NCBI RefSeq assembly: GCF_014359565.1 | Contig: NZ_JACIZD010000002.1 | Coordinates: 1 to 64,000 of the forward strand | Length of the DNA stretch: 64,000 nucleotides | Direction of reading: 5' to 3' | DNA from: Immundisolibacter sp. | GTDB lineage: Bacteria; Pseudomonadota; Gammaproteobacteria; Immundisolibacterales; Immundisolibacteraceae | Shown here: positions 1-64,000 of the stretch, piece by piece | How the letters are laid out: each line of letters starts with the position of its first letter | How positions within the stretch are numbered: the stretch's first letter is position 1 | The notes under the pieces: model-generated | What the model was told of the DNA's origin: nothing | The model's input: the letters and a program-made list of their open reading frames with translations, nothing else | Databases searched by the model: none | Program-made: the position numbers and the translations under genes

Positions 1-1
1 C

Positions 2-412
2 ACGGTGCTGACCACGCCGGCCAACGTCAACGACGTGACCCAGGCACACGGCCTGCTGCACGGGCAGGAAACGGTCGCGCTGGGTGATGCCGGCTACCAG
101 GGCGTGGCCAAGCGTCCCGAGAATCGGGACGCGCCGGTCACCTGGCACGTGGCGCTGCGCCCGGGCGTGCGCCGGGCCCTGCCCGACGATGCGCTGGGCC
201 GGCTGCAGGAAAGGATCGAACAGGTCAAGGCGAGCCTGCGGGCGAAGGTCGAGCATCCGTTTCACATCGTCAAGAACCTGTTCAAGCACCGCAAGACGCG
301 TTACCGGGGGCTGGCCAAGAACCAGGCGCAGTTGTTCACGCTGTTCGGCCTGGCCAACCTGGTACTGGCCGGCTGGCGCCTCAGGGCGCGCGACACCCTC
401 AGTGCGTCCTGA
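2..412 (+). CDS. IS5-family transposase, C-terminal part (cut by window start)
   Basis: This is the C-terminal part of a DDE transposase; the reading frame is open to the window edge, so the gene begins upstream. The piece shows the second catalytic Asp in a GDAGYQG context and the third acidic residue in KVEHPFHIVKNLF, the usual IS5-group signature, followed by the typical hydrophobic tail (QLFTLFGLANLVLAGW). It ends at TGA. The right terminal inverted repeat should lie in the following tens of bases, but without the left end I cannot place it. The element may be intact; only the window is truncating it here. Confidence 0.9.
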   Translation, partial: TVLTTPANVNDVTQAHGLLHGQETVALGDAGYQGVAKRPENRDAPVTWHVALRPGVRRALPDDALGRLQERIEQVKASLRAKVEHPFHIVKNLFKHRKTRYRGLAKNQAQLFTLFGLANLVLAGWRLRARDTLSAS

Positions 413-793
413 GGGAGCCCAAAACCCGGAATACCCGGCTGAAACGCGTACATTTACCCAATCCACACCCGAAAACGGGCCGTTTTTCCCCAAGCTCGCT
501 CGCGCGTTGGCGCCGTCATGTCCACGGCGCCGGTTTCGGTGGATTGATCAGCGGTTCCCCAGGCGTCCGGCTGAGCATCAGCAAGCGTGCGCAGCGCGTG
601 AGCGCCAACGGCGGCATGACGCTGTAGCCGCAGGCACGGCGGTCCAGCGCCGACCCGTTGCTGCGTCAGGCGGGGCACGCCATGCACGAGGCCAGCCAAA
701 TGGCGGGAGCCGCCTCTGCGTGCACGAGCCGGCCGTCAGGCAGCAGCCGGCCTGCGACACGGCCGTTCGCCGCCCGGCCAGCGCCGCCGCACC
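413..793. other. Non-coding stretch after the IS
   Basis: I see no credible gene. The frames open here have no ribosome site and no recognisable protein. The first ~100 bases probably contain the right end of the insertion sequence. A short dyad (AAAACGG-G-CCGTTTT, near 473-488) is followed by T residues and could act as a weak terminator. Confidence 0.5.
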
Positions 794-834
794 TTGACAG
801 CCGTCAATCCGCCGCCGTGACGGCGCCGCAGAAT
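794..834 (+). promoter_or_regulatory. Crp/Fnr-like box and -10 for the extradiol dioxygenase gene
   Basis: TTGAC-AGCC-GTCAA at 794-807 is a perfect 5+5 inverted repeat. A -10-like hexamer CAGAAT lies at 829-834, 21 nt beyond the box, predicting a start near 842 and a box centre close to -41.5. That is the layout of a class II Crp/Fnr-family activated promoter, and there is no good -35. The same box and spacing recur at 1809, 22278 and 26201 (reverse). The regulator is not in the window. Confidence 0.55.
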
Positions 835-879
835 GATCGCCGTCCGCTTGCTCCCGCAAGCCAAGTGAGGAATTCCGAC

Positions 880-1788
880 ATGAGCATCCTGCGTATCGGC
901 AAAGTCGCCATCAATGTCCTGGACCTGGCCGAGGCGCGCCGGCACTACGGCGATTTTCTGGGCCTTACCGAAACCGCCAGCGCGCCCGGCACCGCCTATT
1001 TCAAGGGCTGGGACGAGTACGACCACCACAGCGTGATCCTCAAGGAAAACGACCGCGCCGGTCTGGACCACGTGGCCTTCAAGGTGCGTTTTCCGGACGA
1101 TCTGGCCCGCATCGAGAGCACCTGCGAGCGCTTCGGCTTTCCGGTGCAGCGCGTGTCCGCCGGCAGCCGCATCGGCGAGGGCGAGGCCGTGGCCACCACG
1201 CTGCCGACCGGGCACCGGATCGAGTTTTACCAGCAGATGGAGCGGGTCGGCATCGCGGTCGGCAACACCAACCCGGAGCCCTGGCCAGACGACCGGCGTG
1301 GCGTGGGCGTGAACCGCTTCGACCACGTGCTGCTGACCGGCGAGGATCTGGAAGGCGTGACGCGCTTTTTCGTGGAAGGGCTCGACTTTCACCAGAGCGA
1401 GCGGCTGATCAACAAGGAAGGCGGCCTGCTGGCGAGCTTCCTGCACGTCACCAACAAGGCGCACGACATCGCCTTCATCAAGGGCCCGAACGGCAAGCTG
1501 CACCACGTCGGCTTCTACGTAGAGACCTGGGACGACGTGCTGCGCGCGGCCGATCTGCAATCCCGCCACCGGGTGCGTACCGAACTGACCCCGTCCCGCC
1601 ACGGCCTCACGCGCGGCCTGACCACGTACTTCTTCGACCCGTCCGGTAACCGCAACGAGACCTACGCCGGCGGCACCTTCCCCCACTACGACAACGACGT
1701 AGTCACCTGGACCGAGGACGAGGCGGCGCGGGCCATCTTCTTCCACGGCCGGGAAATGATCCCCAGCTTCGGTTCCGCGCTGACCTGA
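880..1788 (+). CDS. Type I extradiol (catechol 2,3-) dioxygenase, VOC fold
   Basis: This 302-residue, two-domain vicinal-oxygen-chelate protein has the usual length for single-iron extradiol ring-cleavage enzymes. The C-terminal domain has the 2-His-1-Glu iron site: His in NRFDHVLL, His in KLHHVGFY and Glu in the signature TTYFFDPSGNRNETYAG. It should open a catecholic ring next to one hydroxyl, using Fe(II) and O2 in the cytoplasm; the substrate (mono- or polycyclic) cannot be read. The ATG at 880 is chosen because GAGGAA precedes it and the protein then starts at domain 1; the frame stays open further upstream but without a site. A Crp/Fnr-like box lies 72 nt upstream and a predicted small RNA follows. 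Confidence 0.9.
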   Translation: MSILRIGKVAINVLDLAEARRHYGDFLGLTETASAPGTAYFKGWDEYDHHSVILKENDRAGLDHVAFKVRFPDDLARIESTCERFGFPVQRVSAGSRIGEGEAVATTLPTGHRIEFYQQMERVGIAVGNTNPEPWPDDRRGVGVNRFDHVLLTGEDLEGVTRFFVEGLDFHQSERLINKEGGLLASFLHVTNKAHDIAFIKGPNGKLHHVGFYVETWDDVLRAADLQSRHRVRTELTPSRHGLTRGLTTYFFDPSGNRNETYAGGTFPHYDNDVVTWTEDEAARAIFFHGREMIPSFGSALT

Positions 1789-1808
1789 GCGACCTCACTC
1801 ATCCGGCG

Positions 1809-1850
1809 TTGACGTGGGTCAAGTCGGGCGCGGGATGGGCGTGAAACGAT
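1809..1850 (+). promoter_or_regulatory. Crp/Fnr-like box and -10 upstream of predicted small RNA
   Basis: TTGAC-GTGG-GTCAA at 1809-1822 is a perfect inverted repeat starting 21 nt after the dioxygenase stop codon. A hexamer AACGAT at 1845-1850 keeps the three best conserved -10 positions, 22 nt beyond the box. The predicted start near 1857 falls just before the first hairpin of the RNA at 1857-1996. No protein gene follows in this direction for almost 1 kb, so an RNA is the likeliest product. Confidence 0.5.
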
Positions 1851-1856
1851 GGCTGC

Positions 1857-1996
1857 GCATTGGGTGTCGGCAATCTGCCGGCACCCGGACGCCACCGCAA
1901 GGGTGGCGGTAATGGTTATCCCGATCGGCCGCGCCGCGGTCCAGGGATGGGGTGGCGTCCCTTATCTGTGGGGGAGCGGGGACGCCACCTTTTTTA
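1857..1996 (+). ncRNA. Predicted structured small RNA with alternative pairings
   Basis: The segment holds successive stems. Stem A is 1862-1872 with 1876-1886 (11 pairs, one G-U, 3-nt loop). Stem B is 1890-1896 with 1902-1908 (7 pairs). A central stem is ATCCC 1918-1922 with GGGAT 1944-1948. The terminator stem is 1951-1961 with 1979-1989. GGACGCCACC occurs twice (1887-1896, 1980-1989), so the arm at 1951-1960 can pair with either copy; the two folds exclude each other. It matches no RNA family I recognise. It could be a free small RNA or the structured 3' end of the dioxygenase transcript. Confidence 0.45.
1951..1996 (+). terminator. Strong intrinsic terminator
   Basis: A perfect 11-bp GC-rich stem (1951-1961 with 1979-1989) has a 17-nt loop and is followed at once by a run of six T. 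It would end transcription coming from the dioxygenase gene or from the promoter at 1809-1850. Confidence 0.8.
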
Positions 1997-2069
1997 TTGC
2001 CGGATATGTACCGGCCCGCCTGTCTGGCTTGAACCACCCGATCACCACCATGCGAGCGTCCCATCACCT

Positions 2070-2252
2070 GTGGGAGCGCAGCTGTGCTGCGCGATGGCGG
2101 GGCGTGGCTGGCCGCCATCGCGTTGCCAGTGGCCGTGTGCAGCCGGTCCATCGCCCGGCCCATCGCCCGGCATAGCCGGGCTCCTACACCGGAATCCCGC
2201 GGACGGGCGGGCGTTGCGCAAGACGCTGTCGCGGGCATGGCCCGCTCCTACG
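2070..2252. repeat. Cluster of three REP-like palindromes
   Basis: Three short palindromes share a GTGGGAG/GTAGGAG edge (CTCCTAC on the other strand). The unit at 2070-2099 has stem GCGCAGC/GCTGCGC, that at 2164-2187 has CCCGGC/GCCGGG, and that at 2231-2252 has GCGGGC/GCCCGC. Similar units recur at 23719-23830 and 57229-57288. They resemble repetitive extragenic palindromes. No gene is seen between them. Confidence 0.6.
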
Positions 2253-2317
2253 TCAAGCTGCACGGTTGGCTAACGGCGATCCATGCATGGCATCGCAGTG
2301 CGCAACGCCGGCCGCAC

Positions 2318-2614
2318 TCAGCCGCACACCTCGCGACCGTTGACCTTCTTGCAGCCCGGATGCGCTTCGTCATCCAGGCGCGGGTCACGGACCGGCGGAC
2401 GCACGCCCTGCGGGTGCTGGTGCCCGACGTAGACCCCGTCCGGAGTGCGGATCACGGTGGTGCCGTCGGAACCGACGCCGACGCCACCTTGATAGGTGTA
2501 GCTGGTGCCGTCGTCGCAGTTGGCGTAATGCCCCGTCGTCACGCAGTCGTGCGCCCACAGCGGGGTCGAAAACAGGCCGATCAGCGCCAGGCTCGCCCCA
2601 TACATGCCACGCAT
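2318..2614 (-). CDS. Small secreted hypothetical protein
   Basis: This 98-residue protein has a clear N-terminal signal peptide (Met-Arg, then a hydrophobic stretch ending in LWA before HDC). The mature part is about 77 residues with four cysteines (two near its start, two at its end), suggesting disulfides, and is rich in Gly, Asp, His and Pro. The ATG is preceded by GGAGGG at good spacing. I recognise no family. It stands alone, convergent with the dioxygenase/RNA unit and divergent from the acyl-CoA ligase gene. Periplasmic or outer-surface location is inferred from the signal peptide. Confidence 0.65.
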   Translation of the reverse strand: MRGMYGASLALIGLFSTPLWAHDCVTTGHYANCDDGTSYTYQGGVGVGSDGTTVIRTPDGVYVGHQHPQGVRPPVRDPRLDDEAHPGCKKVNGREVCG

Positions 2615-2813
2615 AAGCCAATCCCTCCAGTACGTTTGCCAGGCAAATCCGGCGCGCCGATGGTAGCGCGAAGACCCGCCTACCCCGGCGCTGCCGTGGC
2701 ACTATCCTGAATCGCATCGCCACCCTCGTGGCCCGCGCCCAGTCACGGACGACCCGCACAAACCACCCATCGAGCCGGGCACGAACCCGGCCGGACCCAG
2801 GAGGAAAACGTCC

Positions 2814-4385
2814 ATGCCCGAATCCCGCGGCCCGAACCTGCGCCAGGCCCTGCACCGCACCGCCCGTCACCACGCGGACAACGAGGCGCTGGCGGACTCG
2901 CAGCACCGCTACACCTACCGGCAGATGCTGGCGCGCGCACAGCAGACCGCCGCCCTGCTGTTTGGCCTGGGCGTGCGCAAGGGCGACCGGGTGGCGCTGA
3001 TGATGCTGCCGTCCACCATCCACCCGATCGCGCTGTACGGCTGCTGGGAACTGGGCGCCGTGCCGGTGGCCCTGCACGTGCGCGAGAAACTGCCGGTGCT
3101 GGTCAAGACGCTGGAGCGCATCTCGCCGCGGGCCTTGATCTACGACGGCAGCTTCGCCGAGCAGGTGGCGCACATCCGCGCCCAGGTGCCGCTGATCACC
3201 GGCTACGTGCGCGCCCGCAGCGAGGCCACGCCGCCCGACCAGATCCGCAGCGGCGCCGAGCCGGTGATCCCGGATGATCTGGACCGCTACCCGCTCGACT
3301 TCGAGCCGATGGCGCTGGCCGGGCACGACCTGGCGGCCATCGTGCTGACTTCCGGCACCACGGGCATCCCCAAGGGCGTGCTGCACACCCACGCCAAGCT
3401 GGTGGAAAGCTGCCGCGCGGCCGTCTACCCGTTCGGCCTGACGCCGCACAGCAGCACGCTGAACATGTTCACCACGTCCTTCATGGGCTGGTCGAACCTG
3501 GCCCTGCCCTACTTCAACATCGGCGCCCGGCAGGTGTTTCACGACCACTGGGACCCGAAGCGCGTGCTGCGCACCATTGCCGAGGAGCGCCTGACCAACC
3601 TGCTGCTGGTGCCCACCATGTGGCGGCTGCTGCTGCGCGAGGACGTGGAAAGCCACGACCTGTCCTCGCTGCGCCAGGTCGGCTTTGCGGGCGAGGTGAT
3701 GGACCTGCCGACGCTGGAGGCCATCCGCCGCCGCATCTGCCCGCGCATCATCAACTGCTACTCCACCACCGAGACCGCCGTGTCCGGCGGCACGGCCATG
3801 TTCCCGGAGGACCTGGCCCGGCCCGACAAGATCGAGAGCGTCGGCAAGCCGCTGCTGAATTCCGAAGTGCGCGTGGTGGCGGCCGGCGGCAGCCCGGACG
3901 ATGAACTGCCGCCCGGCGAGGAAGGCGAAATCCTCATCAGCGGCCCGTCGCTGGCGCAGGAGTTCTGGTGCGACCCGCCGCTGTCGCGGGAAAAATTCGT
4001 CGGCCCGTGGTGGCGCTCCGGCGACCTTGGCACCTTCGACGCCGACGGCTATCTGTACGTGCGCGGCCGGGTCGACGACATGATCATTTCCGGCGGCATC
4101 AACGTCATGCCCGGACCGGTCGAGAACGTGCTGCTGGCGCACCCGGACGTCGCCGAGGCGGCCGTGGTCGGCCTGCCGGACCCGCAGTGGGGCCAGCGCA
4201 TCGTGGCCTTCGTGGTACGCAAGAATCCCGCCCTCAGCGACACAGCCCTGGACGCCGTGGTGCAGGCATCCGACCTGCCCGGCTACCAGCGCCCGCGCGA
4301 ATACCGCTTCCTGGACGAACTGCCCCGCGGCAACAGCGGCAAGACCAACCGGCGAGCGCTGCGCCAGATGGCCGAGGGCGGGTAG
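2814..4385 (+). CDS. AMP-dependent acyl/aryl-CoA ligase
   Basis: This 523-residue member of the ANL adenylating superfamily activates a carboxylic acid with ATP and CoA through an acyl-AMP. Visible motifs are the phosphate-binding loop LTSGTTGIPKG (~res 178), the NCYSTTE adenine motif (~315), the SGDLGTFDADGYLYVRGRVDD hinge region (~400) and the catalytic C-terminal Lys in LPRGNSGKTNR (~505). Overall it looks like ligases for benzoate-type or medium-chain acids, but the substrate is not readable. GGAGGAAA sits just before the ATG. Its place next to aromatic-degradation genes suggests it activates an aromatic or ring-derived acid. Confidence 0.85.
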   Translation: MPESRGPNLRQALHRTARHHADNEALADSQHRYTYRQMLARAQQTAALLFGLGVRKGDRVALMMLPSTIHPIALYGCWELGAVPVALHVREKLPVLVKTLERISPRALIYDGSFAEQVAHIRAQVPLITGYVRARSEATPPDQIRSGAEPVIPDDLDRYPLDFEPMALAGHDLAAIVLTSGTTGIPKGVLHTHAKLVESCRAAVYPFGLTPHSSTLNMFTTSFMGWSNLALPYFNIGARQVFHDHWDPKRVLRTIAEERLTNLLLVPTMWRLLLREDVESHDLSSLRQVGFAGEVMDLPTLEAIRRRICPRIINCYSTTETAVSGGTAMFPEDLARPDKIESVGKPLLNSEVRVVAAGGSPDDELPPGEEGEILISGPSLAQEFWCDPPLSREKFVGPWWRSGDLGTFDADGYLYVRGRVDDMIISGGINVMPGPVENVLLAHPDVAEAAVVGLPDPQWGQRIVAFVVRKNPALSDTALDAVVQASDLPGYQRPREYRFLDELPRGNSGKTNRRALRQMAEGG

Positions 4386-4705
4386 CATGCGCTTTTGTGG
4401 ACGGATGGCGCTTGCCGTGAAAGTAGATGTATCTTTTTACTCACTGACCATGCGCACGTTCGGTACGCAGGCTGTAGTGGTTCAGACGGAGACGATCGCG
4501 AAGCTGATCGAGCAGCCTGGGCGACCGGGGCACCGAAGGATCAGCAGGAGCAGTGTTCATGTGCAGGCCCAGCTTATCGGACATGGTGAACGTTATGAAT
4601 CATGAGGTTGGTACACCACGCCCACATTTTTCGGACGTGTCTGGTAACACATTTATTCAGACAAATATCGGATAACTCACATTAGGTTATTAGAAGGGAC
4701 AATTT
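4386..4705. other. Non-coding transition into AT-rich island
   Basis: No convincing gene lies here; the short open frames lack ribosome sites and recognisable content. Base composition drops sharply in AT-poor to AT-rich direction from about 4600 onward, marking the left edge of the DUF262+HEPN insertion. The promoter of that pair must lie in the last ~100 bases. I see no tRNA or obvious attachment site. Confidence 0.5.
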
Positions 4706-5782
4706 ATGTCGGTTGAAGAAGAAATCAATGATCGTATCGGAGAAGTCCGCACGGACACCTTTGACATGAGCTTCGGTGAAATTTCCAACTTGCACAAGAA
4801 TAGGGAGCTTGTCATTCAGCCGGAATATCAAAGATTGTTTCGTTGGAGCAACCAGCAAAGATCTCACCTCATAGAATCCATCTTGCTAGAGTTGCCAATC
4901 CCGCAGATTTTTGTAATCGAAAACCAAGACGGGGTTTTAGAACTTATTGATGGGCTACAACGTACTAGTACCGTTTTGCAGTTTATCGATCCAGATTCAG
5001 TCGGCCTTGACCCCTTGACTCTCGAGGGCTGTACGCTTATCAGGGCCTTGAATGGCCTGACGTTTCACGATCTTCCGCTAAGTCTTCGGCTAAGTCTGAA
5101 GCGCGCGCCGATCCGTACTGTCGTCATAAAAAAACAAAGCAGGGGCTTTTTGCGATATGAAATGTTTAAGCGACTCAACACCGGCGGGGCGAATTTGGAG
5201 CCCCAAGAAATCCGAAATTGCTCTGCTCGAATGATAGGAAATGAGGGAGTTAAGTTTTACTCATTCCTCGTGGACTTAACGCAGGATTCCAATTTCTCCG
5301 CGTGCTCGGATTACCTACCACAACCCGAAAAGGAAAAGAAAGGTGCTGAGGAGCTTGTTCTCCGCTTTTTTGCTACGAAAAACGCGCGAAACCTTTTTCG
5401 GGGCAGCGTTCGCGATTGGCTAGACAACTACATGGAGCAGGTGCTGTTGGAACATCATGTGTTTGACTATGCGCAGGAGGAAGCCGAATTCCGCAATGTG
5501 TTTAGGCTTGCGAGGACCAAACTTGGGGAAACTGCATTTTTAAGATATCGTGGAACCATGCCCGTTGGATCACTGCCACCCGCATATTTTGAGGCTATTT
5601 CTATTGGCATTTCAAATACAAAGGCGGACATCGAACATAAAAGCGCCGATACTCTTCGAAACGTAATCACAGCTCTTGTTCAGTCTGATGCTTTTCGAGC
5701 GGTTACGGGTCCCGGCGCGAATTCCCGGGAAAAGATGGAGACAAGAATCCAGCTTGTCACTGACGCGCTAAGAAACGCATGA
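4706..5782 (+). CDS. DUF262 (ParB/GmrS-like) protein of a defence module
   Basis: This 358-residue protein has an N-terminal DUF262 domain: QPEYQRLFRWS at 38-48 and the diagnostic IDGLQRT at 81-87 (family form (I/V)DGxQR), thought to bind and hydrolyse nucleotides in GmrS-, BrxU- and SspE-like defence proteins. Here there is no HNH (DUF1524) nuclease domain after it; the rest is a helical region without a motif I know. An AGAAGGGA site precedes the ATG. It overlaps the HEPN gene by 4 nt (ATGA), so the two are translationally coupled. Codons and base composition are far more AT-rich than all neighbours, indicating acquisition by transfer. Sensor or regulator of the partner nuclease is inferred. 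Confidence 0.85.
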   Translation: MSVEEEINDRIGEVRTDTFDMSFGEISNLHKNRELVIQPEYQRLFRWSNQQRSHLIESILLELPIPQIFVIENQDGVLELIDGLQRTSTVLQFIDPDSVGLDPLTLEGCTLIRALNGLTFHDLPLSLRLSLKRAPIRTVVIKKQSRGFLRYEMFKRLNTGGANLEPQEIRNCSARMIGNEGVKFYSFLVDLTQDSNFSACSDYLPQPEKEKKGAEELVLRFFATKNARNLFRGSVRDWLDNYMEQVLLEHHVFDYAQEEAEFRNVFRLARTKLGETAFLRYRGTMPVGSLPPAYFEAISIGISNTKADIEHKSADTLRNVITALVQSDAFRAVTGPGANSREKMETRIQLVTDALRNA

Positions 5783-6417
5783 AATCGCAGTCGGACGAAC
5801 TGGAAGAAGATCTACGTTGGCGGGAGGCAGAGCTGGCGTCGTTGAAGCGACTGGCCATTTTTCATAGTGAGAACGAAATAGTTTATCGCGCAACATTGCG
5901 CGCGTGCTGGGCGCTGCTTTATGCCCATTTCGAAGGATTTACCAAATTCGCCTGGGAGCTTTTACTAGATAAAGTTGAGGCCGAAAAACTTTCTGTTAAA
6001 GAACTTTCGAGGGAATTCCAAGCCCTCGCGTTGGAAAAAAAGTTTCAAATGCTTAGAGGGAATACTGAAACGAAAATGCTTTGGGAGTTTTTTAGCACGA
6101 TCTTACCTGCTGAGCTCGAAAACTCTGCGGCATTTCATCCGGATTGTAGGCTACAAACAGACAGCAACTTGTGGCCGAATGTATTCGAAAGGGAGTGCGC
6201 TAGAGTTGGCATAAATTCCAATATTTTGTCGGATGAAAGATCCCGAATAAAAACGTTAGTTGCACGCCGCAACGATATCGCCCACGGCAAAAATATGACG
6301 ATCAAATCCGTAGATGAATACACTGAATATGAAAACGCTGCATTTCTAGTTTTGCATGATCTAGCTGTTCAGGTGTTAAGCTTGCTTGAAGATCAGCAGT
6401 ATCTCCAAAAAAGCTAA
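5779..6417 (+). CDS. MAE_28990/MAE_18760-like HEPN nuclease
   Basis: This is a 212-residue all-helical protein. The HEPN ribonuclease motif R-N-x3-H is present as RRNDIAHG (res 163-170), and the N-terminal helix (YRATLRACWALLYAHFEGF, ~37-54) fits the MAE_28990/MAE_18760 group. HEPN proteins of this kind usually cut RNA as dimers. The start overlaps the stop of the DUF262 gene, and the gene shares its AT-rich composition. By analogy with other paired HEPN systems it is probably the toxic effector of an antiviral module held in check or triggered by the DUF262 protein. The pairing is seen directly; the mechanism is inference. Confidence 0.8.
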   Translation: MKSQSDELEEDLRWREAELASLKRLAIFHSENEIVYRATLRACWALLYAHFEGFTKFAWELLLDKVEAEKLSVKELSREFQALALEKKFQMLRGNTETKMLWEFFSTILPAELENSAAFHPDCRLQTDSNLWPNVFERECARVGINSNILSDERSRIKTLVARRNDIAHGKNMTIKSVDEYTEYENAAFLVLHDLAVQVLSLLEDQQYLQKS

Positions 6418-6422
6418 AAAGC

Positions 6423-6547
6423 CAGCGTAGGGTGGGCAAAGCGCAGCGTGCCCACGCGGATACGGCGCCACTCGCCGCATGCGGCTCATCGAAACCTCGT
6501 CAGAACCGCGCGGGCACGGCCTTATGGCCTTTGCCCGCCCTACGCTG
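6423..6547. repeat. ~125-bp element with 19-nt inverted ends
   Basis: CAGCGTAGGGTGGGCAAAG (6423-6441) faces CTTTGCCCGCCCTACGCTG (6529-6547), a 19-nt inverted repeat with one mismatch. Internal GC-rich dyads make it look like a paired REP (BIME) or tiny non-autonomous element. Its GTAGGG edge resembles the REPs around the neighbouring tyrosine transposase, so that enzyme may have moved it. Confidence 0.65.
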
Positions 6548-6643
6548 ACTGGCCAGGCCGCGGGCAGGTCAATGCGGTGCGGCTTTCATGCGCGTAGTGA
6601 TGTCGACGGTCTCGACGCTGACGCGCGTCACGCGCCGGAGCAG
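6545..6643 (-). pseudogene. Duplicated 3' end of the restriction-modification gene
   Basis: This 99-nt stretch matches 7293-7391 with five mismatches and no gap. The copy at 7293-7391 covers the last ~25 codons and the stop of the restriction-modification gene plus 24 nt beyond. Here it is only a fragment and cannot be expressed as that protein. The transposase element sits exactly between the two copies. Confidence 0.85.
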
Positions 6644-6644
6644 C

Positions 6645-7291
6645 CCGCGTAGGGCGGAATAGCGCAGCGTATTCCGCCTTCCGGGTTGCCCCGCCGCCAC
6701 TGTTACACTCCCGCCATGCCGCACTACGTTCGTGCTGACATCCCTGGCGGCACCTTCTTCTTCACCGTCGCCCTGCTCGAACGCCGCCGCCGGCTATTGG
6801 TCGAGAACATCGCGACGCTGCGCGAAGCGTTTCGCGGCGTCCGGCATCGGTATCCGTTCACCATCGACGCCATCGTGATCCTCCCGGATCACCTGCACTG
6901 CGTCTGGACACTGCCGCCCGCCGATGCCGATTTCTCCACCCGCTGGCGATTGATCAAAGCCGCCTTCGCGCGCGGCATCGCGGCTGGGGAACGGCTGTCC
7001 GAACGACGCCAGCGCACCGGCGAGCGAGGCATCTGGCAGCGGCGCTTCTGGGAACACGCGATCCGCGATGCGGCCGACCTGACCCGACACGTGGACTACA
7101 TCCATTACAACCCCGTGAAACACGGCCACGCCGACCACGTTGTGGACTGGCCGTATTCGTCATTTCACCGCTACGTCGAGCGCGGTGTTTATCCACCGGA
7201 CTGGGCCGCCGGATCAGCAGTGCGCGGGGTGAGTTTCGAGTAGCCTTGCTCTCGGAAGGCGGAATACGCTGCGCTATTCCGCCCTACGCGG
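6645..7291 (+). mobile_element. REP-associated tyrosine transposase element with 39-nt inverted REPs
   Basis: The RAYT gene is enclosed by two 39-nt sequences (6645-6683 and 7253-7291) that are perfect reverse complements of each other. Each is itself an imperfect palindrome (GGCGGAATA...TATTCCGCC) with a GTAGGG head, the form of REPs recognised by RAYT enzymes. The element lies between two copies of the restriction-modification gene end. Confidence 0.85.
6716..7243 (+). CDS. REP-associated tyrosine transposase (RAYT, Y1/HUH family)
   Basis: This 175-residue single-strand DNA transposase-like protein has the HUH-type metal motif in LPDHLHCVW (~60-68) and a candidate nucleophilic tyrosine in DYIHYNPVKHG (~133-143). 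These enzymes bind and cut REP hairpins and are thought to spread them. The start at 6716 (MPHYVRADIPGG) is the canonical family N terminus; an earlier in-frame ATG at 6686 lies in the REP region and is unlikely. The gene is complete and GC-rich like the host, unlike the AT-rich pair just upstream. Confidence 0.9.
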   Translation: MPHYVRADIPGGTFFFTVALLERRRRLLVENIATLREAFRGVRHRYPFTIDAIVILPDHLHCVWTLPPADADFSTRWRLIKAAFARGIAAGERLSERRQRTGERGIWQRRFWEHAIRDAADLTRHVDYIHYNPVKHGHADHVVDWPYSSFHRYVERGVYPPDWAAGSAVRGVSFE

Positions 7292-7316
7292 TCTGACTGG
7301 CCAGGCCACGGGCGGG

Positions 7317-10300
7317 TCAATGCGGTGCGGCTTTCATGCGCGCTGTGATGTCGACGGTCTCGACGCTGACACGCGTCACGCGCCGGAGCAGGTCGATCAC
7401 CGCGTCCTTGTGGTCGGCGAAGCGGTAAGTGTCGAACCTGGCGCGGATGGTCGGGTCCTTGGGCTTCTTTTCCTTGTGCTGGTCGAGCACCCAGTCGATG
7501 GCGCAGCGGTTGCCGAGCTGGTAGGCCCAGGCCTCGCGCGGCACGCCGGTGAGCGTGGTCTCGCTGTCCAGCGTGATGGTGCCGGCGTCCTTGTCGGATT
7601 TGAGCACCGGCTTGGGGCTCTGGCCGGCGGCGCGGGCCTTGTCGTCCGGCACGTCGATGCGGGTGAGCGGCCACGGCTCGACGCTTTCGTAGCCGATGTG
7701 CATATCCATCAGCGCCTTGCCCCAGCCCGCCCACTGCCAAAAATCCGCATAAAACGGAATGCGCGGGAATTCGCGCTTCAGGTTCTGCGCGTACTTCTCG
7801 CGGTACACAGGGTCGTGCAGCACCGCGTAGACGTAGTGGAAGATGGCTTCCTTGGTGATCGGCTGGCTCTTCTTGCCGCTGCCGGGCTGGTAGTGCTGCT
7901 GGAACTGCTTCAGCGCCCAGTCGGTGATGTTGTCGATGCGGTTGCCCGCTTCGTCCCACCGCCACAAGCAGACGGTCTGCCCGGCGTTCGGCAAGAACAT
8001 GTCCTTATTGGGCAATCTGTCGAAGGCGAGGACTGCAAACCCCGCGCGGTCTTCTGCTGAAAAGCTGAAACCGGGATTCCGCGTGCTGGGCGACGGGAAG
8101 ACGCTGAAGTTCTGATACGGACGGTGCGTTATCGCAGGAGCGAAGTAGGTGAGGCGCCGCACGTACGGCCGATAGAGCGACTCGTAGACATTGCTGGGGT
8201 CATACGCCAGCGCTGTGCCGCGCTGCATGTGTGTTTCGAGTTCGCTGGTCCATTTGATTCCGCGATCAACGAAGTCGCTTGTCGCTTGCCGTTGCGCGGA
8301 GCGCCTCCAACGCTCGGCGTCGGCCGCATAAGCATCGCAGAAGAACCGCACCCTGTCTTCAAGCGAGGACTGGTCGTCGGAGTAGACCCACTCGTCGCGA
8401 TTCGTGACGATGCCCAAAGAGAACAGTTTGAAGATCACCTTGCTCCGGGACGCCTCACTTGCTTGCTTGGCCTCCTTCGTTGCCACCGGCATCAACTCAT
8501 CGAAGTCATTACTCGTAACGTTCAGCCAGTTCTGCTTCGCATCCGGCCGCACTTCATCGAAGGCCAACTCCGACGCCCGCGCGCTGCCCAACCAAGCCAA
8601 CTTCTCCTCCGCCGTCTCCATCTCCGGCCGCCGTGCATAGAACACGCGCGCGCCCTTCTTGCCCGCCGCGCCGTGGCGCTTGACGAGGAAGCTGATCGCC
8701 ACGCCGGTCTGGATGCCGAACACATTGTGTTTCGTTCCGCTCAGCTTCGGGTTCGCGCGCACGTCGCCGCCCAGGTCCATCACATAGACCTCGGCGAACT
8801 CCTGCGCCACCACCTTGCGGAAGCCATCGAAGGTGCGGCTGTCGATGAAGCTGCGGTTCGTCACGAAGGTCAGCACGCCGTCGGCCGCCAGCCGGTCGCT
8901 GGCCCAGCGAAAGAAGCGCGCGTACATGTCGTACAGCTTGGTCTTCTGCGCCGTGCTCTCGTGGATGTAGGTTTGCTTGATGCGCTTGTCGATGCTCGGG
9001 TATTCGCGGTTCTTGTTGTTGTCGTTTTCGTTCACTTGGTTGGCGTTGTACGGCGGGTTGCCGATGATGACGCTGATCTTGCGGGCGTTCTGGCGCTTGA
9101 TGCGCGCCACGTTCTCCTCGCTGACGCTGCCGAACAGGTCGTGCGTGACGCCGTGGGCGGCGGTGTGCAGGCCGACGTTGTCGAGCGTGTCCACGAAGCA
9201 CAGGTTCTTGAACTCCTCGTATTCGCCGGTGATGGCGGCGTAGGTGGCCTCGATGTTCAGGTTGGCCACGTAGTAGGGCAGGATCGCCACCTCGTTGGCG
9301 TGCAGTTCCTCGCGGTACTTGTGCGCGAGCTTGGCCGGCTGGCCGCGAAAGTGCTCCAGCAGCTCGCAGACGAAGGTGCCGGTGCCGGTGGCCGGGTCGA
9401 GGATCTCGACGTTCTTGTCGATCAGGTTGCGCCCGAAGTGCTTCTCACACAGCCAGTCGGCGCCCTCGATCATGAAGCGCACGATCTCGCCGGGCGTGTA
9501 GACCACGCCCAGCCGGTCGGCGGCCTTGGGGTTGTAGACCTTGTAGAAATTCTCGTAGATGAGCTTCAGGAAGGCCTGCTTCTCGTGGTGGCTGCCGATC
9601 TGCGCGGCCGCGGCGCGGATGGCGGCGTAGTAGGCCTCCAGCCCCTTGAGCGTGGCCCGCTTCAGGCCGCCGGTGAAGAAGGTTTCCTCCAGTTTGTACA
9701 GCTCGCGGGCGACGTTGTTGTCGCGGTGGAACTCGCTGTCGAAGACCTTGGAGAAGATTTCCTCGGTCAGGATGTGCTGGATCAGCATCTCGCGCACGTC
9801 GGCGGCCGTAAGCGCCGGATTGATGGCCTCCTGCGCGTGCGTCAGAAACGCGGCCGATGCCTCGCGAAACGCCGCATTGCTGGCGAACTGCGCCTCGATC
9901 ATGGCGCGCAGGGCTTCCAGCACGGCCGGCAGGTCGGTCTTGAACTGCGCGACGGCCTTGCGGAAGTCGGCAATCTCGGCCCGCTCGTAGGCGAAGAACA
10001 GCTTGAGCAGCTTCTCCAGTTGCTGCACGTCGGTGACGCCGCAGCGCATCACCTCGGCGCGGTTCTGAATCAGCACCGCCTGGGTGCTGTCCTCGAACAC
10101 GATGTTGTCCTGCGGGTAACCGCGCTTGAACTTGAAGGCGATCTCCTCGTCCAGGTCATCCTTCGCGTCCTTGGCCTCCCAGTAGCCGAACGGCACGCGC
10201 AGCTCGTGCAGCAGCGCGCCGTCGACGAAGCGGGTGTCCCGGGTGGCGCTGTCGAGCTTGTACTCGGGGATGAAGACCAGGTCGTGCTGGCGGCCCCAGC

Positions 10301-10412
10301 CCTTGAGCAGGTCCTTGAAGGCCTCGCGCACCACCGACTCGCGGTGCGTGCCGCCGACCTTTTTCAGAAGGTCGAGCTGGGCGAGGTACTGGTTGATCAG
10401 GACTTGGCTCAT
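7317..10412 (-). CDS. Single-chain restriction-modification enzyme (type IIG / ISP-like)
   Basis: This 1031-residue fusion protein carries an N-terminal PD-(D/E)xK nuclease (Asp64 in RFVDG, Glu79-x-Lys81 in YWEAKD) and a long helical connector. The N6-adenine methyltransferase follows, with motif I DPATGTGTF (339-347) and motif IV NPPY (452-455), then a C-terminal target-recognition region like that of type ISP enzymes. No DEAD-box or Walker helicase motifs are seen, so unlike LlaGI-type ISP enzymes it should not translocate; type IIG is the better fit. It would methylate and cut the same asymmetric site. The frame is intact. Its 3' end is partly duplicated beyond the RAYT element. Confidence 0.85.
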   Translation of the reverse strand: MSQVLINQYLAQLDLLKKVGGTHRESVVREAFKDLLKGWGRQHDLVFIPEYKLDSATRDTRFVDGALLHELRVPFGYWEAKDAKDDLDEEIAFKFKRGYPQDNIVFEDSTQAVLIQNRAEVMRCGVTDVQQLEKLLKLFFAYERAEIADFRKAVAQFKTDLPAVLEALRAMIEAQFASNAAFREASAAFLTHAQEAINPALTAADVREMLIQHILTEEIFSKVFDSEFHRDNNVARELYKLEETFFTGGLKRATLKGLEAYYAAIRAAAAQIGSHHEKQAFLKLIYENFYKVYNPKAADRLGVVYTPGEIVRFMIEGADWLCEKHFGRNLIDKNVEILDPATGTGTFVCELLEHFRGQPAKLAHKYREELHANEVAILPYYVANLNIEATYAAITGEYEEFKNLCFVDTLDNVGLHTAAHGVTHDLFGSVSEENVARIKRQNARKISVIIGNPPYNANQVNENDNNKNREYPSIDKRIKQTYIHESTAQKTKLYDMYARFFRWASDRLAADGVLTFVTNRSFIDSRTFDGFRKVVAQEFAEVYVMDLGGDVRANPKLSGTKHNVFGIQTGVAISFLVKRHGAAGKKGARVFYARRPEMETAEEKLAWLGSARASELAFDEVRPDAKQNWLNVTSNDFDELMPVATKEAKQASEASRSKVIFKLFSLGIVTNRDEWVYSDDQSSLEDRVRFFCDAYAADAERWRRSAQRQATSDFVDRGIKWTSELETHMQRGTALAYDPSNVYESLYRPYVRRLTYFAPAITHRPYQNFSVFPSPSTRNPGFSFSAEDRAGFAVLAFDRLPNKDMFLPNAGQTVCLWRWDEAGNRIDNITDWALKQFQQHYQPGSGKKSQPITKEAIFHYVYAVLHDPVYREKYAQNLKREFPRIPFYADFWQWAGWGKALMDMHIGYESVEPWPLTRIDVPDDKARAAGQSPKPVLKSDKDAGTITLDSETTLTGVPREAWAYQLGNRCAIDWVLDQHKEKKPKDPTIRARFDTYRFADHKDAVIDLLRRVTRVSVETVDITARMKAAPH

Positions 10413-10607
10413 GGGCGTGGAGTTTATGCCAGCCCTGTCGCTGGACGCGCCGCGCGGGCAGTCGATGCCAGGCGCCTCGATTTCATCGTCCGGCGATCAA
10501 ACAGGCCTGTTTGTGGATCATCATCCGCACTGCAATCCGGCTGGCCGCGGGCGCACGACGCAAGGCCGCGCCGGGACATATAACGACAGCGACACAGGAG
10601 AGACGCC

Positions 10608-11573
10608 ATGCGAGTTCTGATCACCGGCGGTACTGGTTTCATCGGCGCCGAAGTGGTGCGCCAACTGGTTGCGGAAGGCGGGCACCAGATCGCCGTGTTC
10701 CACGTCAGCGGCGCGCAGCAGCGCCTGGCGGACATCGCGGACCGGGTGACGCTGATCCGCGGCGACGTCGGCAACGTCAGCCACGTGCTGGACGCGGTCA
10801 AGCAATCTCGCCCGGAGGCCATCTTTCACCTGGGCGCGATCCTGTCCACGGCCTCGGACCTGGACCCCGCGGCGGCCATGCACGCTAACGTGAACGGCAC
10901 CTTCAACGTGCTGGAAGCCGCGCGCATTCTGGAGGTGCCGCAGGTGCTGTTCGCCAGCACCATCGGCACCTACGCGCTCGGCATGACCGGCGAGCGCATC
11001 GACGACCTGACGCTGCAGCGGCCGCTGTCGTTCTACGGCACGGCCAAGCTGTTCGGCGAGGGTGCCGGCAATTTCTACCGCCACCGCTACGGGCTGGACT
11101 TTCGCGGCATTCGTTTTCCGGGCATCTGCGGCCCGGGCGTGCGCACGCCGGGCGCGGCGCAGTTCCATTCCTGGGTGGTCGAGGAATGCGCCAAGGGCCG
11201 GCCGTACACGATCGAAGTCGCGCCCCACACCCGCGTGCCCATCGTGTACGTGAAGGATGCCGCCCGCGGCGTGCTGCAACTGTCCCGCGCGCCGCGGGAA
11301 CAGCTCAAGCAGTTCAATTACCTCATCAACGGCGTGCCGCCGACGCCCAGCGCGGAGGCCCTGGCCGATCTGGTGCGCGAGCGGGTGCCGGGGGCGAGGA
11401 TCGATTTTCGGGTCGATGCAAAGCGCCAGGCCTTCGTCGACCGGCTGATGAAGCCGGTCGACGACCGGTTTGCCCGCGAGGAATGGGGCTGGAATCCGGC
11501 CTATGACACGGGCGCCATGCTGGATGATTTTCTGGCCGATCTGGCCGCCCACCCGCAGCGTTATCCGGACTGA
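10608..11573 (+). CDS. NAD(P)-dependent epimerase/dehydratase (extended SDR)
   Basis: This 321-residue extended short-chain dehydrogenase has the nucleotide loop GGTGFIG at residues 7-13, an acidic turn region, and the catalytic Y-x3-K in SFYGTAK (~145). A serine/threonine precedes it in LFASTIGTYA. It resembles UDP-sugar epimerases and L-threonine dehydrogenase-like SDRs; the substrate is unknown. GGAGAG precedes the ATG, and TATAAC at 10579-10584 could be a -10. The gene is divergent from the restriction-modification gene and convergent with the pdxA-like gene (5 nt between stops). Confidence 0.8.
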   Translation: MRVLITGGTGFIGAEVVRQLVAEGGHQIAVFHVSGAQQRLADIADRVTLIRGDVGNVSHVLDAVKQSRPEAIFHLGAILSTASDLDPAAAMHANVNGTFNVLEAARILEVPQVLFASTIGTYALGMTGERIDDLTLQRPLSFYGTAKLFGEGAGNFYRHRYGLDFRGIRFPGICGPGVRTPGAAQFHSWVVEECAKGRPYTIEVAPHTRVPIVYVKDAARGVLQLSRAPREQLKQFNYLINGVPPTPSAEALADLVRERVPGARIDFRVDAKRQAFVDRLMKPVDDRFAREEWGWNPAYDTGAMLDDFLADLAAHPQRYPD

Positions 11574-11578
11574 CGGCC

Positions 11579-12544
11579 CTACAGAAACCCGCGCCCGGCC
11601 GCTAGCGCGGCGGCCGTCAGCATCGCCGACAGCATGCTTTTGTGCTGCGCAATGCCCTTGCCGGCAATGTCATACGCGCTGCCGTGCGGGATCGACAGGT
11701 GCACGTAGGGCAGGCCGATGTAGATGGAACAGGCGCCCTCGAACACGGCGGTCTTGACGGCGATCTGTCCCTGGTCGTGGTACATGGACACGACCGCGTC
11801 GTGGCGGCCCTCGATGCACTGGCGAAACACCGCGTCCGGCGATATGGGGCCGCTGGCGACGATGCCCTCGGCGCGCGCCTGCTCCACCGCCGGGGCGATC
11901 TGCTCACGGTCCTCCGGGCCCATGGCATGCGGGTTCAGGCCCGCCACGGCGATGCGCGGCTGCGCCAGGCCATAGCGTTTCAGGGTGTCGTCGAGTAGCC
12001 GCAACAGGGCCAGCACATTGGCTTGCGTGACCGTCGCCGGCACGTCGCGCATCAGCACGTGTTCGGCGATCGGCACCACGCGCAGGGCGCCGCTGACGCG
12101 CAGCAGCCAGGTGCCGGCCGGCTGCAGGTCGTCGAGGTCCTTCAGCTTGCCGGTCAGGCGAATGGCGGTGCTGTCGACGGGCGCCATGATGCTGGCCTGC
12201 ACGGCGCCGGCCCGGCCCAGCCGTTCGGCGGTCTCCAGCCAGTGCAGAACGGCTTCGCCGCAGGCGGCGGACGCGCGGCCAAACACCAGTTGCGCCGGAT
12301 CGAGCGGCACCGGGTCCAGCACGTCGATGACGCCCGGCTCGTAACGCGCGTCGGCGCTGTCGGCAACCGCTCGCAGCGCGACGTCGATGCCGCAGGCGGC
12401 GCGGGTTTTTTCCAGCGCCGCCAGGCTGCCGATCAGCAGCGGGCGCGACTGCTTCTGCGGCTGCCCGGTGGCCAGCGCCTTGAGCACGACTTCCGGACCG
12501 ACACCGCAGGGATCGCCGATGACGGTGGCAACGATGGGCGACAT
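11579..12544 (-). CDS. PdxA-like 4-phospho-hydroxyacid dehydrogenase, divergent
   Basis: This 321-residue member of the PdxA family (NAD-dependent oxidation/decarboxylation of phosphorylated hydroxy acids) keeps the IGDPCGVGPE start, metal histidines in IAEHVLMR, AGLNPHA and MYHDQGQ, and the PHGSAYDIAGKG end motif. The usual substrate loop GHTE(F/L)L between them is absent and replaced by an unrelated stretch (LDDLQPAGTW), so the substrate may not be 4-phosphohydroxythreonine. GGGGAGGAG gives a strong ribosome site. It lies 36 nt downstream of the sulfotransferase gene, so it may be the last gene of the LPS core operon's transcript. Confidence 0.75.
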   Translation of the reverse strand: MSPIVATVIGDPCGVGPEVVLKALATGQPQKQSRPLLIGSLAALEKTRAACGIDVALRAVADSADARYEPGVIDVLDPVPLDPAQLVFGRASAACGEAVLHWLETAERLGRAGAVQASIMAPVDSTAIRLTGKLKDLDDLQPAGTWLLRVSGALRVVPIAEHVLMRDVPATVTQANVLALLRLLDDTLKRYGLAQPRIAVAGLNPHAMGPEDREQIAPAVEQARAEGIVASGPISPDAVFRQCIEGRHDAVVSMYHDQGQIAVKTAVFEGACSIYIGLPYVHLSIPHGSAYDIAGKGIAQHKSMLSAMLTAAALAAGRGFL

Positions 12545-12580
12545 GACCGACTCCTCCCCGGGTTGTTGTCGGGCCTCAGT

Positions 12581-13489
12581 CTAGTCGTGCTTGCCCCCGA
12601 TGTAGCCATAGCGGCGCAGCCCGACATACGAGCGCAGGCTGACCTCGAAACGGCTGCGCCGAGGCAGGGCATGGCGCCATTCCTGGTCCGGCACCACGCG
12701 CAGCTCGCCGTGATCGAAGCGCATCGGGTTGCCCGACACCGAGTGGCCGACGCCGACCCGCGCCACGCCCTGGCCTAGGAAGGCGAGTGGATCGGCGTCG
12801 GTCAACGGCAGATTCAAGGCGCTGACCAGCGGCGACAGCACGGCGCGCGGGTCGGCCGCCAGGTCCTCGTAGCGCAGGCGGTGCCAGGGCCGGTCGACGG
12901 CCTTGTGGGCCGCTTCAGCCATACGGTGGGTGCGGTTCCAGCTGCCGGCGCTGGCCCAGGCCGAGCGCGTTGCCATGTAGGCCTCGGCCCAGTGGATTTC
13001 CGGGCGCAGGCGCCGCCGCATCTTGGAATAGGCCACCGCCCGCGGATCGCGAATCAGGTGCAGGTAGCGGGTCTGAAAGCCTGGCAAGTGGGCAAGCTGT
13101 GCCGCATAGACCGGATCCTTTGACGAATCCACCAGCCAGCGGGCGCCGGATACATCGGCGATGGCCCCGAACAGACGGCTCCAGTGCGTCAGGATCGCCT
13201 CGCCCATGGGCCGCGGCCACAGCCCGCGCTTGAATGCCCGGCGGCTGAGCGCGTCCACGGCGCCGGCGTCAACGACTCCATCGGCGTCCAGCCGCTGGCG
13301 CACCTCGCCCCAGAACAGGCAGTCGTGAAACGGCTGCCCGCAACTGCACAGCTGGTTCTCGATGAAGCCCCGCCGCCAGACCCGCTGCAGCTCGCCGACC
13401 GACATCACCCCCGGCAGTTCGTTCAGCAAGCGCTCGAGCAGCGTGCTGCCGCTGCGGCTGGCACCGACGATGAACAGCACGCCGGTCAC
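12581..13489 (-). CDS. Sulfotransferase
   Basis: This 302-residue PAPS-dependent sulfotransferase has the 5'-phosphosulfate loop GASRSGSTLLERL at residues ~9-21, VDSSKDP, and the 3'-phosphate motif in RDPRAVAYSKMRR. A cysteine-rich patch (CSCGQPFHDC) is common in bacterial members. The GTG start at 13489 overlaps the carbamoyltransferase stop (GTGA), so the two are coupled. In this operon the acceptor is probably a sugar of the LPS core or a linked glycan; that is inferred only from position. Confidence 0.8.
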   Translation of the reverse strand: MTGVLFIVGASRSGSTLLERLLNELPGVMSVGELQRVWRRGFIENQLCSCGQPFHDCLFWGEVRQRLDADGVVDAGAVDALSRRAFKRGLWPRPMGEAILTHWSRLFGAIADVSGARWLVDSSKDPVYAAQLAHLPGFQTRYLHLIRDPRAVAYSKMRRRLRPEIHWAEAYMATRSAWASAGSWNRTHRMAEAAHKAVDRPWHRLRYEDLAADPRAVLSPLVSALNLPLTDADPLAFLGQGVARVGVGHSVSGNPMRFDHGELRVVPDQEWRHALPRRSRFEVSLRSYVGLRRYGYIGGKHD

Positions 13490-15228
13490 CGGCCGCCCGC
13501 CACGCCGGGCTTGGTCACCAGCACGTCTTCCAGGATCAGGTACTCGAGATCGCAGCCGAAGAACATGTCGAGCGCGTCCTTGGGTGAACACACCATCGGC
13601 TCGCCGCGGCGGTTCAGCGAGGTGTTCAGCAGCACCGCGTTGCCGGTGCGCGCCGCCATCGCGTCCAGCAGGGCGTGATAGCGCGGGTTGCTGGCGGCGC
13701 TGACGATCTGCACGCGGGCGGTGCCGTCCTCGTGCACCACTTCCGGGATGCGGTTCTTCCAGTGCGGGGCGACGTCGAAGGTGAAGGTCATGTACGGCGC
13801 CGGGTGCTCGGTGCCGATGATGTCCGCCGCCACGCGGTCCGACACCGATGGGCAGAACGGCCGCCAGCGTTCGCGGTACTTGATCTGCGCGTTGATGCGC
13901 TCGGCCACGCCGGGGTGCGACGGATTGCCCAGGATACTGCGATTGCCCAGCGCCCGCGGGCCGAACTCCATGCGCCCCTGGAACCAGGCCAGCGGGTTGC
14001 CGGCGGCCAGGATGTCGGCGGCCGTGGCGATGGTGTCGTCCAGGCGCCGGTACTGCGGCCGGGCCGGGTGGGCAGCGCAGGCGGCCAGGCACTCCTCGGT
14101 GCTGTAGTCCGGACCCAGATAGGCGTGGCGCATGGGCTGCACGGTGTCACCGGCACCGGCGGCCACATAGGTGGCCGCGCCCAGCGCCGTGCCGGCATCG
14201 CCCGCCGCCGGCTGCACGAACAATTGCTCGACCTGCGGCAGGGCCATCAGGCGCTGGTTCAGCTTCACGTTCAGAGCCACGCCGCCGGCATAGGCAAGCT
14301 TGCCGCCCTGCGCCAGAACCGGACCGAGGTGCTGCTCGACCAGCTTCAGCGCCGTGTCTTCGAGCAGCTTTTGCACCGCCGCCGCGTAGTGGATGTACGG
14401 CTCGTCGATGGCGTCGCCCTCACGCGGCGGGCCCAGCCACTCGACCAGTTTCGGACTGAAGAAATAGCCCTTGCCGCCGCGCTTGTAGCGGCGCAGGCCG
14501 ACCACGTTGACCAGCCGGTTGTTGACGCGCAGACGGCGGCCGTCGCAGCGCAGCAGGCGCGAGAAGTCGAAGCGGTTCGGGTCGCCGTAGGGCGCCATGC
14601 CCATGACCTTGAACTCGCCGTCCAGCATCTCGAAGCCCAGGTACTCGGTGATCGCCCCGTACAGGCCGCCCAGCGAGTCGGGCTCGTAGAACTCGGCCAG
14701 CTTGTGGATGCGCCCGCCCTCGCCGTAGCCGAAGAAGGTGGTCGCGTACTCGCCGCGGCCGTCGATGCCAAGGATCGCCACCTTGCCGTCGAAACCGGAC
14801 AGGTGATAGGCGCTCGACGCATGCGCCAGATGATGTTCCACCGGCACGAAGCGCACACCGGACTGCTCGAAACCGAGCTCGCCGAGCATCGCCAGCGCCT
14901 GGCGGCGGTTGCGCCGGTAGCGCCGGTTGCCGTCGAAAAGCGCCGTCAACGCCCGGTCCGGCGCGTACCAGGTGCGGGCCGCGTAATGCCAACGCGCCGG
15001 CGAGCCCAGGCCGATCGGCGCATACGGATAGGCCACCGCGTCGACCTGATCCGGCCGGATGCCGGCCCGGTCCAGACAGAACCGCGCCGCATGCAGCGCC
15101 TGGCGACCCTTGGCGTGCTTGTCGCGGATGAAGCGTTCTTCCTCGGCCGCCGCCACCAGTTCGCCGTCGACCAGCAGCGCGGCCGAGGCGTCGTGGCTGA
15201 CCGCGCCGGACAGACCCAGCACGATCAC
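13486..15228 (-). CDS. Carbamoyltransferase (NodU/CmcH family), WapO-like
   Basis: This 580-residue enzyme transfers a carbamoyl group from carbamoyl phosphate to a hydroxyl. The family hallmarks are the N terminus VLGLSGAVSHDASAALL, EEERF(I)RDKH, the HHLAHASSAY metal/nucleotide motif (~138), and the C-terminal MEFGPRALGNRSIL and NTSLNRRGEPMV. In Pseudomonas aeruginosa a homologue (WapO) carbamoylates heptose II of the LPS core and sits in the same kind of gene order, so that role is likely here. The start is GTG, overlapping the kinase stop by 4 nt (GTGA). Confidence 0.85.
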   Translation of the reverse strand: MIVLGLSGAVSHDASAALLVDGELVAAAEEERFIRDKHAKGRQALHAARFCLDRAGIRPDQVDAVAYPYAPIGLGSPARWHYAARTWYAPDRALTALFDGNRRYRRNRRQALAMLGELGFEQSGVRFVPVEHHLAHASSAYHLSGFDGKVAILGIDGRGEYATTFFGYGEGGRIHKLAEFYEPDSLGGLYGAITEYLGFEMLDGEFKVMGMAPYGDPNRFDFSRLLRCDGRRLRVNNRLVNVVGLRRYKRGGKGYFFSPKLVEWLGPPREGDAIDEPYIHYAAAVQKLLEDTALKLVEQHLGPVLAQGGKLAYAGGVALNVKLNQRLMALPQVEQLFVQPAAGDAGTALGAATYVAAGAGDTVQPMRHAYLGPDYSTEECLAACAAHPARPQYRRLDDTIATAADILAAGNPLAWFQGRMEFGPRALGNRSILGNPSHPGVAERINAQIKYRERWRPFCPSVSDRVAADIIGTEHPAPYMTFTFDVAPHWKNRIPEVVHEDGTARVQIVSAASNPRYHALLDAMAARTGNAVLLNTSLNRRGEPMVCSPKDALDMFFGCDLEYLILEDVLVTKPGVAGGR

Positions 15229-16604
15229 GGTGCGAGCCCGGCGTCGGTCAGTGCCTGCTCGAGCTCGGCCAGCAGCGCCGGCTGATCGGCCCAGTTGGCG
15301 CGCAGGCGCGCCAGATCGCGGGCAAAGGCCCGCTCGAACGCGGGGCGTCGCCGGTGGCGGCGCAGGGCATCGAGGTCCAGCAGCATCAGGTTGTCGTCTT
15401 GGTCGACCAGCAGGTTGGTGGCCTTGAGGTCACCATGACTCAGATTCAGGCGCTTTAAGTCCCGCAGCAGCGCGCACAGGCGGTCCAGCAGCGCCGCCCG
15501 CCGCCCCGGCGCGGCCGCCGCCAGCGCGGCGCCGAGTAGTTCCCCCGGCACGTACTCGCTGAGGTACCAGGCCCGTCCGCGCAGGCAGCCGAAGCGGTTT
15601 TCCAGCAGCGCCACCGGCCGCGGCGTCGGCAGGCCCCACAGCATCAGGCGCTGCGCATTGCGCCAGCTGTGCCAGGCGCGGCTGGGTCGCCAGCAGCGGC
15701 GCAGCCAGTGGCCGAAATTCTTCAAATTGTAGCGTTTCACCACCCGTGGCCGGCCGTCGATATCGACCCGCACCACGCTGGCGCTGTTGCCGCGCTTGAG
15801 CCAGTCGGCATTCAGGTTCTCGAACGGCGCATCCGGCGCGGCCAGCCACGCGCGCAGGGCCGGCGTATCGTCACGGCGATCGAGCACCTGCAGCCGACGC
15901 AGCGTGCGGCGGGCATCGAAGGCCGTGCAAGTGCGAAGCGCCTTGTCGATGTGCTGCATCTCGCGCCGGCGCCGCGCACGGTCGATCAGCCGCTGCAGGT
16001 CCTCGCGCGGCAGCGGCCGGGCGATGGCGCCATACAGCGCGCACCACTCGCCGAGGCGCTCATCCACGGCCGGCGGGAACTGCGCCAGCCACAGGGCCAG
16101 GTTGCCAAGCGCCCGCCGGGCCGGCAGCGGCTGAGCCGATGTGCGGATGCCGGCGCCGTCGAGCGTCCAGGCCACGCCGCTGCGCACCAGAAAATTGGCC
16201 AGGTGTGCGTCGCGCTGCTCGACGCCGGCGGCATGGTGGGAAGCCACCGCCCGCAGCACGGCCGGCAAGGCGGCCTCGGCCAGCGCATCGGCGCCGGCGC
16301 CGGGCAGCCACGCGGTCAGGACCAGCCAGCCCGGCGGTTCATCGAGCGCGCCCGCGTAAAGCACGTCCGGCGCCGCGATGCCACGTCGATGCAGGGCCTC
16401 GAAGCCATGCCACTCGCGCTCGAAGTGGCGCCGCGCCTGCCGGCCGGCCAGAAACAGCTTGGCCACCACCGGCCGCTGATCGCGCTCCAGGGTGCCGGCC
16501 AGCGTCCAGCGGCGGCCCGGCAGGATGCGCAAGGCACAGTCGCAGTGCAGAAGGCCGAGCTCCGGCACGTCGATCCGCAGCGGCAGGTCGGGCAGTCCGC
16601 TCAC
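15225..16604 (-). CDS. Tandem LPS-core kinase-like protein (two kinase lobes)
   Basis: This 459-residue protein holds two successive kinase-like catalytic loops, one in VEQRDAHLANFLV (~res 145-157) and one in LNLSHGDLKATNLLV (~405-419), the second followed by LLDLDAL. It resembles the long kinase-like protein between waaP and the carbamoyltransferase gene in Pseudomonas LPS core clusters. It probably phosphorylates core sugars or assists WaaP on the cytoplasmic face of the inner membrane. The GTG start at 16604 is chosen because it overlaps the waaP stop (GTGA), in line with the rest of the operon; longer readings would run deep into waaP. Confidence 0.7.
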   Translation of the reverse strand: MSGLPDLPLRIDVPELGLLHCDCALRILPGRRWTLAGTLERDQRPVVAKLFLAGRQARRHFEREWHGFEALHRRGIAAPDVLYAGALDEPPGWLVLTAWLPGAGADALAEAALPAVLRAVASHHAAGVEQRDAHLANFLVRSGVAWTLDGAGIRTSAQPLPARRALGNLALWLAQFPPAVDERLGEWCALYGAIARPLPREDLQRLIDRARRRREMQHIDKALRTCTAFDARRTLRRLQVLDRRDDTPALRAWLAAPDAPFENLNADWLKRGNSASVVRVDIDGRPRVVKRYNLKNFGHWLRRCWRPSRAWHSWRNAQRLMLWGLPTPRPVALLENRFGCLRGRAWYLSEYVPGELLGAALAAAAPGRRAALLDRLCALLRDLKRLNLSHGDLKATNLLVDQDDNLMLLDLDALRRHRRRPAFERAFARDLARLRANWADQPALLAELEQALTDAGLAP

Positions 16605-17431
16605 ACCGGCACCGGCAGGCGCGGCGTGCGTCCATGCGCCTTGCGATACAGAAAAACCGCCTGCCGGCTCACCTGGCGCCAGAACGGCCGGCCAAGCTGT
16701 GCCCGCAGCGGCGTGCCGCCGTACAGGCGCATGAAGCGGTAGCAGTCGTGGCGCGTCAGGCCCGCATCCAGGGCCGAGAAATACAGGCCGGCAATGTCCT
16801 TCAGCCGCCAACGCCGCGGCGTGCGCCGGCGCAGCTGCACCCGGTGCAGGTCGATCAGGTGCAGGTCGAGCCGGCCACCGGGCTGCGTGAGACCCGGACT
16901 GTCCTGCCGCAGCAGGAAGTGGCACAGGTAGAAATCGCGGTGGTTCACGCCGTGCTCGTGCAGGGTGCGGGCGGTGCTGGCCAGCTGCCGCAGCAGCTGG
17001 CGTTTCAGGATCAACTGCTCGGCAGTCCAGTGCGAACGCTCACCCCAGCCGGCGCACAGCTCCTCCAGGCTCAGCGTGTCCTGCAGCGCCACGGTGAGCG
17101 CGAAGGACGCGTGCCGGGCCGGGTTGCGGCCGCGCTGCCCCCAGCCGGCCAGCTGCAGGGTCGGGATGCCGAGCGCCTCCAGACGGCGGATGGCGCGCAC
17201 TTCGGTGCCGGCGCCCAGCACCGGCAGGCGCAGCTGCAGCAGGTTCTTGAAGATTTCCCGCCAGCCGACGCCGCGGTGGCGCTTCAGGAAATAGTCTTGG
17301 CCGGCGATCGACACGCGCAGCGTCTGCCGGCCGCCGGTCTCCCGGTAGACCTCGCCGGGCATGCTCATCAGCGCGTCGAACGGATCGGCGCCGAGCGCGC
17401 CCCGCACGACCGGCTCGAGCTCCAGCCTCAT
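16601..17431 (-). CDS. waaP: LPS core heptose(I) kinase WaaP/RfaP
   Basis: This 276-residue enzyme phosphorylates heptose I of the inner core, using ATP in the cytoplasm. It has the WaaP N-terminal domain (MSMPGEVYRETGGRQTLR), the substrate Lys region in FLKRHRGVGWREIFKNLLQLRLPVLGA, the catalytic loop HEHGVNHRDFYLCHFLL (~170-186) and the metal-binding Asp in HLIDLHRV. The length is that of the family. ATG overlaps the waaG stop (ATGA). Inner-core phosphates are needed for outer-membrane barrier function in related bacteria. Confidence 0.92.
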   Translation of the reverse strand: MRLELEPVVRGALGADPFDALMSMPGEVYRETGGRQTLRVSIAGQDYFLKRHRGVGWREIFKNLLQLRLPVLGAGTEVRAIRRLEALGIPTLQLAGWGQRGRNPARHASFALTVALQDTLSLEELCAGWGERSHWTAEQLILKRQLLRQLASTARTLHEHGVNHRDFYLCHFLLRQDSPGLTQPGGRLDLHLIDLHRVQLRRRTPRRWRLKDIAGLYFSALDAGLTRHDCYRFMRLYGGTPLRAQLGRPFWRQVSRQAVFLYRKAHGRTPRLPVPV

Positions 17432-18540
17432 CGGCGCAGCACCTGTTCGATCGTGTCGGCGGCGCGATCGTGCAGATGCCACAGGTCCTGCGTGCGCCCG
17501 TAGGCGATGCCGGCCTGCCGCCAGGCCGGGCGCTCGTCGCCGCCGAGCATGCGCGCCAGGGCGGCATCCAGGTCGGCCTGCCGAAACGGCTCCGGCAACA
17601 CCAGCCCGCAGCCGCTGGCCGCCACGTGCTCGGCGTAGCCGCACACGGCGGTGGTCAGCACCGGCAGCCCGGCCACCACCGCCTCGATCAGCACCGCGCC
17701 GGTGTTTTCGTAATAGGCCGGGTGCAGCAGCAAATCGGCGCCCTGCAGGAAGCGCGGAATGTCGTCCCGGCCGGGCAGGATGGTGAGCGCCCCGCCGATA
17801 CCTAAGCGCCGCGCCAGGCGCAGGAACGGCCCCGGCTTGTCGCGGCCGATGGCGATTAGCCGGCAGCGCGCGCGCAGCCTCTCCGGCAGCGCCGCCAGCG
17901 CGCGCAGGCTGCGGTCCAGGCCCTTCATGCGAAAGCCCGAGCCGACCTGCAGCAGCAGGAACTGATCTTCGCCGACGCCGAACTCGGCCCGCAGCGCGGC
18001 GCGCAGCTCGGCGGCATCCGGTCCGGCGCGCCGATCCGGGGTGATGCCCGGCGGCAGCAGGTGAAAGCGCGCCGGCGGCGTGTGCCAGGCGGCCTGGTAT
18101 CGGGCGGCCTCGGCGGCGGAGATGGCCAGGATCTGCGTGCGCCCGGCCGGATCGAACACCGCCCGCTCGGCCGCCACGAAGGCCCGGTAACGCCCCGACA
18201 GGCGGTGCCAGAACGCCCGCTGCGCCATGCGCGCCAGGTAGCAGGTGTCGGCGGCGTAGTAGACATCCAGCCCCGGCAGCTTGTTGAAGCCCACCCGGCC
18301 GTCGAAGTCCCGCGCCGCCACGGCGAAGGCGCGCGCAAAGTGCGCATACCGGGCGTGGTTGGTCAGGCCCCGCGCCGGCAGCAGATGCACCGGCAACTGC
18401 GGATCGCGCGCGCCCTGCCAGGCGATGGTGAAGAACTCCACCGCATGCCCGCGTGCCAGCAGCAGGCGCCCGATGCGCAGTGCATCGCGCTGCATGCCAC
18501 CGTAGGGAAAGTACTTGAACAGGCAAAAGGCGATCCTCAT
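17428..18540 (-). CDS. waaG: LPS core glucosyltransferase I WaaG/RfaG
   Basis: This 370-residue GT4 (GT-B fold) glycosyltransferase opens with MRIAFCLFKYFPYGGMQRD, a close match to WaaG. It also has the LPPGI linker, the donor-binding region VGSGFRMKGLDRSLRALA, and the E-x7-E signature in YYENTGAVLIEAVVAGLPVL. It should transfer a hexose from a UDP-sugar onto heptose II of the core. The start overlaps the waaC stop (ATGA). It precedes waaP as in Pseudomonas and Escherichia core operons. Confidence 0.9.
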   Translation of the reverse strand: MRIAFCLFKYFPYGGMQRDALRIGRLLLARGHAVEFFTIAWQGARDPQLPVHLLPARGLTNHARYAHFARAFAVAARDFDGRVGFNKLPGLDVYYAADTCYLARMAQRAFWHRLSGRYRAFVAAERAVFDPAGRTQILAISAAEAARYQAAWHTPPARFHLLPPGITPDRRAGPDAAELRAALRAEFGVGEDQFLLLQVGSGFRMKGLDRSLRALAALPERLRARCRLIAIGRDKPGPFLRLARRLGIGGALTILPGRDDIPRFLQGADLLLHPAYYENTGAVLIEAVVAGLPVLTTAVCGYAEHVAASGCGLVLPEPFRQADLDAALARMLGGDERPAWRQAGIAYGRTQDLWHLHDRAADTIEQVLRR

Positions 18541-19562
18541 GCCGCCTCCAGCAGCTGCCCCAGCTGCGCCCACACGGCATCCGGGCCGAGCTGCCCGTAG
18601 CAGGGCGGATGCACGGCACCCTCGGCCGCGAAGCGGCATACCCGGCGCAGGCACGGCGCGCACGGATACACCGCCTGCGCGCGCCGCTGACGTGCGCCCC
18701 AGGTGCCGGTCAGCTGCGGATCGGTGGCGCCATACAGGGCCAGCGTCGGCACGCCCAGCGCCGTGGCCAAGTGCGTCGGGCCACTGTCGACGCCGATCAC
18801 GCCCTGCGCGCCGGCCAGCGTCGCGGCCAGTTCGGGCAGGCGCAGCGGCGCCAGCACCCGGGCATGGGCGTGGCCGCCGGCCAGTCGCTCGGCCCTGGCG
18901 CGCTCCACGGCATCACCCCACGGCAAGAGCACCCGCCGGCCGGCGCGCCCGGCGATCTCGATCAACGCCCGCCAGTGGGCATCCGGCCACAGCTTGCTCG
19001 GCCAGGTGCTGCCGTGCAGGAACACCAGATAGTCGCCATCCGCCACCGACGCCGGCAGGCGCGTGCGGTCGATGCCGTAAGCGGGCTGATCCGGTCCCGG
19101 CCGGTAGCCGAGCGCACCGCCGAACAGCGCCCGCAGCCGCTGCACCGCATGCTGGTGCCGATCCACCGGCACCGCGCGGTCGTAGACGAAGGCCGCCAGG
19201 CCCTCGCGCGCGCTGCGGCGGTCGAAACCCACCCGCGGCCCGCGCGCCAGCAGCGTCACCGGCGCGGTCTTGAGCAGGCCCTGCGCGTCCAGCACGCAGT
19301 CGTAGCGCTGCGCACGCAACTGGCGCAGGAAGTCCGGCAGCTGCCGGCTGCGCCAGGCGGCCAGCGGCGCGCGCCGCCAGCGCCGCAGCGCGACCGGGAT
19401 CACGCGCGTCACCGCCGGGTGCCAGGCGGGGATCGCGGCGTAGGCCTCCTCCACCACCCAGTGGCATTCCAGCGCCGGCAGCCGCGCGCGGGCCTCGGTC
19501 AGCGCCGGCAGGGCATGCAGCACGTCGCCGAGCGACGAGGTCTTGACCAGCAGCAGCTTCAC
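18537..19562 (-). CDS. waaC: LPS heptosyltransferase I WaaC/RfaC
   Basis: This 341-residue GT9 enzyme adds the first L,D-heptose from ADP-heptose to Kdo-lipid A. It opens with the family start KLLLVKTSSLGDVLHALPAL, followed by WVVEEAY and the C-terminal donor-site motif GVIGVDSGPTHLATALGVPTLALYG. A cluster of cysteines near the end (CAPCLRRVC) is common in this family. The GTG start at 19562 overlaps the waaF stop by 4 nt; readings starting earlier would lie within waaF. Confidence 0.92.
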   Translation of the reverse strand: MKLLLVKTSSLGDVLHALPALTEARARLPALECHWVVEEAYAAIPAWHPAVTRVIPVALRRWRRAPLAAWRSRQLPDFLRQLRAQRYDCVLDAQGLLKTAPVTLLARGPRVGFDRRSAREGLAAFVYDRAVPVDRHQHAVQRLRALFGGALGYRPGPDQPAYGIDRTRLPASVADGDYLVFLHGSTWPSKLWPDAHWRALIEIAGRAGRRVLLPWGDAVERARAERLAGGHAHARVLAPLRLPELAATLAGAQGVIGVDSGPTHLATALGVPTLALYGATDPQLTGTWGARQRRAQAVYPCAPCLRRVCRFAAEGAVHPPCYGQLGPDAVWAQLGQLLEAA

Positions 19563-20557
19563 GCCAGCAGCTGCGCGGCGGCGGCCAGCACCTGGTCCGG
19601 CGCCAGATCGTTCAGGCAGCGCAGATGGCCGAGTGGGCACTCGCGCTGGAAGCAGGGACTGCATGGCAGGCCAAGACTCAGCACCCGGGCGCGATCCGAC
19701 AGCGGCGGCGTGAAACCCGGATCGGAGGAGCCGTACACCGCCACCAGCGGCCGGCCGAAGGCTGCGGCCACGTGCATGAGGCCGCTGTCGTTGCTGACCA
19801 CCAGCTCCGCAGCGGCAATCAGGTCGCAGGCCTGACCCAGATTGGTGCGCCCGGCCAGATCCACGCAGCCGTCGTCCGCGGCGGCGTTGACGGCGGCGGC
19901 GGCCGGCGCATCCTTGGCCGAACCGAGCAGCCACACCTGCCAGCCCTGCGCCCGGTAATGCCGCGCCACGGCCGCGAAGTGCTGCGCCGGCCAGCGCTTG
20001 GCGGGACCATATTCGGCGCCCACGCACAGCACCAGCACGCGCCCTGCCCTGCCATCCAGGCCCAGCGCCGCCAGCGTGCCGGCCACCGCCGCCGGATCGG
20101 CGTGCAGGCGCGGCCGCAGATCGGCCGGCAGCGGCGCACCGGGAGCGAGCCCCAGCGCCGCGAAGCGCTGCACCGTCATCGGCAGCGCGCGCTTGTCGAG
20201 GCGCCGGGCGTCGTTCAGGAGGCCGTAACGCAGCTCGCGCACGAAGCCGGTGCGGGTCCGGATGCGGGCAAAAAACGGGATCAGCGCCGACTTCCACGAG
20301 CCGGGCAGCACGATGGCCTGCCGGTACTGGCCGCGCAGCGCCCGGCCGATACGCCAGCGCTCGGCCAGCGCCAGCGCACCGTGGCCGATGGGCAGGTCGA
20401 TGGCGTGGCGCAGCTGCGGCATGCGCGCCAGCAGCGGGCGCGACCAGGCCGGCGCCAGCACGTCGATGGCCGGTGCCGGCCGGCGCTGTTTCAGCCCAGC
20501 CAGCAGCGGTTCGATCATCACCATGTCGCCGACCCAGGACGGGCCGACCACCAGCAC
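19559..20557 (-). CDS. waaF: LPS heptosyltransferase II WaaF/RfaF
   Basis: This 332-residue GT9 enzyme adds heptose II to the inner core. It has the N terminus LVVGPSWVGDMVMIEPLL, GAEYGPAKRWPAQHFA, and the donor site ELVVSNDSGLMHVAAAFGRPLVAVYGSSDPG. The CSPCFQRECPLGHLRCL tail is typical. The start is GTG at 20557 with TGAGGA upstream; no in-frame ATG lies between it and the CHCC protein gene, which ends 16 nt away. It heads the run of core genes. Confidence 0.92.
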   Translation of the reverse strand: MLVVGPSWVGDMVMIEPLLAGLKQRRPAPAIDVLAPAWSRPLLARMPQLRHAIDLPIGHGALALAERWRIGRALRGQYRQAIVLPGSWKSALIPFFARIRTRTGFVRELRYGLLNDARRLDKRALPMTVQRFAALGLAPGAPLPADLRPRLHADPAAVAGTLAALGLDGRAGRVLVLCVGAEYGPAKRWPAQHFAAVARHYRAQGWQVWLLGSAKDAPAAAAVNAAADDGCVDLAGRTNLGQACDLIAAAELVVSNDSGLMHVAAAFGRPLVAVYGSSDPGFTPPLSDRARVLSLGLPCSPCFQRECPLGHLRCLNDLAPDQVLAAAAQLLA

Positions 20558-20573
20558 CGCGCCGGCGGCGTCC

Positions 20574-20780
20574 TCAGGCGGCAGTCTGGTCAGCCTCGCG
20601 CACCAGCACGAACACCGCCCCGCAGTAGGGGCATTTTTCCTCGCCGGTCTCCTCGATCGGCAGGAACACCCGCGGGTGCGAATTCCACCGGGTCATGCCC
20701 GGCATGGGGCAGCACAGCGGCAGGTCGCGGGCGGTGACCTGGTAACGGTTCTCGGCATTGGCCGGAATTTCGCGGGTCAT
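20574..20780 (-). CDS. CHCC-type zinc-finger protein
   Basis: This 68-residue protein of the zf-CHCC family (COG4391) has Cys in LPLCCPMP, His in WNSHPRVFLPI, and the CxxC knuckle in EKCPYCGAVFVL. Its relatives include the small zinc-binding subunit related to complex I NDUFS6/NuoX-like proteins; the function in gammaproteobacteria is not settled. In many of them, as here, it sits between ilvE and the heptosyltransferase genes. It is 7 nt downstream of ilvE and probably co-transcribed. Confidence 0.85.
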   Translation of the reverse strand: MTREIPANAENRYQVTARDLPLCCPMPGMTRWNSHPRVFLPIEETGEEKCPYCGAVFVLVREADQTAA

Positions 20781-20787
20781 GGCAGCC

Positions 20788-21711
20788 TCACTTCACCGGG
20801 GTCAGCCAGTCGAGATGGCCGTCCAGTTCGCCGTTGACGGTGGCGAAGTAGCGATCCTGCAGCAGCTTGGTGATCGGGCCGGGCCGGCCCTCGCCGATCA
20901 GGCGGTCGTCCAGGGAGCGGATCGGCGTGACTTCCGCCGCGGTGCCAGTGAAGAAGGCCTCGTCGGCGATGTACACCTCGTCGCGGGTGATGCGCTTCTC
21001 GCGCACCTCGTAACCGGCCTCGCGCGCCAGGGTGATGACCGTGTCGCGGGTGATGCCTTCCAGCGCCGCGGTGATGTCCGGCGTGTAGATCACGCCCTTG
21101 CGGATGACGAACACGTTCTCGCCGCTGCCCTCGGCCACGTAGCCGTCCACGTCCAGCAGCAGCGCCTCGTCGTAGCCGCAGGCCTGCGCCTCGCGCAGCG
21201 CCAGCATGGAGTTGATGTAGTTGCCGGTGGCCTTGGTGCGGCACATGGTGACGTTGATGTGGTGGCGCGCATAGGACGAGGTGCGCAGGCGCACGCCGCG
21301 CTCGAGCGCGCCCTCGCCCAGGTACTCGCCCCACTTCCAGGCCGCCACGATCACGTGCACGGTCAGGTTCGGCGCGCTCACGCCCATCGCTTCGGAGCCG
21401 TAGAACGCCAGCGGGCGCACGTAGCCGCCTTCCAGCTTGTTCTCGCGGATGGCCGCCAGGCAGGCGTCGGCAATCTGCTCGCGGCTGAACGGGATGTGCA
21501 TCTGCAGGATGTGCGCCGACGTGAACATGCGCTCGACATGCTCGGGCAGCCGAAACAGCGCCGTGCCGCGGGGGGTTTTGTAGGCGCGGATGCCCTCGAA
21601 CACGCCCATGCCGTAGTGCAGGGAGTGGGTCAGCACGTGCACCTTGGCCTCGCGCCAGGGGACCATCTCCCCGTCGAACCAGATGACGCCGTCCCGATCT
21701 TCCATGCCCAT
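20788..21711 (-). CDS. ilvE: Branched-chain amino acid aminotransferase IlvE
   Basis: This 307-residue fold-type IV PLP enzyme interconverts Val, Leu and Ile with their 2-oxo acids. Motifs are HSLHYGMGVFEGIRAY, the PLP lysine in MCRTKATGNYINSMLA (~res 160), the glutamate in GYVAEGSGENVFVI, and the phosphate-binding FFTGTAAEVTPI. The ATG at 21711 has GGAGAC upstream; a second ATG two codons in is possible. A hairpin with a T-run lies in its leader (21747-21779). It is the first gene of the ilvE-CHCC-waaF unit. Confidence 0.92.
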   Translation of the reverse strand: MGMEDRDGVIWFDGEMVPWREAKVHVLTHSLHYGMGVFEGIRAYKTPRGTALFRLPEHVERMFTSAHILQMHIPFSREQIADACLAAIRENKLEGGYVRPLAFYGSEAMGVSAPNLTVHVIVAAWKWGEYLGEGALERGVRLRTSSYARHHINVTMCRTKATGNYINSMLALREAQACGYDEALLLDVDGYVAEGSGENVFVIRKGVIYTPDITAALEGITRDTVITLAREAGYEVREKRITRDEVYIADEAFFTGTAAEVTPIRSLDDRLIGEGRPGPITKLLQDRYFATVNGELDGHLDWLTPVK

Positions 21712-21746
21712 GGCACGAGTCTCCGCTGTATCGCCGTTTTGAAGAC

Positions 21747-21779
21747 AAAAACGCCGCCCGGTGTACGCGGACGGCGGCG
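21747..21779 (-). terminator. Terminator-like hairpin in the ilvE leader
   Basis: On the minus strand a 7-bp stem (21773-21779 with 21752-21758) is followed by five T (21751-21747), only 36 nt before the ilvE start codon. No minus-strand gene lies just upstream that it could serve, so it may attenuate ilvE transcription. The stem is short, so this could be chance. Confidence 0.35.
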
Positions 21780-21886
21780 GGCAAGTTTACACGCTGGCCG
21801 GCCGGCGCTGACGGCTGACACCAAGGACACCGGCTGGGCTGGTTAAACTCCCGCCGCCCCCACCGTCACCACCCACGAGGTTCGCC

Positions 21887-22219
21887 ATGTTCTACAAGCT
21901 GGTCGCCGTCACGCTGTTCGTGTCCTTCATCGCCATGTCCACGTCCGGGCTGCTGATGTTCTTCATCGAAAGGCCGTCATTCACCATCCAGATGCACCCG
22001 GTGCACAAGCTGTTCGGGCTGGTGATGGTGGCGGCGATGACGGCGCATATCGCGCTCAACTGGCGCGCCTTGCGCAACTACGTGCGGGCCCGCGCGGTGG
22101 CGCTGACCGGCGGCGCGCTGGTGGCGCTGCTGGTGGTGCTGTACGCCGTGGCCATCAACAACGAACTGCCGCCCGAAATCGCGCAGCCGCTGGACGCGCT
22201 GGGCGCACAGGCCGAATAA
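21887..22219 (+). CDS. DUF4405-like small membrane protein
   Basis: This 110-residue protein has three predicted membrane segments (res ~3-25, ~38-60, ~72-92). Histidines at HPVHKLFG and AHIALNWR are placed like the haem-ligating histidines of small cytochrome b-type (DUF4405) proteins. It could be a haem-binding or electron-transfer membrane protein; that is suggestion only. GAGG precedes the ATG. It is divergent from ilvE and lies 58 nt upstream of the Crp/Fnr-like box of the Rieske oxygenase gene. Confidence 0.6.
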   Translation: MFYKLVAVTLFVSFIAMSTSGLLMFFIERPSFTIQMHPVHKLFGLVMVAAMTAHIALNWRALRNYVRARAVALTGGALVALLVVLYAVAINNELPPEIAQPLDALGAQAE

Positions 22220-22277
22220 CAGCATCTGAATAACAGCACCGTCCGGCGGCCGGCGCGGTCGCCGGACGGTGCCGGCA

Positions 22278-22318
22278 TTGACGCGCGTCAAGACCGCCGC
22301 CGGCCGCACGGCCACAGT
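22278..22318 (+). promoter_or_regulatory. Crp/Fnr-like box and -10 for Rieske oxygenase gene
   Basis: TTGAC-GCGC-GTCAA at 22278-22291 is a perfect inverted repeat. CACAGT at 22313-22318 is a weak -10-like hexamer exactly 21 nt beyond it, as at the dioxygenase promoter near 800. It predicts a start near 22325, 30 nt before the ATG. Confidence 0.55.
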
Positions 22319-22354
22319 TTCCCGTCATCGATAACCGAGGCGGGAGAACGCGGC

Positions 22355-23707
22355 ATGAAACCCAACGACATTGACCAGCTGATCGTCGACCGGCCGGATG
22401 ATTGGCTGTTCGAGGTCAGCCGCAGCCTGTTCACGGACCAGGAACTGTTCGACCTGGAGATGCAGCACATCTTCGAGGGCACCTGGATCTTCCTGTGCCA
22501 CGAAAGCCAGGTCGCCCGGCCAAACGACTTTTTCCGCACCCGCATGGGCCGCCAGCCGGTGATCGTCACGCGTGACGCCAACGGCGCCGTGCACGCCTTC
22601 CTGAATGCCTGCCCGCACCGCGGCGCGGCGCTGTGCCGCACCGCCCATGGCAACCAGAAGTTCATCACCTGCCCCTATCACGGCTGGGTGTTCGACAGCG
22701 CCGGGCGCAACGTGGACATCAAGGACCAGGACAAGGGCGCCTATCCGGACGCCTTCCAGCGCGCCAATCACGATCTCGCCCCGGTGCCGCGGGTGGGCGT
22801 GTACCAGGGCTTCGTGTTCGGCAGCCTGAACGCCGACGTGCCGGAGCTGGAAACGCACCTGGGCAACACGCGGCCGTTCATCGACATGCTGGCCGGCATG
22901 GGGCCGGATGGCGCCGAGGTGCTGCGCGGCTCGTCCACCTACACCTACCGCGGCAACTGGAAGATGCAGTGCGAGAACGGCATCGACGGTTACCACTTCA
23001 CCAGCGTGCACGGCAATTACGTGGGCGTCATCACGCGGCGGCTGGAAGGTGCGCAGTCCGGCGATCGGCCGGACAAGGTCAAGACCGGCTTCGACAAGAA
23101 CGCGCTGGCCGGCCGCACCGGCAGCTATGACCTCGGCCGCGGCCACGCCATGATCTGGAGCACCTTCCCGCGGCCGGAAAACCGTCCGCTGTGGGACAGC
23201 CGGGACGAGGTCAAGGCGCGCATGGGCGAGGTGTACGCCGACTGGATGCTGCGCCGTCAGCGCAACCTGCTGGTCTACCCGAACGTGAACCTGATGGAGC
23301 AGGCCTCGTCGCAGATCCGCGTGTTCCAGCCGATCGCGCCCGGCCTGACGCAGGTGCAGATCTACTGCATCGCGCCCAAGGGCGAGAGCCGTGGCCAGCG
23401 CGAGCGGCGCATCCGCCAGTACGAGGATTTCTTCAACGCCACCGGCATGGCGACGCCGGACGACCTGACCGAGTTCGAGGCCTGCCAGGACGGCTTTCAG
23501 GCCCGCTACGTGGCCTGGCAGCAGGGCTACGACCGCGGCATGACGCGCATGCTCAAGGGCGCCGACGACATGGCGCAGCAGCTTGGCATCAGCCCGGAGT
23601 CGAGCGGTCCGGACATCATGGACGAGACGCTGTACTACGGTCAGTACCGCGAGTGGCGGCGGCTGATCGGGCGCGGGGTCAGCGGGCAGAAAAACCGTAT
23701 CGGCTGA
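22355..23707 (+). CDS. Ring-hydroxylating dioxygenase, alpha subunit (BenA/AntA-like)
   Basis: This 450-residue oxygenase component has the Rieske [2Fe-2S] motif as CPHRGA...CPYHGW (~res 88-111) and the catalytic iron site in CENGIDGYHFTSVH (~208-221), with the bridging Asp and both His. Length and motifs fit benzoate/anthranilate-type alpha subunits, which place two hydroxyls on an aromatic ring and need an electron-transfer partner. No beta subunit gene adjoins it, though one exists at 31377. GGGAGAA precedes the ATG and a Crp/Fnr-like box lies 63 nt upstream. The minus-strand ferredoxin gene beyond could supply electrons. Confidence 0.9.
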   Translation: MKPNDIDQLIVDRPDDWLFEVSRSLFTDQELFDLEMQHIFEGTWIFLCHESQVARPNDFFRTRMGRQPVIVTRDANGAVHAFLNACPHRGAALCRTAHGNQKFITCPYHGWVFDSAGRNVDIKDQDKGAYPDAFQRANHDLAPVPRVGVYQGFVFGSLNADVPELETHLGNTRPFIDMLAGMGPDGAEVLRGSSTYTYRGNWKMQCENGIDGYHFTSVHGNYVGVITRRLEGAQSGDRPDKVKTGFDKNALAGRTGSYDLGRGHAMIWSTFPRPENRPLWDSRDEVKARMGEVYADWMLRRQRNLLVYPNVNLMEQASSQIRVFQPIAPGLTQVQIYCIAPKGESRGQRERRIRQYEDFFNATGMATPDDLTEFEACQDGFQARYVAWQQGYDRGMTRMLKGADDMAQQLGISPESSGPDIMDETLYYGQYREWRRLIGRGVSGQKNRIG

Positions 23708-23718
23708 CGAGCCCGTTC

Positions 23719-23830
23719 GGCCCGCGGGCGGGCCTCCCACCAAAGCCTACAAAGACGGATATCGCCGCGCCCCCAGCGCGAATGCGCGCAGCGCCCGACG
23801 TCCCGGTTGCGGGCATGGCCCGCTCCCAGC
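23719..23830. repeat. Two REP-like palindromes
   Basis: GGCCCGCGGGCGGGCCTCCCAC (23719-23740) and GCGGGCATGGCCCGCTCCCA (23811-23830) belong to the same dispersed palindrome types as those at 2231-2252 and 57229-57250. They lie between the convergent Rieske and ferredoxin genes. Confidence 0.55.
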
Positions 23831-23832
23831 AA

Positions 23833-23868
23833 AAAAACCGGCCAGCCCCGTCAAGGAGCCGGCCGGCT
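23833..23868 (-). terminator. Intrinsic terminator of the ferredoxin unit
   Basis: On the minus strand, GGCCGG (23868-23863) pairs with CCGGCC (23845-23840), and seven T follow (23839-23833). It lies 27 nt after the ferredoxin stop codon. Confidence 0.75.
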
Positions 23869-23894
23869 ACCCCCTTGCCTCGTTGATTGACCGC

Positions 23895-24203
23895 TCAGGC
23901 CGCCGGCTGCTGCAGGCTGTAGTCCGGCACCTCGACCTCGACATCGCCATCCAGCAGCTTGGTGACGCAGGACAGACGTGCGTTGGCGGGTGCTTCCTCG
24001 GCGGCCAGCGTGCGCAGCTCGGTCGGGAACGGCGCGCTCAGGTGCTCCATGCCGGACAGGATCAGCACGACGTCGGACCCGCAGCTGCCCAGGCCGCACG
24101 AGGTGTGAATCGGCACCCCGCCGCGGCCCTTGATCAGACCCAGCAGGCTGGAGCCGGGCATCACCTTGCGCCACGGCCCGCCGTTGATGCGGATGCGCGC
24201 CAT
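23895..24203 (-). CDS. [2Fe-2S] ferredoxin with Asp at third ligand position
   Basis: This 102-residue plant/adrenodoxin-like ferredoxin has the cluster loop TSCGLGSCGSDVV where C-x4-C-x2-C is expected, so the third cysteine is Asp. The fourth cysteine is present in ARLSCVTK. The nucleotides at 24064-24095 read clearly as this sequence. It starts 5 nt after the heme-oxygenase-like gene and ends before a strong terminator, so the two form one unit. It should deliver single electrons to an oxygenase, most simply its operon partner; Asp ligation would be expected to change the potential. Confidence 0.8.
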   Translation of the reverse strand: MARIRINGGPWRKVMPGSSLLGLIKGRGGVPIHTSCGLGSCGSDVVLILSGMEHLSAPFPTELRTLAAEEAPANARLSCVTKLLDGDVEVEVPDYSLQQPAA

Positions 24204-24208
24204 CGGCC

Positions 24209-24949
24209 TTACCAGCGCGCCACGGCGTCGAACAGGCCGGTGCCGATGGCATTCGCCACCAGGCTGGCGCCGGCGATGCACGCCCGCTGGGCGTTGATGT
24301 CGTCGGCCGGCACATATTTTTCGAGCACGCGCAGGCCTTCGTTGCCGTGTTCCATTTCCACCTCGCCGCCGTGGATGCGGAACCATTCGGCGTCTTCCTC
24401 GGCCAGGCCGTAGTGCTTCACCGCGGCCTCTCCGATGCGGCCGAACACCGCCGGCACCACGCTTTCCACGCCCACCGCGGTGGCGGCCATGCCCTCGATC
24501 CACGGCCGGTGGAACACGTACCCTTCCAGCACCATGCGCAGCATGTGGATGTAGGGATCGAACTCGAACGATGCCCAGTCCGGCCCTTCCAGGATGGCGT
24601 CGCCGGGGCCGCCGAGCGCATTCACCGCCTGCGCCAGCAGGAACGGGTGGTCGCGCTCGATATAGGCGTTCTCGAGCAGCGCGGCCTTCACGGCGTGGTC
24701 GTTCTTGGGGCAGCCGGCGGCCAGCGCCGACACGTACTCCGGGAAACCGGTGATGACCCAGCACAGGTTGGCCATCATGCGGGCGAACTTGTCCTTCGGC
24801 AGGCGGCCGGCCTCGATTTCCTTGAGCACCGGGTGCGCCAGCGCGGCGGCGGCGACCGGTTCCAGGATGTCGTCTTTCAGGTGCTTGAGCCAGTCGGCCT
24901 TTACGTCGATCAGATAAGCGGTGTGGACGTCGTGTGCAACGGTAGCCAT
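24209..24949 (-). CDS. Heme-oxygenase-like (TenA/PqqC-fold) iron oxidase
   Basis: This 246-residue all-helical protein of the heme-oxygenase-like metallo-oxidase group has ligand-type motifs ENAYIERDHP (~93-102) and WFRIHGGEVEMEHGNEG (~183-199). The latter is close to the H-x3-D-x2-H of UndA/CADD-type diiron enzymes but with Glu and a one-residue insertion. Such proteins use O2 on small molecules; the substrate is unknown. GGAGGAG precedes the ATG. The next gene, 5 nt away, is a ferredoxin, which suggests a dedicated electron donor. Surrounding genes imply a step in aromatic breakdown. Confidence 0.75.
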   Translation of the reverse strand: MATVAHDVHTAYLIDVKADWLKHLKDDILEPVAAAALAHPVLKEIEAGRLPKDKFARMMANLCWVITGFPEYVSALAAGCPKNDHAVKAALLENAYIERDHPFLLAQAVNALGGPGDAILEGPDWASFEFDPYIHMLRMVLEGYVFHRPWIEGMAATAVGVESVVPAVFGRIGEAAVKHYGLAEEDAEWFRIHGGEVEMEHGNEGLRVLEKYVPADDINAQRACIAGASLVANAIGTGLFDAVARW

Positions 24950-25157
24950 GGGCTGCTCCTCCAGGTGATATCACCGCCGGCCAGTGGCTGGCGGCTGTGT
25001 GTTTCAACCGTGTGCCGAGCGGGTGGCCCGTCCCTGGTATCCCGCGAGCGATCCCTGCGGCCTGCGCATCCTGCGCAGGCGTCCTGCCGCCCGGCCCTGG
25101 GCAGCGCATCGATGTGTCGGTACCGGCGGCCCAACGGCCACCGGTACCGGGCGCGCC

Positions 25158-26099
25158 TCAGGCGGCGTCGGTTTTGGCGGCGCTTTCCTCCTCCGGCGCC
25201 ACCATGTCCAGGTCCATGCCGAAGCCGGATGCTTCCACCTCGTGGCCCCAGATGTCGGCCGAGTAGTACTCCTGCTGGCTCGGCGCCGAGCGTGCACCCC
25301 AGCCGAGTTCGGACAGCCAGCCGGACGGGTTGCCGCAGTAGAAGGTCACGGCCTGATCGTTGGAGTGCTTGCCGATGTCGATGCCCACCGCCAGCTTGCG
25401 CTGACGCACCGCGTGATACGCCACGCCCAGGTCGTTCAGGTCCGTGTACTCCAGCATCAGGTGATTGATGCGCTTGGGCATCGGCCCGCCCAGGAAAGCC
25501 ACCGAGTGCTGGCGATCGTTGCAGTGCATGAAGGTCGGCATGACCACCGAGCCGTCGGGTTGGCGCAGCTTGTACTCCACCGAGCCACGCATGCCGAACA
25601 CCTTGGTGTAGAAGTCGTAGGCCGCCTTGACGTCGCTCTGGCGCAGGATGCAGTGGCCCAGGCCCTGATCGCCGGTGACGAAGCGCCCGAACATGGGGCG
25701 GCCCGGATGGAACGGCCGGAAGGTCATCACCTCCGGGCCGTAGAAAACCTCGGTCGGGTTGCCGCCCGGATCGTTCAGCTTGAGCAGGCCCAGCACGCGC
25801 CGCTCGTCACACTCGGCGGTACTCGCAAAGCGGTACGGAACCTTGGCGGCTTCCAGCTGGGCGGCCATTTCCTCCAGCTCGTCCGGACCCGGCACGCGCC
25901 AGCCGATGTAGGCCAGGTCGTCCTCGTTGCTCTTGTGCAGCACGAAGCGGTGGTGCCAGTCGTCCAGGCGCAGGTATTTGCGATCGCCCTCGCCGGCGTC
26001 GTGCAGCTCCATGCCGACGATCTCGGTGGCGAAACACTCCCACGCCGCCATGTCGGTGACGTTGAAGCCCATGTAACCCAGCTCGGTAACCTTGACCAT
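25158..26099 (-). CDS. Extradiol dioxygenase, BphC/NahC-like
   Basis: This 313-residue, two-domain VOC extradiol dioxygenase has its 2-His-1-Glu iron site in GLGHCILR, RINHLMLEY and NPSGWLSELGWG. The spacing and the GWG end match biphenyl-2,3-diol and 1,2-dihydroxynaphthalene dioxygenases, so a bicyclic or larger catechol is plausible. The ATG at 26099 has GGGGAGAA upstream. The C-terminal ~25 residues are acidic and probably loose. A Crp/Fnr-like box read on this strand (26201-26188) with a -10 at 26166-26161 should drive it. Confidence 0.9.
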   Translation of the reverse strand: MVKVTELGYMGFNVTDMAAWECFATEIVGMELHDAGEGDRKYLRLDDWHHRFVLHKSNEDDLAYIGWRVPGPDELEEMAAQLEAAKVPYRFASTAECDERRVLGLLKLNDPGGNPTEVFYGPEVMTFRPFHPGRPMFGRFVTGDQGLGHCILRQSDVKAAYDFYTKVFGMRGSVEYKLRQPDGSVVMPTFMHCNDRQHSVAFLGGPMPKRINHLMLEYTDLNDLGVAYHAVRQRKLAVGIDIGKHSNDQAVTFYCGNPSGWLSELGWGARSAPSQQEYYSADIWGHEVEASGFGMDLDMVAPEEESAAKTDAA

Positions 26100-26160
26100 A
26101 CGTGTTCTCCCCGCGGTGACTGGCCTGCGCCGCAACCCCAGCGGTACCGGCGTGCACCGC

Positions 26161-26201
26161 ATTACGCCACGCAGGCGGGCGGCGCACTTGACGCAGGTCA
26201 G
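26161..26201 (-). promoter_or_regulatory. Crp/Fnr-like box and -10 for the BphC/NahC-like gene
   Basis: The plus strand reads TTGAC-GCAG-GTCAG at 26188-26201, one mismatch from a perfect palindrome. On the minus strand a -10-like CGTAAT lies at 26166-26161, 21 nt beyond the box, with a predicted start near 26154 and a 55-nt leader. A weaker plus-strand reading toward the enoyl-CoA hydratase gene is possible, so both divergent units may respond. Confidence 0.5.
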
Positions 26202-26321
26202 GCCGGCGCATCGGCCGGGCCGCTGTACCGGCCGCGCGGGCATCGCTTATCCTGCCGACCGACCGTCCGGCAAGCGCCGAACGCATCGCCGCCAACGCAA
26301 ATCCCAAGGAGAAACCCGCCC

Positions 26322-27104
26322 ATGAGCGAGCCGCTGGTCACCTACGCCCGCGACGGCCACGTTGCCGTCATCACCATGAACCGCCCCGAGGCCATGAACG
26401 CCATGAGCGTGGCCATGCTCAACGAGCTCACCGCCGCGGTTAAGCAGTACGCGGCCGACGACGAGGCCTGGGTCGGCGTGCTGCGCGGCGAGGGCCGGGC
26501 CTTCTGCACCGGCGGGGACCTGAAGGAAGCCCTGGAGCTGATCGGCGACGAGCCGGCCAATTTCTACGTCATGCCGCGCCAGGGCCTGGAAGCCTTCGCC
26601 CTGGTGCGCGCCACGCCCAAGCCGATGATCGCCGCCGTGCACGGCTACTGCATGGCCGGCGGCCTGCTGCTGGCCAACGCCTGCGACCTGATCGTGGCCG
26701 GCGAATCGTGCAAGTTCGGCATTCCGGAAACCTCGGTCGGCATGCCGACCATGGGCTACCTGGACCTGTGGAAGTTCATGGGCCCGCGCGTGTTCATGGA
26801 AAAGGTGCTGACCGCCGAGCCGTTCGGTGCCGCCGAGGCCAAGGCCTGCGGCCTGGTCAACCGCGTGGTGGCGGACGACCAGGTACAGGCCGAGGCCATG
26901 AAGCTGGCGCAGAAAATCGCCAGCAACTCGCCGCGCTCGGTGGCCGCCCACACGCAGGCGGTGCGCCTGTCGGTCAAGTACAACCGCGAGGTGCTGGAGG
27001 AATTCCAGCGCCAGATATGGGACCCGGTCGTGTTCGGGCAGGACATCCAGGAAGGCCTGGCCTCGTTCGGCCAGCGCCGCAAGCCGGAGTGGAAGAATCG
27101 GTAA
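26322..27104 (+). CDS. Enoyl-CoA hydratase/isomerase (crotonase) family protein
   Basis: This 260-residue crotonase-fold protein has oxyanion-hole segments GEGRAFCTGGDLKEA (~58-72) and HGYCMAGGLLLANACDL (~107-123), followed by FGIPETSVGMP. The first catalytic Glu of true hydratases falls in the YCMAGG region without a Glu there, while the second (PETSVG) is present, so isomerase, hydrolase or ring-cleaving activity is also possible. AAGGAG precedes the ATG. With the acyl-CoA dehydrogenase 167 nt downstream it probably handles a CoA-bound ring-cleavage product. Confidence 0.8.
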   Translation: MSEPLVTYARDGHVAVITMNRPEAMNAMSVAMLNELTAAVKQYAADDEAWVGVLRGEGRAFCTGGDLKEALELIGDEPANFYVMPRQGLEAFALVRATPKPMIAAVHGYCMAGGLLLANACDLIVAGESCKFGIPETSVGMPTMGYLDLWKFMGPRVFMEKVLTAEPFGAAEAKACGLVNRVVADDQVQAEAMKLAQKIASNSPRSVAAHTQAVRLSVKYNREVLEEFQRQIWDPVVFGQDIQEGLASFGQRRKPEWKNR

Positions 27105-27128
27105 CGAGCTGCCGATCAGCTCAAGGTC

Positions 27129-27192
27129 GTCATTCCGGCGAAAGCCGGAATCCAGAAATAAACCGCCTGGACCCCGGCCTTCGCCGGGGTGA
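27129..27192. repeat. Double-hairpin dispersed repeat
   Basis: Two opposed hairpins, ATTCCGGC-gaaa-GCCGGAAT and ACCCCGGC-cttc-GCCGGGGT, are joined by CCAG...CTGG. This is the common proteobacterial GTCATTCC(G/C)GCGAAAG type of intergenic repeat. It lies between the crotonase and acyl-CoA dehydrogenase genes and could stop or stabilise their transcript. Confidence 0.7.
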
Positions 27193-27271
27193 AGAAAGCG
27201 TCTCCCTATTGCCACGAACTAACGTACGGGCGGCGTTCCAGCGCCACCCTCTAATAAGGAGGAACCCCGCC

Positions 27272-28435
27272 ATGCTCGAACTGACCGAACCGGAACACAT
27301 CCGCCTGCTGCGGGACCAGCTGCGCCGCTTCGTGGACAGGGAAATGCCGCGCGAGGCGGCCGCGCGCTGGGACCGCGAGGACGTGTTCCCGCGCCAGGTG
27401 TTCGACAAACTGGCGGAGCTTGGCGTGTGCGGCCTGACGGTGCCGGAGGAATACGGCGGCGCCGGCGTGGACATCCCGGCCTGCATGGCGGTGATCGAGG
27501 AACTCTCGCGCCGCTCGCTGGCCGTGTCGGTGCCGTACATCATGTGCACCTGCTACGCCGGCATGAACATCACCGAGGTCGGCTCCGAAGCGCAGAAGCG
27601 CGAGCTGCTGCCCAGAATCGCCGAGGGCAAGCTGATCTTCGCCTACGGCCTGACGGAACCCGACGTCGGCTCGGACCTGGGCAGCGTCAAGACCACCGCC
27701 GTGCGCGATGGAGATGAACTGATCATCAACGGCGCCAAGCGCTTTTGCTCCGGCGCCGACGAGGCCGACTACATCTACGCCCTGGTCTGCTCCGACCGCG
27801 CCGGTGCGCGCTACAAGAACCTGTCGTTCGTGCTCATCCCGCCGACTGCGCCGGGCGTCACCGTCACCGCCTTCGAGTGCATGGGCGTGCGCGGCATCCA
27901 CACCACGGACGTCACTTTCGACAACGTGCGCCTGCCGCTGGCCAACCTGGTCGGCGGCGAGGCGGCCTGGAACCGCGGCTGGGAAATGCTGGCCGGCCCG
28001 GGCCTGGACGTGGAAAAGATCGAAGTCGCGGCGATTGCGCTGGGCGTCGCCTGGGCGGCGCTCGAAGACGCCTGGAGCTATGCCCAGGAGCGCAAGCAGT
28101 TCGGCAAGGCCATCGGTTCGTACCAGTCCATCCGCCACCTGCTGGCCGACATGCAGGCCAAGCTGTACACCGCCCGCACGCTGGTCTACCAGGTGGCCGG
28201 CAAGCTGGACGGCGAAGGCCGCCACGGCGTGGAAACCGCCATCGCCAAACTGATGGCCACCGAGTACTGCACCGAGATCACGCTGGCCGCGCAAAAGGTC
28301 ATGGGCGCCTACGGCTACGCCAGCGAATTCCCCATGGAGCGCTACGTGCGCGACTCGCTGGCGCTGCCGATCTTCGGCGGCTCGTCGGCCATCCAGCGCA
28401 ACAACATCGTCAACTGGATGGGCTTGCCGAAGTAA
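27272..28435 (+). CDS. Acyl-CoA dehydrogenase
   Basis: This 387-residue FAD-dependent dehydrogenase forms an alpha,beta double bond in an acyl-CoA and passes electrons to ETF. Motifs are the FAD-binding FAYGLTEPDVGSDLGSVKTTA (~125-145), the arginine in AYAQERKQFGK-type text (YAQERKQFGKAIGSYQSI, ~270) and QKVMGAYGYASEFPMERYVRD. The position of the MCAD-type catalytic Glu reads LPIFGGSSAIQ, i.e. Gly, so the base must lie elsewhere, as in isovaleryl-CoA-type enzymes. AAGGAGG gives a strong ribosome site. Confidence 0.88.
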   Translation: MLELTEPEHIRLLRDQLRRFVDREMPREAAARWDREDVFPRQVFDKLAELGVCGLTVPEEYGGAGVDIPACMAVIEELSRRSLAVSVPYIMCTCYAGMNITEVGSEAQKRELLPRIAEGKLIFAYGLTEPDVGSDLGSVKTTAVRDGDELIINGAKRFCSGADEADYIYALVCSDRAGARYKNLSFVLIPPTAPGVTVTAFECMGVRGIHTTDVTFDNVRLPLANLVGGEAAWNRGWEMLAGPGLDVEKIEVAAIALGVAWAALEDAWSYAQERKQFGKAIGSYQSIRHLLADMQAKLYTARTLVYQVAGKLDGEGRHGVETAIAKLMATEYCTEITLAAQKVMGAYGYASEFPMERYVRDSLALPIFGGSSAIQRNNIVNWMGLPK

Positions 28436-28482
28436 GACGGCCTCCCCGGGCAAGGCGACCTCGATCTGGAATCCGCATGCAG

Positions 28483-28509
28483 GATGGGTGCAGCGCAGCG
28501 AAACCCATC
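28483..28509. repeat. Short palindromic repeat
   Basis: GATGGGT...ACCCATC with GCAGCGCAGCGAA between is a REP-like unit. It resembles in layout the GCGCAGCGTATTCCG palindromes near 6645. The rest of 28436-28678 shows no gene. Confidence 0.5.
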
Positions 28510-28678
28510 GATCCGCACACCGGCTCAGGTGCCCGAATGACCGGCGTCGGGACCGAGCGCGTGCCCGCTCCCGGACGATGGCTTACGGCGGGTGGCCTTC
28601 ACCCGTCCTGCGCGCTGATCCATCCGGCGGACATGCTGGGGCCGGCTCGAGACGGCACCGGGCTCACTGCGGCCGCGC

Positions 28679-30028
28679 TCAGCGCCCGCCGACCGGGTGG
28701 GCGGCGATCAACCGCGCCTGGGCGGCCGCAAGTGTGTCACTGATGGCGACCGGGTAGGGCTCGGCCGCCGGCTGCAGGTCATGCAGCGCCGCCGGCAGGC
28801 GTGCCACCTGCGCCGCGGCGTTGGCACGCGCCTCATCGAGGCCGATCCGCCCGGCTGGCAGGCGCTGGCCGCCCCGCATGACGCACTCCAGCAGCGGCTC
28901 GCCGGGCAGGCTTTCGTCGTGGCGGGCGATGGTGTCGCCCGCCGCAAGACCGTTCTGGTAGCGGCGGAACACCTGCTTGCGGCCCGGCAGGCTGATCTTG
29001 CCCGGCGACAGCTTGCCGCAATCGTGCCCGCCGTAGGCCACCAGCTTGTAGGCGGCGTCCAGGTACGGCCGGTCGGCGACCACATCCACTGCGGTGCCGA
29101 CGCCAAAGCCGTCGATCGGTGCACCGTCCGCCAGCAGGGCGGCGATGACGTGCTCGTCCAGGCCGCCGCTGGCAATGATGCGCACGCCCGTCATTCCTGC
29201 CGCGTCGAGCAGCGCCCGGCTGGCCTTGGCCAGCGCGCCCAGATCGCCGGAATCGAGCCGCACCGCGCCCACCTTGAAGCGCTCGCCAAGACGCTGGCGC
29301 AGCTCGATGACCCGGCGCACGCCGTCGAGCGTGTCGTAGGTGTCCACCAGCAGCGTGGTACCGGGGAATTGCGCCGCGAAGCGCTCGAAGGCCTCCTGCT
29401 CGGTGGCGTGCGCCTGCACGTAGCTGTGCGCCACGGTGCCGGCCACGGGAATGCCGTAGCGACGCCCGGCCTCGACGTTGGAGCTGCCGGCATAGCCGGC
29501 GATGTACAGCGCCCGGGCGCAGGCGACCGCCGCATCCACGCCGTGGGCCCGGCGGGCGCCGAAGTCCACCACCGCCCGGCCGCCGGCCGCCTGCACCACC
29601 CGCTGTCCCTTGCTGGCCACCAGCGTCGGGTAGTGCAGCAGGTTCAGCACCGCGGTCTCGACCACCTGCGCCTCGGGCATGGGCGCCTCGACCGTCAGCA
29701 GCGGCTCGTGGGCGAACAGCGGCGTACCCTCGGCCAGGGCATGAACGTCTCCGGTAAACCGCAGCGCCCGCAGGCGCTCCAGAAAGTCGCCGCTGAAGGT
29801 ACCGAGCGAGCGCAAATAGTCGATGTCCTCCCCACTGACGGCGAATGCCTCCAGATACTCCAGCACCTGCTCCAGGCCGCAGGCAAGCAGGAAATTGCGC
29901 CCCGGCGGCAACTTGCGCGCGAACACGTCGAACACCGCCGGCGCCGTCATGCCCTCGGCCCAACAGGCCTGCAACATGGTCAGCTCGTACAGGTCGGTGA
30001 ACAGCGCCGGCACCGGCGGGCAGCTCAT
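28679..30028 (-). CDS. pncB: Nicotinate phosphoribosyltransferase
   Basis: This 449-residue type II PRTase-fold enzyme makes nicotinate mononucleotide from nicotinate and PRPP in NAD salvage. Characteristic text is the N-terminal FTDLYELTMLQACWAEGM, FDVFARKLPPGRNFLLACGLEQVLEYL, DFGARRAHG, AGYAGSSNVEAGRRYGIPVAGTVAHS (conserved His ~208) and VRLDSGDLG. It starts inside the stop of the nicotinamidase gene (ATGA), so the two salvage enzymes are co-translated. Confidence 0.92.
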   Translation of the reverse strand: MSCPPVPALFTDLYELTMLQACWAEGMTAPAVFDVFARKLPPGRNFLLACGLEQVLEYLEAFAVSGEDIDYLRSLGTFSGDFLERLRALRFTGDVHALAEGTPLFAHEPLLTVEAPMPEAQVVETAVLNLLHYPTLVASKGQRVVQAAGGRAVVDFGARRAHGVDAAVACARALYIAGYAGSSNVEAGRRYGIPVAGTVAHSYVQAHATEQEAFERFAAQFPGTTLLVDTYDTLDGVRRVIELRQRLGERFKVGAVRLDSGDLGALAKASRALLDAAGMTGVRIIASGGLDEHVIAALLADGAPIDGFGVGTAVDVVADRPYLDAAYKLVAYGGHDCGKLSPGKISLPGRKQVFRRYQNGLAAGDTIARHDESLPGEPLLECVMRGGQRLPAGRIGLDEARANAAAQVARLPAALHDLQPAAEPYPVAISDTLAAAQARLIAAHPVGGR

Positions 30029-30606
30029 TGCAGCTGCGCTCCGGCCGCTGCCAGCTCGGCAAGTGCCCGCGCGCCGTCGCCGGGCGCCCGATCGACCGCT
30101 CGCACCGCGGCGGTCAGCACCACCACCCGGTAACCCAGAGCCAGCGCGTCGAGCGCCGTCGCCCGCACGCAGTAGTCGGTGGCAAGACCGGTCACCACCG
30201 CGGTGGTGATGCCGCGCGCCCGCAGCAGGGCGTCGAGTTCGGGCGTGTGCCCTGCGCCGGAGCGCGGATCGCGCACTGAAAAACCCGAATAACCGTCCTC
30301 GCCCCCTTCCCCCTTCGACACCACAGGCCCGTTCACCTCGAGCGCCGGGTGAAAGGCCGCGCCCCAGGTGCCCTGCACGCAATGCACCGGCCACGGCCCG
30401 CCATCGGACTCGAAATGCGGCGTGTGCGGCGGATGCCAGTCGCGGGTATAGAACACGCCGCCACCGGCGGCCTGCGCCTTGGCGATCTCGGCGTTGATGA
30501 CCGGCACCACCGCCTCGCCTTGCGGCACGTACAGGCTGCCGGCCGGGTCGGCAAAATCGTTCTGCACGTCCACCACCAGCAGGGCGGTGCGGGAGTCGTA
30601 CTGCAT
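30025..30606 (-). CDS. pncA: Nicotinamidase (isochorismatase-like hydrolase)
   Basis: This 193-residue cysteine hydrolase has the catalytic Asp in LLVVDVQNDFADP (~res 14), metal-binding residues in TRDWHPPHTPHF, a Lys in VVSKGEG, and the nucleophile in GLATDYCVRATALDA (~152). It turns nicotinamide into nicotinate, feeding the phosphoribosyltransferase encoded immediately downstream with a 4-nt overlap. The ATG at 30606 is the family start; longer readings add an unrelated Arg-rich stretch. Confidence 0.92.
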   Translation of the reverse strand: MQYDSRTALLVVDVQNDFADPAGSLYVPQGEAVVPVINAEIAKAQAAGGGVFYTRDWHPPHTPHFESDGGPWPVHCVQGTWGAAFHPALEVNGPVVSKGEGGEDGYSGFSVRDPRSGAGHTPELDALLRARGITTAVVTGLATDYCVRATALDALALGYRVVVLTAAVRAVDRAPGDGARALAELAAAGAQLQ

Positions 30607-30751
30607 CGATGCGGGCCTCGCGTTGGCGCCGTGCCATGATGCGGCAGCAACGACGCCGCCGGCCAGCGGGCGCGGCCGCAGTTGACGCCGATCATGGCCC
30701 GTCGCCGCCTGCGACACCAAGATGACTCACCCCTCACCCGGAGAAACTGCC

Positions 30752-31204
30752 ATGCCCATCGCCGAGATCTGCAGCCGCGGCGTCGTCATCGCCAATCCGG
30801 ACGACTCCCTGCGCACGGTCGCCGCACTGATGCGCGTGCATCACGTGGGCAGTGTGGTCGTGACCCGCGACGACGCCGGCCTGTGCCGGCCGCTTGGCAT
30901 CATCACCGACCGCGACATCGTGCTGGCGCTGGTCGCCAAGGACGTGTCGCCGGACGCCGTCAGTGCCGGTGATGTGATGAGCGAACCGCTCGAAACCATC
31001 CGTGAAACCGATGAGGTGTGGACGGCGCTGGAGCGCATGCGCAGCCGCGGCGTACGCCGCCTGCCGGTGCTGGGGGCACAGGGCGAACTGGTCGGCATCG
31101 TCAGCGCCGACGACCTGCTGGAGCTGGTCGCCGAAGAGCTCTCCGGTCTGGCGCGCATCATCGGCCGCGAGCAGCGTCAGGAAGTCAGCCGCCGCAGCGA
31201 CTGA
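30752..31204 (+). CDS. Two-CBS-domain protein
   Basis: This 150-residue protein is almost entirely a CBS pair (Bateman module): repeat 1 is ~res 5-63 (VHHVGSVVVTRD...GIITDRDIVLALV) and repeat 2 ~75-130 (RGVRRLPVLGAQGELVGIVSADDLLELV). Such modules bind AMP, ATP or SAM and report energy state. No output domain is attached. GGAGAA precedes the ATG at 30752; an earlier in-frame ATG at 30722 lacks a site. It is divergent from pncA-pncB and convergent with the Rieske operon. Confidence 0.85.
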   Translation: MPIAEICSRGVVIANPDDSLRTVAALMRVHHVGSVVVTRDDAGLCRPLGIITDRDIVLALVAKDVSPDAVSAGDVMSEPLETIRETDEVWTALERMRSRGVRRLPVLGAQGELVGIVSADDLLELVAEELSGLARIIGREQRQEVSRRSD

Positions 31205-31318
31205 CGCGGGTCGGTGGCCGCCCTTGGCCTGCCAAGCTGCGTAGAACCTTGGCCGTCCGATCCACCCCCGCCCGCCCAGCCCGGGGCAGACCCAGGCCAC
31301 GCTGCATTGTCACGACAT

Positions 31319-31350
31319 AAAAAAGCCCGGTCGACATCCGCCGACCGGGC
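31319..31350 (-). terminator. Intrinsic terminator of the dioxygenase operon
   Basis: On the minus strand a 9-bp perfect stem (31350-31342 with 31333-31325) with an 8-nt loop is followed by six T (31324-31319). It lies 27 nt beyond the beta subunit stop and closes the operon at 31377-33219. Confidence 0.85.
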
Positions 31351-31376
31351 CCTTGCCGCCGTCCGATCGCAGCCGC

Positions 31377-31880
31377 TCAGACGTTGAAGATATCCATCTG
31401 CCGCGGGATGATGTCGTTGCAGACGACGATGTACTTCTCGCGTATCTGCAGCGCCTCACCCGCCCGTGTCAGGCGGTAGCGGTAATGGCCGAAGAACATG
31501 TCGGTGCGCTGCTCTTCGTGCTTGTAGGTGTTGACCTGGAAGTTGGCGGTGGCGATGACCTCGCCGGCCGTCGCCTCGCGCAGGCGGATGTTGGTCACGA
31601 AATGCCGCGTGCGCGGCAGGCGCAGCAGGGATGAGGACAGCCCGGACTCGATCCGCCACACGCGGTCGCCCATGCGGTCGCGGTTGCCGCAGTAGATGAG
31701 CGAGATTTCGCCCTTCGGGTTGTCGATCAGCACGTCGTCGTCGTCCCAGGACGGCGCCCAGTAGACGGCATCGTCCTGGTACAGGGCCAGCCAGTCGTGC
31801 CAGCGCCGCTCGTCCAGGCAGTCGGCCTCTTCCAGCAGCAGTTCGGTGACGGCTTCCTTGAGCACGGGATCAGGCCGCAT
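31377..31880 (-). CDS. Ring-hydroxylating dioxygenase, beta subunit
   Basis: This 167-residue NTF2/cystatin-like fold protein is of the small-subunit family (BenB/NahAd-like), with typical text LLLEEADCLDERRWHDWLALYQDDAVYWAP near the start and HYRYRLTRAGEALQIREKYIVVCND near the end. It forms the alpha3-beta3 oxygenase with the upstream alpha subunit and has a structural role. The ATG at 31880 overlaps the alpha subunit stop by 11 nt. A strong terminator follows. Confidence 0.9.
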   Translation of the reverse strand: MRPDPVLKEAVTELLLEEADCLDERRWHDWLALYQDDAVYWAPSWDDDDVLIDNPKGEISLIYCGNRDRMGDRVWRIESGLSSSLLRLPRTRHFVTNIRLREATAGEVIATANFQVNTYKHEEQRTDMFFGHYRYRLTRAGEALQIREKYIVVCNDIIPRQMDIFNV

Positions 31881-33219
31881 GGCGCTTGGCCTCCTCGCGG
31901 CGCAGGCCTTCGGTCATCAGCTTCAACCACTGCCGGTACTCGCCGTGGTAGAGCGTCTCGTCGGCAAAGCGGCTGGCGCTGACCTGCGGCTGGAAGCCCA
32001 GCTCGCGCGCCGGCTCGTCGGCGCCCACGATGCGCCGCTTCATGCCGCGGTCGAAGTCCTGCCACTGCGCGTTGCGGCCGGCGTAGCCGGACTGGCAGGC
32101 ATCGAACTCGGTCAGGTCGTCCGGCGTGGCGATGCCGCTGGCGCCATAGAAATCCTCGTACTGGCGCACGCGCCGCTCGCGGGCCTCTTCCGACTCGCCC
32201 CGGGGCGCCACGCAGTAGGCGTGGACCTCGGTTTCGTCCGGCGCGATCGGCCGCCAGGAGCGCAGCTGCGTGGAGATGCCGTCGAACAGGATGACGTTGG
32301 GGTAGATCAGCACCTGGCGCAGACGTCCGGCCATCCACTTGGCCTGCAGCGGGCCGACACGGGCTTCGAGCGCGTCGTACTGCATGCCCAGCGCCCGGTC
32401 GCGGAAGTTGGGCACGTCCGACCAGATCATGACGTGGCCGTTGCCCAGGTCGTAGTTGCCGTTCTGGGTGTTGTGCAGGTCGACCTTGATGGCCTTGACG
32501 TTGTCGGTCCCGCCGGCCGCCGCCGCCTGTTTGGCACGCTCCTGCGCCAGGCGAAAGTAGGAGGCGTGCACGATGTCGACGTGGTAACCGTCGACGCCGT
32601 TCTCGGCCTGCATCTTCCAGTTGCCGCGATGGGTGTAGACCGAGTGGCCGCGCAGGACTTCCAGGCCATCCACCGACTGGTTGGCGAACAGCTCCAGGAA
32701 CGGCGCGGCCGCCGCCAGGTGGGTCTTGATGTCCGGCACGTCCGCATTCAGGCTGGCGAAGATGAAGCCGTGGTAGCTGGCCACGTGCGGCACCGGCGTG
32801 AGGCCATAGTCGGCCTTGCTCCAGCCGTCCGGATAGGCCCCGCCGGCCTCGTCCTTGACGTCCAGCAGCGTGCCCTGGGTGTCGTAGACCCAGCCGTGGT
32901 ACGGGCACGCCCAGTGCTTGGCGTTGCCGCGCGCCTTGCGGCAGACCATGGCGCCGCGGTGCGAGCAGGCGTTGATGAAGCCGCGCAGCTGCCCGTCCGC
33001 GCCGCGGCTGATGATGACCGGCTGGCGGCCGATGACGGTGGTCAGGTAGTCGTGGGGTTTGGGGATCTGGCTGTCGTGGCCGATGTAGATCCAGGTCGCC
33101 TCCCAGACGTGCTTGATCTCGAGCTCGAACAGCTCCGGGTCCGTGTACAGCGAGCGGTGGACCTTGAAGGTCTCGCCCGGCTTGTCGACGATGCGCCAGG
33201 TGATGTCTTCGATGCGCAT
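31870..33219 (-). CDS. Ring-hydroxylating dioxygenase, alpha subunit
   Basis: This 449-residue protein has the Rieske motif CSHRGA...CPYHGW (~res 85-108) and the mononuclear iron site AENGVDGYHVDIVH (~205-218). It is parallel in length and layout to the alpha subunit at 22355 but clearly diverged; both belong to the benzoate/anthranilate/salicylate-type group. GGAGG precedes the ATG. It pairs with the adjacent beta subunit. Neither a reductase nor a ferredoxin adjoins it, so electron partners must come from elsewhere. The hydratase-aldolase gene 206 nt upstream on the same strand suggests a bicyclic-aromatic route. Confidence 0.9.
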   Translation of the reverse strand: MRIEDITWRIVDKPGETFKVHRSLYTDPELFELEIKHVWEATWIYIGHDSQIPKPHDYLTTVIGRQPVIISRGADGQLRGFINACSHRGAMVCRKARGNAKHWACPYHGWVYDTQGTLLDVKDEAGGAYPDGWSKADYGLTPVPHVASYHGFIFASLNADVPDIKTHLAAAAPFLELFANQSVDGLEVLRGHSVYTHRGNWKMQAENGVDGYHVDIVHASYFRLAQERAKQAAAAGGTDNVKAIKVDLHNTQNGNYDLGNGHVMIWSDVPNFRDRALGMQYDALEARVGPLQAKWMAGRLRQVLIYPNVILFDGISTQLRSWRPIAPDETEVHAYCVAPRGESEEARERRVRQYEDFYGASGIATPDDLTEFDACQSGYAGRNAQWQDFDRGMKRRIVGADEPARELGFQPQVSASRFADETLYHGEYRQWLKLMTEGLRREEAKRHAA

Positions 33220-33425
33220 GGGGGCCTCCGTGGGGTGAAGGGAAAGGCGCTGACTGTGCGGCCTGAACGGGTCCGCCATGATAAGGGACGAAACGGCCCG
33301 GCGCCTCGGGTGGCTTGGCTTCGGCTTTGGACGTGCCGCGACCGGCCTGCTCATCGGCGCCGGTCAATACCCCGACGCCCCGCCGCCGGCCTGATGCCGA
33401 GCGACGGGGCGCCACGGGCGAAGGC

Positions 33426-34400
33426 TCAGCGGTACTTACGCGCGCACAGCTCGGCCCAGGCCTTGCCGCTGGCCACGGTCAGCGCGCGCCAGTCGTCCGG
33501 CAGGTCCTCGTACGGCGCGCGGCACGGGCCGGCCTTGATGTAGCCGGCGGCGTTGCAGCGGATTTTTTCCACCTGCACGTTGTACTTGGAGAATTCCTTG
33601 AAGTCCGGGATGGCGTTGGGCAGGCCGTGCAGGTCGTGCATGATCTCGCCCATGCGCGCCTTGTCGCCGGCGTCGATGGCCCGCTGCAGGGCGACCACCG
33701 GCTCCGGTCCCATGGCGCAGCTGGTCGACCACATGCCCTTGAGGCGATCGCCGACCAGGTCGTAGGCCATCGGCGCGGCAAAGTCGATCGGCAGGAACTG
33801 CACATGCGGCGCGGCGTCCATGCTGGCCGGCAGGTCGATCAGCATGTTCTTGGGGTCCATCAGGTTGCCGACGTACTTGCAGGTAACCACCGTCGGACAG
33901 TGCTTGCCGACGCCGGCCCAGAACTCGACCGGGAAGGTCGACTTGAAGAACAGCGGATTGGCGTAAACCATCAGGCCCATGTCCGGCACTGCCTCGGCCA
34001 GATCGGCGTAGAACTTGACCGAATTGGTGAGGGTCGGGGTCTGCCACAGCGGCAGGCCGACGAAGCCGCCTTCCACTCCCAGCTCGCGGAACTTGCGCAT
34101 CTGGCGCACGGTTTCCTTGGTGCCCAGCGTGGTGATGCCGGCAAACACCGGCACCCGGCCGCGCGCCACCTCGATGATGGTGCGGGTGAAGGCGAGTTTC
34201 TCTTCCAGCGTCAGCGCCGCGCACTCGCCAGTGGTGCCGTTGGCGGCGATCGAGCCGATGCCGGCGGCGATCAGCTGCTCGGTCATGCGCGCGGTTTCGT
34301 CCAGATCGACCGAATCCTCGTACTGCCAGCCGCCCTGCCCTTCCTTGCACGGCGTCGGGATCATGGCGGATACGCCGCGGATATCGTCTTTGGTCAGCAT
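33426..34400 (-). CDS. trans-o-hydroxybenzylidenepyruvate hydratase-aldolase-like (NahE-type, DapA fold)
   Basis: This 324-residue class I aldolase of the DHDPS/NAL superfamily has TTGECAALT (~res 55), the conserved Tyr in GLMVYANPLFFKS (~155) and the Schiff-base Lys in VVTCKYVGNL (~182). The sequence style (MIPTPCKEG...VDLDETARMTEQLI) is that of NahE/PhdJ enzymes, which hydrate and split the ring-cleavage product of naphthalene or phenanthrene into an aldehyde and pyruvate. AGGAGG precedes the ATG. Substrate assignment rests on family resemblance and neighbours. Confidence 0.82.
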   Translation of the reverse strand: MLTKDDIRGVSAMIPTPCKEGQGGWQYEDSVDLDETARMTEQLIAAGIGSIAANGTTGECAALTLEEKLAFTRTIIEVARGRVPVFAGITTLGTKETVRQMRKFRELGVEGGFVGLPLWQTPTLTNSVKFYADLAEAVPDMGLMVYANPLFFKSTFPVEFWAGVGKHCPTVVTCKYVGNLMDPKNMLIDLPASMDAAPHVQFLPIDFAAPMAYDLVGDRLKGMWSTSCAMGPEPVVALQRAIDAGDKARMGEIMHDLHGLPNAIPDFKEFSKYNVQVEKIRCNAAGYIKAGPCRAPYEDLPDDWRALTVASGKAWAELCARKYR

Positions 34401-34469
34401 GGGCAGGGCCTCCTGGCATCGTAAAAGGGCGGCAATGGTAGCCGGTCCGGGCTTGTGCGTGACCGGCGG

Positions 34470-35462
34470 CTACTCGTAGCGCAGTTCCCCGGCCTCGCCC
34501 CAGAACACGCGGTAAACGTACACGGTGTAGACGATGATGGCCGGCAGCGTGATGACCACGCCGACCAGGATGAACTTGAGCGACTCCGGCGCCGCGGCAG
34601 CCTGCCAGGCGGTGAGGCGATCGACCACCAGATAGGGATACAGGCTGTAGGCGAGCCCGATCGCCGCCAGCACGAACAGCCCCACGGCGCAGGCAAACGG
34701 CTCCCACGGCCGCGGCAGGTCCTGCTGGCACAGGCGCTTCAGGCGCCGGTCGGCGACCAGCAGCAGTACCGCCGTGGCCAGTGGCACCTGCAGCAGCAGG
34801 ATGAACTCGGGCATGGCGAACCACTTGTTGAAGATGCGCTCACTGACCAGCGGCGTGGCAATCGACACCGCCGCCAGGCCGAGCGCCGTTCCCCACAGCG
34901 CTCGCCGCGCCCAGCCGGCGGCGCGCTGCTTGAGCGCCGAGCCGGTTTTCATCAGCAGCCAGGTGGCGCCCAGCAGCGTGTAGCCGGCCATCAGACACAG
35001 GCCGATGAGGGCCGCGAACAGAGAGGGCCACAGACCGCCGGCAAAGCCCAGAACATACTTGCCAAGCATGAACCCCTGCGCGAACGCCGCCAGCGCCGAG
35101 CCGGCCACGAAGACGCGGTTCCACAGCGCCTTGTGGTCGGCGTGGGCCTTGACCCGGAAATCGAAGGCCACGCCGCGCAGGATCAGTCCGACCAGCATCA
35201 GCGCCACCGGCAGGTAGAGCGCGGTCAGTACCACGCCGTGCGCGTGCGGGAAGGCCACCAGCAGGATGCCGGCGCCCAGCACCAGCCAGGTCTCGTTGGC
35301 ATCCCAGAACGGGCCGATGGAAGCGATCATGCGGTCCTTGTCGGCATCGTCAACCAGCGGCAGCAGCAGGCCGACACCCAGGTCGAAGCCGTCCAGCACC
35401 ACGTAGGCCAGCATGGCGACACCCATCAGGCCCATGAAGATCAGCGGCAGGGCCTGGTCCAT
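34470..35462 (-). CDS. cydB: Cytochrome bd-type oxidase subunit II
   Basis: This 330-residue membrane protein has eight or so predicted helices and the subunit II signatures AYVVLDGFDLGVGLLLPL (~20-37) and GPFWDANETWLVLGAGILLVAFP (~50-72). It supports the haem-bearing subunit I in quinol oxidation and O2 reduction without copper. The start codon shares one base with the cydA stop (TGATG), so the subunits are co-translated. Confidence 0.93.
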   Translation of the reverse strand: MDQALPLIFMGLMGVAMLAYVVLDGFDLGVGLLLPLVDDADKDRMIASIGPFWDANETWLVLGAGILLVAFPHAHGVVLTALYLPVALMLVGLILRGVAFDFRVKAHADHKALWNRVFVAGSALAAFAQGFMLGKYVLGFAGGLWPSLFAALIGLCLMAGYTLLGATWLLMKTGSALKQRAAGWARRALWGTALGLAAVSIATPLVSERIFNKWFAMPEFILLLQVPLATAVLLLVADRRLKRLCQQDLPRPWEPFACAVGLFVLAAIGLAYSLYPYLVVDRLTAWQAAAAPESLKFILVGVVITLPAIIVYTVYVYRVFWGEAGELRYE

Positions 35463-36808
35463 CACGGCACCTGCGCCACGGTCGGCCCGGCGCCGGGCGA
35501 GTCGGCTGCGCCCGCCTTGCGCGCCATGTAGAACAGCACCCACACGTAGGCGAGGATCAGCGCCACGTACAGCGTCAGATACAGCCCCAGCGTCAGGCCA
35601 ATCATCCCGGTCGGCACGTCGGAAGCCGCATCGGCGGTTCTGAGCAGGCCGTATACCAGCCATGGCTGGCGGCCGATTTCGGTCGTATACCAGCCGGCCA
35701 GCACCGCCAGCCAGCCCGAAAACGTCATGACCAGCAGGCCGCGCTGAACCAGCACCGAGGGCTCGCCACGGCGCAGCGTCTGCCAGGCCGCCAGCCAACT
35801 GACCGCCAGCATCAGCAGGCCCACGCCGACCATGACCCGAAACGCCCAGAACAGCGGCGCCACCGGTGGGTGATCCTCGAAGCTGTTCAGGCCGCGCAGT
35901 TCGCCATTCCAGTGGTGAGTCAGGATCAGGCTGGCCGCGTCGGGGATGGTGATCTCGAAGCGGTTGCTGCGCGTGCGTTCATCCGGCCATGCAAACAGGC
36001 GCAGGTCGGCGCCGCGCTCGGTGTCCCAGATGGCCTCCATGGCGGCGATCTTGGCCGGCTGGTGCTCCAGCGTGTTCAGGCCGTGCAGGTCGCCAATGAA
36101 GATCTGCACCGGAATCAGCACCGCTGCCAGCAGCACGCCGGCGCGAAGCGTTGCCGCGACCTCGGCGCTGCGCTCGCCGCGCAGGCGCCGGTAGGACGAC
36201 AGCCCCGCCAGCAGAAACGCCACCGTCAGCCCGGATGCCAGCAGCATGTGCGTCAGCCGATACGGGAATGAGGGGTTGAAGATCACCGCCCACCAGCTGG
36301 CGACGTGGGCCTGTCCGTCCACCATCACGTGTCCGGCCGGCGTCTGCATCCAGGAGTTCAGCGCCAGAATCCAGAACGCCGACAGACTGGTGCCGACCGC
36401 CACCAACGCCGTGGCCGTCAGGTGCATGCGTTCCGACACCCGGCGCTGGCCGAACAGCATCACACCCAGAAACGTGGCCTCCAGAAAGAACGCCGTCAAA
36501 ACCTCGTAGCCGAGCAGCGGACCTGCAATGTTGCCCACGCGTTGCATGAAACCCGGCCAGTTGGTGCCGAACTGGAAACTCATGGTCACGCCGCTGACCA
36601 CGCCCAACGCGAACGACAGCGCAAACACCTTGACCCAGGTGCGATACGCCGCCTGCCAGGGCGCGCCGTCGTCGGCCCGCCCGCGCAGTTTGAAATACAG
36701 CAGCACCCAGGCCAGCGCCATGTTGATGCTGGGGAACAGGATGTGAAAGCTGATGTTGGCGGCAAACTGCAAGCGCGCCAGCAGCAGCGGATCGGCGAGC
36801 GCGTTCAT
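35462..36808 (-). CDS. cydA: Cytochrome bd-type oxidase subunit I, short Q-loop (CioA-like)
   Basis: This 448-residue subunit carries haems b558, b595 and d. Visible are the axial His in NISFHILFPS (~20), FQFGTNWPGFMQRVGNIAGPLLGYEVLTAFFLEATFLG with the conserved Glu residues, His in RLTHMLLASG, and the quinol-loop GLNSFEDHPP. The short length lacks the long Q-loop insert of E. coli CydA and fits cyanide-insensitive oxidases (CioA). Translation couples to the regulator gene before it (ATGA) and to cydB after it. A sulfide-detoxification group lies beside it. Confidence 0.92.
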   Translation of the reverse strand: MNALADPLLLARLQFAANISFHILFPSINMALAWVLLYFKLRGRADDGAPWQAAYRTWVKVFALSFALGVVSGVTMSFQFGTNWPGFMQRVGNIAGPLLGYEVLTAFFLEATFLGVMLFGQRRVSERMHLTATALVAVGTSLSAFWILALNSWMQTPAGHVMVDGQAHVASWWAVIFNPSFPYRLTHMLLASGLTVAFLLAGLSSYRRLRGERSAEVAATLRAGVLLAAVLIPVQIFIGDLHGLNTLEHQPAKIAAMEAIWDTERGADLRLFAWPDERTRSNRFEITIPDAASLILTHHWNGELRGLNSFEDHPPVAPLFWAFRVMVGVGLLMLAVSWLAAWQTLRRGEPSVLVQRGLLVMTFSGWLAVLAGWYTTEIGRQPWLVYGLLRTADAASDVPTGMIGLTLGLYLTLYVALILAYVWVLFYMARKAGAADSPGAGPTVAQVP

Positions 36809-37374
36809 GCCGACACCTCGCGCTGCTCGTCCGTGTCGCGCCCGCCGGGCAGCAACTGCAGCACCCCCTTCACCTTGCTCCCCAGCGCCATCAGGCGCAG
36901 CAGCGTCTGCGGCGACAGGCGCTGCACCTGGGCAAACCACTCGGTCAGAGTCTCCATCAGCGTGTACATCTCGCGCATCCGCTGTTGGGCGTGACGTTCA
37001 TGCTCCGACTGCGGCTCGGCCAACAATGCCTCGCGCAACATGGACAGGGTGGGCTCGACCTCGCGCCGCTGGCGCTCCTCTGCCAAGGTCTTGAAGATCA
37101 GCCAGACGTCGTCCGGGGTGCTGAAGTAGTCACGCCGGTCGCTGGGCTGACGCTGGGTTCGCAGCAGGCGCCAGCCCTGCAGTTCCTTCAGGCTGACGCT
37201 CACGTTCGAGCGCGAAATGGCCAGCTGCTCGGCGATCTCGTCGGCGTTCAGCGGGCGCGGTGAGACGAACAGCAGGGCATAAATCTGGCCGACGGTCCGG
37301 TTGATGCCCCAGCGGCTGCCCATCTCGCCGAAATGCATCACGAAGTCGCGAACCAGCGGTCTCATGTCATTCAT
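36805..37374 (-). CDS. GbsR/MarR-type regulator of the bd oxidase operon
   Basis: This 189-residue winged-helix protein has its DNA-binding region at ~25-85 (GQIYALLFVSPRPLNADEIAEQLAISRSNVSVSLKELQGWRLL...), like GbsR-family repressors, followed by a helical dimer region. It overlaps cydA by 4 nt, so the operon is regulator-cydA-cydB. Starts at 37374 (Met-Asn-Asp-Met) or 37365 are both possible; neither has a strong ribosome site. An inverted repeat just upstream (37382-37401) is a likely operator for autoregulation. What it senses is unknown. Confidence 0.82.
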   Translation of the reverse strand: MNDMRPLVRDFVMHFGEMGSRWGINRTVGQIYALLFVSPRPLNADEIAEQLAISRSNVSVSLKELQGWRLLRTQRQPSDRRDYFSTPDDVWLIFKTLAEERQRREVEPTLSMLREALLAEPQSEHERHAQQRMREMYTLMETLTEWFAQVQRLSPQTLLRLMALGSKVKGVLQLLPGGRDTDEQREVSA

Positions 37375-37381
37375 TTCGTAA

Positions 37382-37401
37382 GTTTCAGTAAATTGTGAAA
37401 C
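37382..37401. promoter_or_regulatory. Operator-like inverted repeat before the bd oxidase operon
   Basis: GTTTCA-N8-TGAAAC is a perfect 6+6 inverted repeat in an AT-rich patch, 8 nt upstream of the regulator start codon. Position and symmetry suit binding of the dimeric regulator encoded by the first gene. Confidence 0.5.
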
Positions 37402-37498
37402 ACGAGAGCGAATTAAATACCATTCGACGCGCCACCGCCAGTGAAGAGCCCGGCAACGAGGCGCCGCGCGGCGCCGTTGCCGGCACACGCCGCCACGC

Positions 37499-37918
37499 TC
37501 AGGCGCCGCTATCGAGCCAAACCTTGCAGGCCAGCGAGCCGGCGATCATGGCCGCGACGAACAGCCACGGCTCCAAGGTCCCCAGCGTCAGCGCCACCAG
37601 CGCCGGCCCGGGACAGTAGCCGGCCAGTCCCCAGCCGATGCCAAACAGCGCAGCGCCACTGAGCAGCTGGCCGTCCACCTGCCGCTTGACCGGCAAATGG
37701 AAACGGTCATCCAGCCGCGGCCGCGACCGGCGCAACACCCACGGGAACAACGCCGCGGTCACGCCGGCCCCGCCGCCCATGACCAGGATCAGGCTCGGAT
37801 CCCAGGCGCCGGCCAGGTCCAGAAACGCCAGCACCTTGTTCGGGTCGATCATCTGCGCCAGCGCCAGCCCGATGCCGAACAGCACGCCGCACAGGCCGCC
37901 TGCCAGAACCCGGCTCAT
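37499..37918 (-). CDS. YeeE/YedE-family half-transporter (PmpB-like)
   Basis: This 139-residue protein with about four membrane segments has GLCGVLFGIGLALAQMIDPNKVLAFLDL (~8-35) and the cysteine in GWGLAGYCPGPALVAL (~103-118). Two such half-size proteins together correspond to one YeeE/YedE channel, proposed to carry thiosulfate or other reduced-sulfur species. It overlaps the other half by 4 nt (ATGA), so they are co-translated. Confidence 0.82.
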   Translation of the reverse strand: MSRVLAGGLCGVLFGIGLALAQMIDPNKVLAFLDLAGAWDPSLILVMGGGAGVTAALFPWVLRRSRPRLDDRFHLPVKRQVDGQLLSGAALFGIGWGLAGYCPGPALVALTLGTLEPWLFVAAMIAGSLACKVWLDSGA

Positions 37919-38346
37919 GGCTGCAGCCCCAGCAGGTGGCGCGTGACGTACACCGTGAGCATGCCGCAGCCGACAAAGGTGATCGTCGCCACCAGCGAGC
38001 GCCGCGAGCGCCGCCCCAGGCCACACACGCCATGACCACTGGTGCAGCCGCTGCCAAGACGCGTTCCGAAGCCGACCAGAAAACCCGCCACCAGCAACAA
38101 CCCGACCGGAAAACCCTGCCGCGGCACGAAGGCGTGCGGCGTCAGCCACCAGAAAGCGCCCCCACCACCGAGCATCCCGAGGATGAAGGCCACGCGCCAG
38201 GCGGTGTCGCCCGGCACCCGCGCCAGGGCACCGTTCAGGATGCCGCTGATGCCGGCGATGCGGCCGTTCAGATACAGCAGCAGCACCGCCGCCGCACCGA
38301 TCAACAAACCGCCGCCAAGGGCGGTATACGGAGTGAACTGACTCAC
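37915..38346 (-). CDS. YeeE/YedE-family half-transporter (PmpA-like)
   Basis: This 143-residue membrane protein is the first half of the pair. The family motif with its central cysteine is GFLVGFGTRLGSGCTSGHGVCGLGRRS (~92-118). The GTG at 38346 is chosen because GAGG lies 5 nt before it; the GTG at 38352 would have almost no spacing. The gene starts right after the MBL hydrolase stop. Role in sulfur import or persulfide handling is by family. Confidence 0.8.
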   Translation of the reverse strand: MSQFTPYTALGGGLLIGAAAVLLLYLNGRIAGISGILNGALARVPGDTAWRVAFILGMLGGGGAFWWLTPHAFVPRQGFPVGLLLVAGFLVGFGTRLGSGCTSGHGVCGLGRRSRRSLVATITFVGCGMLTVYVTRHLLGLQP

Positions 38347-38353
38347 GAGCACC

Positions 38354-39214
38354 TCACAGCACGTCCAGCGGCAACTTCAGATACGACACGCCATTGTCCT
38401 GCGGCGGCGGCAGCTGGCCGGCGCGGATGTTGACCTGGATCGACGGCAGGATCAGGCGCGGCATGCCCAGCGTCGCGTCGCGGGCGGTGCGCAGGGCCAC
38501 GAACGCATCCAGCCCCACGCCGTCCCGCAGGTGGACGTTGCCGGCGCGCTGGGCCGCAACCGTGGTCTCGCAGCGCGGCGGCCGCGGCGCGGGCGGGTAG
38601 TCGTGGCAGACGAACATGCGCGTGGCGTCGCCGAGCGCATACAGCCGCTGCACCGAGTGGTACAGCGTGGCCGCATCGCCGCCCGGAAAGTCGCAGCGCG
38701 CGCTGCCCACGTCCGGCATGAATAGCGTATCGCCGACGAACACGGCATCGCCGATCAGGTAGCTCAGGCTGTCGCTGGTATGCCCCGGCGTGGCCAGGAC
38801 GCGAATGGTAAGCTCGCCCAACGGCAGGCTGTCGCCATCCTGCAGCAGGCGATCGAACTGCGAGCCGTCCGTGGGGAAGCCGTCGCCCAGGTTGAAGATG
38901 CGGGCGAAGGTCTGCTGCACCTTGCAGATGCCCGCGCCCACGGCCAGCGGTGCGCCGAGCTGTTCCTTCAGATACGCGGCGGCGGTCAGGTGATCGGCGT
39001 GGGCATGGGTCTCCAGGATCCAGGCCACATCCAGATTATGCTCGCGCACCGCCTGCAACAGGCGATCGGCACCGCTGCGGCCAGTGCGCGCTGCCGCGGC
39101 GTCGAAGTCCAGGACCGGGTCGATGATGACCGCCTGCCGACTGCCGGCATCGACGACCAGATACGACCAGCTGCCGGTCGGCGGATCAAAGAACGTCTGC
39201 ACTTCATGCCCCAT
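38354..39214 (-). CDS. MBL-fold persulfide dioxygenase-like hydrolase (Blh type)
   Basis: This 286-residue metallo-beta-lactamase-fold protein has THAHADH (~70), GHTSDS (~145), the bridging Asp in FVGDTLF and a final His in FVCHDYPPAP. It matches the Blh/ETHE1-like proteins encoded with BigR regulators, which oxidise glutathione persulfide to sulfite with O2. Some such proteins bear a rhodanese domain; this one does not. It leads the group with the two half-transporters and is divergent from the ArsR-type gene, a known arrangement for sulfide response. Confidence 0.85.
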   Translation of the reverse strand: MGHEVQTFFDPPTGSWSYLVVDAGSRQAVIIDPVLDFDAAAARTGRSGADRLLQAVREHNLDVAWILETHAHADHLTAAAYLKEQLGAPLAVGAGICKVQQTFARIFNLGDGFPTDGSQFDRLLQDGDSLPLGELTIRVLATPGHTSDSLSYLIGDAVFVGDTLFMPDVGSARCDFPGGDAATLYHSVQRLYALGDATRMFVCHDYPPAPRPPRCETTVAAQRAGNVHLRDGVGLDAFVALRTARDATLGMPRLILPSIQVNIRAGQLPPPQDNGVSYLKLPLDVL

Positions 39215-39269
39215 GATCGAACACCCTCATCGCCTGCTCGAAATGCGTAACAGGTCACATTCAACCGTC

Positions 39270-39285
39270 ATTAGCAGCTCCTAAT
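39270..39285. promoter_or_regulatory. Operator-like inverted repeat between the persulfide operon and its regulator
   Basis: ATTAG-CAGCTC-CTAAT is a perfect 5+5 inverted repeat in the 107-nt space between the divergent MBL and ArsR-type genes. It is the only AT-rich dyad there and the likely binding site of the regulator. Confidence 0.5.
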
Positions 39286-39321
39286 ATCCGGCCGCCTCGC
39301 CCTCCACGACGCGCAACAGCA

Positions 39322-39705
39322 ATGTCAGCCGACAACGAACCTTGGGACGCCTTGCGCCAAGCCACGGCAATGCTAAAGGCAATCGGCAACACACATCGCC
39401 TGCTCATGCTGTGCGCGCTGGCGCAGCGCCCCATGGCCGTGTGCGATCTGAACCGCCGGGTGCCGATCGCCCAGTCGGCGCTGTCGCAGCATCTGGCGCG
39501 CCTGCGCAGTGCCGGCCTGGTGGTCGCCCAGCGCGATGGCCCGAGGATCCGCTATGCGCTGGCCAACGCCCGAACCCGCCGGCTGATCGAAGCGGTGTGC
39601 ACCGAATACCGGATACGCGATTTCGTGGCGGACCCGGCCGCGGCCCCAGCGGGCAGCGTTCATGCCGAACCGGCCGACACCGGCGAAGCGCTGGCGCCCC
39701 TTTGA
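39322..39705 (+). CDS. ArsR-family persulfide-sensing repressor (BigR/SqrR-like)
   Basis: This 127-residue winged-helix regulator has its recognition helix in IAQSALSQHLARLRSAGLV (~49-67). Cysteines at 31 (LMLCAL) and 93 (EAVCTEY) fall where BigR and SqrR have the pair that forms a disulfide or tetrasulfide and releases DNA; Cys41 is extra. Divergent placement from the MBL/transporter operon supports control of that operon. Its 3' end overlaps the 3' end of the RND permease gene by 46 bp, tail to tail. Confidence 0.85.
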   Translation: MSADNEPWDALRQATAMLKAIGNTHRLLMLCALAQRPMAVCDLNRRVPIAQSALSQHLARLRSAGLVVAQRDGPRIRYALANARTRRLIEAVCTEYRIRDFVADPAAAPAGSVHAEPADTGEALAPL

Positions 39706-42700
39706 TGCAGCCGGGCCAGCCCGTGTTCGGACAATGAATACAGGGCCGGCACCACCAGCAGCGTGAGCACGGTCGAGCTGAGCATGCCGCCGATGATGGT
39801 CACCGCCAGCGGTCCGTTGGCCTCGAATCCGGTGCCAAAACCCAGCGCCGCCGGCAGCATGGCCAGAATGATGGTCAGCGAGGTCATCAGCACCGGCCGC
39901 AGGCGCACCGGGCAGGCCTCCAGCAGCGCCTGATCGACGTCGCGCCCTTCGTTGCGCAGCTGGTTGGCCAGATCCACCAGCAGGATCGAGTTCTTGGCCA
40001 CCAGCCCGACCAGCAGCACCATGCCGATCATCGAGTAGATGTTCAGGGTCATGTCGAACAGCCACAGGCCAAACAGCCCGCCGACCGCGGCCAGTGGCTG
40101 GGCCACCATGATGATCAGCGGCTGCACCAGCGAATTGAACTGGCTGGCCAGCACCATGTACAGCAACACCAGCGCCAGGCCGAAGGTGCCGCTCAGAATC
40201 CGCACCGTGTCGGCATAGTCCTTGGTCGTTCGCACCAGCTCCAGCGTGTATCCCTCCGGCAGCTGACCGACCGACGCCTGCACCGTGGCGATGGCTACGT
40301 TCAGCGGCACCTTCGGTTCGGCGTAGAAATTGGCCGCGTAGCGCAGGTCATAGCGCGAGATCAGCGCCGGCCCCAGCCGCTCCTCGAAGCGCGCCACGGT
40401 GTCGGCCCGCACCAGTTCGCCGCTGGCGCTGCGCAGATAGATGCGCCGCAGGTGCTCGGGGCGCGTCACCTGTCCGTCGACTGCCTTGACGCGCACGTCG
40501 TAGCGCTCGCCATCGCCCGGCTCGTCATTGAAATAGGCCACGTCCTGGCCGCCCATCAACAGATTCACCGCCTGCGCCACGGTGGCGGCGTTCAGTCCCA
40601 GGCTGGCGGCCCGCACGCGGTCGATTTCGAGCTTGTACTGTGGCAGGTCGAGCTTGAGGTCCAGATCCAGGTAACCGAGCTCGGGGTGCTGGGCCGACAG
40701 CTTGGCATGCAGCTCCTTGGCCAGCTCCGCCACTCGCGTCAGGTCGACGCCGCGCAGCACGAACTGCAATGGCTCGCCGCGGGCGCCCTGCACCGCCGGC
40801 ACGCGCCCGGCGAAGGCCTCGATGCCCGGAATGTCGCCCAGCGCCGCCTGCACGCGCCGAATCACCCCGTACTGACTCACCGAACGCTGCTCGGCCGGCA
40901 CCAGTCGCACGAACACCATGCCCTGGCTGACCTGGCCGATCGGGCCGACGCCTACCGACGACCAGTAGTCGCGCACCTCGGGCTGCTGTTTGAGCAGGGC
41001 CTCGACGTCGTGCATGCGCTGCTCGGAGTACTCCAGACTCGACCCCAGCGGCGTCTTGAAGGTCACCAGAAAGCCGTTCTCGTCGACATCCGGTTCGAAG
41101 GTCTTGCCGATGACGCCAAACAGCAGCCCCGCCGGCAGCACCACCAGCACCGCCAGCAGCAGCGTCACCCAGCGCCAGCGCAGTACCCACCGCAACGCTC
41201 TTCGGTAAGCGGACTCGAGCCGCTCCATGGCGGCGAAGCTGGCCCGCGCCACGCGGCCCTGGTGGACCTCGACCTTCAGCAGGCGCGAACAGAGCATCGG
41301 CGTGAGCGTGACGGCCACGAACAGCGAAGCCAGCACACCGGCCGTGACCACCACGGCAAAGGACTCGAAGAACAGCCCGATGATGCCTTCCATGAAGATC
41401 ACCGGCCCGAAGATGCACACCAGCGCAAAGGTGGCCGCGATGATCGCGAAATACACCTGTTGCGTGCCCTCGGCGGCGGCGCGCAACGGCTCACCCGGCC
41501 GCTCATGCATGTGGCGGTGGATGTTCTCCAGCACCACGATGGCGTCGTCCACCACCACGCCGATCAACAGCAGCAGCGCCAGCATGGTCATGGTGTTGAG
41601 CGTATAGCCCATGAAATACATGATCAGCACCGCCGCCAGCAGCGACACCGGAATCGCCAGCGCAATGATGATGGTGGCGCGCCAGTTGACCAGGAACACG
41701 AACACCACCAGCGCTGCCAGCCCGGCGCCCAGGTAGATGTGCTCGGTCAGGGCGGCAATGGTGCGGTTGATGAAATCACTGTCGTCCCAGGCAATCGACA
41801 GCTTCATGCCCGGCGGCAGCGCCGGACGGAACTCGCCGTCGAGGCGCCTTTTCACCTCGCTGGCAATGGCCACGGTATTGGCGTTGCTGATCTTGACGAT
41901 GCCCAGCCCCATCGACACCTTGCCGGCCTGGTAGGCCGCCTGGCGACGGTCCTTGCCACCGTCCTCCACCTGCGCCACGTCCTTGAGCAGGATAGCCGCG
42001 CCTTCGCGGTGCCCGACCACCAGGCGCTGCATTTCCTCGACCGAGTGGTATTCCTGGTCCAGCTTGATCAGGTGTTCGGTCTGACCGCCGACCAGGAAAC
42101 CACCCGGCAACTGCAGATGCTCGTTGGCCAGTGCGGCGGTGATGTCCTGCGCCGTGACGCCCAGCGCCGCGGCGCGCTGCAGGTCGACATTGACGCGGAT
42201 GGCGCGCTCCTGCACGCCGCCCAGCTGCACCTCGCCCACGCCATCGATGGTTTCCAGGCGCTTCTTGAGCACCGTGCGGGCGTAGGTCGCCAGCTGCGGG
42301 TCGGTCCGGTCGCCCTCCAGCGACAGCCACATGATGGCCTGTGAGCCGGTTTCGAGCTTGGCCACCACCGGCGCGTCGATGTCGTCCGGCAGGCGCTCCA
42401 CGGCCTGGCTGACCTTGGTCTGCACCTCGTTGAAGGCGACATCGACATCCTTGCCAAGCTTGAAGATGACCACGATCAGCGACACGCCCGGCAGCGACTG
42501 AGACTCGATGCGCTCGATGCCGGGCGTGCTGTTGACCGAGCTTTCGATGACGTTGGTGACCGCCGAATCCACCACTTCCGGGTTGGCGCCCTTGAGCGTG
42601 GTGATGACGGAAACGGCCGGAAACTGGATCTGTGGATAGCGGTCGATGCCGATGCGCTGGTAGGCGATCAGTCCAAACAGCACGATCAGCAGGCTCAGCA

Positions 42701-42746
42701 TGAGCGCGAAGATGTGCCGCTTGATGGAAATTTCCGGCAGTGTCAC
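39660..42746 (-). CDS. RND multidrug/aromatic efflux permease
   Basis: This 1028-residue proton-driven exporter of the AcrB/MexF class has a first helix at ~12-30 and two large periplasmic loops. The proton relay is in GVVVDDAIVVLENI (Asp-Asp, ~400) and GLVAKNSILLVD (Lys, ~940). All key residues are present and the length is complete. The GTG start overlaps the adaptor stop by 4 nt. No outer-membrane channel gene follows; the TolC homologue at 52635 could serve. Substrates are unknown. Confidence 0.92.
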   Translation of the reverse strand: MTLPEISIKRHIFALMLSLLIVLFGLIAYQRIGIDRYPQIQFPAVSVITTLKGANPEVVDSAVTNVIESSVNSTPGIERIESQSLPGVSLIVVIFKLGKDVDVAFNEVQTKVSQAVERLPDDIDAPVVAKLETGSQAIMWLSLEGDRTDPQLATYARTVLKKRLETIDGVGEVQLGGVQERAIRVNVDLQRAAALGVTAQDITAALANEHLQLPGGFLVGGQTEHLIKLDQEYHSVEEMQRLVVGHREGAAILLKDVAQVEDGGKDRRQAAYQAGKVSMGLGIVKISNANTVAIASEVKRRLDGEFRPALPPGMKLSIAWDDSDFINRTIAALTEHIYLGAGLAALVVFVFLVNWRATIIIALAIPVSLLAAVLIMYFMGYTLNTMTMLALLLLIGVVVDDAIVVLENIHRHMHERPGEPLRAAAEGTQQVYFAIIAATFALVCIFGPVIFMEGIIGLFFESFAVVVTAGVLASLFVAVTLTPMLCSRLLKVEVHQGRVARASFAAMERLESAYRRALRWVLRWRWVTLLLAVLVVLPAGLLFGVIGKTFEPDVDENGFLVTFKTPLGSSLEYSEQRMHDVEALLKQQPEVRDYWSSVGVGPIGQVSQGMVFVRLVPAEQRSVSQYGVIRRVQAALGDIPGIEAFAGRVPAVQGARGEPLQFVLRGVDLTRVAELAKELHAKLSAQHPELGYLDLDLKLDLPQYKLEIDRVRAASLGLNAATVAQAVNLLMGGQDVAYFNDEPGDGERYDVRVKAVDGQVTRPEHLRRIYLRSASGELVRADTVARFEERLGPALISRYDLRYAANFYAEPKVPLNVAIATVQASVGQLPEGYTLELVRTTKDYADTVRILSGTFGLALVLLYMVLASQFNSLVQPLIIMVAQPLAAVGGLFGLWLFDMTLNIYSMIGMVLLVGLVAKNSILLVDLANQLRNEGRDVDQALLEACPVRLRPVLMTSLTIILAMLPAALGFGTGFEANGPLAVTIIGGMLSSTVLTLLVVPALYSLSEHGLARLHQRGASASPVSAGSA

Positions 42747-43828
42747 GAGCCCTGCTCCCGGACATTCACCGCCGCCCCTTCCGACAGATAGGCGGCGCCA
42801 TCGATGGCGATGCGATCACCCGCCGTCAGGCCGGAGACGATCTCGACCTCGCTGCCCAGTCGCTCGCCAACCTGCACCTTGCGCTGCCGCACCGTGTCAC
42901 CCTCGACCACATAGGCCACCTGTCCGGCCGGGCGCAGCACCACACTGACCGCCGGCACCACCACCGAATCGCGCCGTTCCAGCACCACACGTCCCACCAC
43001 ACTGGCGCCCGGGGACCAGTCGCCTGGGTTTGGCAACTCCACGATCGCCTCGCCAGCCCGGCTGCCGCTGCTGACCATCGGGCGCAGCTCGGTCACGGTA
43101 CCGGTTACTGTCTGTCCGGGGGCAGTCGGGGTCGTCAGATACACGGTCTGACCGGCACGCAGGCGACCGAGCACGGTCTCGGGCAAGGGCAGATGCACCC
43201 GCAGCATGGCCCGCGTGGCAATCTGAAACAGCGCCTCGCCGCTGTTCACATAGGTGCCCTTCGACACCAGCCGCTGCTGGATCACGCCGTCCACCGGCGC
43301 CAGCACGGCGGTTTTGCTCACGCCGCGCGCGGCCATGTCGCGCCGCGCCCGGGCATTGGCCAGCTGTTCGGTGAGCGCCGTCAGCTGGGATTCGGCCTCA
43401 TCGAGCGCCGTTTCGGACACGAAACGGTCCTGGCCCAGGCTGCGGTAGCGCTCCACCACCCGGCGCTGGTTGTCAACCAGCGCAACCAGGCGCGAGGCCT
43501 CGGCGCTGGCCGAGCGCAGCTCGTTCTGATAATCCACCGCCTCGATGCGTGCCAGCACCTGACCGGCCGTGACCGCCTGGCCGACATCGACCGTGACTTC
43601 GACCAGCCGGCCGGCGACCTCGGCCGCCACCCGGGGCGAGGTCCGGGTGTCGATGAAGCCGACCGACTCCTCGATGACCTCCACCGCACGCTGCGCGGCA
43701 ATGCCGGCGGTGATCGATACCCGGCGCGCTTCGGTCGCGTCCGCTGGCTTGTCGCTGCTGCATCCCCACAAGACCGACGCCAGCACGGGCAGCGCGCAGC
43801 CACGCCAGCGAATGAAGGTCGATCGCAT
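42743..43828 (-). CDS. RND pump periplasmic adaptor lipoprotein
   Basis: This 361-residue membrane fusion protein has a signal with lipobox LWGC (Cys ~23) predicting a lipoprotein, then a split lipoyl domain (ASPRVAAEVAGRLVEVTVDVGQAV..., and TAVLAPVDGVIQQRLVSKGTYV), a coiled-coil hairpin between (~105-165) and a beta-barrel part. It bridges the permease and a TolC-type channel. It is translationally coupled to the permease gene (GTGA). Confidence 0.9.
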   Translation of the reverse strand: MRSTFIRWRGCALPVLASVLWGCSSDKPADATEARRVSITAGIAAQRAVEVIEESVGFIDTRTSPRVAAEVAGRLVEVTVDVGQAVTAGQVLARIEAVDYQNELRSASAEASRLVALVDNQRRVVERYRSLGQDRFVSETALDEAESQLTALTEQLANARARRDMAARGVSKTAVLAPVDGVIQQRLVSKGTYVNSGEALFQIATRAMLRVHLPLPETVLGRLRAGQTVYLTTPTAPGQTVTGTVTELRPMVSSGSRAGEAIVELPNPGDWSPGASVVGRVVLERRDSVVVPAVSVVLRPAGQVAYVVEGDTVRQRKVQVGERLGSEVEIVSGLTAGDRIAIDGAAYLSEGAAVNVREQGS

Positions 43829-43938
43829 GAAACCCCGATCCTTGGAATTTGGAATTAATGTTTGCCGGGCGCCACGAGGCCCGACGCCGAAGTGAAAAAC
43901 GCCCCGTCGCGCGACCCGATAACCGCCGGCCTCGCCCG

Positions 43939-44928
43939 CTATCGTCCGTCGCCTGCCGGTCCAGCGGCGGCCGTCGACGATTCGCAGGGACACTGTATCT
44001 TGACCGGCGCCGCCACCGCGCCTGCGCCGGTGGTGACGAAGCGCAGCGGCGGCAAGCTGCCCGGCGCGCCCCACTCGTCGCGGCGCGGGCCATGCCACGA
44101 CACGATCAGGCAGTCGCCCGCCAGACACTGCGCACTGTGCGCCCTGTAGGGCGGCAGAACGACCGCCTGTCCGGCGCCGGCCGTCACCTGCGCGCCACCG
44201 GTCAGCGTGTACCTCATCTGGCCGCGCACCACCCAGGCCAGCTCTTCCCCGTGCACGGCATGGGCGGCGGCCACGTGCCCGGAGCCATCGGCCCGCAGGC
44301 GCGTCACCGCCACACTCACGTCGTCGCCATGCCAGTGACGAAACGCGACGCCGCCGCCCGCGTAGGACAGCAAGGTCGGCTCCACGGTGCCGAGGTTGAA
44401 CAACGTGCGCACGGTCGGACCCGTGTAGTCCGTGCGCGGCGGCGCGGCCTTGGCGGCAGGCTGGCCATGCCCCGGGAAATACGCGGCGCCGTCTTCGGGC
44501 GGGTACTCCGGACGCGCCGGGGTCACCACGCTCAGGATGCGATTCTCGGTGCCGCCAAAGGTGCCGGTGTGGCGCACGTTGGCCTTTACCAGTACCACGT
44601 CCCCTTCCCGCAAGGGATAACGGCGCCCACGCTCGTCGACGATTTCCGAATCACCCGCCACCTGCACCGCCAGTTCGGTGCCGTGACTATGAAAAGCCAA
44701 TGTGGCCGGTGCCGCCGACGCCGCGGCCGGCGGAAACCGAAACAGCGCGGTGCTCTGATCGCTGCCAAACCAGTGCCGCATGTAGACCGCGCCGGGCACG
44801 ATTTCCCGCAACTGTGCCCAATCCAGCTCCAGCAGACGCAACTGCCCGGGGTACAGGCGCGGATCCTCGGCCGCCGCCTGCACACTGCCGGCAAGCAGCA
44901 ACGCTGCCAGTATCTTGCTTCTACGCAT
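43939..44928 (-). CDS. Secreted bicupin protein
   Basis: This 329-residue protein has an N-terminal signal peptide (res 1-20, ending SVQAAA) and two cupin domains. The first has metal-type histidines in LAFHSHGTELAVQVAG (~78-93) and VLVKANVRHTGTF. The second has AFRHWHGDDVSV, HAVHGEELAWVVRG and VVLPPYRAHSAQC. Periplasmic location is expected. Function is unknown; bicupins include dioxygenases, isomerases and sugar-binding proteins. It reads in the same direction as the pump genes, 110 nt upstream of the adaptor, and could share its promoter. Confidence 0.7.
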   Translation of the reverse strand: MRRSKILAALLLAGSVQAAAEDPRLYPGQLRLLELDWAQLREIVPGAVYMRHWFGSDQSTALFRFPPAAASAAPATLAFHSHGTELAVQVAGDSEIVDERGRRYPLREGDVVLVKANVRHTGTFGGTENRILSVVTPARPEYPPEDGAAYFPGHGQPAAKAAPPRTDYTGPTVRTLFNLGTVEPTLLSYAGGGVAFRHWHGDDVSVAVTRLRADGSGHVAAAHAVHGEELAWVVRGQMRYTLTGGAQVTAGAGQAVVLPPYRAHSAQCLAGDCLIVSWHGPRRDEWGAPGSLPPLRFVTTGAGAVAAPVKIQCPCESSTAAAGPAGDGR

Positions 44929-45239
44929 GTTCCATCCTGATGCGCCGAAAAACCGGGGCCACGAGCCGCAGTGCGCAACTTAACCCAGTCACGCACCGTA
45001 CTGGGTCGCCTTGCGCGAGCGGCGCCCCGGGAGCATTGTCAGTCGGCCCCGGCGGCGATCCCGCGCTCAACATTTCGCGCGGCCGACCGATAAATCCTGC
45101 CAGGAGAGTGGTTCGACCATTCGCCGGCGGGGCCATTCGCCGTGACGATGTGCCGGATCGGTAAGTTTGCACCTCTCACATTGTTATAGTAGCCACGCCT
45201 CGGAGGCATGAGGGGATCCATGGCAATCGCACGACACAG
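44929..45239. other. Promoter region between the bicupin and pilus genes
   Basis: No gene longer than a leader peptide is seen. TATAGT at 45185-45190 could be a -10 for pilB but has no good -35. A short open frame with a strong ribosome site (GAGGGG) overlaps the pilB start (45220-45273). Confidence 0.45.
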
Positions 45240-45273
45240 ATGGCACAAATGGCAACTCCCAGCACCCGACTGA
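45220..45273 (+). CDS. Possible 17-codon leader ORF overlapping pilB start
   Basis: The best ribosome site upstream of pilB (GAGGGG at about 45210) serves not pilB but an ATG at 45220 in another frame, encoding 17 residues rich in His, Trp and Arg and stopping 33 nt inside pilB. The pilB ATG itself at 45240 has no site. Translational coupling through this leader is possible; it may also be chance. Confidence 0.25.
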   Translation: MAIARHRWHKWQLPAPD

Positions 45274-46967
45274 GCCTGATCGGGCTCGCCAAGCGTCTTG
45301 CCGGAGATGGACTGCTGAGCGAGGCCGAGGCGGCGCACGCCAGCGATACCGCGGCGGCCCGCGAGACATCGCTCGTAGCCTACCTGGTCGAGACGAAAGG
45401 ACTGGACGCGGCGCAGATCGCGCTGTGCGCCTCCAACGAGTTCGGTCTTCCGGTGTTCGATCTGGACGCCTTCGACGCCGAGCTGCTCAGTCTGCACGGC
45501 GTGAGCGACCAGATTATCCGCAAGTACCGCGCCCTGCCGCTTTTCCGGCGCGGCAACCGGCTGTTTGCGGCAGTGTCCGATCCGACCGACTACCGGGCCC
45601 TGGACGAGATCAAGTTCAGCTCCGGCCTGAGCACCGAAGCGGTGCTGGTGCCGCACGACAAGCTGTCGGCCCTGCTGGCCAGAGTGCTTGCCAGCGCCGA
45701 AAACCAACCGTTGGACGAGATCAACGACGCCGACTTGGATGCCCTGGTCGTGCAGGACGAGGACAGCGACCCGGGCGCCGGCGCCAGCAACATCGACGTC
45801 GACGACGCCCCGGTCGTGCGCTACGTCAACAAACTGCTGCTGGACGCGATCAGCAAGGGCGCTTCCGATCTTCATTTCGAACCGTATGAGAAGCGCTATC
45901 GGGTCCGTTACCGGGTGGACGGCATCCTGCGCGAAATGGCGGCGCCACCGCCGGGCCTGGCCAATCGCCTGGCGGCCCGCATCAAGGTGCTGGCGCGCCT
46001 GGACATTGCCGAGCGACGCGTGCCGCAGGACGGGCGCATCAAGCTGAAGGTGTCGCGCAACCGGGCGGTGGATCTTCGTGTCAGCACCTGCCCGACCCTG
46101 TACGGCGAGAAGATCGTCATGCGCGTCCTGGACGGTGGCAACGGATTGCTGACCATCGACCAGCTGGGATTCAACCCGGCGCAGCGGGAGCTGTTCGAAC
46201 ACAACCTAAAAAAACCGTACGGCATGGTGCTGATTACCGGCCCCACCGGCAGCGGCAAGACGATGACGCTGTATGCCGGGCTGAAGGAACTGAACCAACC
46301 CGGCATCAACATTTCGACCGCTGAAGACCCGGTCGAGATCGTCATGGAAGGGGTCAACCAGGTCAACGTCAACGTCAAGGCCGGTCTTACCTTTGCGGCG
46401 GCCCTGCGATCGTTCCTGCGCCAGGATCCGGACGTGATCCTGATCGGCGAGATTCGTGACCTTGAAACGGCCGAGATTGCGGTCAAGGCAGCCCAGACCG
46501 GGCACCTGGTACTGGCCACGCTGCACACCAACGACGCCCCACAGACCATCACGCGCCTGATCAACATGGGCGTGCCGTCCTACAACGTGGCCGCTGCGCT
46601 GAACCTGATCATGGCGCAACGTCTGGCGCGGCGACTGTGCAAGGTGTGCAAGCGACCGCTGGAGTTGCCACGCCAGACCCTGCTCAAGGAAGGGTTCAGC
46701 GAGGAAGAAATCGACGCCGGCCTGACGATCTATGAAGCGGTCGGCTGTGATCGCTGTACCGGCGGCTACAAGGGGCGTATCGGCATCTATCAGGTCATGA
46801 CGATCTCGGACGAGATGCGCAAGCTCATCACCCGCGAAGCCTCCGACATCGAAATCGCTGCCCAAGCCAAGCGCGAAGGCATCGCCGACTTGATACAGGC
46901 CGGTCTGGACAAGGTCCGCGAGGGCATCACCAGCCTGAGCGAGCTCCACCGCATCACCAAGGAATAA
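45240..46967 (+). CDS. pilB: Type IV pilus extension ATPase PilB
   Basis: This 575-residue GspE/PilB ATPase drives pilin polymerisation from the inner-membrane platform. It has an N-terminal MshEN-like domain (~15-150), DLHFEPYEKRYRVRYRVDG, Walker A GPTGSGKT (~338-345), the Asp box and Walker B LRQDPDVILIGEIRD (~395), the His box TGHLVLATLHTNDAP, and a zinc site C-x2-C...C-x2-C (CKVCKRP, CDRC). Start is ATG 45240 or the in-frame ATG 45249; neither has a strong ribosome site. It is followed 8 nt later by pilC. Confidence 0.93.
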   Translation: MAQMATPSTRLSLIGLAKRLAGDGLLSEAEAAHASDTAAARETSLVAYLVETKGLDAAQIALCASNEFGLPVFDLDAFDAELLSLHGVSDQIIRKYRALPLFRRGNRLFAAVSDPTDYRALDEIKFSSGLSTEAVLVPHDKLSALLARVLASAENQPLDEINDADLDALVVQDEDSDPGAGASNIDVDDAPVVRYVNKLLLDAISKGASDLHFEPYEKRYRVRYRVDGILREMAAPPPGLANRLAARIKVLARLDIAERRVPQDGRIKLKVSRNRAVDLRVSTCPTLYGEKIVMRVLDGGNGLLTIDQLGFNPAQRELFEHNLKKPYGMVLITGPTGSGKTMTLYAGLKELNQPGINISTAEDPVEIVMEGVNQVNVNVKAGLTFAAALRSFLRQDPDVILIGEIRDLETAEIAVKAAQTGHLVLATLHTNDAPQTITRLINMGVPSYNVAAALNLIMAQRLARRLCKVCKRPLELPRQTLLKEGFSEEEIDAGLTIYEAVGCDRCTGGYKGRIGIYQVMTISDEMRKLITREASDIEIAAQAKREGIADLIQAGLDKVREGITSLSELHRITKE

Positions 46968-46975
46968 GCGCCACC

Positions 46976-48211
46976 ATGGCTGCTCGCACCGCCGCTCGCG
47001 CCGCACCCAGCGACCGCATCAGCACCTACACCTGGAACGGCTTCGACCGCACCGGCAAGCGCCTGTCGGGCCAGATCAAGAGCGCCGATGAACTTTACGT
47101 ACGCGAGCAACTGCGCAAGCGCGGCGTGCTACGGGCGCGGGTGCGGCGCAAGTCGGCGCTGTTCGAGACGCGGCATAAAGTCTCCGCCGCAGACGTCGCC
47201 TACTTCACCCGTCAGCTTGCCACCATGCTGGAAGCCGGCGTGCCGATGGTGGCCTCGTTCGACATCATCGGCCGCGGCCACGACAACCCGGCCATGACCG
47301 AACTGCTGATGGCCATCAAGACCCAGGTCGAGGGTGGCCTGAGCCTGCACGAGGCGCTGGCCCAGCACCCACGCCAGTTCAACGAGCTGTACGTCAACCT
47401 GGTGGCGGCCGGCGAGCAGGCCGGCATCCTCGACGGGGTGCTGGCCAAGCTGTCCGTGTACCTCGAAAAATCCGAAGCGCTCAAGCGCAAGATCCGCTCG
47501 GCCATGTTCTACCCGGCGGCCGTGATCGCGGTCGGCTTCATCGTCACCAGTATCCTGCTGGTGTTCGTGATCCCGCAGTTCGAGAGCCTTTTCAAGGGTT
47601 TCGGTGCCGACCTGCCGGCCCTCACCGCGTGGGTGGTCGAGTTGTCACGCGGCTTTCGTCAGTGGTGGTGGATTGCCATCCTGGTGGTCGTCGGCGCCGT
47701 CGTCGGCTCCGTACAGGCACATCGGCGCTCCGAACGGTTTCGTGATTTCCTGGACGCAGCCGTGCTGCGCATCCCCCTGATTGGCGAAATCATCCGCAAG
47801 GGTGCCGTGGCCCGCTATGCACGCACCCTGTCGACCATGTTCGGTGCCGGCGTCCCGCTGGTGGAAGCCATGGATTCGGTGGCCCGCGCCGCCGGCAACG
47901 TGGTCTACGAGAAAGGCATACGCCAAATCCGTGACGAGGTGGCCACCGGCAGCAGCCTGCACGTGTCGATGGAAAACACCAACCTGTTCGCGCACATGGT
48001 CAACCAGATGGTGTCGATCGGGGAGGAATCCGGCTCCGTCGACCACATGCTCGGCAAGGTGGCCGATTTTTACGAAGACGAAGTCGACCAGATGGTCAGC
48101 CGTCTGACCAGCCTGATGGAGCCGCTGATCATGTCGGTGCTTGGCGTGATCGTTGGCGGTCTGGTGATCGCCATGTATCTGCCCATCTTCAAGCTCGCCT
48201 CCGTTTTCTGA
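46976..48211 (+). CDS. pilC: Type IV pilus platform protein PilC
   Basis: This 411-residue inner-membrane protein has two T2SS-F repeats (~70-195 and ~275-400), membrane segments near 172-195, 222-242 and 380-403, and conserved text such as FTRQLATMLEAGVPMVASFDII and YARTLSTMFGAGVPLVEAMDSVA. It anchors the PilB motor and passes force to the pilus base. The gene order pilB-pilC-pilD is canonical for gammaproteobacteria. Confidence 0.93.
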   Translation: MAARTAARAAPSDRISTYTWNGFDRTGKRLSGQIKSADELYVREQLRKRGVLRARVRRKSALFETRHKVSAADVAYFTRQLATMLEAGVPMVASFDIIGRGHDNPAMTELLMAIKTQVEGGLSLHEALAQHPRQFNELYVNLVAAGEQAGILDGVLAKLSVYLEKSEALKRKIRSAMFYPAAVIAVGFIVTSILLVFVIPQFESLFKGFGADLPALTAWVVELSRGFRQWWWIAILVVVGAVVGSVQAHRRSERFRDFLDAAVLRIPLIGEIIRKGAVARYARTLSTMFGAGVPLVEAMDSVARAAGNVVYEKGIRQIRDEVATGSSLHVSMENTNLFAHMVNQMVSIGEESGSVDHMLGKVADFYEDEVDQMVSRLTSLMEPLIMSVLGVIVGGLVIAMYLPIFKLASVF

Positions 48212-48219
48212 GCCGGCCG

Positions 48220-49062
48220 ATGGTCGGTGCGCTGCTGGGGAGTCCGGCACTGTTTGTCGGTGTTTGTCTGCTGCTCGGTTTGCTGCTTGGCAGTTTCCTG
48301 AACGTGGTCGTGCATCGCCTGCCGGTGATGCTGCAGCGACAGTGGCAGGTCGATTGCGGCGGCATGGCCGCAACCGACCGCTATGACCTGCTCGCGCCGG
48401 CGTCGCACTGCCCACACTGCAAGACACCGATTGCCTGGCGCCACAACATCCCCCTGCTGGGCTGGCTGTGGCTGCGCGGCCGCTGCGCCGCCTGCAAGGC
48501 ACCGATATCTGTCCGTTATCCGCTGCTGGAACTGACCGCCGGTGTGCTGTCTGCCGCGGTGGCCGTGCGCTTTGGACCCGGCATCACCGCCGTGGCGGCA
48601 ATCGGCCTGACCCTGACGCTGCTGGCACTCACCCTGATCGATATCGACCACATGCTGCTGCCGGATGCGATCACGCTGCCGGGCATCTGGGCCGGCTTGC
48701 TGGTGAACCTGGACGGCACCTTCACGGACCTGCGCTCGGCGGTCATCGGCGCGGTGGCCGGCTATCTTGTCCTGTGGCTGGTGTATCACCTGTTCAAGTG
48801 GCTGACCGGCAAGGAAGGCATGGGTTACGGCGACTTCAAGCTGCTGGCGCTGCTGGGCGCCTGGCTCGGCTGGCAGGCATTGCCGGCGTGCATCCTGCTC
48901 GCCTCGCTGGTCGGAACCGTCTACGGCCTTGGTGCCATCCTGCGCCACGGTCAGAACCGCCAACAGCCGTTTCCGTTTGGGCCATTTCTGGCCGTCGCCG
49001 GCTGGATCAACCTGATGTGGGGCGAAGCGCTGCGCGCGGCGTACTGGCAGGCGGCGCTGTGA
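48220..49062 (+). CDS. pilD: Prepilin peptidase/methyltransferase PilD
   Basis: This 280-residue integral membrane aspartyl protease cleaves and N-methylates type IV prepilins. The zinc-binding cysteines CPHC and CAAC lie in the cytosolic N-terminal domain (~66-92). Catalytic aspartates are in LIDIDHMLLPD (~146) and MGYGDFKLLALLG (~205). It starts 8 nt after pilC and its stop shares one base with the coaE start. Confidence 0.93.
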   Translation: MVGALLGSPALFVGVCLLLGLLLGSFLNVVVHRLPVMLQRQWQVDCGGMAATDRYDLLAPASHCPHCKTPIAWRHNIPLLGWLWLRGRCAACKAPISVRYPLLELTAGVLSAAVAVRFGPGITAVAAIGLTLTLLALTLIDIDHMLLPDAITLPGIWAGLLVNLDGTFTDLRSAVIGAVAGYLVLWLVYHLFKWLTGKEGMGYGDFKLLALLGAWLGWQALPACILLASLVGTVYGLGAILRHGQNRQQPFPFGPFLAVAGWINLMWGEALRAAYWQAAL

Positions 49063-49664
49063 TGTTGGTGGTTGGTCTGACCGGCGGCATCGCGGCGGGC
49101 AAGTCCACGGCTACGGCGTTTTTCCAGGAACGTGGCGTGCCGGTCATCGACGCCGACGAGGTGGCGCGCGATGTCGTGGCCCCCGGCACGCCCGGACTGG
49201 CCGCCGTGGCCGCCGCCTTCGGTTCGCAGATACTGCAGGCCGACGGCACGCTGGACCGCCGACGACTGCGAGAGGTGGTGTTTGCCGACCCGGCCGAGCG
49301 CCGCCGCCTGGAAGCCATCCTGCATCCGCTGATCCAGGCCGAGATTCGCGCCCGCCTGCAACAGGTCCGCGGCCCTTATTGCATTCTTGCCGTGCCGCTG
49401 CTGATCGAATCGGCCGCCCTGCGCGCACTGGTACACCGCGTCCTGGTGATCGACGTGCCCGAGGAAGTGCAGCTTGCACGCCTGATGCAGCGCGACCGGA
49501 TGAGCGCCGAGCAGTGCCGGGCGATGCTGGCCGCGCAGACATCCCGCGCGCGCAGACTTGAAGCTGCGGATGACGTGGTCGACAATGCCACCGACATCGT
49601 TGCCCTTACGCATCAACTGGAAAGCGTGCATGCGCGCTATCTCGAACTGGCCGGGCAAAGCTAG
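49062..49664 (+). CDS. coaE: Dephospho-CoA kinase CoaE
   Basis: This 200-residue P-loop kinase catalyses the last step of coenzyme A synthesis. It has VGLTGGIAAGKST (Walker A, res 4-16), VIDADEVARDVV, HPLIQAEI and VPLLIES. The ATG overlaps the pilD stop (TGATG). The coaE-zapD-yacG order after pilD is characteristic of gammaproteobacteria. Confidence 0.95.
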   Translation: MLVVGLTGGIAAGKSTATAFFQERGVPVIDADEVARDVVAPGTPGLAAVAAAFGSQILQADGTLDRRRLREVVFADPAERRRLEAILHPLIQAEIRARLQQVRGPYCILAVPLLIESAALRALVHRVLVIDVPEEVQLARLMQRDRMSAEQCRAMLAAQTSRARRLEAADDVVDNATDIVALTHQLESVHARYLELAGQS

Positions 49665-49699
49665 CATCCACGCGCCCCGACGGGCACCCTTGGCGGGTT

Positions 49700-50473
49700 A
49701 TGAATCCACCCGATTTCGTCGCCTACGAGCAACCGCTGAACGAGCGCATGCGCATGTTGCTGCGGATCGAGTTCGTGCTGCGCAACCTGCACGACAGCCT
49801 GGGCGGCGATCAGGTGTGGCACCACCGGGCCGCCGTGCTGCATCTGCTGGATCTGGCCGACCTGCTCACGCGCAGTGACCTGCGCGCCGAAGTCGTCAAG
49901 GAACTGGAGCGCCTGGCCGGCATCCTGACCGCCATGCAAAGCGCGCCGGACGTCGATCGCGGACGCCTGCAGGAGGTACTGGAACAGCTCGACAGCGAGA
50001 TCGACCGCCTGCACGGCCTGCGCCTGCCGTTTGCCCAGGCGCTGCTGGAAAGCGACATGATCGGGCAGCTGCGCAAGCGTCACAACCTGGCCCTGGGCAA
50101 CTGCGATTTCGACCAACCCGCCTACCGGCACTGGCTGGCACGGCCGGTCGCCAAACGCCAGCAGGACATCGCCGCCTGGAGCGATCCGTTCACCAGCCTC
50201 GGCAGCGCTACCCGTCTGATCCTGGAGTTGATACGCCAGTCTGCCGCCGCCGCCGCCGAATCGGCGCAGTTGGGCTTCTACCAGCGCTCGCTGGACACCA
50301 ACCTGCCGCATCAGCTGTTGCGGATCCTGCTGCCCCTGGGCAGCCAGTACTACCCGGAGATAAGTGCCGGCCGGCACCGTTTCTCGATCCGCTTCGTGCG
50401 CTATGCCGAGTGCGGCAAGCCGCAGCCGGCGGACGAGGACGTGCCGTTTCGCCTCATGTGCTGCAGCCTGTGA
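49700..50473 (+). CDS. zapD: Cell division protein ZapD
   Basis: This 257-residue cytosolic protein of the ZapD (YacF/DUF1342) family crosslinks FtsZ protofilaments. Typical text is YEQPLNERMRMLLRIEFV near the start, HNLALGNCDFDQPAY in the middle and RFSIRFVRYAE near the end. The ribosome site is weak. It lies between coaE and yacG, as in most gammaproteobacteria. Confidence 0.93.
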   Translation: MNPPDFVAYEQPLNERMRMLLRIEFVLRNLHDSLGGDQVWHHRAAVLHLLDLADLLTRSDLRAEVVKELERLAGILTAMQSAPDVDRGRLQEVLEQLDSEIDRLHGLRLPFAQALLESDMIGQLRKRHNLALGNCDFDQPAYRHWLARPVAKRQQDIAAWSDPFTSLGSATRLILELIRQSAAAAAESAQLGFYQRSLDTNLPHQLLRILLPLGSQYYPEISAGRHRFSIRFVRYAECGKPQPADEDVPFRLMCCSL

Positions 50474-50664
50474 AGCAACCCTTGACTCTACCCTGCCCGA
50501 CTTGCAAGAAGCCAACCGTCTGGTCGGTCCAGAACCCGTATCGACCGTTTTGCAGCGAGCGCTGCAAGATGGCGGACCTGGGCAGCTGGCTCAGTGGCGA
50601 CTACCGCCTGCCGGACACTGCCCCGGAGCCCGACCAGCCGCCAATCGCCGACGATGACGATTGA
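50470..50664 (+). CDS. yacG: DNA gyrase inhibitor YacG
   Basis: This 64-residue zinc-binding protein with C-x2-C...C-x3-C (CPTCKKP and FCSERCKMADLGSWLSG) matches YacG, a small gyrase inhibitor. The acidic tail is typical. The GTG start overlaps the zapD stop (GTGA). Its last 64 bp overlap the 3' end of the convergent kinase-like gene. Confidence 0.92.
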   Translation: MKQPLTLPCPTCKKPTVWSVQNPYRPFCSERCKMADLGSWLSGDYRLPDTAPEPDQPPIADDDD

Positions 50665-51371
50665 GCACCGGCCCGCCGCCACTGGCGCCAGGCCAGGCGG
50701 GAGAAGACTTCGGACCTGAGCGATCCGAAGCCCGCCTCCCGCCGATAGGCATCGAGAAACCCGCCAAATGCCTGCCGCTCGCGCAGCGCCTGCAGCAGCG
50801 GGTCGCGCAGCATCGGACGCAGATTCCGCCCCCGGCGAAGCGTCCCCAACGGTCGCCGGCACACGTACAGATCGGCGATATCGATCAGACCGAAAGCGTC
50901 GCCCGGCAGGCACACGATGTTGCCGCTGTGCAGCGAACGAAAGTAGATGCCCTGCCGGTGCAGATGCGCCATGAAAACGGCCAGCCGCGACCAGTCGACC
51001 GGCTCGCCGCGGGCAAGCCGCTCGCGCAGCACGTCCCCTGCCAGCGGGCGATAGGCCACTACGTGCCGGGCCGCCGGCGCGCATTGAAAAAACGCCCGCA
51101 CCTGCACGGTCGGAATGCCGGCCCCCGCGAGGTGAGCGGCATTGCGCACAAAGCGCTGCGCATAGGGTCGCCAGGCCGCCGACGACACGCGGCGCTTGCG
51201 GCGAAAAAGCTTCAGAATGGTTCCGCACGGCAGCTGCGCCACCTTTATCCCGAAGCCGTCGCGTTCGAGCACGTTGGCCGCATCCAGCAAGCGCTGCAGG
51301 CGTGCGCCGGAAAGCGACCGCGGCCGGTCGCCTGATCGTTTACGCCCAATCCCCGAATCCCCGCCGTGCAT
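50601..51371 (-). CDS. Kinase-like LPS/toluene-tolerance family protein
   Basis: This ~256-residue protein belongs to the Kdo/WaaP-like kinase family sometimes called toluene-tolerance protein. It has LERDGFGIKVAQLPCGTILKLFRRKRR near the start, the altered catalytic loop GIYFRSLHSGNIVCL (~165) and the metal-site GLIDIADLYV. Such proteins are thought to act on LPS core or envelope lipids. The ATG at 51371 has AGGAAT upstream but lies inside the divergent waaA start region, so the true start is uncertain; homology begins about 30 codons in. Confidence 0.65.
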   Translation of the reverse strand: MHGGDSGIGRKRSGDRPRSLSGARLQRLLDAANVLERDGFGIKVAQLPCGTILKLFRRKRRVSSAAWRPYAQRFVRNAAHLAGAGIPTVQVRAFFQCAPAARHVVAYRPLAGDVLRERLARGEPVDWSRLAVFMAHLHRQGIYFRSLHSGNIVCLPGDAFGLIDIADLYVCRRPLGTLRRGRNLRPMLRDPLLQALRERQAFGGFLDAYRREAGFGSLRSEVFSRLAWRQWRRAGAQSSSSAIGGWSGSGAVSGRR

Positions 51372-52634
51372 CGTCGACTCTATTCCTGTTTGCTCACTGC
51401 CAGCCTGCCGCTGGCCTTCGGGCGCCTGCTGTGGCGCAGCCGGCACACGCCCGCCTACCGCCGGCGCTGGGCGGAGCGACTCGGCTTCGCTGCCGCCGCT
51501 GCACCCGGCGGCGTGTGGCTGCACGCGGTGTCGGTGGGCGAAGTCAACGCGGCCCTGCCGTTGATCATCGCCCTGCAGAAGGCACGTCCCGAGCTGCCGC
51601 TGCTGGTCACCACCACCACCCCGACCGGTTCGGCTCACCTGCGCAGTCGAGTCGGCGACAGCGTGGCGCATTGCTACCTGCCCTACGACCTGCCGGGCGC
51701 CGTGCGGCGCTTCCTTGGTCGCCAGAGCCCGCGCCTTGGCATCATCCTGGAAACCGAACTGTGGCCGAACCTGTACGCCACCGCGCAGGCACTGCAAATC
51801 CCCTTGCTGCTGGCCAACGGCCGCCTGTCACCCCGGTCGGCCCGTGGTTACGGGCGCTGGCCACAGCTGACCCGGCAAACGCTGGAGCGGCTCGCCGCAG
51901 TCGGCGCCCAGACCGCGCCAGACGGCGAACGCCTGCTCGCACTGGGCCTGCCGCCCGGGCGCCTGACCGTCACCGGCAACCTGAAGTTCGATGCTGCCGC
52001 GCCGAATCCTGCAGCCGGTCTGGCCCTGCGCCAACGTCTGGGCGAAGGGCGGCCAGTCTGGCTGGCCGCCAGCACCCATGCCGGCGAGGAGCAGGCCGCG
52101 CTGGCCGCGCACCGCCGGCTGCGCGCCCAGCATCCAGAGGCGGTGCTGATTCTGGCGCCGCGGCATCCGCAGCGCTTTGCCGAAGTGGCGCGCCTGTGCC
52201 GGGAACAGGGCTGGGCCACGGCGCTGCGCAGCGCCGACGACGGCCATCCCTGCGCGGTGTACCTGGCCGACAGCCTGGGTGAACTGCCATCGTTGATGGC
52301 GGCCGCGGACATCGTGTTCGTGGGCGGCAGCCTAGGCACCAGCCCGACCGCCCGCGGCGGTCACAACCTGATCGAACCGGCGCAGCTGGGCAAGCCCTCG
52401 CTGTTCGGCCCGCACATGAACAACTTTGCCGAACTGCGTGAGCTGGTGCTGGCGGCCGCAGCCGGTCAACAGGTGGCAAACGACGCAGCCCTGGCCGCCC
52501 AGATCATGGCCCTGCTGGCCGACCCGGCGCGCCGGGCGGCCATGGGTCAGGCCGCGCAGGCGCTGGTCGCCCAGCACCGCGGCGCCACCGCGCGCACGCT
52601 GGCGCTGATCAATCCGTATCTGGAACCTGGCTGA
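51366..52634 (+). CDS. waaA: Kdo transferase WaaA (KdtA)
   Basis: This 422-residue GT30 enzyme adds Kdo from CMP-Kdo to lipid A precursor at the inner membrane. It has the N-terminal anchor LYSCLLTASLPLAFGRLLWR, then TPAYRRRWAERLGF, WLHAVSVGEVNAALPLI, ETELWPNLYATAQ, and the donor region FVGGSLGTSPTARGGHNLIEPAQLGKPSLFGPHMNNF. The start is GTG 51366 by alignment with the family N terminus; no ribosome site is visible. It abuts tolC tail to tail with no gap. Confidence 0.92.
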   Translation: MHRRLYSCLLTASLPLAFGRLLWRSRHTPAYRRRWAERLGFAAAAAPGGVWLHAVSVGEVNAALPLIIALQKARPELPLLVTTTTPTGSAHLRSRVGDSVAHCYLPYDLPGAVRRFLGRQSPRLGIILETELWPNLYATAQALQIPLLLANGRLSPRSARGYGRWPQLTRQTLERLAAVGAQTAPDGERLLALGLPPGRLTVTGNLKFDAAAPNPAAGLALRQRLGEGRPVWLAASTHAGEEQAALAAHRRLRAQHPEAVLILAPRHPQRFAEVARLCREQGWATALRSADDGHPCAVYLADSLGELPSLMAAADIVFVGGSLGTSPTARGGHNLIEPAQLGKPSLFGPHMNNFAELRELVLAAAAGQQVANDAALAAQIMALLADPARRAAMGQAAQALVAQHRGATARTLALINPYLEPG

Positions 52635-54002
52635 TCACGGAGTCGCCGGGACCATCGGCGCAGCTGGTGTTGCCGCCGACGCTCCCAGCCAGCCGTTGAC
52701 ACGCGCAAGATCGTCCTGTGCCAGCTGGCCGGACTCCTGCTCCAGGCGCAGCACATAGAGCACGTAATCGTAACGGGCGGTCGCCAGGTTACGTTTGGCC
52801 CGGTACAGCTCGCGCTCGGCGTCGAGCACATCGACGGAGGTGCGGGTACCAACCCGGTAACCGAGCTCGGTCGCCTCCAACGCACTCTGGTTCGACACCA
52901 GGGCCTGGGTAAGTGCCTTGACGCGGCTGATGGCGGCCTCAACGCCCAGGAACGCATCACGCGTGCCGCGCGAGGTGGCACGCCGCTGCTGCTCCAGGCG
53001 CTGCTGGGCTTCGCGGTATTGCTGCTGGGCCTGGCGCACCAGCGAGCTGGTGCGGCCGCCCTCGAATATCGGCAGCCTCATCTGCAGGCCGTAGATGGTG
53101 TCCTCGCCGTCGTAGCCGGAGCCCTGACGACTGCCGTTGTAGCTGGAATCCATATACGTAGCCGTCGCGTCCAGGGTCGGGTAGTGCCCAGCGCGCTGGC
53201 GCTCGATTTCCTTGCGGGCAGCGTTGACCGCCTCGCCGGCCGCTGCGACCAGGGGATTCATCTCCATGGCCTGCTTGACCCAGGTCTCGACCTCGGCAAT
53301 GGCCGGCGGCTCCAGCGGCAGGGTGTCGGCCAGGGGCGTGAGCACCTCGTAACCGGTGCCGGTCACTTCGCGCAGGGCCTCCAGCGCGTTGGTGAGTTGG
53401 TTGCGGGCCTCGATTTCCTGCGCCACGGTCAGGTCATAACGGGCCTGCGCCTCATGGATGTCGGTAATGGCGATCAGGCCCACCTCGAAACGCTGCTTGG
53501 CCTGATCGAGCTGGCGACCGATGGCCGCCTTCTCGGCCTGCGCAAACTGCAGGTTGTCGTTTGCCGACAGGACACCGAAATAGCGGTCGGCCGTGCGCAG
53601 CATCAGTTCCTGCTCGGCAAAGCCGTACTGGTTGTTGGCCTGGCGCACCAGTGCATCGGCCTGACCCAGGCCGGCGATCAGCTGCCAGTTGAACAGCGGC
53701 TGCACGGCCTGGACCTGCCAGTAATTGCTGTTGAAGTTGGCCCGGCCGCTGGGCGGGAAGGTGCTCGGAGAATCTGTCCGCAGCGTGTTCTTGGCCGTCT
53801 CGGCGCTGGACTGGATGTTCGGCAGCACGAACGACAGCGCCTGCGGCTTGAGCTCCCGCGCCGCATCGCGCGCTGCGGCGGCGGCCGCCAGCTGGGCGTC
53901 GTTCTGCACCGCCTGCTGGTAGACCGCCAGCAGATCCTCGGCGCCGGCCGGCAGCGCCAGCACCGCGCCGGCCAAGCCGGCCGCAAGGACGTAATTCTTC
54001 AT
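52635..54002 (-). CDS. tolC: Outer-membrane efflux channel TolC
   Basis: This 455-residue protein has a signal peptide (ending LPAGA at ~21) and two OEP repeats: ~25-215 (helical hairpin with LMLRTADRYFGVLSANDNLQFAQAEKAAI) and ~235-430 (GHYPTLDATATYMDSSY, VRQAQQQYREAQQRLEQQRR, YRVGTRTSVDVLDAERELYRAKRNLATARYDYVLYVLRL). It forms the trimeric exit duct for tripartite pumps and type I secretion. AGGAA precedes the ATG. The pcm-rhodanese-tolC order is typical in gammaproteobacteria. Confidence 0.92.
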   Translation of the reverse strand: MKNYVLAAGLAGAVLALPAGAEDLLAVYQQAVQNDAQLAAAAAARDAARELKPQALSFVLPNIQSSAETAKNTLRTDSPSTFPPSGRANFNSNYWQVQAVQPLFNWQLIAGLGQADALVRQANNQYGFAEQELMLRTADRYFGVLSANDNLQFAQAEKAAIGRQLDQAKQRFEVGLIAITDIHEAQARYDLTVAQEIEARNQLTNALEALREVTGTGYEVLTPLADTLPLEPPAIAEVETWVKQAMEMNPLVAAAGEAVNAARKEIERQRAGHYPTLDATATYMDSSYNGSRQGSGYDGEDTIYGLQMRLPIFEGGRTSSLVRQAQQQYREAQQRLEQQRRATSRGTRDAFLGVEAAISRVKALTQALVSNQSALEATELGYRVGTRTSVDVLDAERELYRAKRNLATARYDYVLYVLRLEQESGQLAQDDLARVNGWLGASAATPAAPMVPATP

Positions 54003-54041
54003 GTAGGGATTCCTGCGAATACGTGAGGGTGGACAGCAGAA

Positions 54042-54365
54042 TCAATAAACAGCCACGCCAGGATCGACCTGCCTGGCCCAGGCATCGATACCGCCGCTGA
54101 GGTTGGCCACATCCGTGAAGCCGTTGCGCTCCAGCCACAGCGCGACCTGCAAACTGCGCACACCGTGGTGGCAGACCACCACCGTCGTGCGCGTTGGGTC
54201 CAGTTCGTGCAGGCGCTGCGGCAATTCCTGCATCGGCAGCAGGAACGAACCTGCCAGCGAACACAGTGCATGCTCCCAGGGCTCCCGAACATCGACCACC
54301 TGCCAGTCCGCGGCCACCCCCGCGTCCTGGTCGGCCTTGAAGGCGCGTACCGACAACTCGCGCAC
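54042..54365 (-). CDS. Single-domain rhodanese
   Basis: This 107-residue sulfurtransferase domain has the active-site loop VVVCHHGVRSLQVALWL (Cys ~66), preceded by VVDVREPWEH and followed by LSGGIDAWARQVDP. The start is GTG at 54365 with AGGGCGG upstream. It lies between pcm and tolC, 8 nt after the pcm stop. A role in cytoplasmic sulfane-sulfur transfer is by family; the specific acceptor is unknown. Confidence 0.88.
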   Translation of the reverse strand: MRELSVRAFKADQDAGVAADWQVVDVREPWEHALCSLAGSFLLPMQELPQRLHELDPTRTTVVVCHHGVRSLQVALWLERNGFTDVANLSGGIDAWARQVDPGVAVY

Positions 54366-54373
54366 GCGCCGCC

Positions 54374-55036
54374 CTAGAATTCGAACGCGGCGGCGGTGCG
54401 CACATGCAGCAGCATCGGCGCATCGGTTTCGAACAGCACCTGCCGGTGCCAGTCGGTCTCGCCGGTACGGGTGATCAGCACCGCCTGCATGGCTGGCCGC
54501 CGACCGATGATCGCCGCCAGGCGACCGCCGGTTCTGAGGCTGTTCAAAAACGCCTGCGGCAGCGCAGGCATGGCGCCGCTGATCATGATGGCGTCGTATG
54601 GCCCGTGATCCGGCCAGCCGTCAGCGGCGTTGCCGGTTTCCACCCGCACATTGCGCACGCCGGCCTCGGCCAGATGCAGGGCGGCCGATTCCGCCAGCTC
54701 GGCGAACACGTCGACGGTGGTCACGAACGCCGCCAGGCGGGACATGAGCGCCGCCATGTAACCACTGCCGGCACCAACCTCCAGCACCACGTCGCTTGGC
54801 CCCAGCGCCAGCGCCTGCAGGAAGCGGCCCTCGATCTTGGGCGGCAGCATCACCTGTCCATGCCCAATCGGCAGCATCAGGTCGGCGTAGGCCAGGTTGC
54901 GGTAGGCCGGCGGCACGAAGGTTTCGCGCGGCATATCGGCGAGCAAGCCCAGCACGCGCTCGTCGGACACGTCCCAGGCGCGCACCTGGTTCAAGAGCAT
55001 ATTGAAACGGGCGGCGCCAAGGTCCGGGCTGTTCAT
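54374..55036 (-). CDS. pcm: Protein-L-isoaspartate O-methyltransferase family protein
   Basis: This 220-residue SAM-dependent methyltransferase of the Pcm family has PRETFVPPAYRNLAYADLMLPIGHGQVMLPPKIEGRFLQAL, then motif I VVLEVGAGSGYMAALMSRLA (~85-104). This tolC-linked subgroup is common in gammaproteobacteria and diverges from classical repair enzymes in the substrate loop, so the true substrate may differ. No strong ribosome site is seen before the ATG. Confidence 0.85.
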   Translation of the reverse strand: MNSPDLGAARFNMLLNQVRAWDVSDERVLGLLADMPRETFVPPAYRNLAYADLMLPIGHGQVMLPPKIEGRFLQALALGPSDVVLEVGAGSGYMAALMSRLAAFVTTVDVFAELAESAALHLAEAGVRNVRVETGNAADGWPDHGPYDAIMISGAMPALPQAFLNSLRTGGRLAAIIGRRPAMQAVLITRTGETDWHRQVLFETDAPMLLHVRTAAAFEF

Positions 55037-55111
55037 ATCGTGGGACGACCGGGGGCAGGTGACGACCCATGCAGGGGTCGGGCGGGTGTGTCCAGCAGCC
55101 GGTGCGGCGCG

Positions 55112-57113
<2,002 letters not shown>

Positions 57114-57228
57114 GGCACAGGGCGCCCCGGCGCAGCCTCTTGCGCCGTGCCGGGGCACGGCCTCGCCTGCCCGATCGAGGCCCAAGGCAACAGCGCAGCC
57201 TGGCGCCCGACGCGAAGCCCAGTCCATC

Positions 57229-57288
57229 GGCCCGTGGGCGGGCCTCCTGCAGACATCCCGTCGTAGGAGCGGCGCCCCCGCCGCGATC
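57229..57288. repeat. Two REP-like palindromes after thiC
   Basis: GGCCCGTGGGCGGGCCTCCTGC (57229-57250) is nearly the same as the unit at 23719-23740. GTAGGAGCGGCGCCCCCGCC (57263-57282) shows the GTAGGAG head seen near 2250. No gene is seen in 57114-57359. Confidence 0.55.
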
Positions 57289-57359
57289 AGCCCCGGCACG
57301 TCGCCCCACCCATCGGCCCGGGGCAGCCCCCCCAAGACAGCCGTCCAACCAACCGCCAG

Positions 57360-57656
57360 CCGGCCTGCCGATGCCCGGCAGCGCGGCGCTGCATGCCTTT
57401 ACCGTCGGCTGCATCGGCGGCCTCGTCCTGGCCATGATGGCGCGCGTCGGCCTGGGGCACACCGGCCGGGCTGATGGCGCCGCGGGCAATGCCGCTGGCC
57501 TTCGGCGCGCTGACGCTGGCCGCCGTCGCGCGGGTCACGCTGGCCGGCAGCCAGCCGCGCCTGGTCGTGGCGCTGGCCGCCGGGTTCTGGTGCCTCGCGT
57601 TCGGGCTGTTCGTGTTTCGCTACGGCCCCATGCTGTGGCGCCCGTGGGGGATGGCC
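57360..57656 (+). pseudogene. NnrS-family C-terminal remnant, frameshifted
   Basis: Two frames join to give the end of an NnrS-type haem/copper membrane protein. In one, ALHAFTVGCIGGLVLAMMARVGLGHTGR runs to about 57469. After a frameshift the second continues APRAMPLAFGALTLAAVARVTL...CLAFGLFVFRYGPMLWRPWG to about 57656. The upstream three quarters of the gene are missing. A second, shorter remnant of the same 3' end lies at 63148-63190. Confidence 0.75.
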
Positions 57657-57794
57657 GGCCGGGGTAGCCACGCGTCAGCCAAGCGGTGCAACCCGGCCAT
57701 GCCGGAGGTTGACCGACCGGCCTCGTTCGACCTATTGAGCGCGGGCGATCGCCGCGCCTGGCATGCCGGTGTCTTTCTCGCGGCCACGCTGCCG

Positions 57795-59819
57795 TCAGGC
57801 GGACGCGGGGCTGGCGGGGCGCTCGGGCGCGAACAGGCCAAAGCGCAGGCCGATCAGACCGAGCAGCGCCTGGTCGCGGGCCTCGCCCGGCGCCCGCGTG
57901 CCCAGCTGCGACAGGGCGGCGTCCAGAGCCGCCTTCAGTTCCTGCGGCGCCGGCACCGGGCGGCCCGCCCGCCGACGAGCCCGGTAGTGTGCGGCGACAT
58001 CCGCCAGCAGGCGATCGAGCGCCTGCGTGTGCAAGGCAGGCAATGCGCTGCGCGCGCGGCGCAAGTTCAGGATGTTCAGACCCATGCGCACCTCGTCGAG
58101 CATGTCCACGCCGCCGATGTCGCTGTCGGCCGGCAGCGCGGCCAGGCGCGGCGCCAGCAGGCCGAGCAGGTCCAGCATGCGCACCATGAAACGGTCACGG
58201 TCCTGGCGACCGCGGCCTTCGGCGGCCGCGGCGAGCAATGCCCAGCCCTGGCGGACCAGGCGCCGGGCGCTCCATTCCGCGCCGACCGAGCGGAACAGCC
58301 GGGTCATCACCAAGGCGAACAGCAGCCCGAGGACGCTCGAGATCGACGAGTTGACGTAGCGGGTGAAGTCCGCCACGTAATCGTTCTGGATCGACAGCAG
58401 CGAAGCGAAGTTGGCGGCCATGACCATGCCGGGCAGGAACAGCTTCGGGCGCGAAAGCATCAGTCCAACCGGCAAGAAGGCCGGTGCGAGCACCACCACC
58501 AGCGGCACGAAATCGTGGATCGCCGGCAGGATGCCGAACTGGTAGACAAAGGCACCCAGTACCGCCGCCAGGTCCGCCTTCATGAACACGGCGATGTTTG
58601 GCGCCGGATCGTCCTGGGCGGCGAAGAATGCCGCGGCGACCGCCGCCATCATCGCGCCGGAGGCGCCGTCGGACCAGCCGAGCGCGATCCACAGCAGGCA
58701 GTAGGCGAACAGCGTGGCGCCGGCCGCCAGCGCGGAGAACGCCACCATGCTCCAGTCGATGTGGCGGTTGCCGGGCCGCACCAGCCGGCGCAGGTCGACA
58801 CCGAACACAGGGGCCGGCGGCGGCCTGCCGGTCGCGATCGAATGCCGCAGATGAGCGCTGTCGTACCACAACTCGGCCAGTTCCTGCAGGCGCAGCAGCA
58901 GACCGGTGCGCAGCAGGCCGGCATGGTCCGCGTCGGGCGCCGGTCGCAAGGCGGCGATGCGAAAGCGAAAACGCTCCACCGCCTCGCGCATGGGCGCCGC
59001 ATCCTCGCCGATCCAGGCGCGCAGGTCGGCGAGCAGCGCCTCCAGCTGTTCGTCCCGCACGGTGGCCTCGCCGAGATTGCCGAGGCGGTCCTCGACCGCG
59101 GCCAGCACCGGCAGCAGGCCCAGCAGCCGCGCGCGCAGCTGCGCGAGCCATTCGTCGAGCTCGCCGTGGCGCGGGTCGTCGCGCTTGGCGAACGGAATCA
59201 CCAGATCCAGCTGCGACAAATCCCCGGCCAGCTGCCGGCGCAGGGCGTTGGAACCGCCGGCGCGCGCCAGGGTCTGCGCGCACCACGCCCGCGCGTCGCG
59301 CATCAGGGCGTCGACGCGCTGACGGATCATCGGCTGGATCGAGGCGGGAAAGACCACGGCCGCCACGACCACCGCGCACAGACTGCCCAGCACGATCTCC
59401 TCGCTGCGCGCGAGCGCCGTATCGAAAATCGCATCCGGCTGGGTCACGATGGGGAAGCCGACGAAGGCGGCGGTGTAGCCGGCCAGCATGAAGACGTACG
59501 ACGACGGCCCGCGATGCAGCAGCGCGACGAACAGGCAGGCCGACAGCCACAGCGACATCCCCAGGCTCAGCAAGACCGGCGCCTGCGCCAGGTTAGGCAC
59601 GATCGCTAGCACCGCGATGGCCGCGATCAGCGTGCCGCTGATGCGGTAGATGCCGCGCGAATTGGTGCCGCCCAGCACCGGCTGCAGCACAACGTAGGCG
59701 GTGGTCATCGCCCAGTAGGGCCTGGGCAAACCGGCCGCCAGCGCGATGTACAGCGCGGTCATGCCGGCCAGAAACGATTTGGCCGAGTGCAGCCAGGCCT
59801 GGCGGTCCAGCAGCAGCAT
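57795..59819 (-). CDS. FUSC-family inner-membrane efflux protein (AaeB-like)
   Basis: This 674-residue protein has two clusters of membrane helices (~10-175 and ~350-510), each followed by a cytosolic helical part, as in AaeB/YccS aromatic-acid exporters. Conserved text includes YWAMTTAYVVLQPVLGGT and the second-half FLPVGLMLSRPKLFLPGMVMAANF. GAGGG precedes the ATG at 59819; longer readings run into the outer-membrane gene. Last gene of the operon marR / DUF1656 / HlyD / outer-membrane factor / FUSC. Export of aromatic carboxylates is inferred from AaeXAB and fits the catabolic neighbourhood. Confidence 0.88.
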   Translation of the reverse strand: MLLLDRQAWLHSAKSFLAGMTALYIALAAGLPRPYWAMTTAYVVLQPVLGGTNSRGIYRISGTLIAAIAVLAIVPNLAQAPVLLSLGMSLWLSACLFVALLHRGPSSYVFMLAGYTAAFVGFPIVTQPDAIFDTALARSEEIVLGSLCAVVVAAVVFPASIQPMIRQRVDALMRDARAWCAQTLARAGGSNALRRQLAGDLSQLDLVIPFAKRDDPRHGELDEWLAQLRARLLGLLPVLAAVEDRLGNLGEATVRDEQLEALLADLRAWIGEDAAPMREAVERFRFRIAALRPAPDADHAGLLRTGLLLRLQELAELWYDSAHLRHSIATGRPPPAPVFGVDLRRLVRPGNRHIDWSMVAFSALAAGATLFAYCLLWIALGWSDGASGAMMAAVAAAFFAAQDDPAPNIAVFMKADLAAVLGAFVYQFGILPAIHDFVPLVVVLAPAFLPVGLMLSRPKLFLPGMVMAANFASLLSIQNDYVADFTRYVNSSISSVLGLLFALVMTRLFRSVGAEWSARRLVRQGWALLAAAAEGRGRQDRDRFMVRMLDLLGLLAPRLAALPADSDIGGVDMLDEVRMGLNILNLRRARSALPALHTQALDRLLADVAAHYRARRRAGRPVPAPQELKAALDAALSQLGTRAPGEARDQALLGLIGLRFGLFAPERPASPASA

Positions 59820-59827
59820 GATCGCCC

Positions 59828-61312
59828 TCAAGGCCGCCGGGCGGGGGTGGCGGCGGCCAGGCCCTCGCCGGGTTCGGCCTCGTTGCGGCGCCAGCCGCCG
59901 CCCAGGGCCAGGAACAGGCGGATCTGGTCCTGCGACACCTGCGCCTGGGCGCTGGCGAGGCTGGCCTCGGCCGCGGCGAGCGTGCGTTCGGCGTCCAGGC
60001 TGGACAGGTAGGGTTCGCGCCCGCCCAGGTAGAGGCGGCGCAGGTCGGCGGCGGCGACGCGCGCCCGGTCGCGCGCCTGCCGCAGCGCCGCCTCGCGGCG
60101 CAGGTCCTCGGCGTAGCCGTCGAGAATCGTCTGCGTCTCGCGCAGCGCCTCCAGCACGACGCGATCGAATTCGGCCAGCGCCACCTCGGCGCCCGCCTTC
60201 GCCAGCGCGACCCGCGCGTGCGCGCCGCGGCCGGGGATCGACCAGGAGATCAGCGGGCCGATCGACCATTGCCGCGTGGCCGGCTCGCCGAAGTCCTCCA
60301 GCAGCCCATTGGCGCCGGCCGAGGCGCCCAGATAAATGTCGGGATACAGCTCGGCGGTGGCGACGCCGATCCCGGCGGTGGCGGCCGCCAGCTCGCGCTC
60401 GGCACGGCGCACATCGGGACGGCGGCGCAGCAGCGCGGCGCCGTCACCCAAGGGGATGGGCTGCTCAAGGCTCGGCGCCTCCTCGCATTGCAACGCGTCG
60501 GCCGGCACCTGGTCGGGCGTGCGCCCGTGCAGCGCCGCCAGTTCGTAAGCGGCCGCCTGTCGGCGCGCCACCAGCGGCGGCAGCGCCGCCTGCAGCGTCG
60601 CCACCTGGGCCGCGGCCTGCGCGACGGCAGTCGGCGTGCCGCGGCCGGCAGCCAGCATCCGCGCGGCGACGTCGTGGCTGCGCTGCTGCAATTGCAGCGA
60701 GCGGCGCGCCACGGCCAGCTCGTGGTTGCTGTGGCAGATCTCGACATAGGCGCCGACCACCGCAGCCGCCACGCTGATGCGCGTGAGGTCGCCGGCCGCC
60801 TGGACCGCCTCGGCATCGGCGCGCGCGGCCTCGATCCCGCGCCTGATCCTGCCGAACAGGTCGAATTGATAGGACACGGCGAGACTGCCATCGGCAAAGT
60901 TGAACACCGGCAGCGGCTCGGTCAGCAGCAGGGATTCCGCGGAGATGCGGCCGCGCGCGGCCGACGCCTCGACGTTCTCGTCCCAGCCGCCGGCCGCGCG
61001 CGCCTGCGCGTAACGCGCCTGGGCCTGGTGCAGGCGCCCGGCGGCGACCTTGAGCTCGGTGTTGGCCTGCAGCGCCTGCTCGACCAGCGCGTCGAGCCGT
61101 GGATCGTCGTAGAGCGCCCACCAGCGCCCCTCGACGGCGGGCTGCGCCGGCAGGGCTGCCGGCGAGCCGCGGGCATCCAGCGCCGGCGCCGACTGCTGCA
61201 CCGTCGCGAACACCGACTCCTTGGGCAGCTGGTAGTCCGGGCCGACCGTCGTACACGCGGCCAGGGCCGCCAGCAGGCCGAGGCCGGCGGCCCGCAACGC
61301 CCGCGCGTTCAT
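59828..61312 (-). CDS. NodT-family outer-membrane efflux lipoprotein
   Basis: This 494-residue protein has a lipoprotein signal (lipobox LAAC, Cys ~20), then TVGPDYQLP, the usual NodT start, and two OEP helical repeats (~65-265 and ~290-480) including VSYQFDLFGRIRRGIEAARADAEA and DVRRAERELAAATAGIGVATAELYPDI. It provides the outer-membrane exit of the tripartite pump encoded around it. The start overlaps the HlyD gene stop (ATGA). Confidence 0.9.
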   Translation of the reverse strand: MNARALRAAGLGLLAALAACTTVGPDYQLPKESVFATVQQSAPALDARGSPAALPAQPAVEGRWWALYDDPRLDALVEQALQANTELKVAAGRLHQAQARYAQARAAGGWDENVEASAARGRISAESLLLTEPLPVFNFADGSLAVSYQFDLFGRIRRGIEAARADAEAVQAAGDLTRISVAAAVVGAYVEICHSNHELAVARRSLQLQQRSHDVAARMLAAGRGTPTAVAQAAAQVATLQAALPPLVARRQAAAYELAALHGRTPDQVPADALQCEEAPSLEQPIPLGDGAALLRRRPDVRRAERELAAATAGIGVATAELYPDIYLGASAGANGLLEDFGEPATRQWSIGPLISWSIPGRGAHARVALAKAGAEVALAEFDRVVLEALRETQTILDGYAEDLRREAALRQARDRARVAAADLRRLYLGGREPYLSSLDAERTLAAAEASLASAQAQVSQDQIRLFLALGGGWRRNEAEPGEGLAAATPARRP

Positions 61313-62295
61313 GAGGCCTTCGCCTTCACCTTCGCCCGCGCCGGCTTGCCGGCCACGACGCTGACCGTGACGCTGCGCCCGGCGATCAGGCGCACGCCGG
61401 CAGGCACCTCATCGATGGTGATTTGCACCGGCACCCGCTGCGCCAGCCGCACCCACTCGAACACCGGCGCCACGTTCGGCAGCAGCCTCGAACTATCGCT
61501 GCGGTAGCGGTCCTCGATGCCGGCGGCGATGCTGTGCACGTGACCGTGCAGCAGGCCGCGCTCGCCCATGAGATGGATGTCCACGCGGTCGCCCTCGTGG
61601 ACGCCGTGCAGGCGCGTCTCCTCGAAGTAGCCGTCGATCCGCAGCGAGCCGGTGTCGAGCACCGCCAGCACCGGCTTGCCGGCGGCCACGTAGTCGCCGA
61701 CCTGCGCGACGCGGTCGCTGACGCGGCCGTCGACCGGGCTGCGCACGACCGTGCGCTCGAGGTTCAGCTGCGCCAGATCCACGGCCGCCTGCGCTGATTC
61801 GATGTCGGCCTTGGCGGTGGCGATGCCGGCCTGCGCCGCCACCACGGCGGCCTGCGCCTTCTCCAGACTGGCGCGCCGGGCTTCGATTTCTTCGGTGGCG
61901 ACCAGGTCCCGCAAGGCGCGGTCGCGGGATGCCTCGCGCTGCAACTGGCGTTCCTCGGCCTGGCTCTGCACCAGGGCGGCCTGGCTGCGCGCCAGCGCCG
62001 CCCGGCTTTGCGCCAGCACGCCCTGCGCCTGCGCCAGCGCTAGGTGGTAGCGCTCCTGATCGACGACGAACAGCACCTCGCCGCGCTGCACGGGCGCATT
62101 GTCGCGAACCCGCACCTCGGCCACGAGCCCGGACACGTCGGGCGCCACCTGGACGACGTCGGCGGCGATATGTGCGTCACGCGTCCACGGATCGCGCATG
62201 TAGTACTGCCACAAATGGCGCAGCACCAGCAGCGCGGCGACGACCAACACGAGCGTCGCGACGAGCGGCAAAGCCTTGCGAACCGCGGCGTTCAT
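61309..62295 (-). CDS. HlyD/EmrA-type membrane fusion protein (AaeA-like)
   Basis: This 328-residue periplasmic adaptor has one N-terminal membrane anchor (~8-28), a lipoyl half (DVVQVAPDVSGLVAEVRVRDNAPVQRGEVLFVVD), a long coiled coil (~90-175) and the second half (NLERTVVRSPVDGRVSDRVAQVGDYVAAGKPVLAV). It overlaps both neighbours by 4 nt. It should join the FUSC protein to the NodT-type channel. Confidence 0.9.
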   Translation of the reverse strand: MNAAVRKALPLVATLVLVVAALLVLRHLWQYYMRDPWTRDAHIAADVVQVAPDVSGLVAEVRVRDNAPVQRGEVLFVVDQERYHLALAQAQGVLAQSRAALARSQAALVQSQAEERQLQREASRDRALRDLVATEEIEARRASLEKAQAAVVAAQAGIATAKADIESAQAAVDLAQLNLERTVVRSPVDGRVSDRVAQVGDYVAAGKPVLAVLDTGSLRIDGYFEETRLHGVHEGDRVDIHLMGERGLLHGHVHSIAAGIEDRYRSDSSRLLPNVAPVFEWVRLAQRVPVQITIDEVPAGVRLIAGRSVTVSVVAGKPARAKVKAKAS

Positions 62296-62501
62296 GCCTG
62301 AACCCGGCGCATCAGCGCGAACAGCGCACCCAGTACCAGCACGTACAGGGCGAGATCGAACAGCGGCGGGTGCCAGACATGGCGGTACGCGCCCAGACGC
62401 GCCAGCGCGAGGTGCAAACCTTTGTGCACCAGGTAGGCGATCAGCATCAGCCCCAGCAGGGTCGGAATGAACACGCCGTAGAGAGTGAACTCTCCGTACA
62501 T
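62292..62501 (-). CDS. DUF1656 small membrane protein (AaeX-like)
   Basis: This 69-residue protein has two membrane helices (~8-30 and ~45-66) and the family text EFTLYGVFIPTLLGLMLIAY. DUF1656 proteins accompany AaeA/AaeB exporters; their role is unknown. It overlaps the HlyD gene by 4 nt and lies 86 nt after the MarR gene. Confidence 0.88.
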   Translation of the reverse strand: MYGEFTLYGVFIPTLLGLMLIAYLVHKGLHLALARLGAYRHVWHPPLFDLALYVLVLGALFALMRRVQA

Positions 62502-62587
62502 CTAACGAGAATCCTGAGAGTCAAAGCAATGGCAATACGCTCGGCGCCGAACCGGGCGCGATCCGCCAGCGGCAGGCGGAAAACGCC

Positions 62588-63031
62588 TCAGCCGACCGGA
62601 GCGGCCGCCTGGTCGATGAGGCGGTAGAGCTTCAGGACCGCCGCCAATTCCGCATCGGAGAGCTCCGCCAGAACCTGCGCGCGCAGTTCGATCAGCCCCT
62701 GCTCCAACTCGCGGTGCAGACGCTGGCCCGCCTCGGTCAACCACAAGCGGTTGGCGCGCCGATCATTGGCGTCGCTTTCGCGGCGCACCAGGTCCGCAGC
62801 GGCCAACTTGCCGAGAAGACGCACCAGCGACGGACCTTCGATGCCCGACTGCTGGGCCAGCGTCACCTGATTCAGGCCGCCGTTGGACCGGCCGATGAAC
62901 AGGAACGGACCGATGCAGGCGCTGGAAATCCCGTGGTGCCCCAAACGCTCCTGCACGATCCGATGCCACTGCCGAGCGCTGGGCAGCAAGCCGTTGGTCA
63001 ACTGAAACTGGAGCTGCTGGCGTTCGTCCAT
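62588..63031 (-). CDS. MarR/SlyA-family regulator of the efflux operon
   Basis: This 147-residue winged-helix repressor has its recognition helix in VTLAQQSGIEGPSLVRLLGKLAAADLVRRESDANDRRANRLWLTEAG (~56-102), including the wing residues of the family. It heads the pump operon. A perfect palindrome (63047-63060) 15 nt upstream of the ATG is its likely operator, implying autorepression relieved by an aromatic ligand. No strong ribosome site is seen. Confidence 0.88.
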   Translation of the reverse strand: MDERQQLQFQLTNGLLPSARQWHRIVQERLGHHGISSACIGPFLFIGRSNGGLNQVTLAQQSGIEGPSLVRLLGKLAAADLVRRESDANDRRANRLWLTEAGQRLHRELEQGLIELRAQVLAELSDAELAAVLKLYRLIDQAAAPVG

Positions 63032-63046
63032 GCGGCCAAGGATATG

Positions 63047-63060
63047 ATTAGCTAGCTAAT
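63047..63060. promoter_or_regulatory. SlyA/MarR-type operator
   Basis: ATTAGCTAGCTAAT is a perfect 14-bp palindrome directly upstream of the marR gene. It differs by one base from the known SlyA core TTAGCAAGCTAA, making it a strong operator candidate. Confidence 0.75.
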
Positions 63061-63147
63061 AAATCAATCGGCGCGTCCCATGAGCTGGCTCGACCGCCCG
63101 TCGCCGGCGCACGCGCCCGGCCGCCAGCCCCGCTCTCATGCGGGCGG

Positions 63148-63190
63148 TTCGTGTGCCGCTACGGCCCCATGCCGTGGCGCCGACGGGTGG
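63148..63190 (+). pseudogene. Second nnrS 3'-end fragment
   Basis: FVCRYGPMPWR is encoded at 63148-63180 and corresponds to FVFRYGPMLWR at 57609-57641, same strand, with only a few base changes over 34 nt. The preceding part of NnrS is absent here. Together the two copies bracket the whole efflux operon. The remainder of 63032-63262 shows no gene. Confidence 0.55.
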
Positions 63191-63262
63191 ACGGCGGGGA
63201 GGAGGCCGCGCGTCACCGGATACGGCGCACTGCGCGGCGCTTATTGCGTACGTGGGCTGGAG

Positions 63263-64000
63263 TCAGGACCCGGTGATGGGGGGCTCCGAAGCGGCCGGCA
63301 TCACCGTGAAGATCAACGTGGGAAACGCCCGCCGCAGCGTGACGTAGAGACTCTCCGGCAGCCACTTGAACACGGCGCGGTACGCCAGGGCGCGCGGGCG
63401 TTCGAGCTCGAAGGTCAGGCGCAGCGCCCGGCCGTGTTGTTGGGCAAAGCCGAAGCCGGTCTCGCGCAGCAGGGCTTCGACCTGCGGGACGTTAAGGGGG
63501 CGGCAGTCGTAGTGGCTGCCGCGCTTGCGCTGGCGCAGGCGCAGGTAGGGCGTGCGCCAGGCGTGCGGCAGCCAGCTCAGGAAGGCCAGCCGATAGTGCG
63601 GCTCCACGATCTGCCAGCGGTTGGGCACGGCCAGGTAGCCGACACCGTCAGGGCGAAGTACGCGGCGCAATTCGGCCAGATGCCGGCGCTGCGCGCTCGA
63701 ATCGCCAACGTGTTCGATGACGTGATTGCTGATGACGACATCGAAGTGGCCATCGGGAAACGGCAGCTGAACGTCGTCGACGCGGGTGAAGCGGTAGCCG
63801 TCGTGAATCTGTCGGCTGTCGGTGACATCCACCGCGTCGACCTCGCAGCGCAGGCTGGGGTGCGTGCCGAAGTAGTGCGCGATTCCGCCGGAGCCCGTGC
63901 CGACTTCCAGCAGGCGCAGCGGCCGGCCGGTCGGCGTCAGGCCAAGCAGAGCTTCGATCTTGCGCGCCTTGGCGTTGCGGCTTGTCAGGTCGAGCGCGGC
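63263..64000 (-). CDS. Class I SAM-dependent methyltransferase (cut by window end)
   Basis: The frame stays open to the window edge, so the N terminus is missing. The visible 245 residues contain motif I LLEVGTGSGGIAHYFG (~32-47 of the fragment), then VDAVDVTD, motif IV-like DGHFDVVISNHVIEHV and LRRVLRPDGVGYLAVPN. The MDVTDS start at 63832 would delete motif I and is rejected. The substrate is unknown; similar proteins occur in glycan and polysaccharide clusters. Confidence 0.85.
   Translation of the reverse strand, partial: AALDLTSRNAKARKIEALLGLTPTGRPLRLLEVGTGSGGIAHYFGTHPSLRCEVDAVDVTDSRQIHDGYRFTRVDDVQLPFPDGHFDVVISNHVIEHVGDSSAQRRHLAELRRVLRPDGVGYLAVPNRWQIVEPHYRLAFLSWLPHAWRTPYLRLRQRKRGSHYDCRPLNVPQVEALLRETGFGFAQQHGRALRLTFELERPRALAYRAVFKWLPESLYVTLRRAFPTLIFTVMPAASEPPITGS

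Follow-up and report, generated by a model that had tools for sequence, protein, structure and literature searches.

A putative FNR-type-controlled small RNA behind a catechol 2,3-dioxygenase gene in an oxygenase regulon of Immundisolibacter

Relation to described small RNAs

The genus Immundisolibacter is known from polluted soils and as a degrader of polycyclic aromatic hydrocarbons (PAH). Small RNAs (sRNAs) that are located in 3' untranslated regions (UTRs) and have their own promoter constitute a functional class in bacteria, and the predicted RNA described here resembles them, as it lies directly behind a coding gene, with which it shares a terminator. Unlike in that class, however, the gene and the RNA both carry the same regulator box, so that the dioxygenase mRNA and the sRNA would be co-induced. 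Its features are likewise reminiscent of E. coli FnrS, in being short and intergenic, with an FNR-type promoter, an intrinsic terminator and an Hfq protein encoded in the genome, but it has neither sequence nor Rfam similarity to FnrS, it falls within a regulon of oxygenase genes and it is nearly fully double-stranded. PhrS of Pseudomonas aeruginosa, which is reported to depend on the anaerobic regulator ANR (PMC5703892), offers a similar gammaproteobacterial setting with Hfq, although here too sequence similarity is absent and both the neighbourhood and the regulon differ. In sequence and structure the RNA does not group with the FnrS or PhrS families, as no Rfam match was obtained at the gathering threshold. 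A further parallel is found in CrcZ and CrcY of Pseudomonas catabolite repression, which influence catabolic gene expression, as is proposed here, and which work through Hfq/Crc binding (PMC4063720 and others); the promoter logic of the RNA described here is different. In kind, it would be a new FNR-type-controlled sRNA, a known class, and its unusual part is membership in the oxygenase regulon of a strong PAH degrader.

The window, by which we mean the whole 64,000-nt stretch that was analysed, comprises positions 1-64,000 of contig NZ_JACIZD010000002.1 from the 3.09-Mb genome of an Immundisolibacter sp. (G000). Two congeners served for comparison, Immundisolibacter sp. STE_186 (G001), which is the more distant one, and G002, a single contig of 3.24 Mb. 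A genome of the same family and a different genus (G003) was used to compare the orthologous dioxygenase region.

Promoter and fold of the predicted RNA

The gene preceding the RNA (positions 880-1788, + strand) encodes a 302-aa catechol 2,3-dioxygenase (NCBIfam TIGR03211, 365 bits for a cut-off of 320; Pfam PF00903). Its own promoter contains an FNR-type box, TTGACagccGTCAA (794-807, +), and a -10-like CAGAAT at 829-834. This box is identical in both congeners and has a single mismatch in the other genus, where TTGACctggGTCAT precedes the orthologous gene of G003 together with an AT-rich -10 at regulon spacing. Behind the gene lies another box of the form TTGAC-N4-GTCAA, TTGACgtggGTCAA (1809-1822, +), in which 10/10 box positions are conserved in the three Immundisolibacter genomes, while the N4 spacer varies (GTGG, CTGG and CGGC). 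An extended -10, TGA-AACGAT (1842-1850, +), follows 22 nt after the box, with the TG at 1842-1843 and the hexamer AACGAT, which is AATGAT in G001, at 1845-1850. The hexamer and the preceding TG predict a start at about 1857, relative to which the box centre is located near -41.5; as a -10 the hexamer is weak (3-4 of 6 positions). These are the elements from which the initial annotation had predicted a start at 1857 (a Crp/Fnr-like box and a -10), and both are indeed present there. The box, the -10 and a length of 139 nt are found again at the equivalent locus in both congeners, so the arrangement of an FNR-type palindrome near -41.5 before a -10 has a geometry conserved in all three genomes. 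Judged from sequence, a conserved box with a varying spacer, combined with a constant length, is what characterizes a promoter and transcript under constraint. Transcription of the minus strand from the 1809 box was rejected, as it has no -10 at the correct spacing and would enter the dioxygenase gene in the antisense direction.

The RNA is predicted to extend from 1857 to 1995 (+), which gives 139 nt in all three genomes with the last T of a T6 run as its end, and its predicted fold is a chain of four tandem hairpins (all on the + strand). Hairpin 1 (1861-1887) has diverged in sequence in G001, and the hairpin predicted there is shorter. Hairpin 2 (1890-1908) pairs CGCCACC with GGTGGCG and has 9 bp in G001, while hairpin 3 (1917-1949) has a two-part stem, TATCCC/GGGATG around GGCCGC/GCGGTC, whose bases are unchanged in the three genomes. 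The last is a predicted intrinsic terminator (1950-1995) with a perfect 11-bp stem, formed by GGTGGCGTCCC (1951-1961) and GGGACGCCACC (1979-1989), and T6 at 1990-1995. The perfect stem and T6 had already been recognized, with an end at 1996 that was one base too far; a separate terminator scan passed over this terminator, since its loop is longer than the limit of the scan. The sequence features noted initially are thus confirmed as real. The folding energy is -84.3 kcal/mol (z = -5.4 to -5.6 versus dinucleotide shuffles in G000), with z values of -5.5, -5.4 and -4.4 in the three genomes and of -3.7, -4.2 and -2.2 once the terminator is removed. Little of the RNA is unpaired, and its longest open segment, GUAAUGGUU, is only partly conserved in G001. 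Covariation amounted to one double change in 47 pairs, which is not above shuffles in a comparison that has no power, as it comprises only three near-identical sequences.

The energetics of this fold also bear upon the suggestion of the initial annotation that the RNA has two mutually exclusive folds, with the logic of an attenuator or switch. In a conformational switch of this kind, the arms at 1887-1896, 1902-1908, 1951-1960 and 1980-1989 would exchange partners to control termination. The arms themselves are present as had been described, with GGACGCCACC at 1887-1896 and 1980-1989, GGTGGCG at 1902-1908 and GGTGGCGTCC at 1951-1960; their complementarity makes alternative pairings possible on paper, and in the nascent transcripts of G000 and G002 the fold that joins arm 1 to arm 3 is the minimum until the last arm has been made. 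However, in the finished RNA the alternative costs about 13-16 kcal/mol in G000, 13-18 in G002 and 18 in G001, and even the nascent alternative of G001 lies about 5 kcal/mol over the minimum. The 10-bp alternative arm is also broken in G001 by a change of GGACGCCACC to AACCGCCACC (GGA to AAC), while hairpin 2 gains pairs there. Furthermore, a switch would have no gene directly downstream to attenuate: on the + strand, about 820 nt separate the terminator from the following gene (start at 2814), and an opposing ORF (2614-2318) intervenes. The earlier statement that no protein gene follows was therefore nearly right. With neither a conserved mutually exclusive pairing nor a cis gene directly downstream, the locus does not resemble an attenuator or riboswitch, and we consider a switch highly improbable. 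The repeated arms are explained by a stem sequence that two of the hairpins have in common.

An RNA made up of consecutive hairpins, with few bases left open, might also sequester a protein in the manner of a Csr/Rsm-type sponge, and the RNA does contain CCAGGGATGG, which we take to resemble a CsrA site. On the other hand, the several loop GGA motifs typical of such sponges were not found, as the terminator loop is the only hairpin loop with a GGA and the GGGA in hairpin 3 is base-paired, and the Rfam match to RsmW reached 12.4 bits versus a cut-off of 52. A sponge of this type is accordingly very unlikely.

Several other elements were observed farther along the window. REP-like palindromic elements of the GTGGGAGCGCAGC.TGTGCTGCGC type (2069-2100 and 2160-2260) are located behind the RNA in G000 and G002 and are missing there in G001. 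At 4706-6417 (+), a GmrSD_N (DUF262) gene overlaps a MAE_28990-type HEPN gene as a predicted defence-like pair, and a single-polypeptide Type ISP restriction-modification enzyme (7317-10412, -) adjoins an IS200-like (Y1) transposase gene (6686-7243, +).

Conservation and distribution of the RNA

In blastn comparisons, the region is present once per genome and only in the two congeners, at the equivalent place behind the orthologous dioxygenase gene. Between G000 and G001, positions 1889-2001 are 92% identical (105/114 columns), whereas the dioxygenase gene is 89.5% identical at the DNA level and 76% identical at its third codon positions (binomial P of about 9e-6 for 92% against 76%). The adjoining non-coding DNA reaches only 45% (1789-1808), 53% (1857-1888) and 38% (2003-2100). 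Since the block is no more conserved than the best-conserved coding parts, it is relative to synonymous sites and to the neighbouring non-coding DNA that constraint is claimed.

One conceivable source of such constraint is a short translated ORF, (M)VIPIGRAAVQGWGGVPYLWGSGDATFFIA, whose frame is open across the conserved block. Its ATG at 1912 is ACG in G001, however, base changes within the block are mostly non-synonymous on direct reading, the block has no coding signature and the frame continues through the terminator, all of which makes translation extremely improbable. A more serious alternative is that the hairpins are solely a structured 3' UTR on the dioxygenase mRNA, ending transcription and protecting the message, with no independent RNA. 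Structured 3' ends do stabilise mRNAs, there is no terminator between the dioxygenase end at 1788 and the hairpins, and in all three genomes the RNA is found solely behind the dioxygenase gene. Still, such an end would not account for a separate regulon-type box and a correctly spaced, conserved extended -10 between the gene and the hairpins, nor for conservation beyond the needs of a terminator, including the invariant stems of hairpin 3, and the orthologous gene of G003 is not followed by this structure. As an exclusive explanation, a 3' UTR is unlikely.

Beyond the genus, a covariance model searched against 369 gammaproteobacterial genomes and the family detected the RNA only in Immundisolibacter; two further matches (E of 0.016-0.024 per genome) were rejected as chance level over 369 genomes. 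No match to the RNA was found by blastn among phages and plasmids, and Rfam searches at gathering and relaxed thresholds gave no real match, with only chance-level ones below gathering. A scan of GTDB genomes by means of the dioxygenase recovered G001 and no additional Immundisolibacter carrying the RNA. By these sequence searches, the RNA has no Rfam relative and, within the searched sets, no homologue beyond the genus.

The box regulon, its candidate regulator and the proposed role of the RNA

It is evident that the box of the RNA is part of a larger set. The exact TTGAC-N4-GTCAA pattern occurs 9, 10 and 13 times in G000, G001 and G002, respectively, compared with 2, 2 and 3 occurrences of the backwards control pattern. 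One of the nine boxes of G000 precedes the RNA and the remaining eight are located 61-107 bp before coding units. Rieske ring-hydroxylating dioxygenases (RHDs) account for five of these units, four of them alpha-subunit genes and the fifth a beta-alpha pair; the others encode the catechol 2,3-dioxygenase next to the RNA, a desaturase-type oxygenase of the FA_desaturase family and a truncated globin (Bac_globin). All eight encode oxygen-using or oxygen-binding proteins (seven oxygenase units and one globin), and most of the sites are found again before orthologues in G001 and G002. Within the window, the alpha-subunit gene of a Rieske dioxygenase (22355-23707) has such a box (22278-22291, +) 63 bp in front of it. 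Among 27 box-aligned promoters from the three genomes, an A..T -10 core is found exactly 21 nt downstream, as compared to 22 nt for the RNA promoter; the direction toward the gene was chosen for this alignment, which may introduce some bias, while the spacing itself was not chosen. Boxes that do not precede oxygenase genes account for 4/13 in G002 and for at least one in G001, and those of G002 could possibly belong to a different branch of the regulon or have arisen by chance. The canonical TTGAT-N4-ATCAA box occurs only twice in G000, with no obvious oxygenase link.

Some individual boxed sites also have features of their own. The box at 22278 heads a second aromatic cluster (window 22355-27104) with RHD alpha, ferredoxin-like, extradiol-type dioxygenase and enoyl-CoA hydratase-like ORFs, whose functions other than RHD were read by eye only. 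The four non-oxygenase boxes of G002 are at 1410647, 1414305, 1454958 and 1508147 of its contig (G002:C1), two of them 3.7 kb apart. In G000, a 276-aa protein (L149:3144-3971, on C1) is encoded divergently from a BenA-like dioxygenase boxed at 504509, with the boxed intergenic region common to both; it has no Pfam or NCBIfam match, is conserved in G001 and G002 and is a candidate orphan aromatic-pathway protein.

With regard to the regulator, the box-to--10 spacing of 21-22 nt corresponds to a box centred between about -40.5 and -41.5, as in the class II arrangement of activators of the CRP/FNR family. Positions near -41.5 have been called almost optimal for Fnr-dependent promoters in Dinoroseobacter (PMC5398030), and TTGac-N4-gtCAA has been described as an Anr box in P. 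aeruginosa (PMC4974557). Five HTH_Crp_2 proteins are encoded in G000, two of which score above the Fnr cut-off of NCBIfam, contain CX2CX5C, an additional Cys and an ETVSR recognition helix (ExxSR), and are predicted to be FNR-type [4Fe-4S] paralogues. Presumably, it is FNR that binds the boxes. Counting against this reading, it would be physiologically unusual for FNR to drive oxygen-requiring enzymes. One of the two iron-sulphur paralogues (L152:3111-3833, minus strand) is physically linked to an oxygenase gene, being directly upstream of the boxed Rieske dioxygenase gene at G000:C2:330082 (L152:3083), and the other is encoded elsewhere (L155:1568-2332).

Taken together, we regard it as probable that the locus encodes an independently transcribed, FNR-type-activated sRNA, a non-coding member of the oxygenase regulon that can also form the 3' end of the dioxygenase mRNA. 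The box, the conserved promoter and length, the regulon membership, the sequence constraint and the stable, static fold are direct computational observations, and the promoter part of the proposed mechanism is well supported. The notion of a regulatory RNA that has a boxed promoter of its own and is linked to aromatic catabolism has gained strong circumstantial support, as the same box precedes seven oxygenase units and a globin, the adjacent gene included. In addition, we infer a discrete 139-nt structured transcript that begins at a separate FNR-type promoter of class II and ends at the intrinsic terminator. As box and promoter geometry are common to the oxygenase and globin genes and the RNA, an iron-sulphur regulator of the FNR family, most probably active under oxygen scarcity, would turn on the oxygenase set and the RNA jointly. 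Read-through from the dioxygenase gene would also place the structure at the 3' end of its mRNA, which makes the sRNA and 3' UTR readings compatible; the earlier alternative of a structured 3' end could therefore hold alongside the sRNA, since no terminator separates gene and RNA. The RNA may then act in trans on mRNAs, probably with Hfq, which is encoded in G000, or on an RNA-binding protein. Target prediction across 14 regulon translation-start regions detected no pairing above shuffles, and an RNA so nearly completely paired could also have a role in binding a protein.

In such a scheme, the RNA would be the post-transcriptional arm of the regulon, much like FnrS in E. coli or PhrS in Pseudomonas. 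More tentatively, that regulon might be an undescribed FNR-box oxygen-sensing regulon over many RHDs, in which the RNA tunes the making or use of oxygen- and iron-demanding enzymes at low oxygen. I. cernigliae has been reported with 21 xylX-type oxygenase genes (PMC9535955). If true, Immundisolibacter would co-regulate a small RNA with oxygenases and a truncated globin via a single oxygen-sensor-type box, and a regulatory RNA without known relatives would join the few that are tied to aromatic catabolism. It would also become possible to test how aromatic degradation is sustained in such bacteria during a shortage of oxygen, their co-substrate as well as their respiratory acceptor.
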